Part shown: in pieces, positions 1 through 32,236 of the stretch | How the letters are laid out: every line of letters starts with the position of its first letter | Numbering within the stretch: the stretch's first letter is position 1 | DNA from: Alphaproteobacteria bacterium | GTDB lineage: Bacteria > Pseudomonadota > Alphaproteobacteria > Bin65 | Direction: 5' to 3' | NCBI GenBank assembly: GCA_021776685.1 | Contig: JAJFFJ010000097.1 | Coordinates: 1 to 32,236 of the forward strand | Length of the DNA: 32,236 nucleotides | Program-made: the position numbers and the translations under genes | Notes under the pieces: generated by a model | What the model saw: only the letters and a program-made list of their open reading frames with translations | Database searches by the model: none | What the model was told of the DNA's origin: nothing

Positions 1-1
1 C

Positions 2-184
2 GACGTGCCCCAGTGCGGCTATTGCCAGCCGGGCCAGATCATGAGCGCCACAGCCCTGCTCTCCCAGAACAAGTCTCCGTCGGACTCCGAGATCGATGAC
101 GCCATGTCCGGGAATGTCTGCCGGTGTGGCACCTACCTTCGAATCCGCAGCGCGGTGAAAAAAGCCGCTGGCGGCGGCAGGTAG
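2..184 (+). CDS. (2Fe-2S)-binding subunit of a molybdenum hydroxylase, C-terminal part (5' end outside the window)
   Basis: Only the last 60 residues are present. They hold CGYCQPGQ followed about 33 residues later by CRCGTY, the cysteine pattern of the helical [2Fe-2S] domain in small subunits of the xanthine dehydrogenase family (IorA type). This subunit passes electrons from the molybdenum centre in the partner subunit to an outside acceptor. The stop codon lies 7 bases before the start of the large subunit, so the two are almost certainly co-transcribed. The N-terminal ferredoxin-like domain lies off the left edge, so I cannot see whether it carries an export signal. The family is clear from the motifs; the substrate is not. 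Confidence 0.93.
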
Positions 185-191
185 GCCCCCT

Positions 192-2432
192 ATGACCGAT
201 AGCAGCATGACCGGGAACAACATGACCAAGCCAGACCAGAATGGGCAGGACCTGACTAATCAGGACCTGATTGACCAAGTCTTGACTGAACAAGACGGGC
301 GCCCGTCGCGTCGGGAAGCACTTCAGGTTTTCGCGGCCGCCGGTGGCGGCCTGATGATTGGCTATGCCCTGCCAGGCACTGCCGCAGCGCGCATCCTGTC
401 ACCGTTTGACAAGACCGCATCGGACACCGCCCGCCTGCATGCCTACATTCGTATTTCCCCGGACAACAAGGTCGAAATTGTTTGCGGCAAGTCGGAAATG
501 GGTCAGGGCGCGCTCACCGGCTACGCCCAGGTGGTCGGCGACGAGCTGGATTGTGCCTGGGATGACATCACCGTTGTCCCGTCCCCGGTTCACCCGGTCT
601 ATGGCATCCCGCCTTACGGTTTCATGATTACCGGCGGGTCCACCACCATCCGCGCGCACTGGATGCAATTGCGCAAGGCCGGCGCCGCCGCACGGCATAT
701 CCTGCGGCAGGCGGCTGCGAAGAAATGGAAGGTTCCACTTGCACAGGTGCGCACCGAAGCAGGCCGCCTGACCGGCCCTGGGGGCCGGAAAGCCACCTAT
801 GGCGATTTCGCTGACGCTGCCGCGAAACTCACGACGCCAAAAAACACCCCACTCAAACCCAAGTCCCAGCGGACGATGATCGGCAAACCGCTCAAGCGGG
901 TCGACACCGCGGAGAAGGTCAACGGCACCGCCAAATACGGCATGGATGTGCGCCTGCCCGGCATGCTGACGGCGGTGATCGCATTTCCGCCGGATATCGG
1001 TGGCAAAATGGGCAAGATCGACGACAGCGCGGCGCTGAAGGTCCCCGGCGTCCGACAGGTGGTGAAGATCCGCGCGGGCGTCGCCATCGTTGCAGATCAC
1101 TACTGGGCAGCGGTCAAGGGCCGGGAGGCGCTGAAAGTCGACTGGCAGCCCGGGCCGTTTGCCAAGCTCGACAGCGATGGGGTTCGCCGCTCCTACACCA
1201 AAGCGCTCGAGAAAAAAGGTAGGCTTGCAGAGACACGCGGCGACACGGCCAAAGCGCCCGCCGCCAAGACCCTCAACATGGACTTTGAGCAACCGTTCCT
1301 CGCCCAGGCCTGTATGGAACCCATGAACTGCACCGTCCAGATCACGCCGCAGGGTGCGGAGATCTGGGCGCCGATCCAGTCGCAAACCATCGCGCAGCAG
1401 ACTGTTGCTGCCGTCACCGGACTGCCGCCCAAGAAGGTGAAGATCAACACCATGCTGCTGGGCGGCGGATTTGGCCGCCGGTCGGCGCCTGACTTCGTCG
1501 TCAATGCGACCGAGATTGCGAAAGCTGTGTCCGGGCCCGTGCGTCTGGTTTACTCGCGCGAGGACGACATGCGTGGGGCCTTCTACCGTCCCTTCAGCAT
1601 GACCCGGGTGAAGGCCAAGATCGGCGACGACAAGAAACTCAGTGCCCTCGAGATTCGCGTCGCTGTTGCTTCAGTGGCGAAATGGACACGGTTCAAGCCC
1701 CTGCTCCGCCCTGACGGCATCGACAGTCAGACCGTTGAGGGTTTCCATGACCTGCCCTATGCAATTCCAAACCTGAAGGTGGAATGGGTGGAGCATGATC
1801 TGGGCATTCCAATCTGGTTCTGGCGGTCCGTGGGCGCATCTCACAATCCGTTCGTGTTGGAAAGCGCCATAGACGAGGTCGCTCACGCCTCGGGACAGGA
1901 CCCTTACCAATTCCGGCGTGCGATGCTGACCGCCAAACCGCGCCACCGCGCCGTACTCGACCGTGCGGCGAAAGAGGCTGGCTGGACGCGTGCGCCGGCG
2001 AAAGGTGTCGCCCGCGGCATTGCACTGGTGGAATCCTTCGGGAGCATTTGCGCCCAGGTGGCCGAAGTACGCATGGACGCCGGCGACCTCAAAGTCGAAC
2101 GGATAACCTGCGTGATCGATTGTGGCGTCGCGGTAAATCCACAGCAGATCGTCGCGCAGATGGAAGGCAACATCGCCTACGGCCTGTCTGCCCTGCTTGA
2201 TGGCAAGATAACCTTGAAAAATGGCCGGCCGGAGCAAGATAACTTTGACAGTTACCTTCCCCTGCGTATGAACGAGATGCCTCAGGTCGACGTGCATATC
2301 ATTGAAGGCGCGGCCGTTCCGGGCGGCGTCGGTGAGCCGGGTCTTCCACCCCTGCTGCCCGCTGTTGCCAATGCCGTCTTCGCGCTCACCGGCAAACGTC
2401 ATCGCCAACTGCCCCTGAGGAATAGTGGATAG
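192..2432 (+). CDS. Molybdopterin-binding large subunit, isoquinoline 1-oxidoreductase beta-like (xanthine dehydrogenase family)
   Basis: This 746-residue protein has the usual length of the single-chain IorB-type molybdopterin subunit. Residues 39-66 carry SRREAL followed by a hydrophobic stretch ending in a small-residue cleavage region, a twin-arginine signal, so the folded cofactor-loaded enzyme is probably exported. Molybdopterin-contact motifs include GGGFGRR and, near the C terminus, GGVGEPG, whose Glu is the expected catalytic base. Such enzymes hydroxylate N-heterocycles or oxidise aldehydes with water as the oxygen source. It follows the (2Fe-2S) subunit and overlaps the cytochrome c gene by 8 bases, giving a complete electron route. 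Residues 19-33 form an odd pentapeptide repeat. ATGs at 207 and 222 are alternative starts. The substrate is unknown. Confidence 0.93.
246..290 (+). repeat. Three imperfect 15-bp tandem units near the 5' end of the molybdopterin subunit gene
   Basis: Units 246-260, 261-275 and 276-290 share the pattern CAGGACCTGA followed by a variable end; the third is more diverged. They keep the reading frame and encode [10 protein letters not shown] and QVLTE just ahead of the twin-arginine motif. This looks like slippage-type expansion in the poorly constrained leader of a Tat substrate. Confidence 0.6.
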
Positions 2433-3084
2433 AGGCGGCACCGATTCCCCATCCTCCCTGCACCGTGGCGAAAGATCTGTTTCCCGCAGTGTGCTGGCCC
2501 TATGCGGCCTGGCTGTATTTGCGTGCTTTGTAGCGGCCGCGTCAGCGCTATACGGCCAGTCCAGGCCAGGCCTCAAACCGGTGCAGGCTTTTGATCAGAT
2601 CCGTGACCCCCGTGTTCGGTCAGGGGCACTGTTCAATGAGGCCGCCAAGGTTTTCCGCCATCCCCGCTGCACCAACTGTCACACGGTGAGCGACCGGCCG
2701 CGCCAAGGCGACCGGAGCCGCCCGCATCAGCCGCCGGTCGTGCGTGGGGCGAAGGGCTTCGGCATCCCCTCCTTGCGCTGCGCTTCGTGCCACCTGAACC
2801 GGAACAATCCCGCGGCACGGATTCCCGGCGGACCAAACTGGCATATGCCCCCTGCAAATATGGCCTTCCACGGCCGCACCGCGGCGCAGATCTGCCGATC
2901 AATCAAACGCGTTGCCGTGACGCGCAAACTGCCACTGGCCGCACTGGTGGCTCACAGCCGCAAGGACCACCTAGTCATTTGGGCTTGGCGGCCAGGCAAG
3001 CATCGACAACCCCCGCCAGGCACGCACAAAAGTTTCGTCGATCTGATGGCGGCCTGGGTCGCCACAGGCGGCCACTGCCCCTAG
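2425..3084 (+). CDS. Membrane-anchored di-heme cytochrome c-like partner of the molybdenum hydroxylase
   Basis: The 219-residue protein has one hydrophobic segment (about residues 22-43) followed by an exported domain with two heme c attachment motifs, CTNCH at 82-86 and CASCH at 119-123. HMPPANM downstream offers methionines as axial ligands. It starts with GTG inside the end of the molybdopterin subunit gene (8-base overlap), with TGAGG 4 bases upstream, so translation is probably coupled. By position and motifs it should accept electrons from the iron-sulfur subunit in the periplasm and pass them to the respiratory chain. Proteins of this kind are often labelled isoquinoline 1-oxidoreductase subunit. 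The heme count is read from the sequence; the partner assignment is inferred from context. Confidence 0.85.
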   Translation: MDRGGTDSPSSLHRGERSVSRSVLALCGLAVFACFVAAASALYGQSRPGLKPVQAFDQIRDPRVRSGALFNEAAKVFRHPRCTNCHTVSDRPRQGDRSRPHQPPVVRGAKGFGIPSLRCASCHLNRNNPAARIPGGPNWHMPPANMAFHGRTAAQICRSIKRVAVTRKLPLAALVAHSRKDHLVIWAWRPGKHRQPPPGTHKSFVDLMAAWVATGGHCP

Positions 3085-3294
3085 ACGGCGTTCCACCCCC
3101 CCCATCCCATTGCCACTGTCCTATGAGGTTTCGTCGTCCTCGTTGGCGTGGCAGTGACGCCGTCCAGAGAACCATCGCGATCTGTACGCCACGCCGCAAT
3201 TAACGATGGTCCGTGAAATATCAACTCGCGCAGTTTGGTGCGTATACAGTGTGCAGGGCTCCAAGAGGGGGCGCCCAACGCTGGAGTTGCCGAC

Positions 3295-4491
3295 ATGAAG
3301 CGTTTCAGCCAGATACCCTATCCCGCCGCTCGGGAGACTGCGGATCTGTTTCTGGGGGCGGCCGAAGGCGCCCGGGCGCGGGTCGATGAATACCCGCTGA
3401 CCGATGCCGCCGGCACGCCGCTCCGCGGGCGGAATGACGAATTTCTCGCAACCCACGTCACCGTCCTGGGCAACGCCGACGCACGAGACACCCTCTGGAT
3501 CACCACAGCGCTGCACGGCTGCGAGGGACCCGCGGGGTCCATGCTGGCCGCCTGGCTGCTCAATCACCGGGAGCAGATTGAGCGGACGCTCGGCCGCGAT
3601 ATCCGCCTGGTCATCGCCCACAATCTCAATCCCTGGGGCGTCTCTCACTTTACCCGTTTCACCGCGGAGGGCGTCGACCCGAACCGTAACTTCCGCCGCC
3701 GCTTTCCCGGCTCGGACCGCTACTGCGCCCTGTCGCCGGACTACAGGCGGCTCGATCCGCACCTCAATCCGCAGGAGCTGTCGCTGCTCACCGAGGTCTG
3801 GCACGTGGGCATGATGTGGGCCAAATCCAAGTTCATGACCAGCAAGCGGATCATGCGCATGATCGCGCTGGGCCAGCGGGCGGATAAGGGCAAATTGCTG
3901 TACGTCGGACGCGAGCCAACCCAGACAAACCAAATGATCCGCGAGATCATCCGCCAACGGGCCCACGCCGCGCCGGGCATCGACCTTCATCTCGACATCC
4001 ACACCGGCCTTGGCACGCGGCTGACCAAAACCAAAGAACCGCTGGTGCTGACCATCTATCCGCCAGGCTCTTCGGAGCAGCGGCTGACCCAAAAGCTTTA
4101 CGGCAGTGTCGCCGAAGTAGCGACGACCAAGGACGGCAAATGGAGCGGCTCAGATGTCGGCACCATTGAACAGGCCTTCTTCGCCGAGCTGCCGGCCGGT
4201 CGTACCTATCTTGGCGCCTGTGTGGAGCTCGGGACCGTCTCGATCATGGATGCGGTCACCGCCGTCTGGCGCCATCAGACCGTGATGCGCCGGCCAAAAC
4301 GCTACTCCGCCTGGTATGCCGACCGCTCCCGGCGGCAGATGTATAATGTGTTTTTTCCGCGCAACAGCGCCTGGCGGGCAGAAGTCGTCCCGGCACTTTA
4401 CCGCGTCATCGGCCAGGCAGTCAGCGGGCTGCACGACCGGCGGTCTGCATTTTCCGGTGTCGGCAGGCCGGCCTATCCGCGCATATCATAG
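3295..4491 (+). CDS. DUF2817 / M14-like zinc carboxypeptidase family protein
   Basis: The protein (398 residues) has the zinc site of carboxypeptidase-type enzymes: LHGCEG with His74 and Glu77, DIHTG with His236, and a late GACVELGT with Glu311 as the likely catalytic Glu. VDPNRNF near residue 130 supplies the substrate-carboxylate Asn-Arg motif. DUF2817 members are predicted metallopeptidases or amidohydrolases related to succinylglutamate desuccinylase. No signal peptide is visible, so it is probably cytoplasmic. I chose ATG 3295 rather than the in-frame TTG at 3235 because GGAG lies 8 bases before it. Its 3' end overlaps the convergent VOC gene by 19 bases. The substrate is unknown. Confidence 0.85.
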   Translation: MKRFSQIPYPAARETADLFLGAAEGARARVDEYPLTDAAGTPLRGRNDEFLATHVTVLGNADARDTLWITTALHGCEGPAGSMLAAWLLNHREQIERTLGRDIRLVIAHNLNPWGVSHFTRFTAEGVDPNRNFRRRFPGSDRYCALSPDYRRLDPHLNPQELSLLTEVWHVGMMWAKSKFMTSKRIMRMIALGQRADKGKLLYVGREPTQTNQMIREIIRQRAHAAPGIDLHLDIHTGLGTRLTKTKEPLVLTIYPPGSSEQRLTQKLYGSVAEVATTKDGKWSGSDVGTIEQAFFAELPAGRTYLGACVELGTVSIMDAVTAVWRHQTVMRRPKRYSAWYADRSRRQMYNVFFPRNSAWRAEVVPALYRVIGQAVSGLHDRRSAFSGVGRPAYPRIS

Positions 4492-5009
4492 TCGTCGTCT
4501 TTGGCGATTTCGTAGTCGCCGCCACTGCCGATGACCTGGTTGTCCTTGCCGAATACGCCCTGGCCGGGGATGTGGTTGACTTCCAGGCGGATGCCGTCCG
4601 GATCCTCGAAGAGCACATAGTAGTAACCGGGCGCCCAGTCGTCCTCGACCGGCCCGCGGATGATGCGGGCCCCCAGTTCGGCAGCCCGGACGGCGGTCCT
4701 GTCGATGTCCTCCCGGGTGCGGGCGCGCAGGCACAGATGGTGGAGGCCGACGCGATACTGGACGAAACGCTCGTCGGCGAATGCCGGATCGCATTTGCGG
4801 ATACCCACCGCCGTCCGCGCGCCCACGTGATAACAGAATTCCGGCCCGTCAAAGACGCAGGACATGCCGAAGTCGGGCATCAGCGCCTTGTAGAAGGCGC
4901 GCGCAGCCTCCCAGTTGCTGACGGTCAGGATTACGTGGGCCATGCCGTTGATGGCGATGGGTGGCGTGCTCTCCTCCCCGGCCTTTGGCTCAATGGTCTG
5001 GTCGGTCAT
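4473..5009 (-). CDS. VOC (glyoxalase/extradiol dioxygenase superfamily) protein
   Basis: A 178-residue single VOC unit with two beta-alpha-beta-beta-beta modules. The expected metal triad is present: His25 in GMAHVILTV, His91 in GLHHLCLRA and Glu143 in DGIRLEVNH. FEDPDGIRLEV is the classic end-of-domain motif. Members include glyoxalases, epimerases, lyases and ring-cleavage enzymes, so the reaction cannot be named. ATG 5009 is chosen because GGAGAAG sits 7 bases upstream; the frame stays open to 5129 but reads poorly there. It is convergent with the DUF2817 gene and divergent from the small zinc-ribbon-like gene. Confidence 0.85.
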   Translation of the reverse strand: MTDQTIEPKAGEESTPPIAINGMAHVILTVSNWEAARAFYKALMPDFGMSCVFDGPEFCYHVGARTAVGIRKCDPAFADERFVQYRVGLHHLCLRARTREDIDRTAVRAAELGARIIRGPVEDDWAPGYYYVLFEDPDGIRLEVNHIPGQGVFGKDNQVIGSGGDYEIAKDDDYDMRG

Positions 5010-5122
5010 GTCACAGCTTCTCCGGTAGAAAGTTTTCGTCATTGGCGGGGGCGCAAAGGCGCCGGAATCGGGCATCGGCCAGCAGTGTGCTATACTGGGC
5101 GTCTCACGGGAAAGGGGCGGCC

Positions 5123-5308
5123 ATGCCACAGGTCATGATCCAATGCCCAACCACGGGCAAGGATGTCTATACCGGACTCAATTTCGACTGGAGCACACTG
5201 GACTGGGAGCCGCTGGGAGAACTCAGCTTCACCTGCTCCAAATGCGGCGCGGAGCATTTCTGGACCAAGGACGACGCGATCCTGCGCGCCGATGGCGCCG
5301 GGGACTGA
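5123..5308 (+). CDS. Small zinc-ribbon-like hypothetical protein (61 aa)
   Basis: This 61-residue protein begins MPQVMIQCPTTG and contains FTCSKCGAEHFW. Cys8, Cys38 and Cys41, with His44 or another residue, could make a small treble-clef or zinc-ribbon site. Similar tiny proteins with a CPTTG start occur in alphaproteobacteria without known function (from memory, not searched). The frame is open from 4961, but ATG 5123 has AAAGGGG about 5 bases upstream and gives the only sensible protein. It lies alone between divergent and convergent neighbours. Zinc binding is inferred from the cysteine spacing. Confidence 0.75.
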   Translation: MPQVMIQCPTTGKDVYTGLNFDWSTLDWEPLGELSFTCSKCGAEHFWTKDDAILRADGAGD

Positions 5309-5341
5309 AGCGCGCCCGATACGTACGCACAGGCACGGACC

Positions 5342-5965
5342 CTACCCGTCCTTCACGGCCACGATGAAGACCGCCTTGCCGCGCGCCTGCTGCCATTGAT
5401 GATCGATCCGGAAGCCGGCGCGGATCAGGCTTGCTTCCAGGCGTTTGACTTTCAGGAACTTCACCAGCGGCACCTTACCGATCAACTGGCCGAGCTTGAG
5501 CACAGGCCACAGCCACCACAGGGTCTCGCCCAGGCAGACCGTGCTACTGGCGAAGACTCCTCCCGGCTTCAGCATGCGGTAAACTTTGGCGATGGCGGCG
5601 TCCGAGTCGTCAAGCAGATGCAGGATGCTCATACCCAGAACGGCATCGTAGCTGCCTTCTGGTGCATCGAAGGTATCGATGGCTGCAACCTCGAATGTGA
5701 TGTTTTTGATCCCGGCGGCGTCCACCTTGCCCTGCGCAATGTCAACCATGCGCGGCGCGATATCGATGGCATGGATATGGGCCACATGGGGTGCGTGGAC
5801 GATAGCCGTAGAGCCGGTGCCACAACCAAACTCGAACACAGTCATGTCCGGGCGGAAATAGCCGCGGGTGACTTCCAGTTTGCGTTGGTAGGCGGTCTCG
5901 TCGGCCACGGGGCTTGCCGCATATTTGTCGGCAACTTTGTTCCAGAAATTAGGTGAGGGGCTCAT
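5342..5965 (-). CDS. Class I SAM-dependent methyltransferase
   Basis: The protein (207 residues) has a Rossmann methyltransferase fold. Motif I is VFEFGCGTG at residues 43-51, the acidic end of strand 2 is IDIA, and YDAVLGMSILHLL and LKPGGVF are the motif II and III regions. It resembles general small-molecule methyltransferases of the Methyltransf_11/25 type. The acceptor cannot be told. ATG 5965 is preferred because GAGAAG precedes it and the upstream extension to 6028 has no family character. It is divergent from the LysR gene, which makes it a natural candidate target of that regulator. Confidence 0.88.
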   Translation of the reverse strand: MSPSPNFWNKVADKYAASPVADETAYQRKLEVTRGYFRPDMTVFEFGCGTGSTAIVHAPHVAHIHAIDIAPRMVDIAQGKVDAAGIKNITFEVAAIDTFDAPEGSYDAVLGMSILHLLDDSDAAIAKVYRMLKPGGVFASSTVCLGETLWWLWPVLKLGQLIGKVPLVKFLKVKRLEASLIRAGFRIDHQWQQARGKAVFIVAVKDG

Positions 5966-6031
5966 GCGCTTCTCGTTTGGGTGACAGACGGGTTTGGTGT
6001 TGCCCCTACATAGGCACGGATCATTCAAACG

Positions 6032-6045
6032 AAATTGCGTAATTT
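6032..6045. promoter_or_regulatory. Inverted repeat in the methyltransferase/LysR divergent promoter region
   Basis: AAATT-GCGT-AATTT is a perfect 5-bp inverted repeat with a 4-base spacer, AT-rich against its surroundings. It lies between the divergent methyltransferase (starts 5965) and LysR (6058) genes. LysR proteins usually bind AT-rich interrupted dyads in such places, so this may be the operator. The match is short and the role is inferred. Confidence 0.4.
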
Positions 6046-6057
6046 TGTACCTATGGT

Positions 6058-6987
6058 ATGCATAAATGCATGAATTGGCAGGCGGTCAACTTTGACTGGA
6101 ACCAGGCGCGCGCCTTCCTTGCAACGGTGGAGGAAGGATCGCTGTCCGCGGCGGCCAGGGCACTGGGGCAGACCCAGCCGACCCTTGGCCGTCAGGTCTC
6201 GGCGCTCGAGGCGCAGCTTGGCGTGACCCTGTTCGAGCGCGCCGGACGGTCGTTCGTACTTACCCAGGCCGGGCTTGGATTGCTGGAACATTTTCGCGCC
6301 ATGGGCGATGCGGCAACGCGCGCCTCCCTGGCCGCCTCCGGTCAGGCACAGGCCATTGCGGGTAAAGTCAGCATCACCGCGACCAGCGTGATGGCGACAT
6401 ATCATTTGCCTCCGGTTCTCAAACATATCCGCGAGGCCGCGCCGGAAATCGAGATCGAGATCGTCGTTTCCAACGACCTCCAGAATCTCACGGAGCGGGA
6501 GGCGGACATCGCGATCCGTCATGCCCGTCCGACCCAGCCGGAGCTGATCGCGCGCCTCCTGTCAGAGTCGCCGGCCCATTTCTATGCCTCACCGCTTTAT
6601 CTCGACCGCGTCGGCCGCCCGTCGTCACCCGCCGAAATGTCGAAATTGGACTTTATCGGCCTCGACAACCCGGAGCGGATGCTGCCGACCCTGAACGGCC
6701 TTGGCCTCAACCTCACCCGGAACAATTTCAAGCTGATATCCGCCAGCGGAACCGTGCTCTACGAGCTCGTGCGCCAGGGACTGGGCGTCAGCATCTTCGT
6801 CAAGGAAACCGCTGACCTGTTTCCGGACCTGGAGATCGTGCTGCCGACGCTAGATCCAATCATGGTGCCTACCTGGCTCGCCACCCACCGGGAGCTGCAC
6901 ACCAGCCGGCGTATTCGTCTTGTCTTTGATCTGCTGGCCCAGGCGCTCGCCGAGCCATCCTCCCGGCCATGTACCACTGCGGCCTAA
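6058..6987 (+). CDS. LysR-family transcriptional regulator
   Basis: The 309-residue protein has the LysR layout. The N-terminal winged helix-turn-helix runs from FDWNQARAFLATVEEGSLS through LGRQVSALEAQLG and LFERAGR, followed by a two-lobed effector domain from about residue 95. It probably autoregulates and controls the divergent methyltransferase. The first two in-frame ATGs are 6058 and 6070; neither has a clear Shine-Dalgarno sequence, and the sequence around them contains two ATGCAT copies. The effector is unknown. Its stop is 6 bases from that of the convergent SnoaL-like gene. Confidence 0.92.
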   Translation: MHKCMNWQAVNFDWNQARAFLATVEEGSLSAAARALGQTQPTLGRQVSALEAQLGVTLFERAGRSFVLTQAGLGLLEHFRAMGDAATRASLAASGQAQAIAGKVSITATSVMATYHLPPVLKHIREAAPEIEIEIVVSNDLQNLTEREADIAIRHARPTQPELIARLLSESPAHFYASPLYLDRVGRPSSPAEMSKLDFIGLDNPERMLPTLNGLGLNLTRNNFKLISASGTVLYELVRQGLGVSIFVKETADLFPDLEIVLPTLDPIMVPTWLATHRELHTSRRIRLVFDLLAQALAEPSSRPCTTAA

Positions 6988-6993
6988 GCCGGC

Positions 6994-7533
6994 TTACTCG
7001 CCTGCGGCCTCCGGGTGGACCGAGACGAAGCGCGCAGCCTCCCAGCCCGCGTCGTAGGGCGTGCAGAAGATGCCGTCATACCGTGTCGTCCGCACGCGCC
7101 AGGCGCCGTCCTCGCGCCGGAACTCGCAATCATAGCGGCCCAGGATCCAGACTGCTTCGCGGGTATCTCCCGACCCTTCGAGGCTTGCCGGCTCGAAACA
7201 CAGCCAGCGCCCCTGGGCCGCGTCGCCATCGACCGCGATCCACTCAGTGCCGAGCAGGTGGCTGGACTCGCGGATGCGGGTGCCGAGCGTGAATTTTTTC
7301 AGCACTGCGTCGCGGCCACGTTCGTTCATGGCGACATCGGCAAATCCCGCCCCGCTGGTCCATTGCCCGTCCCCGGTATAAAAGGCGGCCAGGCGGGCGG
7401 CATGGTCGGGATGGCCCCGGTCGTCGGCGGCGGCCATCATCTCCGCCATAAGGCGGCGGATCGCGGCTTCGTCTTCCAGTCGCAGCACCCGGGCGCGAAG
7501 GTCAGCCAGTTCCTTTTCCAGCTCGCCGGTCAT
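6994..7533 (-). CDS. SnoaL-like / NTF2-fold protein
   Basis: A 179-residue protein that starts with a charged helix (ELADLRARVLRLEDEAAIRRLMAE...) and continues with HAARLAAFYTGDGQWTS and a closing WRVRTTRYDGIF, the signature of SnoaL_4/NTF2-like domains. Members include small subunits of ring-hydroxylating dioxygenases, isomerases and dehydratases. It starts 10 bases after the Rieske oxygenase gene on the same strand, so a role as beta-subunit-like partner or as a downstream dehydratase/isomerase is plausible. It is the last gene of the minus-strand run from 11081. Confidence 0.82.
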   Translation of the reverse strand: MTGELEKELADLRARVLRLEDEAAIRRLMAEMMAAADDRGHPDHAARLAAFYTGDGQWTSGAGFADVAMNERGRDAVLKKFTLGTRIRESSHLLGTEWIAVDGDAAQGRWLCFEPASLEGSGDTREAVWILGRYDCEFRREDGAWRVRTTRYDGIFCTPYDAGWEAARFVSVHPEAAGE

Positions 7534-7543
7534 AGCCGGGCGC

Positions 7544-8821
7544 CTACGCCGCCTTGTCCACGTCTCCCCAGGTCCATTCGCGGCGGCCCAGCACTTCCTC
7601 GAAGCTCGTGCTGGTGGGCACGATCACCATGCGGCTGTCGATATCGCGCGCGACTTCGCCGTTGAGGCCCGGCAACGGGTCGCCGGCGTCCTGGCGGTCC
7701 AGCAGGTCGAGCAGGTATTTGCGCAGTCGAATGACCAGATAGTCCTTGGAGCCCACATGTTCCCGGGTGCGGTCGATGATCGGCCCCATGCTTTCCAGCA
7801 CCGCAATGTCCTGGGCGGCGATGCCGCGGATGCCGGAGAAGCTTTCGGTTCGCTGCAGCTCGCGATCGACGAAATGCAAATTTTCGAGACTGGCCCGGCT
7901 ACGGTAGTCGTTCTCCGGGTCGATCAGGTCGTGCCCGTAGGTTTCCTCCAGCGCCCGTCGCTCGTCCGGACCACCAACCAGCTCCGGGTCAAAGTGGATG
8001 TAGTAGAGCCAATGACTTTCGTCGTCCCGTGGCACCCAGGCATGCCAGATGTAGCGCATCAGCGTGCGGCCCGCAGGCACGATGGTGTGGCACGGCACTA
8101 CATAAGGATCGACCCAGACCAGCGAACGAGCGGGATCGTCGGTCTCCCAACCCCAGACAGTCATCAGGCCGAAGGGCTCCTCACGGGTAAAGGCCTTGGG
8201 CTGCGGGTCAGCAGCCATTGCAGCGCGCGACCGGTCAATGGGCGCCTTGCCGATAGTGCCATGCAGGAAGGCGGGGTGGGAGATGTCGATATCCGCCTCT
8301 ACCGCCTGCAGATAATTGAAGGGCGCATTGTAATGCCAGGCGAAGCGCTGGGTCTCCGGCAGGTGGGTGAACAGCCAGTCCGGGAAGGGCGGCGGCGCGG
8401 CCTCTTTGCCCATATAGGTCCATACAATGCCGCCGGCCTCCCGAGTCGGATAAGCGGTGACCTGAACGGTCGCCCCGAAGTCGGGATTCATCTCGGTGGG
8501 CGTATCGATCAGCTTGCCGGCAGCATCGAATTTCCAGCCATGGAAAACGCAGCGCAGGCCACATTGCTCGTTGCGCCCGTAAAACAGCGACGCGCGCCGG
8601 TGAGGGCAGAACTCGTCCATCAGTCCTACCCGGCCGTCGGTGTCACGGAAGGCGACCAGATCCTCTCCCAGCAGCCTGATGCGGATCGGCGGACCGTCGC
8701 GCTGCGGCAGCCGCTCCGACAGCATCGCGGGAATCCAGTAACTTCGGAAAAACCGGCCCATCGGCGTGCCTGGTCCGGTGCGCACCAATCGCTCGTTTTG
8801 TTCTCTCGTCATTACCGACAT
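7544..8821 (-). CDS. Rieske non-heme iron oxygenase, phthalate dioxygenase-like large subunit
   Basis: The protein (425 residues) has an N-terminal Rieske domain with Cys72-Pro-His74 and Cys91-Val-Phe-His94 for the [2Fe-2S] cluster. The catalytic domain follows, with the bridge and iron-ligand helix NYLQAVEADIDISH: Asn169, Gln172, Glu175, Asp179, His182 and His187. This spacing is that of the homomultimeric phthalate 4,5-dioxygenase/O-demethylase group, which hydroxylates or demethylates aromatic acids using O2 and electrons from a reductase. No reductase is encoded in the window. It lies in the isomerase-to-SnoaL run controlled, by inference, by the nearby GntR protein. The substrate is unknown. 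Confidence 0.93.
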   Translation of the reverse strand: MSVMTREQNERLVRTGPGTPMGRFFRSYWIPAMLSERLPQRDGPPIRIRLLGEDLVAFRDTDGRVGLMDEFCPHRRASLFYGRNEQCGLRCVFHGWKFDAAGKLIDTPTEMNPDFGATVQVTAYPTREAGGIVWTYMGKEAAPPPFPDWLFTHLPETQRFAWHYNAPFNYLQAVEADIDISHPAFLHGTIGKAPIDRSRAAMAADPQPKAFTREEPFGLMTVWGWETDDPARSLVWVDPYVVPCHTIVPAGRTLMRYIWHAWVPRDDESHWLYYIHFDPELVGGPDERRALEETYGHDLIDPENDYRSRASLENLHFVDRELQRTESFSGIRGIAAQDIAVLESMGPIIDRTREHVGSKDYLVIRLRKYLLDLLDRQDAGDPLPGLNGEVARDIDSRMVIVPTSTSFEEVLGRREWTWGDVDKAA

Positions 8822-8960
8822 CAGTGTTCTCCCAATACGGCGCTGGGACGATGCCCCAACGCAATTGCATAGGCTGCCTATTCAGTGGCAACGCGGCAAA
8901 TCCCGAGCCCGCCAGCGCCGGGCATCATTGCCGGATGTTAGGCAAAACGACCGGCAGCGT

Positions 8961-10049
8961 CTAATCCGAAGCCCCCTTGTCCAGAAGCCCCAGGTCGAGC
9001 CGATAGACCCGCGCCGCCGTGGCGCTGAAAAGCGCGGTTTTCTCATTGCTGCTCATCCCCGCCGACAGGCGTTTGCAGGCGTTCCAGAAAACCGGATAGC
9101 TGACGGAGCCTTTGTCGACGGGAAAGTTGCTCTCGAACATGCAGCGGTCCGGGCCGAAGGCGTCCAGACACACATCTACCCACAGGCGGTAGGCATCGGC
9201 CACCTGCGCCGAGGTGGGCGGCATCTCACCCTCATGCAGGTCATAGCCATTCACCCGCATCAGCAGGCCGCCCAGCTTGACCGTCACGTTTGCGCAAGTG
9301 GCCAGCTCGCGGATGTCGCGTTCCCATTTGGCGAATATCTCGTCACGGCGGCCGGCATAGGCGTTGATGCCCAGCGGGCCGCCCATATGGTCCAGCACGA
9401 TGACAGTTTCCGGGAAAGCCCGCGCCAGGTCCGTCAATTCACTGATCTGCGGATGGAACAGCCACGCGTCGTAGGTGAGGCTGCGTGGCGCCAGTTCCGC
9501 GAAGCCCGACCGAAAGTCCGCGGTCGCCATCATGCCGGGGAAGTTGTTGTGTGCGGGGCTCGAGAAACTGTCGTCCGCATCCCAAGCACTGGAATGGCGT
9601 ATGCCGCGGAAGCGGCTGGCAACCGCGCCGCCGGCCTGAAGATGCGCGTCCAGCACCGGTGCAACGGCGGCACCGGCAGTTAGGTCAGCGTAACCGACAA
9701 TGCCGGCGCAAATTCCCCGCGGCGGGTCGCGGCTCGCGTCGAGCGCGGCGATGCCGTTGACGGCTTCCGTCTCGCCCACTGGCGCCAGGTCGGGTGGCGC
9801 GGTGAGGTTGTAGAAAGCGTAGCACTGGACAAAAACCGTACCGACCACGTTGTGGCCCCCGTTATTGCCGAGGTCCAGATCCGCCAGCAATTCATCGGCC
9901 ATGTAGGGATTGTCCGACCGTTCCCACAGATGATGGTGCGGGTCGACGATCGGCAGGTCCGGCTCAAGGATTTGCTCCTCGTGCCGGGCCAGCCATTCGG
10001 GTCTGACCGGCAGATGCCGGGTCAGGGTTGTGGATGGGGCGGCAGCCAT
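8961..10049 (-). CDS. Amidohydrolase of the COG3618 TIM-barrel family (lactonase-like)
   Basis: The protein (362 residues) starts its barrel with IVDPHHHLW, with His38 and His40 as metal ligands, and ends it with CMFESNFPVDK, where the Asn-Phe-Pro-Val-Asp signature is typical of COG3618. Relatives include 2-pyrone-4,6-dicarboxylate lactonase, 4-sulfomuconolactone hydrolase and L-rhamnono/fucono-lactonases, so hydrolysis of a lactone or ring-cleavage product is likely. GGGAGG lies just upstream of ATG 10049. It sits 24 bases after the first DUF1330 gene and 139 bases before the Rieske gene, within one strand-uniform run. The exact substrate is not readable. Confidence 0.9.
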   Translation of the reverse strand: MAAAPSTTLTRHLPVRPEWLARHEEQILEPDLPIVDPHHHLWERSDNPYMADELLADLDLGNNGGHNVVGTVFVQCYAFYNLTAPPDLAPVGETEAVNGIAALDASRDPPRGICAGIVGYADLTAGAAVAPVLDAHLQAGGAVASRFRGIRHSSAWDADDSFSSPAHNNFPGMMATADFRSGFAELAPRSLTYDAWLFHPQISELTDLARAFPETVIVLDHMGGPLGINAYAGRRDEIFAKWERDIRELATCANVTVKLGGLLMRVNGYDLHEGEMPPTSAQVADAYRLWVDVCLDAFGPDRCMFESNFPVDKGSVSYPVFWNACKRLSAGMSSNEKTALFSATAARVYRLDLGLLDKGASD

Positions 10050-10073
10050 ACCGCCTCCCTTTGCCAGTCCGCG

Positions 10074-10364
10074 TCAGGCGCCTTCGATAATGCGGAAGTC
10101 ACGCTCGACGGCGTCGCCCAGCGCTTCCTTCGCCTTGCCGTAGGCCTCGGAATTATAGGCAGCCTGCGCCGCCTCGAAGCTGTCGAATTCAATTACGACC
10201 GTGCGCATGTTCTTGCCGGCCTCATGGGCCTCGACCTTGCCGCCGCGCGCGATGATATTGCCGCCCGCAGCGATCACCGCCGGTCCTGCCAGTTCGGCAT
10301 AGGCCTTCAGCTTGTCTTCGTCATGCACGGCGCGGTAGGCGCTGATCCAGTATCCTTTGGCCAT
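10074..10364 (-). CDS. DUF1330 protein (first copy)
   Basis: A 96-residue ferredoxin-like (dimeric alpha-beta barrel) protein. GYWISAYR at the start, GGNIIARGGKVE and RTVVIEFDSFEAA are the usual DUF1330 landmarks. No activity is established for the family; the fold is shared with small monooxygenases and isomerases. It lies between the isomerase and amidohydrolase genes. By eye about half its residues match the second copy at 17251-17544, so each of the two catabolic runs carries its own DUF1330. Confidence 0.92.
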   Translation of the reverse strand: MAKGYWISAYRAVHDEDKLKAYAELAGPAVIAAGGNIIARGGKVEAHEAGKNMRTVVIEFDSFEAAQAAYNSEAYGKAKEALGDAVERDFRIIEGA

Positions 10365-10445
10365 GATTTTCTCCCTCGGGTTTTTGTGTTGTTTGATGCC
10401 GTCCCGCCAGAAGCCAACGGCGAGCGCGACTGATTCATCCGCATT

Positions 10446-11081
10446 CTAGGTCTTGAGTCCGCCGTCGAACAGGGGACCGGAAAAAGCTTTGGCGCACGCG
10501 CGCTCCACCTGATCGAGCCGGTCCTGCCCATAGAACATGTCGCCATCCACAAAATAGGTCGGCGAGCCCATCGCCCAGCGTGCCGCGGCCTCTTCATTGT
10601 TGGCGTGATAAGCGCTGACCACCTCCGGCGACAGCGCTGCTTCCAGCAAGGGCGCCGGGTCCAGTTCCACCGCTTCCGCGATCTTCGCAAGCGTGTCCCG
10701 GTCGGCGAGGTCGGCGTCATATCGCCAATGGGCCTCCAGAATGGCATGGGACAGCCGGTCGATATTATGCCCCTGCTGCTGGCCGGCAATCAGCATGCCG
10801 TTGGAGAGATCGAGTGGATTGTCATGGTGTGTGGGGCGGCCACCCACCGGCGCGTTCCTGATTTCCGCCCAGCGCATCAGCTCCCGGTTAAAGAAATACT
10901 GCTTGCGAATGGGCGGCATCTCACGAAATGACGCCAAGCCCGTGGTCTCCATCACAAGATTGACGTCCATGGGCCGATGCTCGATGGCGCGTCCCGTTCG
11001 TTCGGACACTGCTATCAGTTCAGCTGCACCCAGATAGGCATAGGCGGAATGGGCGGAATAAAAATATTCAATCACTGCCAT
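10446..11081 (-). CDS. DsbA-family / 2-hydroxychromene-2-carboxylate isomerase-like protein
   Basis: The protein (211 residues) is a GST-kappa-like thioredoxin fold with an all-alpha insertion. It begins IEYFYSAHSAYAYLG, where Ser12 fits the glutathione-contact Ser of the isomerase family, and ends with GSPTYFVDGDMFYGQDRL, the cis-Pro strand and closing helix. No CXXC is present, so disulfide chemistry is excluded and an isomerase role is favoured. Known members isomerise 2-hydroxychromene-2-carboxylate in naphthalene breakdown. ATG 11081 begins the conserved first strand; the frame upstream to 11204 has no family character. It is the first gene of the run facing the GntR gene. Confidence 0.88.
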   Translation of the reverse strand: MAVIEYFYSAHSAYAYLGAAELIAVSERTGRAIEHRPMDVNLVMETTGLASFREMPPIRKQYFFNRELMRWAEIRNAPVGGRPTHHDNPLDLSNGMLIAGQQQGHNIDRLSHAILEAHWRYDADLADRDTLAKIAEAVELDPAPLLEAALSPEVVSAYHANNEEAAARWAMGSPTYFVDGDMFYGQDRLDQVERACAKAFSGPLFDGGLKT

Positions 11082-11193
11082 GAAGACGCTCGGAGAAAGA
11101 GGGTGACGAACTGTCGGAAGCACCATCATGCAGCGATCCGTGGCAAGGGGAAAGAGCGGGAAAGAGGCCCCGACGGCGCGCCAGCGAGCCGAT

Positions 11194-11205
11194 GACGTAT
11201 ACATG
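11194..11205. promoter_or_regulatory. Putative GntR operator, distal copy (GACGTATACATG)
   Basis: This site shares the core GTATACATG with the perfect palindrome at 11257-11268 and is itself an imperfect palindrome. It lies 113 bases upstream of the isomerase start. The two centres are 63 bases apart, six turns of B-DNA, so bound dimers would sit on the same face of the helix. Binding by the adjacent GntR protein is inferred from position and from the family's GT-N-AC type half-sites. Confidence 0.6.
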
Positions 11206-11256
11206 GGAAGTCACATAAGCGTATTTTACTTGCCAATTCCCGCCCAATCCGCCAGT

Positions 11257-11268
11257 CATGTATACATG
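11257..11268. promoter_or_regulatory. Putative GntR operator, proximal copy (CATGTATACATG, perfect palindrome)
   Basis: A perfect 12-bp palindrome 45 bases before the GntR start and 175 bases before the divergent isomerase start. TGTATACA fits the TNGTNNNACNA-like operators of the FadR branch with a shortened centre. Position suggests autoregulation plus control of the minus-strand run. Confidence 0.65.
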
Positions 11269-11313
11269 AAATTTCAGATGAACATCTGACCTTACCGAGA
11301 CCTGCTGCCGCCC

Positions 11314-12036
11314 ATGCGCACCCGCACGGAAAACGTCGCCAACAGCCTGCGAGATGGCATCCTTCAAGGCAGATATCCTGCGGGGTATCACCTGCAGGAA
11401 ACGCCGCTGTCGGAAGAAATGGACGTCTCCCGGACGCCCGTGCGCGCCGCCTTGGCAGCATTGGCGGCCGAAGGCCTGCTCGACTATGTGCCCAAACGCG
11501 GCTACTCGGTGCGCGGCTTCAGTCTCGCGGAGGTTGAGGCAACCTACGAAATCCGCGCCAATCTGGAAGGTATGGCCTGCAGATTGGCGGCAGAACGCGG
11601 CCTCGACGCTGCGACCTGCCGCAAGCTTGAGGAGTTGCTCGCATGGGGCGATGCCATTCTGGCCCATGGCACGCTCCGGGCCGAGGACCAGGATGACTGG
11701 ATGGACATGAACAACCGGTTCCATCGCGGCCTGATCGATGCGGCCGGCAACCGTGTTTTGCTGGATCTGATTGAGCGAACCTACAGCATCCCGCTGGCCT
11801 CCAGCCGTGTGGTGCACTGGTATGACTATTTTGCGATCAAGGGCTCCCACGATCTGCATCGCCGCGTCTTCGACTATGTACGGGATGGCCGGGGCGTAAA
11901 TGCGGAAGCCGCAATGCGGGAACATATCCTTCAAGCCATTGATCAAATTCGCGACCGGCTGGAACCTGCCGGCGCCGATAATGTGGTGGTGCTGAACGCC
12001 CACCCCATCGCAGCAGGAGGCAGGGATGCTGGTTAA
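11314..12036 (+). CDS. GntR-family regulator, FadR branch (FCD domain)
   Basis: The 240-residue protein has an N-terminal winged helix (residues 5-67, with PLSEEMDVSRTPVRAAL as the recognition region and KRGYSVRG as the wing). A helical FCD domain (about 75-218) carries candidate metal ligands Asn133, His137, His182 and His204. FCD regulators usually bind small organic acids and derepress nearby catabolic genes. It is divergent from the isomerase-to-SnoaL run and overlaps the following VOC gene by 11 bases, so it is co-transcribed with that gene and perhaps the ABC importer. Two matching palindromes lie directly upstream. Confidence 0.93.
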   Translation: MRTRTENVANSLRDGILQGRYPAGYHLQETPLSEEMDVSRTPVRAALAALAAEGLLDYVPKRGYSVRGFSLAEVEATYEIRANLEGMACRLAAERGLDAATCRKLEELLAWGDAILAHGTLRAEDQDDWMDMNNRFHRGLIDAAGNRVLLDLIERTYSIPLASSRVVHWYDYFAIKGSHDLHRRVFDYVRDGRGVNAEAAMREHILQAIDQIRDRLEPAGADNVVVLNAHPIAAGGRDAG

Positions 12037-12538
12037 ATCGCTTCATCATGTGGCCTACCGGTGCAAGGATGCCCGGGAAACGACGGCCTTCTACACCAAG
12101 GCACTGGGACTGAAATATTCCATGGCCGTCTCCAACGACACGGTCGGCTCCACGGGCGAATACAGCCCGCATTTCCACATCTTCTTTGAGATGGAAGACG
12201 GCAGCCACGTGGCCTTTTTCGAGGTGCCCGAGGCGGATCCCATGGGTTTCGACCCGAACACGCCGGATTGGGTGCAACATCTGGCCCTCCGGGTTGAATC
12301 CATGGACGAATTGCTCGAGGCCAAGGCGCGGCTGGAAAAAATGGATGTGGATGTGATTGGCCCCACCGATCATCACATTTGTCAGTCAATCTACTTTCAT
12401 GACCCCAGCGGCCATCGGCTGGAGTTGACATACCCGACCCAGACAGCAGAGATGACGGTGGCATTGGAAGAGGCTGCGGATGATATGCTGGATCAGTGGG
12501 ACCGAACCAAGCGTGCGGTCCCCGGCCCGGCCATTTGA
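12026..12538 (+). CDS. VOC family protein, glyoxalase/extradiol type
   Basis: A 170-residue single-unit VOC protein with the full metal triad: His8 in SLHHVAYR, His85 in WVQHLALRV and Glu133 in HRLELTYP. YFHDPSGHRLEL is the end-of-domain motif. The gene overlaps the GntR gene by 11 bases and so belongs to the same transcript. In this context it may act on a pathway intermediate, as a ring-cleavage enzyme, epimerase or lyase; the sequence does not decide. The C-terminal 30 residues are a helical extension outside the domain. Confidence 0.87.
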   Translation: MLVKSLHHVAYRCKDARETTAFYTKALGLKYSMAVSNDTVGSTGEYSPHFHIFFEMEDGSHVAFFEVPEADPMGFDPNTPDWVQHLALRVESMDELLEAKARLEKMDVDVIGPTDHHICQSIYFHDPSGHRLELTYPTQTAEMTVALEEAADDMLDQWDRTKRAVPGPAI

Positions 12539-12621
12539 GGCAGCAAATAAGCAAATCCAACCTGCCGGCAGTCAGGAGCAAACCTGCAGACCGGCGACAG
12601 TCCAACGGGAGGGACACTTAA

Positions 12622-13761
12622 ATGAAACGCAAGAGTCTATTGATAGCCGCAGCCGCGGCTGTTGCGTTCTGGTCGGGATCGGCCGTAGCGCAGAGCACAA
12701 TCAAGATCGGCGTCATTACCGACAGGACAGGCAACGCGCGCTTTTATGCAGAGCCGGTGCTGAGCGGCATCCGTCTGGCGGCAAAACACATCAACGCCAA
12801 TGGTGGCCTGCTCGGCAAGAAAATTGAGCTGGTCATTGAGGACGACGGCAACAAACCCGACGTTTCCGCGTCAAAAGCGCAGAAACTGATCGACGCGGGC
12901 GTCGTTGCGATCATCAGCAATTCAAGCTCGACCTCGTCGCAGCAGGCGCAGAACACCACCATCAAGACCCTGACGCCGCACGTCACTCATAACGGCTCGG
13001 ACTCGCTGACCCGCAAGCTGAAGCACTCGTGCTTCTTCCAGATTGGCCCGCTTGGCTCGATCCAGATCAAGACGCTCATGTCTTACGCACGCGCCAAGAA
13101 CTACAAGCGCGTCGCGTTGGTCACCGACAACAGTGCGCTCGGCCAGATCATTGCCAAGTTTTTCAAGATCTTTCTGATCAAATCAGGCGTCAAGGTCGTG
13201 GTCGAGCAGGTCATTCCTGCAGGCTCCAAGTCCGCCCTGCCGCAGATGCAGAAGGTGCGCGCCGCGAAACCGGAGGCGATTTTCCAGGCGGGTATCCTGA
13301 GCCGCGAGATGGTGTTGTTTTTCCGCGCCTATCACCAGCTGGGCCTGAAACAGCAAATCCTCGGTTCCTTCAACCTGTCGATCCCAAGCTATCTGCGTAC
13401 AGCCAAGGGCCTGATGGAAGGCGTCGCCTTCATCGATGCCTATGATCCGCGCAAGCCGGAAGTTCAGGCCTTCATCAAGGTCTACACGAAGGAGCACGGC
13501 AAGAAACCCTACTCCCTTCCGGCATATGGCTACGACGATCTGGGGGTCCTGGTACAGGCGATCAAGCGTGCCGGGTCCACCGACAAGGTCAAGGTCTGTG
13601 CAGCGTTGAAGGCCACCCACAAATGGGTCGGCGTTCTGGCGGCAAAGGGCACGTCGTACAGCTTCGCCAAAGGCCGCGCCGGCTATCCGGTGGAAGGTGC
13701 TGTGGTTCGGTTGATCAAGAACAACGATCACGGCCCTGTGGTTCACAGCGGCACCAAATAG
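12622..13761 (+). CDS. Periplasmic substrate-binding protein of a Liv-type (HAAT) ABC importer
   Basis: The 379-residue protein has a clean Sec signal peptide (MKRKSLLIAAAAAVAF... ending SAVAQ, about 23 residues) and then a type I periplasmic-binding fold beginning IKIGVITDRTG. AKHINANGGLLGKKIELVIEDDG is the usual Peripla_BP_6 start. GGGAGG precedes the ATG. It is the first gene of a complete five-gene importer. Such binding proteins take branched-chain amino acids, amides or aromatic acids. Its place beside a Rieske oxygenase cluster favours an aromatic or cyclic acid, which is inference. A strong terminator follows it, which would raise its output relative to the membrane genes. Confidence 0.92.
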   Translation: MKRKSLLIAAAAAVAFWSGSAVAQSTIKIGVITDRTGNARFYAEPVLSGIRLAAKHINANGGLLGKKIELVIEDDGNKPDVSASKAQKLIDAGVVAIISNSSSTSSQQAQNTTIKTLTPHVTHNGSDSLTRKLKHSCFFQIGPLGSIQIKTLMSYARAKNYKRVALVTDNSALGQIIAKFFKIFLIKSGVKVVVEQVIPAGSKSALPQMQKVRAAKPEAIFQAGILSREMVLFFRAYHQLGLKQQILGSFNLSIPSYLRTAKGLMEGVAFIDAYDPRKPEVQAFIKVYTKEHGKKPYSLPAYGYDDLGVLVQAIKRAGSTDKVKVCAALKATHKWVGVLAAKGTSYSFAKGRAGYPVEGAVVRLIKNNDHGPVVHSGTK

Positions 13762-13778
13762 CTGCAACCGCGAATTGG

Positions 13779-13823
13779 GGCGGAGCCGGCCGGCGAGCAT
13801 TTGGCCGGCTCCGCCTTTCTTTT
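13779..13823 (+). terminator. Rho-independent terminator/attenuator between binding-protein and permease genes
   Basis: A perfect 13-bp GC-rich stem (13779-13791 with 13803-13815), an 11-base loop, and then TTTCTTTT at 13816-13823. It lies 17 bases after the binding-protein stop and 60 bases before the permease start. Partial termination or 3'-end protection here is a common way to make more binding protein than permease. Confidence 0.88.
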
Positions 13824-13882
13824 CGTCGCCTCGGCGACTTCCGTCGGTTTTCACGTAAGGGTCCGGCGCACAATGGCACCTC

Positions 13883-14764
13883 ATGGCTGATCTTCTGGAA
13901 CTGCTTGTCAGCGCCACGGCGTCCGGCTGCGTCTATGGCCTGATTGCGCTCGCCTATTTGCTGGTTCTGCGGCCGACAGGCGTCATCAACTTCGCCTCCG
14001 GCGAATGGGCGATGATGGGCGCCTACGCCGCCTATGTAATTTCTGATGCAGGTGGACTGCCCCCGATCCTCGCCATCCCCGCGGCGGCGTTGGTGCTGGC
14101 CATCATCGGCTGGCTGACGGAATGGCTGACGGTGCGGCCGCTTGTCGAGCGGGGCGCCGGGCATCTAGCGCCTATCCTGGCGCTGCTCGGTATGCTGGTG
14201 ATCTATCATCAGGTGGTGCTGCTGTCGTTCAGCGAAGATCAGTATCCGCTGGACGGCCCCTTCGGCTTCGGCCGGATTGAGTTCGGGCTCCTTGCCGGAT
14301 CCTATCAGGACTTCTTCATCGTCGGCGCCACCATCGCCATCTTCATCGGGTTCTGGCTGTTTTTCGAGCGTACGGTCTGGGGCAGAAGTTTCGAGGCCGT
14401 TGCCATCAACCGGCGGGCCGCAGCCCTGATGGGCATTAATCTGCGCATGGTAACGGCCCTGTCTTTTGCCGGCGCCGCCGCGATCGCCGCCACTGCCGGG
14501 GTGCTTGACAGCCCGCGCGGTTCGGTCGAAGCGAACATGTCACTTCCGCTCGCCGTGCAAGGCTTCTCCGCCCTCATCATCGGTGGCATCAATCGGGTGG
14601 AAGGCGCGCTACTTGGCGGCATTGTTCTGGCCTTTGCCGAGGATCTGACCCGCCGCTATGCACCAATCCCGTCCGGCCTCGCTCTCGGCGTCACGCCCGT
14701 ATTGCTGATCACCTTCCTGCTCGTCCTGCCAAACGGAATCCTGCGCGCGAAGGAGGCCAAGTGA
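13883..14764 (+). CDS. livH: Branched-chain amino acid-type ABC permease, LivH family
   Basis: The protein (293 residues) has about eight hydrophobic segments and the LivH-type start (SATASGCVYGLIALAYLLVLRPTGVINFASGEW). The sequence AVQGFSALIIGGINRVEGALLGG near residues 220-245 is the coupling region contacting the ATPases. It forms the membrane pore with the LivM partner. No strong Shine-Dalgarno sequence precedes ATG 13883. It is transcribed after the terminator-like hairpin and overlaps the next permease gene by one base. The name gives family membership only; the transported compound need not be an amino acid. Confidence 0.92.
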   Translation: MADLLELLVSATASGCVYGLIALAYLLVLRPTGVINFASGEWAMMGAYAAYVISDAGGLPPILAIPAAALVLAIIGWLTEWLTVRPLVERGAGHLAPILALLGMLVIYHQVVLLSFSEDQYPLDGPFGFGRIEFGLLAGSYQDFFIVGATIAIFIGFWLFFERTVWGRSFEAVAINRRAAALMGINLRMVTALSFAGAAAIAATAGVLDSPRGSVEANMSLPLAVQGFSALIIGGINRVEGALLGGIVLAFAEDLTRRYAPIPSGLALGVTPVLLITFLLVLPNGILRAKEAK

Positions 14765-15714
14765 TGGGTGCCGCAATTCGATGGGGAGGTGCTGCACTGA
14801 TCATGTGTGTCGTGCCCTTCCTGTTGCCGCTTTATGAAATGGACGTCTACAGGAAGATGTTGTTCTGGGTGGCGCTGGCCATCAGCTACAACTTCCTCTT
14901 CGGCATCGCCGGCCAGATGGCGCTGTCTCATTTCGCATTCGCCGGCATTGGCGCCTATACGGTCGTCATTCTGATGACCCAGGCGGGCGTCCCACTGCTC
15001 CTGGCCATCCCGCTTGCCCTTGGCCTTGCTGGCATTTTGGCCTTCATCGTGTCTTTCGCGGCAACCCGGCTCGAGGGCTTCTATCTGGCGCTGGCGACCC
15101 TGGCGTTCGCGCAATTATTCATTGTCATTCTTGACGAAGGTGGCGCACTGACCGGCGGTACCGGCGGGTTGACCAGCTACAAGCTGCCTCTCGTCTTCGG
15201 ATTCGAGATCCAGGGCCCCTGGCTTGCCATTGCCATGGCTCTCGTACTGCTCCTGACCCTTGCCTTCCTGCTCCGGATCGACCGGTCGTGGTATGGCCGG
15301 GCGTGCCGCGCCATCCGTGACAATGGCGAGGCGGCGGCGGCCATGGGGGTCGATGTCAAACGCACCAAGATCATGGCATTCACCCTGACAAGCGTCATGG
15401 CCGCCGGCGCGGGCATGGTTTACGCGTTTTTCGACAATACGGTGAACCCACCGGTGTTCGGCCTTGAGAACGCCTTCATGCTGCTCTTCATGGTCATCAT
15501 CGGTGGCAGCGGCAGTCATCTGGGCGCCATCGTCGGCGCAGTCCTCCTCAGGCTGCTGCAGGACATGCTGGAGCCGTTTGTTGGCCAGTTTCATGTCATG
15601 GGCCTCGGCATCCTGATGGTGGTGGTGATCCTGGTCCAGCCGAAGGGCCTCGTCGGCATCTGGGACGATCTTGTGGGCCGGAAACGCGCCGGCCGCCGGA
15701 AGGCAAAGCCATGA
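14764..15714 (+). CDS. livM: Branched-chain amino acid-type ABC permease, LivM family
   Basis: The 316-residue membrane protein carries the LivM signature [19 protein letters not shown] and later [17 protein letters not shown], the cytoplasmic loop that docks on the ATPases. I place the start at ATG 14764, which shares its A with the livH stop codon and has AAGGAGG 7 bases upstream; GTG 14761 is the alternative. The last four bases overlap livG. It pairs with LivH as the second pore subunit. Confidence 0.92.
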
Positions 15715-16526
15715 CCGCGGGCAAAACCTTCATCGAGATCAGCAACCTGTCGAAGCGATTCGGCGGATTGACCGCAGTCGACGACGTGGATTTCGAGGTG
15801 CGCGAAGGCGAGGTGTTGGGTCTGATTGGCCCCAACGGCGCAGGCAAAAGCACCACCTTCAATCTGATCTGCGGTTACTATCCGGCAAATACCGGCTCGA
15901 TCCGGCTGGACGGCAAGGAAATCATCGGCCAGCCGCCGCACAAGATCGCCGCGCTCGGCATCATGCGTACCTTCCAGCACAACATGCCGTTTGAAGGCAT
16001 GTCGGTTACAGAAAACGTAATGGTCGGCGCGCATACCACCCTGCACGGCGGTTTGATCCCGGTGTTGCTCGGCACAGGCCGCGCACGATCCGAGGAGCGG
16101 GCGCTGCGAAAGAAAGCTGACGAACTGATCGATTTTGTCGGCCTTTCCGAAGAACGCGATACGCCGGTCACATCTCTCTCGTTTGGCCAGGGCCGCCTCC
16201 TGGAAACCGCCCGCGCGCTAGCCGGAGAGCCGCGCCTGATCCTGTTCGATGAACCGGCTGCCGGTCTCACACCTAGCGAATGCGTCAGGTTGAGTGAGAT
16301 CATTCGTGGCATCGCCGACCGCGGCATCGCAGTGTTGCTGATCGAGCACGATATGCACTTCCTGATGTCCCTGGCGGAGCGGGTCGTCGTGCTGAATTTC
16401 GGCAGCAAGATCGCCGATGCCCTGCCCCAGGATATCCGCAACAATCCCGCTGTCATCCAAGCCTACCTGGGCGACGCGGCGGTGATCGGCGCGGACACTG
16501 AGAATGGGAGCGGCGCCGATGCTTGA
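15711..16526 (+). CDS. livG: ABC transporter ATP-binding protein, LivG family
   Basis: A 271-residue ATPase with Walker [10 protein letters not shown], the Q-loop in RTFQHNMPF, signature [14 protein letters not shown] (the LivG variant without the second Gly), Walker B LILFDEP and the switch His in LLIEHDMHF. LivG-type ATPases work as a heterodimer with LivF under the two permeases. The ATGA overlap with livM indicates coupled translation. The C-terminal 15 residues are acidic and Gly-rich and overlap the start of livF. Confidence 0.94.
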
Positions 16527-17247
16527 GGTCCGCGGCCTCACCGCCGGTTATGGCTCGGTACAGGTGATTCACGGCCTCGACCTGACGGTCGAAACCGGGG
16601 AGACCGTAACGTTGCTGGGCCCGAACGGCGCCGGCAAGTCGACCCTGATGGGGGCGATCACCGGCACAATCCGCCGCCGCGGTGGCAGGGTCGCCTTTGA
16701 AGGGACCGATCTGAGCGGTCTCGACAGTCACAAGATTGTAGACGCTGGGCTGCGCCTGGTTCCTGAAGGGCGTTTGATCTTCGGGCCGTTCACCGTGCGG
16801 GACAACCTGCGGCTTGGTGCGCTGAAGCTCCACCGCGGTGACGGTCGTTCCGTGGAAGAACGGTTCGAGTATGTCTACGACCTGTTTCCGCGTCTGAAGG
16901 AACGGTCCGGTCAGCTTGCCGGCACCCTGTCCGGCGGTGAACAACAGATGTTGGCGATCGGCCGGGCATTGATGTCCAGTCCTCGCGTCCTGCTGCTGGA
17001 CGAGCCGTTCCTGGGTTTGGCGCCGATGGTCGTCCAGGAAATCCGGAGTGCGCTGGAAGCGTTGCAGGAACTTGGGCTGACCATCCTGCTGGTGGAGCAG
17101 AAACTGGACATCGCGCTCGCCGTAGCGCGGCGGGCCTATGTGCTGATCAAAGGCCAGGTCGTGCTCGAATCCTCCACCGAAGACATGGCGAAGATGGACA
17201 ATCTCAATACGCTCTACTTCGACCTGGCCGAAGAAAGCGCCGCCTGA
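16519..17247 (+). CDS. livF: ABC transporter ATP-binding protein, LivF family
   Basis: The ATPase (242 residues from this start) has Walker [10 protein letters not shown], signature LSGGEQQMLAIGRAL, Walker B VLLLDEPFLGL and the switch region LLVEQKLDIAL, where the usual His position is Gln as is normal in LivF. ATG 16519 is chosen because GGGAG lies 8 bases upstream and MLEVRGL is the normal start; ATG 16504 is in frame and possible. It ends the importer operon, and only 3 bases separate its stop from that of the convergent DUF1330 gene. Confidence 0.94.
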   Translation: MLEVRGLTAGYGSVQVIHGLDLTVETGETVTLLGPNGAGKSTLMGAITGTIRRRGGRVAFEGTDLSGLDSHKIVDAGLRLVPEGRLIFGPFTVRDNLRLGALKLHRGDGRSVEERFEYVYDLFPRLKERSGQLAGTLSGGEQQMLAIGRALMSSPRVLLLDEPFLGLAPMVVQEIRSALEALQELGLTILLVEQKLDIALAVARRAYVLIKGQVVLESSTEDMAKMDNLNTLYFDLAEESAA

Positions 17248-17250
17248 ACG

Positions 17251-17544
17251 TCAGTCCACCGCCTCGACCACCCGCATGTCGCGGACCGCGCCGTCGCCGA
17301 GAAGCTTGAGCGCAGCCTGATAACCTTCGCTGTCATAGGCAGCGACAGCTTGTTCATAGCTGTCGAACTCGATCACCACGGTGCGTTCCGGCACGCCCGC
17401 CTCCCAGGCCGTCACCTTGCCGCCACGGGCAAGGATGCGGCCCCCCGCAGCCTTAAGCGCTGGCACAGCTAAGGCCGCATAGGCGTCCTGCTTCTCCTGA
17501 TCGTTGAGCTCGCGGTAAATCCCCAGCCAGTAGGCTTTCGGCAT
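17251..17544 (-). CDS. DUF1330 protein (second copy)
   Basis: A 97-residue paralog of the protein at 10074-10364, sharing AYW..IYR, GG.I.ARGGKV, EAG and RTVVIEFDS and aligning with only one gap. It is the last gene of the seven-gene minus-strand run and follows the quinone oxidoreductase by 11 bases. The activity is unknown. Separate copies in both catabolic runs suggest each handles a different intermediate or that one arose by local duplication. Confidence 0.92.
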   Translation of the reverse strand: MPKAYWLGIYRELNDQEKQDAYAALAVPALKAAGGRILARGGKVTAWEAGVPERTVVIEFDSYEQAVAAYDSEGYQAALKLLGDGAVRDMRVVEAVD

Positions 17545-17555
17545 GATCTCTCTCC

Positions 17556-18536
17556 CTATTCGTTCATCGTGACAACAAGTTTGCCCACCGCCTGCCTGCC
17601 CTGCAGCATGCGAAAACCTTCAACGGCCTGATCCAGTGGCAGCTCAGCCTGAATATGCGGCCGGGTCTTGCCTTCCGCAGCCAGCCGCCAGATCGCATCG
17701 AGATTTTCTCGGCCGCGCTCCGGAAATCGGCGGCCATACTCACCTGCGCGGACGCCCATAACGGAAAATCCCTTGATCAGGGCCAGGTTGGTGGGCAGTT
17801 GTGCGAAACGGCCGGACGTGAACCCGATCACCAGGATGCGGCCGTCAAATGCGATGCAGCGGGTGGACTCGTCGAAGATGTCGCCGCCCACGGGATCGAA
17901 AATCACATCTGCGCCCAGCCCGCCAGTCAGGTCCTTCACCGCCTGGCGGAAGCCGTCTTCCAGCACCAGCACATGGTCAGCGCCAAAGCCCCGGATCGCA
18001 TCTGCCTTGGCTGGGTTGGCCGTGGTCCCGATCACCGTTGCCCCCAACGCCCGGGCCACGTCAATCGCCGCCTGGCCCGTTCCGCCGCTGGCGCCATGAA
18101 CCAACAATGTCTCGCCCGCCTGTAAATTGGCACGCCGTACCAGCGACACCCATGCCGTAAGGTAGGCGATCGGATAGGCTGCCGCTTCCGCAAAGGAGTA
18201 GATCTCAGGCTTTGGTCGAAGATTTTCGGCAGGCACCGCGGCGAATTCGGCCAGCGCGCCGGGGCGCACCGTCCCGGCGACGGCATAGCCTTTCCTAAAC
18301 CCTGACACCTCCGGTCCGAGTTCGACCACCTCCCCGGCCAGATCCATACCCGGCACAAACGGGAGTGGCGGTTTGTGTTGATACAGCCCCTGGCACATCA
18401 GGGTATCGGGATAGTTGAGACCTGCCGCGCGGACCCGCACCAGCACTTCACCTGTCCCCGGCGCAGGCAGGGGCACATCACCAATCCCGACGCCTGAAAA
18501 ATCCTCGGAGAGCGTGTGGCAGATGACCGCTTTCAT
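17556..18536 (-). CDS. Zinc-independent NADPH:quinone oxidoreductase-like protein (MDR superfamily)
   Basis: The protein (326 residues) has a GroES-like N-terminal domain (GEVLVRVRAAGLNYPDTLMCQG) and a Rossmann domain with HGASGGTGQAAIDVARALGA. The catalytic zinc ligands of alcohol dehydrogenases are missing, placing it with quinone oxidoreductases and enoyl reductases of the Qor/ETR type. It probably reduces a quinone or an activated double bond with NADPH. ATG 18536 begins the standard MKAVICH start; the frame is open to 18788, but that part overlaps the DUF2182 gene and has no family character. It starts 8 bases after DUF2182. Confidence 0.9.
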   Translation of the reverse strand: MKAVICHTLSEDFSGVGIGDVPLPAPGTGEVLVRVRAAGLNYPDTLMCQGLYQHKPPLPFVPGMDLAGEVVELGPEVSGFRKGYAVAGTVRPGALAEFAAVPAENLRPKPEIYSFAEAAAYPIAYLTAWVSLVRRANLQAGETLLVHGASGGTGQAAIDVARALGATVIGTTANPAKADAIRGFGADHVLVLEDGFRQAVKDLTGGLGADVIFDPVGGDIFDESTRCIAFDGRILVIGFTSGRFAQLPTNLALIKGFSVMGVRAGEYGRRFPERGRENLDAIWRLAAEGKTRPHIQAELPLDQAVEGFRMLQGRQAVGKLVVTMNE

Positions 18537-18544
18537 CACGCCCG

Positions 18545-19327
18545 CTACAGCCAACCGGCGGCGAAGCAGACCGCCACGGCGACAAGGCCTGCGCCAATCA
18601 CATGCCGCCAGACCCGTGGCCACGGCAGCAACTTCTCGACAGTCACCAGAACCGCCACCGCCGCGACCCACCGGAGATCCATCACGGCGACTGCAAACAA
18701 GAGCCCCATCAGCGCCGCGCAGCAACCGATGCAGAAAAGCCCGTGGCGAAGGCCCATGCCGATGGCGCCGCCCGGTCCGTCGCGCCATTCAGTCAGCACG
18801 AAGCCAACCGGGGTGCGGCATCGGTTCAGGCACACCTCCTTCAGCGGCGTCCATTGATAGATCCCGGCGGCGGCGAACAGCACCGCGGAGAGAATAGGCG
18901 AAGCCGATTTCATCATCGGTGTAAGCAACCCGGATGCCTCAAGCGCCCAGTGGAGGCTGGTCGCGGCAAGGCTGAACAGGGACCAGGCGAGGAGATAGCC
19001 GAGCAGGAAAACACCGGTCCGTACATGGGGATTGCCCGCGGCCCGGCGGTGCTTGTTGATCGTCGCAAATGCTGCGATCATCGGACTGGTCGCCGGCACC
19101 ATCATCGCTGCCATCATCACCGCCCACATGAGATAGACCAGCACCCCGTCAGTGAGCGTCCAGGCGCCAGGCATCCTCATCGCGCCAGCGCCGCCCATCT
19201 CCATCATGGCCGCCGCTTGCCACGCCATTACCACCCAGGCGAGCCCACAGACCGCCAGCAGGCCGAGGCCGATCACCCAGCGGTCGCGAACCGTCAGGCC
19301 AGCCTGGAATTCCCGGGGGAGATGCAT
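18545..19327 (-). CDS. DUF2182 membrane protein
   Basis: A 260-residue protein with about six to seven hydrophobic helices. WAVMMAAMMVPA is the family landmark, followed by YQWTPLKEVCLNRCRTP and GLFCIGCCAALMGL, which place paired cysteines and Met-rich helices in the membrane. DUF2182 genes commonly stand next to DUF1326 genes, as here (5 bases after DUF1326). The function is not established. Cys and Met richness suggests metal handling, which is only inference. It sits in the middle of a run of catabolic genes. Confidence 0.88.
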   Translation of the reverse strand: MHLPREFQAGLTVRDRWVIGLGLLAVCGLAWVVMAWQAAAMMEMGGAGAMRMPGAWTLTDGVLVYLMWAVMMAAMMVPATSPMIAAFATINKHRRAAGNPHVRTGVFLLGYLLAWSLFSLAATSLHWALEASGLLTPMMKSASPILSAVLFAAAGIYQWTPLKEVCLNRCRTPVGFVLTEWRDGPGGAIGMGLRHGLFCIGCCAALMGLLFAVAVMDLRWVAAVAVLVTVEKLLPWPRVWRHVIGAGLVAVAVCFAAGWL

Positions 19328-19332
19328 GGACC

Positions 19333-20022
19333 CTAGTCGAGCGGCTTGCGCCAGGTGAAGGCGTCCGGCCCGGTCATGTCAAAGGGGATCCACTTCGCCG
19401 ACCGCTCAGACCAGTCCCATTTGCGGCCGAAAGCGCCCGTGACGACGTTCTTGAAGGCGCGGCCCAGGGTAACGAAACCCGGCGTCACCTCCGGACGAGG
19501 CGCATTGTAGATGCGGCAGGTGTCGCCCTCCGGTACCATGAACTTGCGGTGCGGACCGCCCAGCCCTTCGACCAGACCCGGCACCTCCACTTTCCATTCT
19601 TCGTCGTCCAGGCTGACCTTCATGGGGACGAACTCGACCCCATCAACACTGATGGTCAGGTCCGCCCAGGCTGCAAATGCACCACCGGCCTCGCCCAGAA
19701 AGATGGTTTTGAGCGCTTCGCGCTGTTCCGGGCTCGCGCGGTCGTCGATCAGGAATCCAAATTCACGGTTCTTCTCAAAGACGCTGCCCTCGAAATGAAT
19801 GATCAGCACCACTGCCAAACCGCCATCGAGCAACACGTCCCCATAGTTGCCGTCGCGGATCAGCCAGGTGAGTACGCCCTCGCAATAGCCATGGGTCGGC
19901 TCGGAGCCAAAGATACAGGGGCAGCCAATGGCGCAGTTGCAGAGATCCCACCAGTCGCCCTGAATGCGCCACTGAGTATCTTGGGTGCCTTGGGGGTCTG
20001 TTCCTGCAGTTTCGGTTGCCAT
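19333..20022 (-). CDS. DUF1326 protein
   Basis: The protein (229 residues) has the family hallmark WDLCNCAIGCPCIFG near residues 26-40, a CXC...CPC cluster that could bind a metal or cluster, and a later HGYCEG. The rest is a beta-rich domain. GGAGG precedes ATG 20022. It pairs with the DUF2182 membrane protein 5 bases downstream, a recurrent neighbourhood, so the two probably work together. There is no signal peptide. Metal binding is inferred from the cysteines. Confidence 0.9.
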   Translation of the reverse strand: MATETAGTDPQGTQDTQWRIQGDWWDLCNCAIGCPCIFGSEPTHGYCEGVLTWLIRDGNYGDVLLDGGLAVVLIIHFEGSVFEKNREFGFLIDDRASPEQREALKTIFLGEAGGAFAAWADLTISVDGVEFVPMKVSLDDEEWKVEVPGLVEGLGGPHRKFMVPEGDTCRIYNAPRPEVTPGFVTLGRAFKNVVTGAFGRKWDWSERSAKWIPFDMTGPDAFTWRKPLD

Positions 20023-20033
20023 TTGTGCCTCCT

Positions 20034-20903
20034 TCAGGCGCGCATGCGCTCCAGCTCCGGCAGCAGATAGGTGCGGAAGAGCGCGTAGTTTTCGATCATC
20101 GGAAAGTGGCCAATTCCTTCCATCAAGACGAAGCGCGAGCCTGGGATCGCATCGGCGGCCGCTTTGGTCATCTCCGGCGTCGCGGAATAGTCATATTCGC
20201 CACTCAGGAGTGAGACCTTGCAGCGGTTGGTATCGATCGCCGTGATCTCTTCCCGCGTGTCATTGTCCTCGCAATAGTACCAGACATCACCCTTGTAGAC
20301 CCCTGGGCCGGACTGGCTGTAGTACCACCAGTTCTCGCGACGGCTCTCCTCCGGCGACATCGGGCCATTGAGACCGTAGGTGTAGCTGGCCGCCAGCTCG
20401 CCGCCGTGGATCGCCGGATGATGCAGGAAGTCATTGTCGCGTCCGCCGGCAACAGCGGCGGCTTCCAGCCCTACGATGCCGGTAATCTCTTGCTGAAAGA
20501 CCGCGGCCACCTTGAGCACGATGGCGCCACCCATGGAGCAGCCCATGACCACGGGGCGTTCCAACCCCAGCGCCCGCCAGAATTCGCGGATCAGCGCCAG
20601 ATACCGCGCCTCGGTCAGCTGGTATTTGCCCATCCACCAGTTATCAGGCGGGTTCGAACGACCGTGATAGGGCAGGTCGAAGGCAATGACGCGGAAATTG
20701 GCCGTCACCTCCGGGTCATTCAGGAGATGGCGGAACTGGCGGCTGTCTGTGCCGGCGGTGTGCAGGCAGATCAGTGGCACACCACCACCGCCCTCTGGCC
20801 CCGCCTCCTCATAAAAGATGCGGAAGGTTTCGCCGTCCGCCGTCACATTGACGTAGCGGCCAACGATAGGCTCGTGATTGTCCGGGAGACTGGCGTCAGG
20901 CAT
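20034..20903 (-). CDS. Alpha/beta hydrolase
   Basis: The 289-residue alpha/beta hydrolase has a full triad: nucleophile Ser123 in GCSMGG, Asp238 in SGEYDYS and His266 in GIGHFP. The oxyanion region is LHTAG near residues 48-51. Length and layout fit meta-cleavage product hydrolases, haloperoxidase-like proteins and ester or lactone hydrolases; the first would suit the surrounding pathway. It overlaps the upstream SCP2-like gene by 8 bases and precedes DUF1326 by 11 bases, so it lies inside one operon. Confidence 0.92.
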   Translation of the reverse strand: MPDASLPDNHEPIVGRYVNVTADGETFRIFYEEAGPEGGGGVPLICLHTAGTDSRQFRHLLNDPEVTANFRVIAFDLPYHGRSNPPDNWWMGKYQLTEARYLALIREFWRALGLERPVVMGCSMGGAIVLKVAAVFQQEITGIVGLEAAAVAGGRDNDFLHHPAIHGGELAASYTYGLNGPMSPEESRRENWWYYSQSGPGVYKGDVWYYCEDNDTREEITAIDTNRCKVSLLSGEYDYSATPEMTKAAADAIPGSRFVLMEGIGHFPMIENYALFRTYLLPELERMRA

Positions 20904-21294
20904 TTACGGGCTCCATCGATCCGAGAATATTCATCATCCGGTGCAGTGCCCGGGCATTCTGCATGGCAGCGAGTGAGTTTCCGTCGAGCTCGAACTCAGG
21001 CACGCGCATCAGCATAGCAAAGAAGTCGTGGTAGAGCGGCGGAGAGGTCGGGCTCAAGAATTTGTCCCAGACGCTCATGGGCGCGCGCAGGCAGAAACTG
21101 GCAGGCGCATCGAAGTTGGGCGCATGGACCACCTCCTCGATCCGCCCCTCGCGGACCCGCAACAGATAGTCCTCGCCCTCGAAAGACACCTTGAAGTCGG
21201 TGGTGAACCAGTCGCCGATCACCTTCATTTCAGGGTCGGCATTGACGGCCTTTTGATACACCGCCATCCAGTCTGGATTTGGTTTATTGGTCAT
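20896..21294 (-). CDS. SCP2-like (sterol carrier-type) domain protein
   Basis: A 132-residue single-domain protein. DWFTTDFKVSFEGEDYLLRVREGRIEEV reads as the beta-sheet part of an SCP2-type lipid-binding fold, and the C-terminal half is helical. Its 3' end overlaps the hydrolase gene by 8 bases. It may bind a hydrophobic pathway compound. The family call is by general resemblance and could be wrong; a neutral label would be small hypothetical protein of the hydrolase operon. Confidence 0.6.
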   Translation of the reverse strand: MTNKPNPDWMAVYQKAVNADPEMKVIGDWFTTDFKVSFEGEDYLLRVREGRIEEVVHAPNFDAPASFCLRAPMSVWDKFLSPTSPPLYHDFFAMLMRVPEFELDGNSLAAMQNARALHRMMNILGSMEPVNA

Positions 21295-21326
21295 GCGCCC
21301 TCCCCAGGCACCGTTATTGGTGACGC

Positions 21327-21920
21327 CTAAGCGTCGGTCTTCTCCACCCCTGCCTCAAAGCTGAAGCCGATATCGCGGAAACGGTCGACCATCTGGTCGC
21401 CGAACTCTTCGCGCACCCGGTCAGCTTCGTCGGGAGTGAATTCCACGTCGTTGAAATCGTCTTCCGTGCCGCCGGTTATCAGCACCAGCAACCGGGCGGT
21501 TTTGTCGGAAACATTCTCGAAATTGCGCACCACGCTCCGGGGCACGGAAATCATGTCGTAGGGTTCGAGGAAGATCTCATGTTCGCCCTGGTCGCCCCAG
21601 CGAATGCGGAACCGGCCGTCGAGGCACAGGAATGTTTCATTGGTATGATGATGGGCGTGCAGCATGGGGCTGTCGCCGGGTGGACATTCGGCAATGATGA
21701 CCGAGAGCTTGTCGTCTGTGATCACCGCCGGGCCCTGGGCCATGGGGCCGCCCTGCTTCTCCGGCGACATGAGCAGATACAGCGTCCGCGCCGTCATCAT
21801 CTCATAGGCTTCTTTGGGCAGGTCTGCGTTTTCCGCATGCTGGTCGGATTGGGGCCTGAGATCGCCAAAGCGGGCGATGCGCCCCTCCATCTCCTCGGGT
21901 GTCACCTGAATGGTTTTCAT
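21327..21920 (-). CDS. Cupin-domain protein
   Basis: The protein (197 residues) has cupin motif 1 as HAHHHTNETF (His88, His90 and Glu95 as metal ligands, with extra His91 and His92) and motif 2 as PRSVVRNFENV, where the usual fourth ligand His is Asn133. A weakened metal site or a different ligand is possible. Cupins of this size include dioxygenases and isomerases of ring-cleavage pathways as well as non-catalytic binding proteins. ATG 21920 has GGGAGG 7 bases upstream. It is the first gene of the seven-gene minus-strand run, so its upstream region should hold the operon promoter. Confidence 0.88.
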   Translation of the reverse strand: MKTIQVTPEEMEGRIARFGDLRPQSDQHAENADLPKEAYEMMTARTLYLLMSPEKQGGPMAQGPAVITDDKLSVIIAECPPGDSPMLHAHHHTNETFLCLDGRFRIRWGDQGEHEIFLEPYDMISVPRSVVRNFENVSDKTARLLVLITGGTEDDFNDVEFTPDEADRVREEFGDQMVDRFRDIGFSFEAGVEKTDA

Positions 21921-22142
21921 CGCGATACCTCCCTGCGCCACGCCCGGCATGGCAGCGGTTTTCTATAGCTCAATCGGTTTTTGAAGGACAGTGGGAGAAA
22001 GGCAGTCATGAGCGCAAAACCCGCGTCGGCACCATAGCCACAAGGTACCTGCCAGCAGCGGTCCCGCTACGTTAGCCACATACAAAAATGCCTGTTCCCG
22101 CGCCACGTTTATGGCCTTACACGGGATTTGGCAGACGGTTTG

Positions 22143-22937
22143 CTAAGTTGGGATTTTCAACACCGTGCCAATAGCCACATTGCCTGGATCAGCCACGCTG
22201 TTCAACGCAATCAATCGGTCGAGACTGACATCGTGCTTTCGGGCAATAGCCCAAAGCGTATCCCCTCGTTTAATTGTGTGGGTTTTTTGCGGTTTGTCGC
22301 CAAGGATGTCACTGAAGATGCCGGGAATCGATGGCACATCGATCTCTGCATCACTTGCGTCGATCGACTCAAGATCACGTTCTTTCCACTCTGCGACAGC
22401 CTGAATCAGTGGGCCTTTTTCTAGATCGCCTGGACAGGCAGTCGCCTGCCCTTCTTTGTGGAACATGATCGCGTCATGATCGAGTTTGGCTCGTTCTTGA
22501 AACGCAGCAATCTGCCGGACCAAGCTTTGATACTGCGCATCCGGCATGGGATATTCCTTGCCGCGGCGGAAATCGCCAACGCATTCGGTCATGAAGGAGC
22601 CCGTGTTCCAGCCTGTGATCCCGGCAGGAATACGGTTCCAGGAACGGCATAGACCGATCAACCCATCCGGCATCGTAACCGTCTGCATGCCTCCATCGCT
22701 CCAACCTCGGCCCCCCTGGCTCTTCGGGCGGGTATGGAAAATCCAAATTCCAGTGGTGACTTCCAATGCTGCCTTTTTTGCGTCGCCGCTATGCCTTTTC
22801 ACAACTCTCTTCCAATCGGCGCGTGTCGGACTCGCGGTGTGGTGGACTTGGAACCGCTTCAATTGCCGGGTGAATTTGAAAGAATTCATCTCCTTTTCAA
22901 ACTGATCCGGCGTAAGAACACGAGTTGGCTTGGGCAT
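22143..22937 (-). CDS. N-acetylmuramoyl-L-alanine amidase (PGRP/amidase_2-like) with C-terminal LysM
   Basis: The protein (264 residues) has an amidase_2 zinc site with His32 or His33 in VHHTASP, His160 in MFHKEG and Cys168 in TACPGD. A single LysM repeat covers about residues 219-264 (HTIKRGDTLWAIARKH...LKIPT). This architecture cleaves the amide between muramic acid and L-Ala in peptidoglycan. No signal peptide or membrane segment is present, unlike housekeeping amidases and like phage endolysins or secreted effectors. Base composition is more AT-rich than in its neighbours, which hints at transfer. No holin, spanin or phage gene is nearby. Confidence 0.85.
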   Translation of the reverse strand: MPKPTRVLTPDQFEKEMNSFKFTRQLKRFQVHHTASPTRADWKRVVKRHSGDAKKAALEVTTGIWIFHTRPKSQGGRGWSDGGMQTVTMPDGLIGLCRSWNRIPAGITGWNTGSFMTECVGDFRRGKEYPMPDAQYQSLVRQIAAFQERAKLDHDAIMFHKEGQATACPGDLEKGPLIQAVAEWKERDLESIDASDAEIDVPSIPGIFSDILGDKPQKTHTIKRGDTLWAIARKHDVSLDRLIALNSVADPGNVAIGTVLKIPT

Positions 22938-23041
22938 TTTTTAGACCTCCCGATTTTACCATTGCGGGAATACCATATCAGATATTCGCTCGGTGGTGAA
23001 TAAAGCGGACTATCCAAGGCGGAAAAACGCCCGGTCGAAGG

Positions 23042-23097
23042 CTCCTGACAGGAGGGTGTCAGGAGGGGTGTGAGAGGATGCCCATGTTCCACACCCC
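23042..23097 (+). other. Two consecutive perfect hairpins in the leader of the VOC gene at 23123
   Basis: Hairpin 1 pairs CTCCTGACA (23042-23050) with TGTCAGGAG (23057-23065) around a 6-base loop. Hairpin 2 pairs GGGGTGTG (23065-23072) with CACACCCC (23090-23097) around a 17-base loop, sharing one G with the first. They lie 26-81 bases before the start codon. No U-tract follows, so a simple terminator is unlikely; a structured leader or protein-binding site is possible. Confidence 0.6.
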
Positions 23098-23122
23098 AAC
23101 TTCTAATCCTGGAGATTGAAGA

Positions 23123-23494
23123 ATGAGCTTCAAACCCGAGCATTTCACGGTCTGGGCCGAGATTCCGGTGATCGATATCGACCGCGCGATTGCCTTCTAC
23201 AACACGGTCTTCAATACTGACATGACGAAAGACGACAGCGGACCCAATCCTATGGCCATGTTCCCCACGGACAACGGCACCGGCGTCGCCGGCCACATCT
23301 ATCCGGGCACGCCCGCGGCGGAAGGCACGGGACCGACGATCCATTTCTCCATCCCGGACACGCTTGAGGAGACCACTGCGCGGGTTAAATCAGCGGGCGG
23401 CAAAGTGTTGTCGGAGGCGTTCGAAATTCCGGGTGGCAAATTCATTTATTGCCAGGACCCGGACGGCAATTCGATCAGCCTGTTCGCGCGCTAG
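23123..23494 (+). CDS. Short VOC protein without the usual metal-ligand Glu
   Basis: A 123-residue single VOC unit: EIPVIDIDRAIAFYNTVF starts it and YCQDPDGNSISLFAR ends it. The C-terminal ligand position, normally Glu, reads Ser or Leu (NSISLF), and the N-terminal position is not His, so it is unlikely to be a metalloenzyme of the glyoxalase type. It resembles PhnB/Cfp30B-like binding proteins. It lies 18 bases before the YafY-type regulator and probably shares its transcript, so it may be a ligand-binding or resistance-type partner. Two hairpins lie in its leader. Confidence 0.87.
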   Translation: MSFKPEHFTVWAEIPVIDIDRAIAFYNTVFNTDMTKDDSGPNPMAMFPTDNGTGVAGHIYPGTPAAEGTGPTIHFSIPDTLEETTARVKSAGGKVLSEAFEIPGGKFIYCQDPDGNSISLFAR

Positions 23495-23512
23495 GACCGC
23501 GCAGGATCGCCC

Positions 23513-24205
23513 ATGAGACGCGCCGACCGCCTGTTCCAGATCGTTCAGCATCTGCGCGGCGGCCGGCTCGTCACGGCGGCGAAACTGGCCGATTGGCTGG
23601 AGGTCTCCGAGCGCACCATCTATCGCGACATCGCGGACCTTCAGTCCACCGGCGTGCCCATCGATGGCGAGGCCGGTGTGGGCTATGTGATGCGCGCCGG
23701 ATTCGACCTGCCCCCGCTCATGTTCACCAGAGATGAAATCGTGGCTTTGGTTGCCGGCGCCAGGCTGGTTCGCGCCTGGGGCGGCGCGACCATGGCGCGG
23801 GCCGCGGAAGAGGCGCTGATCAAGATCGAGGCGGTGTTGCCGGAAGGCGAACGGGATCGCCCCGGCCAAGTGGAAATCCATGCATTCGGACTGGAGATGA
23901 CGCCGGAAGTGCGTGCCCGCATCGATGATATAGAAGAAGCGGTTGTCGACCGGCGCCGCCTGGTGCTCAGCTATGCCGATGCGGAAGGGCAGGAGACTGA
24001 ACGCACCGTGCGGCCCCTCGGCTTGTGGTTCTGGGGCAAGGTCTGGACCCACGTGGCCTGGTGCGAGCTGCGCAACGATTTTCGCATGTTCCGCGTCGAC
24101 CGAATTCGTGAAATGTCGGATACCGGGGAACGCTTCCGGCCCGAATCAGGCAAGACCCTCACGGATTTCTACCGCCAGATGGAAGAGCATGGTGACCGAC
24201 CATGA
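23513..24205 (+). CDS. YafY-type transcriptional regulator (HTH_11 plus WYL domain)
   Basis: The 230-residue protein begins with a winged helix (MRRADRLFQIVQHLRGG... through VSERTIYRDIADLQSTGVPI) and continues with a WYL-type ligand domain (RRLVLSYADAEGQETERTVRPLGLWFWGKVWTHVAWCELRNDFRMFRVDRI). WYL regulators sense small molecules or nucleic acids and often act on neighbouring genes. It ends in an ATGA overlap with the YjbR-like gene, and the VOC gene lies 18 bases upstream, forming a three-gene unit commonly seen in this order. Confidence 0.92.
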   Translation: MRRADRLFQIVQHLRGGRLVTAAKLADWLEVSERTIYRDIADLQSTGVPIDGEAGVGYVMRAGFDLPPLMFTRDEIVALVAGARLVRAWGGATMARAAEEALIKIEAVLPEGERDRPGQVEIHAFGLEMTPEVRARIDDIEEAVVDRRRLVLSYADAEGQETERTVRPLGLWFWGKVWTHVAWCELRNDFRMFRVDRIREMSDTGERFRPESGKTLTDFYRQMEEHGDRP

Positions 24206-24570
24206 CCTATGACGAATTCAATACATTTTGCGAAACCCTCCCGGCCACATCCCACTTAATCCAATGGGGCGGCAGCCATGTGTGGAAGGTCGGCGCCAAG
24301 GTCTTTGCAATTGGCGGCTGGGATGATGGCACCGGCTCGCCCTGTGTCACCTTCAAGGTGTCAGAACTGGCCTATGATATCCTGCGCGAACAGCCCGGTT
24401 GCCGGCCCGCCCCCTATCTTGCCTCCCGCGGCATGAAATGGATCCAGCGCACGGACAGCACGACCCTGTCCGACAACGATCTCTGCGACTACCTGCGGGA
24501 ATCCCATCGCATTGTCTCGCTCGGCCTGCCGAAGAAGGCCCAAAAAGCGCTGGGGCTAAATCAGGACTAG
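24202..24570 (+). CDS. MmcQ/YjbR family protein
   Basis: A 122-residue CyaY-like fold protein: MTYDEFNTFCETLPATSH, WKVGAKVFAIGGW and ASRGMKWIQ are the family landmarks. YjbR proteins are sometimes called DNA-binding, but the function is not settled. It is translationally coupled to the YafY-type regulator by an ATGA overlap. Its stop is 13 bases from that of the convergent LDI-like gene. Confidence 0.9.
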   Translation: MTYDEFNTFCETLPATSHLIQWGGSHVWKVGAKVFAIGGWDDGTGSPCVTFKVSELAYDILREQPGCRPAPYLASRGMKWIQRTDSTTLSDNDLCDYLRESHRIVSLGLPKKAQKALGLNQD

Positions 24571-24583
24571 CAGGATTGGCGGA

Positions 24584-26278
24584 TCAGCCGACGCAGCAGG
24601 GACAGCTTGGGCCGGCGGACATGGCCATGCCCTGAGAAAGGCTGATGGACTGAACCGGCAGGGACGTCGCCGGTGGCCGCGCGTCGAACCGACCTCCTCC
24701 GCCGCCAGCGTGCGCTTGGCCGTGACGGTTGCCCATCACCTCACCCGCGCCGATACCGGTGATGATTTCGAACTCGTGGGCGGCAACTGTGCTGTCCAGC
24801 TCGATGGTCGTGCCATCCACCTGGCGCCATTTGTCGGTGGGGGCGCCATCGCAGCGAACGGCGACCAGCGACGCATCAGGCAATTGCGTGACGCGGAATC
24901 GGGTGTCGCCACCTGCCTTGCTGCTGTCCGCCGCGTAGGTGGTGATACGCAGGACGCCCTGCGCCAAATCATTCCAGGCGCGCGATATGCCGACGGTCGG
25001 AAAATCCACCCCTTCCACGGTCGGCTGGCTGAATTTCTCAAGGTTCGGATTGCGGAACAGATTGGTCCAGGCGCCAGGTGAGCCAACCTCGCCCATGGCC
25101 AGCAGCGCGCTCAGCTGGCCCCGCGGCCAATCCTCGCCAAACTGGAACCACCAGCCGAATTCATCATTGGTCGGACCAAAGCGCCGGGGCTCGTAATGTT
25201 CCTCCGCATAGGCATTCAACTTGCCCAGGGTGACGTCATCGCCATATTCCCGGGCCAGCGCCACGGTTACCGCCAGGAAACGCGGATCGTTAGGCGCACG
25301 CACCTGCTTCGCCGGGTCGTTCCAGCCGAGCTTGTTGACCGCACCATGGTAGAGCGCCTCTCCCAACGCCGGGTCCTGCGCCATCATATAGAGACACACA
25401 CCCAGTCCGCCGCCGGGGCCAAGGGTCTGCTTATGCTCGATGATCGGGTCGTAGTAGAAGCACGTCCATTCCAGCTCGCCCTTGTCATTGAAGCCGAAAT
25501 AGTCGTCGCGCACATTCTCGAGCCACTGATGAAAGACCTGATGGGTGTCCTTCTTGAAGATGGCGTCATAGAGCTGAAGACCCAGTCCCGCCGCACTCAG
25601 ACAATAGGGCCAGACCTTGGTATTCTCGCAATGCAGGCCCGCCGGATGGCGCGCCCATTGCTCCGCCAGATGCTCGGTGACGCCATGCTGCGTCCACTCG
25701 AACCGCGCCCGATCTATGCCCGCCACCTGGAACGGCTGGGTCCAACGGTCTTCGCCTGAAACATAGGCGTGAAGCGACATGGTCAGGTTGAGCCAGCCCT
25801 TGAAGAAAAGGTTGCCTTCAGCGCCGATCGGGTCCGGTTGCAGACCCCAGGGCTCCACGCCATTGGCGCACCAACCGGGCGTGTCATATTCGCCGACCAG
25901 ATGGGGCGGGATCAGCAGGTCGATCCATTCCTGCGGATAGTCGCCCCGCCGCGGATCGGGGCCGATGTGGGTGATCCAGTCAATTGCCGCCCAGTAGGTG
26001 AGATGCCGTTCGACCAACTGCTCAAGAATGGTTGCATAGACCTCGCGCCAGGCGGGCGTGCGATCCGCCATGATACCCAATGCATAGCTGGATTCGGACA
26101 GATCAAAGCGCGGGAAATCGCACATCGGCTCGGTGGAGGACTGGTCCCACCAGGGATGCGGCGTGCCGTCCTCCGACCAGTCGTCCGGCGTAGTCGCTTT
26201 GCGCCACAGAAAACGCAGCCAGCCGCGCGCACGGTCGTTTAGTGCAGGCGCGAAACCATCAGATACAGTTTCAGCCAT
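24584..26278 (-). CDS. Linalool dehydratase/isomerase (LDI)-like protein
   Basis: The protein (564 residues) is longer than LinD of Castellaniella defragrans. Comparing with LinD from memory, GNLFFKGWLNLTMSLHAYVSG (residues 155-175) matches its NIMYKGHLNL region, and GLHCENTKVWPYC gives Cys217 and Cys226, nine residues apart as in the LinD catalytic pair Cys171/Cys180. RFDLSESSYALG matches the preceding helix, and Asp45 may match Asp39. The LinD His129 position (KGH) reads Trp162 here. The fold is an alpha/alpha barrel. LinD is secreted; no signal peptide is visible here. The C-terminal third has extra beta-type sequence and ends in SCPCCVG. A lyase or isomerase on a terpenoid or other alkenol is possible, but the His change argues for different chemistry. 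Confidence 0.7.
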   Translation of the reverse strand: MAETVSDGFAPALNDRARGWLRFLWRKATTPDDWSEDGTPHPWWDQSSTEPMCDFPRFDLSESSYALGIMADRTPAWREVYATILEQLVERHLTYWAAIDWITHIGPDPRRGDYPQEWIDLLIPPHLVGEYDTPGWCANGVEPWGLQPDPIGAEGNLFFKGWLNLTMSLHAYVSGEDRWTQPFQVAGIDRARFEWTQHGVTEHLAEQWARHPAGLHCENTKVWPYCLSAAGLGLQLYDAIFKKDTHQVFHQWLENVRDDYFGFNDKGELEWTCFYYDPIIEHKQTLGPGGGLGVCLYMMAQDPALGEALYHGAVNKLGWNDPAKQVRAPNDPRFLAVTVALAREYGDDVTLGKLNAYAEEHYEPRRFGPTNDEFGWWFQFGEDWPRGQLSALLAMGEVGSPGAWTNLFRNPNLEKFSQPTVEGVDFPTVGISRAWNDLAQGVLRITTYAADSSKAGGDTRFRVTQLPDASLVAVRCDGAPTDKWRQVDGTTIELDSTVAAHEFEIITGIGAGEVMGNRHGQAHAGGGGGRFDARPPATSLPVQSISLSQGMAMSAGPSCPCCVG

Positions 26279-26411
26279 TCAGTCCATTTTCCCGTATTAA
26301 GAAATACCCGTCGCCACGATCGGTTCTCTGCCCGCGGTCCAATCAGAAAAACGCTATATCTCCATGTGAATCAAGGTTCCGGTCGGTACCCGCACTGATC
26401 GATTAGGCAGA

Positions 26412-27245
26412 TTAGCGTCGTCCGCAGGGCCGCGCTTTGTGGATGCAGGAATACCGCTCTTCACCCTGCAGGCGTTTGCTGCACCGGTAACCAGCGCTCC
26501 AGATTAGGTTTGGGTCGCTATAGGTTGCGCCATGGCGCCGTCGCGCTTCCACCAGCCAGGCCTCCAATGCCCGAAGTTGCGCCTGCTGTTTGGTGCGGCC
26601 GTTTCGGCCGCGAATAGCGAGAGCCGGCTGGCAGTTCAGGCCGGGCGGCGGCGCGTCCGTGATGCGATAGAGTGACCAGGCGCCGCGCACCCGATCAGCC
26701 TGTGCGGCAACGCGCGGAACATGGCAGTAGAGCGTCAGAGTTGCGGGCTGGATCGCATCCTGGTCACGGCATTTGCCGGTTCCGCCAATCTTGTTGATGT
26801 AGATGCGAAAGCCTTGAATGACGCGCTTGTCGGCTTTCAACTCATTTACGGTAGGACGAAAGGGACGGCCCAGGCGTGGACGCGAACAGATAAATTCCTT
26901 CAGCGCCGTGCGCGGCTCGGTAAATACAAATCCCGACAGGCCTCGGCCATAACGGCTGGAATCGTGCAATATGCGAGGTTTGTGGGCGCAAAGCCTGGGA
27001 ATAGAATTTCGGTTGGTTAGCAACATGCCACGGACGCATTTAAGCACGACCAGATTTTGCCTCCTGTTGGATTGGCTGGCGAAGAGATATCGCGCCCATG
27101 ACCAAAACCGGGATCGTGGCAGTTCGGTAGGATTTAGCCCTGCACCCACCATAATTACACGCAAATGACATTTTCGATATTCAGCCGCCGAAACCGCGCC
27201 GGCAATTGCCGGCAGCAATGCCAGCCCCAGTATAAATTTTTTCAC
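26412..27245 (-). CDS. Secreted cysteine-rich protein of unknown function (paralog A, with C-terminal extra domain)
   Basis: I do not recognise the family. The protein (277 residues) has a Sec signal (MKKFILGLALLPAIAGAVSA) and ten mature-region cysteines. The first six (26, 70, 86, 120, 159, 174) have exactly the spacing of the six in paralog B at 27261-27878. Shared blocks are ELPRSRF and the stretch from YIN through GG.GKC to LTLYC. Residues about 209-277 form an added domain with four more cysteines and the pattern YRC...YSC...ARPC. The protein is basic and probably periplasmic or extracellular with several disulfides. It follows paralog B by 15 bases on the same strand. Confidence 0.75.
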   Translation of the reverse strand: MKKFILGLALLPAIAGAVSAAEYRKCHLRVIMVGAGLNPTELPRSRFWSWARYLFASQSNRRQNLVVLKCVRGMLLTNRNSIPRLCAHKPRILHDSSRYGRGLSGFVFTEPRTALKEFICSRPRLGRPFRPTVNELKADKRVIQGFRIYINKIGGTGKCRDQDAIQPATLTLYCHVPRVAAQADRVRGAWSLYRITDAPPPGLNCQPALAIRGRNGRTKQQAQLRALEAWLVEARRRHGATYSDPNLIWSAGYRCSKRLQGEERYSCIHKARPCGRR

Positions 27246-27260
27246 CTGCCCCTCTCCTCT

Positions 27261-27878
27261 TCATCGCTCACTTTTCCGCACGACCCGATAAAGCACCCAG
27301 CCGTCGCTTGTTCGTCGATCTTTCAGGCCGGCGGCATCCCGCGGTGTCCGGCAATACAGTGTCAGGGATTTCATCTGGACGATGGTATTGTCTGGGCACT
27401 TTCCAGGACCGCCCACCTGGTTGATATAAACTCTAGCTGCTTTGATGCGGCGACGGTCCATAGCCGCATCCTTTTCTGGCGCATTGGCGGCGGCGGCCAG
27501 GCCTGCCTTGGCGCAAACGGCCGCCTTGAGCGCTTGTCGTCCGAGGGTGAATTTAAACGCCACCATGCCGGCCGCGATCTTGGTTGGGTCATTGAGCGCT
27601 GCTGGTTTCTCATGACAGTATTTTGGCACGCGCCGATAGTTGCCGAACACCATCGTCAACGCGCAATAGCGTGTGTGGTTGGCAAGGCCCACCCGGGCAT
27701 TCCTGGCGGTATCGGCCCGCGACCAGGCGGTAAAACGGGACCGCGGCAACTCAACGGGGTTGATGCCCTCACCGGCCACCACGATTCGCAACTGGCACCT
27801 GTTGAGTTCCAGCGCATGCGAGATTTGGGGCGCTATGCAAGCGGCGGCCCCGCACAGAAGGAGAAATAGCCGCGTCAT
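27261..27878 (-). CDS. Secreted cysteine-rich protein of unknown function (paralog B)
   Basis: The 205-residue protein has a signal peptide (MTRLFLLLCGAAACIAPQISHA) and six mature-region cysteines at 28, 72, 88, 122, 161 and 176, the same spacing as in paralog A with a constant offset of two. It ends where the added domain of paralog A begins. ATG 27878 is chosen because it starts the signal peptide and AGAGG lies upstream; the frame is open to 27908. It starts 26 bases after the end of the dehydrogenase gene and may share its transcript. No function can be assigned. Confidence 0.75.
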   Translation of the reverse strand: MTRLFLLLCGAAACIAPQISHALELNRCQLRIVVAGEGINPVELPRSRFTAWSRADTARNARVGLANHTRYCALTMVFGNYRRVPKYCHEKPAALNDPTKIAAGMVAFKFTLGRQALKAAVCAKAGLAAAANAPEKDAAMDRRRIKAARVYINQVGGPGKCPDNTIVQMKSLTLYCRTPRDAAGLKDRRTSDGWVLYRVVRKSER

Positions 27879-27904
27879 TGACCTTGTCCTCTTAGTCAGA
27901 ATTG

Positions 27905-28831
27905 TCATTCGCTATCCATGATCTCCGCGATGCGTTCAGGCGGTATACGCACGGCAACCCCCGCACGCTCCTCCTGCAGCTTCATAGGCGCGCGCGAATC
28001 CTGATCGGCCCAGCCCCGCTCCATACCGGCATTCAACTCCGTGAGCGTCATTTCCGCCAGCGCCATGGGAACGTCGAATTCACGGCCCAGCTCAACCGCC
28101 AGGCGCACGTCCTTGGTCGCGAGTTTGAGAGTGAAGTCCGGCGGCTCGAACTTGCCGGGCAAATACTGGATGCCCATACGGTCGAAGGTGCGGGCGCGGC
28201 CTAGGGCGCATTTCCGGATCGCCGACCACATGGATTCAGCATCAAGCCCGGCGGCGACGCCCATGGTGAAACACTCGGCCAGCGCCGTCTGGATCATGTA
28301 ACCACTCAGGTTGTGGACCAGTTTTGCGATCGACCCGGCGCCGATCGGACCCACATAGATCGGCTGATCTGCCATCGCCTGCAACACCGGTAGGCCGCGG
28401 ATGAACGCGGCTTCATCGCCGCCAACCAGCACCGCCAGTTTGCCGGATCGCGCGCCCTGGGGACCACCGCTGACCGGGGCATCCAGCAAAGTCACGCCTT
28501 TCTCCGCCATCTCGTCATGCAGGCGCCTGACCTCGGTGGGTGCGTTGGTGGAAAGATCGAAGACCAGCAGGCCCGCGCCCGCGCCGTCGGCAATGCCGCC
28601 CGTGCCCGTTAGCACCGCCGCCACCTCCGCCGGCCCCGGCAGGGACAGCAGCACGACATCGGACCACGACGCCACCGCCGCCGGATTATCCGCCCACGTG
28701 GCGCCGCTATCCATGAGGGCGCCCGCTGCCGGGGGATTCACATCGTGGACGACCAAGTCGAAACCGCCCGCTTGTATGTTCATCGCCATGGGCGCGCCCA
28801 TGGTGCCAAGACCGATAAACCCGACTTTCAT
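27905..28831 (-). CDS. NAD(P)-dependent 3-hydroxyisobutyrate dehydrogenase-family oxidoreductase
   Basis: The protein (308 residues) is a beta-hydroxyacid dehydrogenase: Rossmann GFIGLGTMGAPMA at residues 4-16, substrate motif DAPVSGGPQGARSG at 117-130, and catalytic Lys170 in GAGSIAKLVHN. The helical C-terminal domain follows. Family members oxidise 3-hydroxyisobutyrate, tartronate semialdehyde (in reverse), succinic semialdehyde or similar small hydroxyacids. It is divergent from the amidohydrolase gene with 59 bases between starts. The substrate is not decided by sequence. Confidence 0.92.
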   Translation of the reverse strand: MKVGFIGLGTMGAPMAMNIQAGGFDLVVHDVNPPAAGALMDSGATWADNPAAVASWSDVVLLSLPGPAEVAAVLTGTGGIADGAGAGLLVFDLSTNAPTEVRRLHDEMAEKGVTLLDAPVSGGPQGARSGKLAVLVGGDEAAFIRGLPVLQAMADQPIYVGPIGAGSIAKLVHNLSGYMIQTALAECFTMGVAAGLDAESMWSAIRKCALGRARTFDRMGIQYLPGKFEPPDFTLKLATKDVRLAVELGREFDVPMALAEMTLTELNAGMERGWADQDSRAPMKLQEERAGVAVRIPPERIAEIMDSE

Positions 28832-28890
28832 ATCTCTCTCCCTTGCGATGTGGCATCCTAGACTGAGCGCCCACCGCCGGGGAGCCTTGT

Positions 28891-30120
28891 ATGCCCACCC
28901 TCCTGTTGACCAATGCCGGCATGATCAACCTGACCACAGGCGACGTGCAGGAAGTGTCCGTCATAGCTGAAGACGGGCGTATCAAGGAGGTCGGGCAAGG
29001 CCCGAAAGCAGCCGGCGCGGATATCCTCGACGCCAGGGGCGGGTTTCTCCTGCCGGGACTTTCCGACGCCCACGTGCATGTGACCGCGGCCACCGCGTCT
29101 TTCCCGGAACTGACCCGTTGGTCGCCCTATTATGCCGGCGCCCGCGCCGCCGGCATCCTGGAAGCCATGCTGATGCGCGGCTTCACCACCGTGCGCGATG
29201 CTGGCGGCGCCGATTTTGGCCTCGCGCAGGCTGTCGCCGAAGGGCATCTCAGGGGGCCGCGCATCCTGTTCTGCGGTCAGGCGATCTCCCAGACCGGCGG
29301 CCATGGCGACATGCGCAGCCCCGGCGAGAATTTCGAGGCCTGCGTTTGCTCGCCGGGTCTCGGTCGGGTTGTCGATGGGGTTCCCGAGGTGCGCCGCGCC
29401 TGCCGGGACGAAATCCGCAAGGGCGCCAGCCAGATCAAGATCATGGCCTCAGGCGGCATCTCCTCGCCCACCGACCGCATTACGAGCTCGCAATTTTCCA
29501 TGGAGGAGATTCGCGCCGCCGTTGAGGAGGCGGAGAATGCCGGCCTCTATGTCATGGCCCATGCCTACATGCCGGAGTCGATACGACGCGCTGTGGAATG
29601 CGGTGTCCGGTCGATCGAGCACGGCAACCTGATCGACGAGGCGACAGCAGAATTCATGGCGGAAAAAGGCGCCTGGCTGGTGCCGACCATGTCCACCTAT
29701 GAAGCCATCGCGCTGGAAGGCGTCGAGGCCGGTATGCCCGAAGACATGCAGGTGAAGGTCCACGAGGTGATCGATGCCGGCAAACGCAACCTCGCCATGG
29801 CCCATGGCAAGGGGGTCAAGATGGCCTACGGCACGGACCTGCTGGGCGACATGCAGAAGCACCAGATGATGGAAGTGTCCCTGCGTGCCGAATTCATGTC
29901 ACCGCTGGAAGTCTTGCAAAGCGCCACCCTGCGGGCGGCGGAGCTGTTCCGCATGGAGGGAGAGATCGGCCAGGTTGCCCCGGGAGCACGTGCCGACCTG
30001 CTCGTCTATGACGCCAATCCGCTGGACGATCTCGCCGTGTTGCAGGATCCGGACAAGCGCCTCAAGCTGATCGTCAAGGACGGGCGCGTGGCAAAAAATG
30101 CGCTGAACGGTGCCAACTAG
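28891..30120 (+). CDS. Metal-dependent amidohydrolase (imidazolonepropionase/prolidase-like)
   Basis: The protein (409 residues) has the small beta-domain plus barrel layout. GLSDAHVHV supplies His61 and His63, QIKIMASGG the bridging Lys, VMAHAY and SIEHGN the next two His, and AYGTDLLGD the Asp. All binuclear-site ligands are therefore present. ELFRMEGEIGQVAPGARADLLVYDANPL is the standard closing beta-strand region. Relatives hydrolyse cyclic amides, imidazolones or X-Pro and X-Arg dipeptides. GGGGAG precedes the ATG. It is unrelated in sequence type to the COG3618 enzyme at 8961-10049. Confidence 0.92.
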   Translation: MPTLLLTNAGMINLTTGDVQEVSVIAEDGRIKEVGQGPKAAGADILDARGGFLLPGLSDAHVHVTAATASFPELTRWSPYYAGARAAGILEAMLMRGFTTVRDAGGADFGLAQAVAEGHLRGPRILFCGQAISQTGGHGDMRSPGENFEACVCSPGLGRVVDGVPEVRRACRDEIRKGASQIKIMASGGISSPTDRITSSQFSMEEIRAAVEEAENAGLYVMAHAYMPESIRRAVECGVRSIEHGNLIDEATAEFMAEKGAWLVPTMSTYEAIALEGVEAGMPEDMQVKVHEVIDAGKRNLAMAHGKGVKMAYGTDLLGDMQKHQMMEVSLRAEFMSPLEVLQSATLRAAELFRMEGEIGQVAPGARADLLVYDANPLDDLAVLQDPDKRLKLIVKDGRVAKNALNGAN

Positions 30121-30155
30121 GCAAACCTGGCCAGATTCGCGGCGTCGCACATAGC

Positions 30156-30169
30156 TTGACGTGGATCAA
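30156..30169. promoter_or_regulatory. FNR/FixK-type box (TTGAC-N4-ATCAA) upstream of the extradiol dioxygenase
   Basis: TTGACGTGGATCAA matches the TTGAY-N4-RTCAA consensus at all fixed positions. A candidate -10 element, TATCCT, lies at 30193-30198, which would put the start of transcription at about 30204. The box centre (30162.5) is then at about -41.5, the class II activation position for FNR/CRP-type regulators. There is no TTGACA-like -35 at the proper distance from this -10. Activity is inferred. Confidence 0.6.
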
Positions 30170-30234
30170 CGCGCCCTCATCGCGGGCCGCCCTATCCTAG
30201 GCTGTAGTTCTGTGTCCAAAGGGTGGAGGTTTGC

Positions 30235-31164
30235 ATGCTGCGGTCCCTCAATCACGTCGCCTTGACCGTACCGGATCTGGAAACTGCACAAAAATTCTAC
30301 GCCAGCATGGGCCTGACCGGCGACGGCGTCGGCGACGATCTGGTATTTCGCTGCGACGGGCGCGACCAGGATCAGGTTCGGGTCATCGAAGGTCCCCACA
30401 AGCGCCTCACCTGGATCAGCTTCGGCGCGACGGTCGAGGATCTGGATGCCATGCAGACCCGACTGGAAGCTGCCGGCGTTGCACTGACCGATCCCCCAAC
30501 GGCGAATGGCGGCGAAGGCATCTGGTTCCGGGATGTGGATGGCGACCTGGTAAATATTCGGGTTGCCGACAGCGCGCCTCAAACACGGGCGCCGGTTGCC
30601 ATCAACAATCCGGGAAGTTTCAGCCGTCTGGCCCAACGCGGCGCGCCGGACCGCAATATCGATGCGCGGCCCCGGCGGCTTGGCCATATCCTGAAATTCT
30701 CCCTGGACGTCCACCGGACCATCGACTTCTACACCTCCCTGTTGGGAATGAAGCTGTCAGACCGCATCGCCGATCTGGCGGCCTTCCTGCGCTTCGGCGG
30801 CGACAGCGACCACCACACCCTGGCCATCGCCCAGAGCGAAGGTCCAGGTCTGCATCACATGAGTTTCGAGATGGGCAACGTGGACCAGATTCAGTTCTGC
30901 GCCCAGCGCATGCTCGACGCCGGCTATCGCGACGGATGGGGCTTCGGCCGGCACATCTACGGCTCAAACTACTTCCACTATGTCCGTGATCCGTGGGGCA
31001 GCCTGGTTGAGTATTTCTGGGATATCGACTTTGTCCCCGGCGATGCGCAGTGGGAGGTCGAAGTCGCGGAGGCCAACGAGGAGTCCCTCTACCAGTGGGC
31101 TACAAGTCCGCCCCCGGAAGATTTTCTGACCAACTATGAACGGCGGGCGCGGGCCGACGCCTGA
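30235..31164 (+). CDS. Two-domain type I extradiol dioxygenase (BphC-like)
   Basis: The 309-residue protein has two VOC units. The second carries a full set of extradiol residues close to BphC numbering: iron ligands His151, His208 and Glu259 (BphC 146, 210, 260) and second-sphere His194, His240 and Tyr249 (BphC 195, 241, 250). It should therefore cleave a catechol-type ring next to the diol using Fe(II) and O2. I chose ATG 30235 because TGGAGG lies 5 bases upstream; GTG 30223 is in frame. The N-terminal unit lacks a full metal site, as is normal. An FNR/FixK-type box lies upstream. The substrate is unknown. Confidence 0.88.
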   Translation: MLRSLNHVALTVPDLETAQKFYASMGLTGDGVGDDLVFRCDGRDQDQVRVIEGPHKRLTWISFGATVEDLDAMQTRLEAAGVALTDPPTANGGEGIWFRDVDGDLVNIRVADSAPQTRAPVAINNPGSFSRLAQRGAPDRNIDARPRRLGHILKFSLDVHRTIDFYTSLLGMKLSDRIADLAAFLRFGGDSDHHTLAIAQSEGPGLHHMSFEMGNVDQIQFCAQRMLDAGYRDGWGFGRHIYGSNYFHYVRDPWGSLVEYFWDIDFVPGDAQWEVEVAEANEESLYQWATSPPPEDFLTNYERRARADA

Positions 31165-31190
31165 TCCGCGCTATTCGTATCTGAGCGGCT

Positions 31191-31796
31191 TCAGTCCCGT
31201 CGAAGGGACGGATCGGCGAGCGTGGTGTCCTGTCCGGGCGGCGGGTTGTCGACGGCTTCTTCGAGTGAGAAGACCTCGCGCCATTCGTCCGGCGAACGCA
31301 CCTTGCCGTCCCCATCTACCTGGTCCAGCCCCCAATAGATTTCCAGGCAGTGGCCGTCGGGATCGCGGAATTCCACCGCCACCTGCGCGCCTGCCCGGCG
31401 GCGTCCAAGAAAATCGATCGGCACGTCGTGCGCCTCAAGATGATCGCGCGCGGCCAGCACCTCGTCGATGCTGTCCACCTCGAAAGCCATGTGGTGGATT
31501 CCGGATCTCGACGCGGGCGCGTTGCCGGCGCCCACAAGCGCCACGCCATGGTGGTCCGCATTGCAGCGCATGAAGACCATGCGGCCATCCATCATGGTAT
31601 CGGGATAGTAGTCTGAGACCCGGAAGCCCAGAATCTTGGTGTAGAAATCGATCGACCGGTCGAAGTCGGTGACGAACAGCACCACGTGGCCGATCTTCCG
31701 GATATCGAATGGCAGGGGCCCGTCCGGCGCTTTGGCGCGAACAGCTTCCGCTTCGTCGCTTGCGAGAGCTTCGTGATCGACAACACCGCGTGGCAT
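31191..31796 (-). CDS. Single-domain VOC protein, extradiol-dioxygenase-like
   Basis: The protein (201 residues) has one VOC unit with His37 in KIGHVVLFV, His102 in GIHHMAFEV and Glu152 in HCLEIYWG, plus DHHGVAL, the second-sphere His motif of extradiol enzymes. It thus resembles the catalytic half of a type I extradiol dioxygenase without the N-terminal half, preceded by a 35-residue leader. ATG 31796 starts after GGGGAAGAGG; the frame is open to 31904. It is convergent with the two-domain dioxygenase (26 bases apart) and follows the enoyl-CoA hydratase gene by 49 bases. Confidence 0.87.
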   Translation of the reverse strand: MPRGVVDHEALASDEAEAVRAKAPDGPLPFDIRKIGHVVLFVTDFDRSIDFYTKILGFRVSDYYPDTMMDGRMVFMRCNADHHGVALVGAGNAPASRSGIHHMAFEVDSIDEVLAARDHLEAHDVPIDFLGRRRAGAQVAVEFRDPDGHCLEIYWGLDQVDGDGKVRSPDEWREVFSLEEAVDNPPPGQDTTLADPSLRRD

Positions 31797-31845
31797 TTCC
31801 TCTTCCCCTGTTTTCCGGGCACGTGTTCCGGCCCAGACGTATGGC

Positions 31846-32235
31846 CTATTCCCAGACCGGCTTTCGTTTCTCGGTGAAGGCCGTGATGCCTTCTTTCGCG
31901 GCATCGCTGCCCATGTCCTCGGTCATCAGCCCGGCGGCATAGTCGAGCGCGTCATCCACGGGCATCTGGAGTTGGCGATAGAACATCTCCTTCCCGCGGG
32001 CGACGGCATAGCGGGGTTTGGCGAGGATGTCGGCACTCACTTTATCGACCGCGGCGTCCAGATCATCCGGGTCCACCACCATATTGACCAGCCCCATGTC
32101 GAGCGCCTGCTCGGCACTGATGAAGGCGCCGGTAAACAACAGGTTGAAGGCCTGCTTGCGGGGTACATTGCGGCTGAGCGTGACCGCCGGCATGGAACAG
32201 AACAGTCCGTTGGTGATGCCGTTCGCGGCAAAGGT
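31846..32235 (-). CDS. Enoyl-CoA hydratase/isomerase (crotonase) family protein, C-terminal part (5' end outside the window)
   Basis: About 129 residues are visible, reading in from the right edge through ANGITNGLFCSMPAVTLSR. AFNLLFTGAFISAEQALDMGLVNMVV is the conserved helix after the active site, and the trimerisation helix ends with AFTEKRKPVWE. The oxyanion-hole Gly and catalytic Glu regions lie outside the window, so hydratase, isomerase or another crotonase reaction cannot be told apart. It would fit beta-oxidation-like processing of a CoA ester. Confidence 0.92.
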   Translation of the reverse strand, partial: TFAANGITNGLFCSMPAVTLSRNVPRKQAFNLLFTGAFISAEQALDMGLVNMVVDPDDLDAAVDKVSADILAKPRYAVARGKEMFYRQLQMPVDDALDYAAGLMTEDMGSDAAKEGITAFTEKRKPVWE

Positions 32236-32236
32236 C

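Follow-up and report, generated by a model that had tools for sequence, protein, structure and literature searches.

Predicted selenocysteine forms and a conserved cysteine pair in a subfamily of proteins with the linalool dehydratase/isomerase fold

The window analysed here, a stretch of 32,236 nucleotides from an alphaproteobacterial contig, carries on its minus strand a gene that had been predicted, from the sequence alone, to encode a relative of linalool dehydratase/isomerase (LDI) with the catalytic cysteine pair kept and the catalytic histidine replaced by tryptophan. This raises the question of whether the protein belongs to the LDI family and, if so, what its departures from LinD, the enzyme of Castellaniella defragrans (EC 4.2.1.127), say about its chemistry. 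The open reading frame has an ATG start and no internal stops, and the sequence features named by the original prediction are found in its translation: two cysteines nine residues apart (C217 and C226), W162 within NLFFKGW, the C-terminal end SCPCCVG and the absence of a signal peptide. The gene and its parts are as follows.

24584..26278, minus strand, LDI-like gene in its Cys form, an open reading frame of 564 amino acids (Pfam Ldi, LinD profile match, fold model)
25031..26278, minus strand, predicted alpha/alpha barrel of the LDI fold, residues 1-416 (AlphaFold2, structural match to 5i3t_E)
24743..25021, minus strand, predicted C-terminal beta-sandwich domain, residues about 420-512 (structure models)
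24587..24730, minus strand, predicted disordered C-terminal linker and tail, residues 517-564 (pLDDT)
24593..24604, minus strand, CPCC motif, residues 559-562 (CxCC conservation near the C-terminus)
25793..25795, minus strand, codon of W162, at the position of LinD H128 (HMM alignments)
25631..25633, minus strand, codon of H216, the best-conserved histidine of the subfamily at 84% (conservation among subfamily members)
25628..25630, minus strand, codon TGC of C217, at the position of LinD C170 (invariant in 81 members)
25601..25603, minus strand, codon TGT of C226, at the position of LinD C179 (UGA in 19 related genes)

The assignment to the LDI family holds, with Pfam, profile and structure matches far above chance. 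Ldi (PF18566) is the sole Pfam family matched by the window protein (3.1e-19, 70.1 bits, curated cut-off 26.1). A search of solved structures with the window protein alone gave an E-value of only 0.002 and profiles were therefore used; a profile of 51 members matches the LinD PDB chains at 6.1e-13. Counted along the LinD chain alignment, W162, C217 and C226 align with H128, C170 and C179, so that the comparison with LinD in the original prediction was correct. Among solved structures, the AlphaFold2 model, built with a 51-sequence alignment (pLDDT 89.3, pTM 0.87), matches LinD far better than anything else (5i3t_E at Z 34.4, with rmsd 2.4 A and 327 residues aligned), the best non-LDI chain being an unrelated alpha/alpha barrel at Z 19.4. 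Superposition on LinD places the modelled window protein inside the LDI fold, and we conclude from the model that it is an LDI-fold protein.

The two proteins are only about 20% identical. They share the alpha/alpha barrel, the aligned cysteine pair, a DPI...N..(Y/F)KG segment and a CE at the first cysteine, but the window protein has tryptophan for H128, an extra beta domain, a CxCC tail and no signal peptide, and some of its relatives, unlike LinD, have a predicted selenocysteine (Sec). The key active-site residues of LinD are H128, Y44, D38, C179 and C170 (PMC12455561). R57 and D59, which are invariant in the subfamily, probably lie in the helix equivalent to that of LinD D38 and Y44, the LinD N-terminus being beyond the reach of the sequence alignments. 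The cysteines of the LinD capping disulfide (C48-C101) are not conserved; the subfamily keeps no cysteines outside the tail other than C217 and C226. No signal for export of the LinD type is present in the window protein, which is cytosolic in its organism, and Tat signals are found in 32 relatives from other clades. Because His128, the capping disulfide and export are all missing, the window protein is a member of the Ldi family but is not LinD.

The original prediction had also described a rare enzyme family. This is true of LinD itself, but the subfamily of the window protein is widespread, with relatives in eight phyla. A scan of contigs with a single sequence found no relatives, and a search at the protein level in 398 genomes of the phylum brought up the window gene only; a contig scan with a four-sequence alignment gave 106 matching stretches, of which 80 were kept. 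The motif CENTKxWxxC/U is present in all 80 fetched relatives, whose hosts include SAR86, Pseudomonadales, Acidobacteriota, Gemmatimonadota, Nitrospira, Streptomyces, Acidimicrobiales and Entotheonella. In the small order to which the window belongs, the gene is found in this genome alone, and its spread is therefore patchy. Across the 81 members C217, C226 (C or U), E218, N219, T220, K221, W223 and several aspartates are invariant. Other PF18566 proteins (e.g. L002, L003 and L094-L106) have a cysteine pair of the same spacing and an aromatic residue at the H128 position, but are of the CEPNWIYxxC type as against the CENTKxW of the subfamily, and no UGA form was seen among them. The proposal of a distinct, longer LDI subfamily is supported, and a cysteine tail is conserved in it. 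One relative, L028 (CAMATU010000031.1), clusters with Nitrospira in the tree but is titled as a Klebsiella pneumoniae MAG, a title that is probably mistaken.

The replacement of histidine by tryptophan, which had been taken as the telling feature of the protein, proves to be ordinary. Position 162 is W in 64 members of the subfamily, F in 16, D in one and H in none of the 81, and in some 25 further Ldi-family proteins, drawn from Alphaproteobacteria and actinomycetes, F, Y, W or R stands at the H128 position. Among the sequences read, the LinD histidine is therefore an exception and not a hallmark of the family. A substitute histidine was also sought, and none is conserved in more than 84% of the subfamily; the residue that reaches this value, H216, is otherwise mostly Gln. 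We therefore reject the possibility that another histidine takes the place of H128 across the subfamily.

The position of C226 is a stronger pointer to a different reaction than Trp162. In seven fetched genes an in-frame TGA lies exactly at the C226 codon, and full similarity resumes past it. When the class to which one of the Acidimicrobiales genomes belongs and the order that holds the alphaproteobacterial genome were searched as well, the number of distinct UGA genes rose to 19, with hosts in the Acidimicrobiia, Entotheonella and one alphaproteobacterial order. A hairpin lies directly downstream of the UGA in all 19, with six of six pairs and the loop GGUCU at +21; at least five stem pairs are found in only 2 of 74 Cys genes. 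Stem pair 17-29 varies among the UGA genes, being C-G in some and G-C in others, and the reading frame past the UGA is open and conserved over about 280 residues. The seven genomes in which UGA forms were first found all have selA, and tRNA-Sec is over the cut-off in six of them, the seventh assembly being small (1.9 Mb); selA is absent from Cys-form genomes of Streptomyces, SAR86 and Nitrospira. Known prokaryotic selenoproteins likewise have a UGA at a conserved cysteine, Cys homologues, a SECIS-like hairpin, and SelA with tRNA-Sec, and we infer from sequence that the relatives with UGA at C226 encode selenocysteine. Metagenome-assembled genomes are the source of many of the contigs, and the UGA forms might be read as pseudogenes or assembly errors in which selenocysteine is not used. 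This is hardly credible for 19 distinct genes with UGA at exactly one essential codon, in which the frame is open and conserved and the hairpin is paired in all, and which occur with paralogues and with the Sec machinery. Up to four Sec-LDI paralogues are found in one genome, and three genomes of the alphaproteobacterial order (G752, G1463 and G1464) have at least three each, suggesting diversified substrates.

The Sec forms make up a sister clade, and among the first 77 sequences a single change on the tree accounts for the distribution of Sec. At the catalytic position the window gene has TGT, not UGA; its genome nevertheless has selA and tRNA-Sec. We considered a SECIS remnant in the window gene, which has GGUCU at +21, and rejected it, the stem being unpaired and the loop letters encoding conserved residues. 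Unlike the 119 families in a 2026 inventory of prokaryotic selenoproteins, none of which is an Ldi/PF18566 protein (PMC13188914), the UGA genes encode LDI proteins. NCBIfam has no model for LDI selenoprotein forms, and a literature search, which covered few subscription papers, found none joining selenoproteins with LDI and none mentioning PF18566. The relatives therefore appear, as far as sequence can indicate, to include a selenoprotein form with the LDI fold, a non-thioredoxin fold, that has apparently gone unlisted so far.

Beyond the barrel, the C-terminal beta-sandwich has a weak likeness to glycosidase accessory beta domains (Z 9.0, rmsd 3.0, 86 residues aligned), and its matches are to common arrangements of accessory domains only. 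The part that follows has pLDDT below 50 in the AlphaFold2 model at residues 517-559 and 561-564. CxCC is found within the last 30 residues in 60 of the 69 complete Cys members, mostly 0-4 residues from the end, and in none of the seven Sec members tested, a contrast with few evolutionary events behind it. It occurs nowhere else in the same proteins (45,302 residues). The tail is conserved but its linker is not. Cys members from actinomycetes are mostly without the tail, and it follows that tail and Sec are not strict alternatives, and that the tail is not essential to the chemistry.

As to gene neighbourhoods, the window encodes a Rieske oxygenase, a branched-chain ABC transporter, amidohydrolases, a DsbA-like protein, an alcohol dehydrogenase, VOC proteins and a hydroxyacid-type dehydrogenase, and no linalool or geraniol pathway genes were recognised adjoining the LDI-like gene. 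An Amidohydro_2 protein of the window, encoded 14 kb from the LDI-like gene, shares 47-48% identity with the Amidohydro_2 proteins next to three Sec genes. Neighbours of the Sec forms encode GST, SDR, FAH, a LigB ring-opening dioxygenase, LamB/YcsF, a thioesterase and an amidohydrolase, and the Cys form of SAR86 has the order acyl-CoA ligase - GST - LDI - SDR. Neighbours vary greatly among clades, and to judge from these genes most neighbourhoods outside the mer loci look catabolic.

The mer loci are nine in number, all gammaproteobacterial, and have the co-directional order LDI - merP - merT. In each of the nine, UGA replaces the first metal-binding cysteine of MerP (NMT-U-xGC).

L037:3611-3955, predicted Sec-merP, directly downstream of the LDI-like gene (also in L047, L048, L051, L060, L062, L065, L081 and L083)

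A hairpin of 5 bp follows the merP UGA in 9/9, and selA is present in seven of the nine genomes. The LDI proteins of these loci all have Tat signals (9/9) and would therefore share the periplasm with MerP. MerT matches PF02411 at 6e-20, and MerP is related to, but below the cut-offs of, the NCBIfam models for MerP, the MerT/CopZ selenoprotein and the UxxU metal-binding protein. The genes beyond the triad differ among the loci read. The placement of the LDI gene in a merP-merT operon suggests a role related to metal, at least there. In tblastn searches MerP and MerT are found beside the LDI gene in the nine triad loci only, and neither in the window nor in other relatives, and MerA is over the cut-off in none of 16 genomes, that of the window included (best 397 bits, against 454). 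Because we saw mer genes in a single clade and MerA over the cut-off is absent, we give little weight to mercury resistance as the role of the whole family. The MerT frame at L065:10163-10531 has further in-frame stops by tblastn, and may be a pseudogene, an error or a case of recoding.

What reaction might the subfamily catalyse? At neutral pH a selenol is in the ionised state; it makes a better nucleophile than a thiol, and a poorer acid. In LinD the Ala and Ser variants of C170 and C179 are folded and inactive. The authors connect this loss with a requirement for a thiol that can ionise, as serine would not near neutral pH; the mechanism itself is disputed between acid/base catalysis and a covalent thioterpene intermediate (PMC6600392). 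Our data point to real thiol or selenol chemistry at the C226 position, and make a reaction differing from that of LinD plausible. The reading that we favour, with a probability of roughly 0.45, is thiolate- or selenolate-dependent catalysis at C226 on an organic substrate, with C217, E218 and Asp as partners. C226 (or Sec), as an ionised thiolate or selenolate, would attack or otherwise activate the substrate together with C217, E218 and the invariant aspartates. Elimination, isomerisation or C-X cleavage of a small organic molecule, which need not be the substrate of LinD, would be the most likely reaction, and a lyase or isomerase the most likely enzyme. The flexible CxCC tail of most Cys forms may keep the active-site pair reduced, or may carry a ligand or metal towards the pair and away from it. 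We favour this reading because Sec at the position of C179 fits an ionised nucleophile and fits a neutral acid less, an argument from general selenol chemistry and not a test. It sits less easily with the nine merP-merT loci, which point to a metal role there, with the mostly tail-less actinomycete Cys forms and the differing neighbours among clades, and with the fact that the window gene itself is Cys, not Sec.

Those nine loci would be accounted for if the Cys/Sec pair cleaved an organomercurial-like compound by protonolysis, or bound a metal, and the CxCC tail passed on the metal, which in one clade would go first to periplasmic MerP and from there to MerT. The organomercurial lyase MerB carries out the protonolysis of organomercurials with its own cysteines; it and the Sao organometal selenoproteins likewise have a Cys (or Cys/Sec) pair as reactive centre, and the Sao system further resembles the present one in the C-terminal Cys-Cys that SaoC has by name and in the presence of Sec in metal-handling partners. 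They differ in family, the window protein matching Ldi alone in Pfam, and a metal substrate is hypothetical here. The co-directional order LDI - Sec-merP - merT amid differing flanking genes, the nine Tat-signal LDI proteins, the PF02411 match of MerT, the merP hairpin in 9/9 and selA in 7/9 all favour a soft-metal or organometal enzyme. We nevertheless consider it unlikely, since the triad turned up in a single gammaproteobacterial clade and not near the window gene, MerA is above the cut-off in no genome tested, most other neighbourhoods look catabolic and the MerP/MerT-like proteins may move another metal. Rather unlikely is a redox enzyme in which the pair would act as reductant of the substrate, for instance by reductively splitting off a leaving group, and the disulfide or selenylsulfide so formed would be reduced again by the CxCC tail or external thiols. 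Sec as a rule replaces redox-active Cys (PMC13188914), the tail is found in Cys forms and not in Sec forms, and GST adjoins the gene in SAR86 and at one Sec locus; but the LinD pair works reduced with no net redox, the actinomycete Cys forms mostly have no tail, and the Sec, tail-less and tailed clades represent few evolutionary events. A hydro-lyase or isomerase of the LinD kind, with an alkenol (terpenoid or otherwise) as substrate and two cysteines that do the acid/base catalysis without need of the histidine, would agree with the shared fold and cysteine pair, with the lack of conservation of the histidine across the wider Ldi family and with the catabolic neighbours. We judge it quite unlikely in view of the missing capping disulfide, the identity to LinD of only about 20%, the lack of recognised linalool or geraniol pathway genes beside the window gene, and a Sec at the second position that is unlike a neutral-thiol acid.

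The novelty thus rests with the relatives of the window gene: an apparently unlisted LDI selenoprotein form, a conserved CxCC tail and a Sec-MerP/MerT operon, which in one clade ties LDI-fold enzymes to Sec-containing MerP and to MerT. That they make up an unrecognised, partly Sec-dependent class of LDI-fold enzymes with non-LinD chemistry, by covalent thiolate or selenolate catalysis or by cleavage of a C-metal bond feeding Sec-MerP/MerT, is a tentative and on balance doubtful proposition; if true, the reaction would be new among selenoenzymes, and there might also be an organometal pathway independent of MerB. Because of the properties of the selenol given above, homologues with Sec in place of C179 offer a natural test of the disputed LinD mechanism: a selenol is a poor general acid, and if LinD uses its cysteines in acid/base catalysis the two chemistries may differ.

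Several genes near the LDI-like genes are recorded here as observations in their own right. Upstream of the LDI-like gene of the window, on the same strand, lie two tandem paralogues (36% identical), which match nothing in Pfam or NCBIfam and have N termini resembling signals.

26412..27245, minus strand, first paralogue
27261..27908, minus strand, second paralogue

Directly upstream of the LDI-like gene, often at about 40 bp, Nitrospira, actinomycetes and others encode a conserved protein some 200 amino acids long that matches no Pfam family (L028:4756-5367; also L029, L030, L032, L033, L042, L064, L067, L080 and L043). A calcineurin-like phosphoesterase of 703 amino acids lies beside Sec-LDI genes in two genomes (L137:5040-7151 and L142:6047-8158). 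At the edge of the window is a gene for a molybdopterin-binding subunit.

192..2432, plus strand, molybdopterin-binding subunit resembling aldehyde/isoquinoline oxidoreductases, with MoCoBD domains

What the first reader, a model, noticed from the sequence alone, without database searches (positions are those of the whole stretch)
26412..27878. Tandem secreted paralogs with identical spacing of six cysteines, one with an extra Cys-rich domain
Cysteines of A (26, 70, 86, 120, 159, 174) and B (28, 72, 88, 122, 161, 176) keep a constant offset of two over about 150 residues, while much of the rest differs. That implies three conserved disulfides and a rigid fold after an old duplication. Paralog A adds about 70 residues with four more cysteines (YRC...YSC...ARPC). 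I do not recognise the family.
Basis: seen in the sequence. Interest (0 to 1): 0.65.

Follow-up and report, generated by a model that had tools for sequence, protein, structure and literature searches.

The report
Paired secreted disulfide proteins, unknown fold
Two neighbouring bacterial genes make related exported proteins, apparently held together by disulfide bonds, of a type found in no other genome searched here; one carries an extra four-cysteine domain that also occurs alone in small exported proteins of other bacteria.

Summary
A (26412-27245, minus) and B (27261-27878, minus) are intact genes, 37% identical, with all six mature-region cysteines in register. Coding on this strand is supported: BLOSUM score 348 against 84 antisense. 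Fourfold sites are near saturation, so the split is old.

The shared core matched nothing in Pfam, NCBIfam, PHROGs or PADLOC, and nothing significant among PDB sequences. No convincing relative appeared in 11 genomes of its family, 385 of its class, 398 of its phylum, two genome-contig scans, or plasmid, phage and viral collections. AlphaFold gave no usable model (mean pLDDT 33 and 43).

It stands alone in a small exported-looking protein of the same genome and in at least six from four other genomes. A profile built from five of those scores A's tail at E 3.8e-9, far above 600 shuffles. One relative lost the two middle cysteines together and kept the outer two, suggesting nested bonds C1-C4 and C2-C3. 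Only that relative reaches a Pfam family (DUF995), barely.

Function is open. My choice, at low confidence, is an envelope-located, disulfide-locked binding or scaffold pair.

The parts
26412..27245 (-). Gene A, 277 aa, GTG start, exported-looking paralog with core plus tail domain
   Evidence: Shine-Dalgarno-like AGGAG upstream
27183..27245 (-). A signal-peptide-like N-terminus (residues 1-21, by eye)
   Evidence: sequence; no predictor was run
26655..27182 (-). A core domain, six cysteines (C26, C70, C86, C120, C159, C174)
26415..26654 (-). A tail domain, four cysteines (C205, C255, C267, C274); related to the single-domain protein on contig C52 and to L056, L057, L058, L059, L064, L073
27261..27878 (-). 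Gene B, 205 aa, exported-looking paralog, core only; an in-frame upstream ATG at 27908 overlaps the previous gene's stop (ATGA)
27813..27878 (-). B signal-peptide-like N-terminus (residues 1-22, by eye)
   Evidence: sequence; no predictor was run
27264..27812 (-). B core domain, six cysteines (C28, C72, C88, C122, C161, C176)
27905..28831 (-). Upstream gene on the same strand: 3-hydroxyisobutyrate/6-phosphogluconate dehydrogenase family; likely co-transcribed, functional link not shown
   Evidence: spacing
24584..26278 (-). Downstream gene on the same strand: linalool dehydratase/isomerase-like (PF18566); link to A and B not shown

Best explanation
A and B are exported proteins that probably work in the periplasm or outside the cell. 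Both are built on one narrowly distributed core whose six cysteines most likely form three disulfides. They arose by an old duplication and sit in tandem. A has in addition, at its C-terminus, a complete four-cysteine domain that is a free-standing small exported-looking protein elsewhere; it joins close to what is the mature N-terminus of that protein (A ...APPPGLNC, C52 protein ...ALPGLTC). The likely bond pattern of the tail is C205-C274 and C255-C267. Shown: homology of A and B, cysteine register, coding strand, the tail as a separate domain. Inferred: export, disulfides, topology, operon. Mechanism, inferred only: a disulfide-stabilised binding or scaffold pair in the envelope, with the tail as a second binding module in A.
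For: Paralogy and cysteine register. Coding strand. Tail domain: own contig C52 at E 2.9e-6; other genomes; a profile without either own-genome copy scores A's tail 34.5 bits, E 3.8e-9, and the C52 domain 47.9 bits, against a best of 8.1 bits among 600 shuffles. L073 has C2 to Y and C3 to A with C1 and C4 kept, which fits a C2-C3 bond. Same-strand spacing of 15 and 26 bases with Shine-Dalgarno-like sequences.
Against: No function-bearing relative, no confident structure, no informative neighbourhood: loci of the tail domain have unlike neighbours. The basic charge of A and B (mature pI 11.0 and 10.4) is not special, since other exported-looking products of this window are also basic (pI 10.1 and 11.4), which weakens a polyanion-binding reading. 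The five outside tail members were found with a profile that contained A's tail, so the reverse score is not fully independent. The C2/C3 co-loss is a single case.
Confidence: 0.35

Rival explanations
1. A and B belong to a described fold or family that has diverged beyond sequence search.
For: Rapid change is plausible: only 37% identity between neighbours, and the profile held just two rows, so its reach is short.
Against: No hit at E up to 10 in Pfam or NCBIfam, none in PHROGs or PADLOC at E up to 1; best PDB sequence match E 0.4.
Confidence: 0.35
2. A and B are secreted toxins, antimicrobials or interaction proteins released from the cell, the tail being a delivery or receptor-binding module.
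For: Small, exported-looking, cysteine-rich, narrowly distributed and weakly adapted in codon use (0.06 and 0.08 against 0.22-0.28 for 7 of the 8 other genes compared).
Against: No immunity-like partner, secretion-system gene or defence family seen nearby; neighbours with Pfam hits are mostly metabolic. The eighth comparison gene, the LysM amidase, has codon use lower still (-0.09).
Confidence: 0.12
3. The open frames are artefacts, shadow frames of genes on the other strand, or decaying genes.
For: Low codon adaptation; a 234-aa frame lies antisense to B.
Against: Sense score 348 against 84 antisense, 6 of 6 cysteines kept, codon position 3 the most variable, near-saturated fourfold sites without stops.
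Confidence: 0.02
4. The tail domain is simply the C-terminal part of DUF995 (PF06191).
For: L073 scores 22.0 bits against a cut-off of 20; L058 scores 15.1.
Against: A's tail, the C52 domain, L056, L057, L059 and L064 do not match it at E up to 10; only 1 of 8 members passes, and only over profile positions 74-127 of 140.
Confidence: 0.15

Closest known systems
DUF995 (PF06191)
   Same: One outside relative of A's tail (L073) passes its curated cut-off, a closer relative of that one (L058) is just below; function unknown as well.
   Different: A, B and six of the eight tail-domain members examined do not match it; the match covers only positions 74-127 of the 140-position profile.
Small single-domain exported-looking proteins of other genomes in the class (L056, L057, L058, L059, L064, L073), unnamed
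   Same: Same four-cysteine layout, helix-like A..A...W stretch, conserved G, and C-x6-C at the end, as in A's tail (L073 has lost C2 and C3).
   Different: They stand alone behind a signal-like peptide; in A the domain follows a six-cysteine core.

Membership tests
DUF995 (PF06191) | Score of A or its tail at or above the Pfam cut-off of 20 bits | tested here: not met
   P0001 gave no family at E up to 10; its tail alone none at E up to 1
Unnamed four-cysteine exported domain (defined here) | Score well above shuffles with a profile built without own-genome copies | tested here: met
   A tail 34.5 bits, E 3.8e-9; best of 600 shuffles 8.1 bits
Unnamed four-cysteine exported domain (defined here) | Four cysteines with C3-x6-C4 and the A..A...W helix-like stretch | tested here: met
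   C267 and C274 are C-x6-C; alignments; L073 lacks C2 and C3, and in L064 C2 sits one column off
Unnamed four-cysteine exported domain (defined here) | Disulfide bonding C1-C4 and C2-C3 | not testable with these tools
   Only the co-loss in L073 speaks for it
   Zero families for A and B

The most novel reading that the evidence does not exclude
The core is a new disulfide-stabilised protein fold confined to one lineage, paired by duplication and then joined to a portable, undescribed four-cysteine exported domain that is spread through the class as small stand-alone proteins.
Probability: 0.3. Interest if true: 0.55.

Novelty: new variant of a known kind. Interest (0 to 1): 0.38.

Why it matters
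The core seems to be an orphan fold candidate with built-in evidence of constraint, because two old copies keep all cysteines. The tail turns out to be a recurrent exported-looking domain that current family libraries hardly cover. Naming it would annotate small exported proteins that have no family now, and the natural loss of two cysteines gives a testable bond pattern.

Tried and rejected
Weak hits dropped: the core matches in G041, G001, G152, G240, G443, G465, G555, G710, G723, G725 and own contigs C151 and C106 fall in other genes, in shadow frames or in frames with stops, and none keeps the cysteine register. The tail matches in G032, G293, G542, G706, G739 and G461, and the weak ones, were judged chance; so were the 23 other-genome matches (22 genomes), which stayed below the threshold when rescored on both strands. 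L075 and L074 score weakly (18.6 and 12.7 bits); L075 may be a divergent member, neither is counted.

A recalled motif for the tail (W...V...YG..[YF]..W) searched as a DNA pattern gave 3 of 190 genomes with a match against 1 control hit, no support in that strict form; a typed probe of the same recollection found nothing credible in plasmids. A looser form of the motif was later borne out.

Internal duplication of the core, suggested by cysteine spacings 44,16 and 39,15: profile comparison of the halves was reached by 31, 37 and 19 of 60 shuffles for three cut points; not supported. Core against tail: no similarity. A second four-cysteine protein beside L065 does not match the tail profile (1.4 bits). 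Structure: models too poor to search with, so no fold search was run. Papers: 'DUF995' gave one rice paper, search listing only; two term searches gave none. These three searches do not show that the family is absent from print.

Slips: some minus-strand loci were printed on the wrong strand; rescored both strands. The third protein was in the wrong frame and tells nothing.

Full report
What is there. Gene A (26412-27245, minus strand, GTG start, 277 aa) and gene B (27261-27878, minus strand, 205 aa) are intact. Both begin with a signal-peptide-like stretch (read by eye). They align over about 197 columns with a BLOSUM62 score of 327, where 500 shuffles reached at most 56, and are 37% identical. 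All 6 of 6 cysteines are kept against 59 of 169 other positions.

Is the frame right? A 234-aa frame lies antisense to B in the same codon phase, so I tested it. Aligned codons score 348 in the sense frame and 84 antisense, where five aligned pairs contain a stop. Codon positions differ in 53, 42 and 64% of aligned codons, as expected for the sense frame. Of 36 fourfold sites in identical residues 22 differ, near the 25.6 expected at saturation, so the duplication is old in terms of silent change. Codon usage of both genes is less adapted than that of seven of the eight other window genes compared; the LysM amidase gene at 22143-22937 is lower still.

Setting. Upstream on the same strand lies a dehydrogenase of the 3-hydroxyisobutyrate/6-phosphogluconate type (27905-28831), downstream a linalool dehydratase/isomerase-like gene (24584-26278). 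B's start at 27878 lies 26 bases after the dehydrogenase gene, and an in-frame ATG at 27908 overlaps its stop; A follows B by 15 bases; Shine-Dalgarno-like sequences precede both. The promoter and terminator scan found about as many sites as shuffles or fewer. An operon is likely but not shown. The dehydrogenase had no match at E 1e-60 in the ten other genomes of the family, so the surroundings vary too.

The core. No family in Pfam or NCBIfam at E up to 10, none in PHROGs or PADLOC at E up to 1, best PDB sequence match E 0.4. A or the A/B core profile found convincing matches only in its own genome: 1 of 61 relatives, 1 of 11 in the family, 1 of 385 in the class, 1 of 398 in the phylum. The raw tallies were 2 of 61, 2 of 11, 3 of 385 and 7 of 398; the extra genomes had weak matches (E 0.0015 to 0.022) in other genes, shadow frames or frames with stops, without the cysteine register. 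Scans of genome contigs, viral contigs, plasmids and phages found none. AlphaFold2 with the two sequences gave mean pLDDT 32.8 for A and 43.0 for B, too low to use. A search for internal repeats was negative.

The tail of A. Residues 198-277 match a second place in the same genome, contig C52, at E 2.9e-6. That gene encodes a small exported-looking protein consisting of this domain. A two-row profile of the two own-genome copies was searched in 388 genomes of the phylum: 10 had a match at E up to 0.01; five look real (own, G597, G609 twice, G722, G477) and five do not. The five outside proteins (L056, L057, L058, L059, L064) are short open frames with signal-like N-termini and the same layout. 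A profile made of these five alone gives the C52 domain 47.9 bits and A's tail 34.5 bits (E 3.8e-9 in 3513 sequences); the best of 600 shuffles had 8.1 bits. A search of 15 chosen genomes with the seven-row profile added L073 in G722 (E 4.5e-17) and found no clear further copy in the own genome or in its ten family members. In a sample of 289 class genomes drawn evenly, only the own genome held convincing copies (raw tally 3 of 289). Plasmids gave none for two outside members and nothing significant for the C52 domain.

Anatomy of the tail. The alignment shows C1, a conserved G, a helix-like stretch A..A...W, a G, then C2, C3 and C4, the last two C-x6-C wherever both are present. In L064 C2 sits one column off. 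L073 has Y and A at C2 and C3 and keeps C1 and C4. This is one case, but it points to bonds C2-C3 and C1-C4, in A C255-C267 and C205-C274. The tail joins A close to the mature start of the C52 protein (APPPGLNC against ALPGLTC), as if a whole mature protein had been attached.

Family status. L073 passes the DUF995 cut-off (22.0 against 20) and L058 falls short (15.1); the other six of the eight members examined do not match. I do not file A under DUF995.

Function. Nothing here shows one. A and B are basic (mature pI 11.0 and 10.4), but other exported-looking products in the window are basic as well, so charge says little. I commit, at low confidence, to a disulfide-locked binding or scaffold pair in the cell envelope, the tail being a second binding module.

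Noticed in passing
L065:2415-2918 (G609), beside a tail-domain gene: A second small exported-looking protein with four cysteines in a similar order (CTRLAF...W...VSC...YTCRAEASVC); it does not match the tail profile (1.4 bits) nor Pfam.
   Followed up: partly
window 22143-22937 (-): LysM plus Amidase_2 protein with low G+C (0.535) and unadapted codon use, as for A and B; the stretch from here to B may hold accessory DNA.
   Followed up: no
window 24584-26278 (-): Linalool dehydratase/isomerase-like protein (PF18566), 45.5% identical to a protein on two Streptomyces plasmids and to no other plasmid record at E 1e-5.
   Followed up: partly
window 2425-3084 (+): Protein of 219 aa, pI 11.4, with CxxCH motifs and no Pfam hit.
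   Followed up: no
L003:1868-2740 (-), own contig C52: Gene next to the single-domain tail protein encodes a 290-aa exported-looking protein without a Pfam family.
   Followed up: partly
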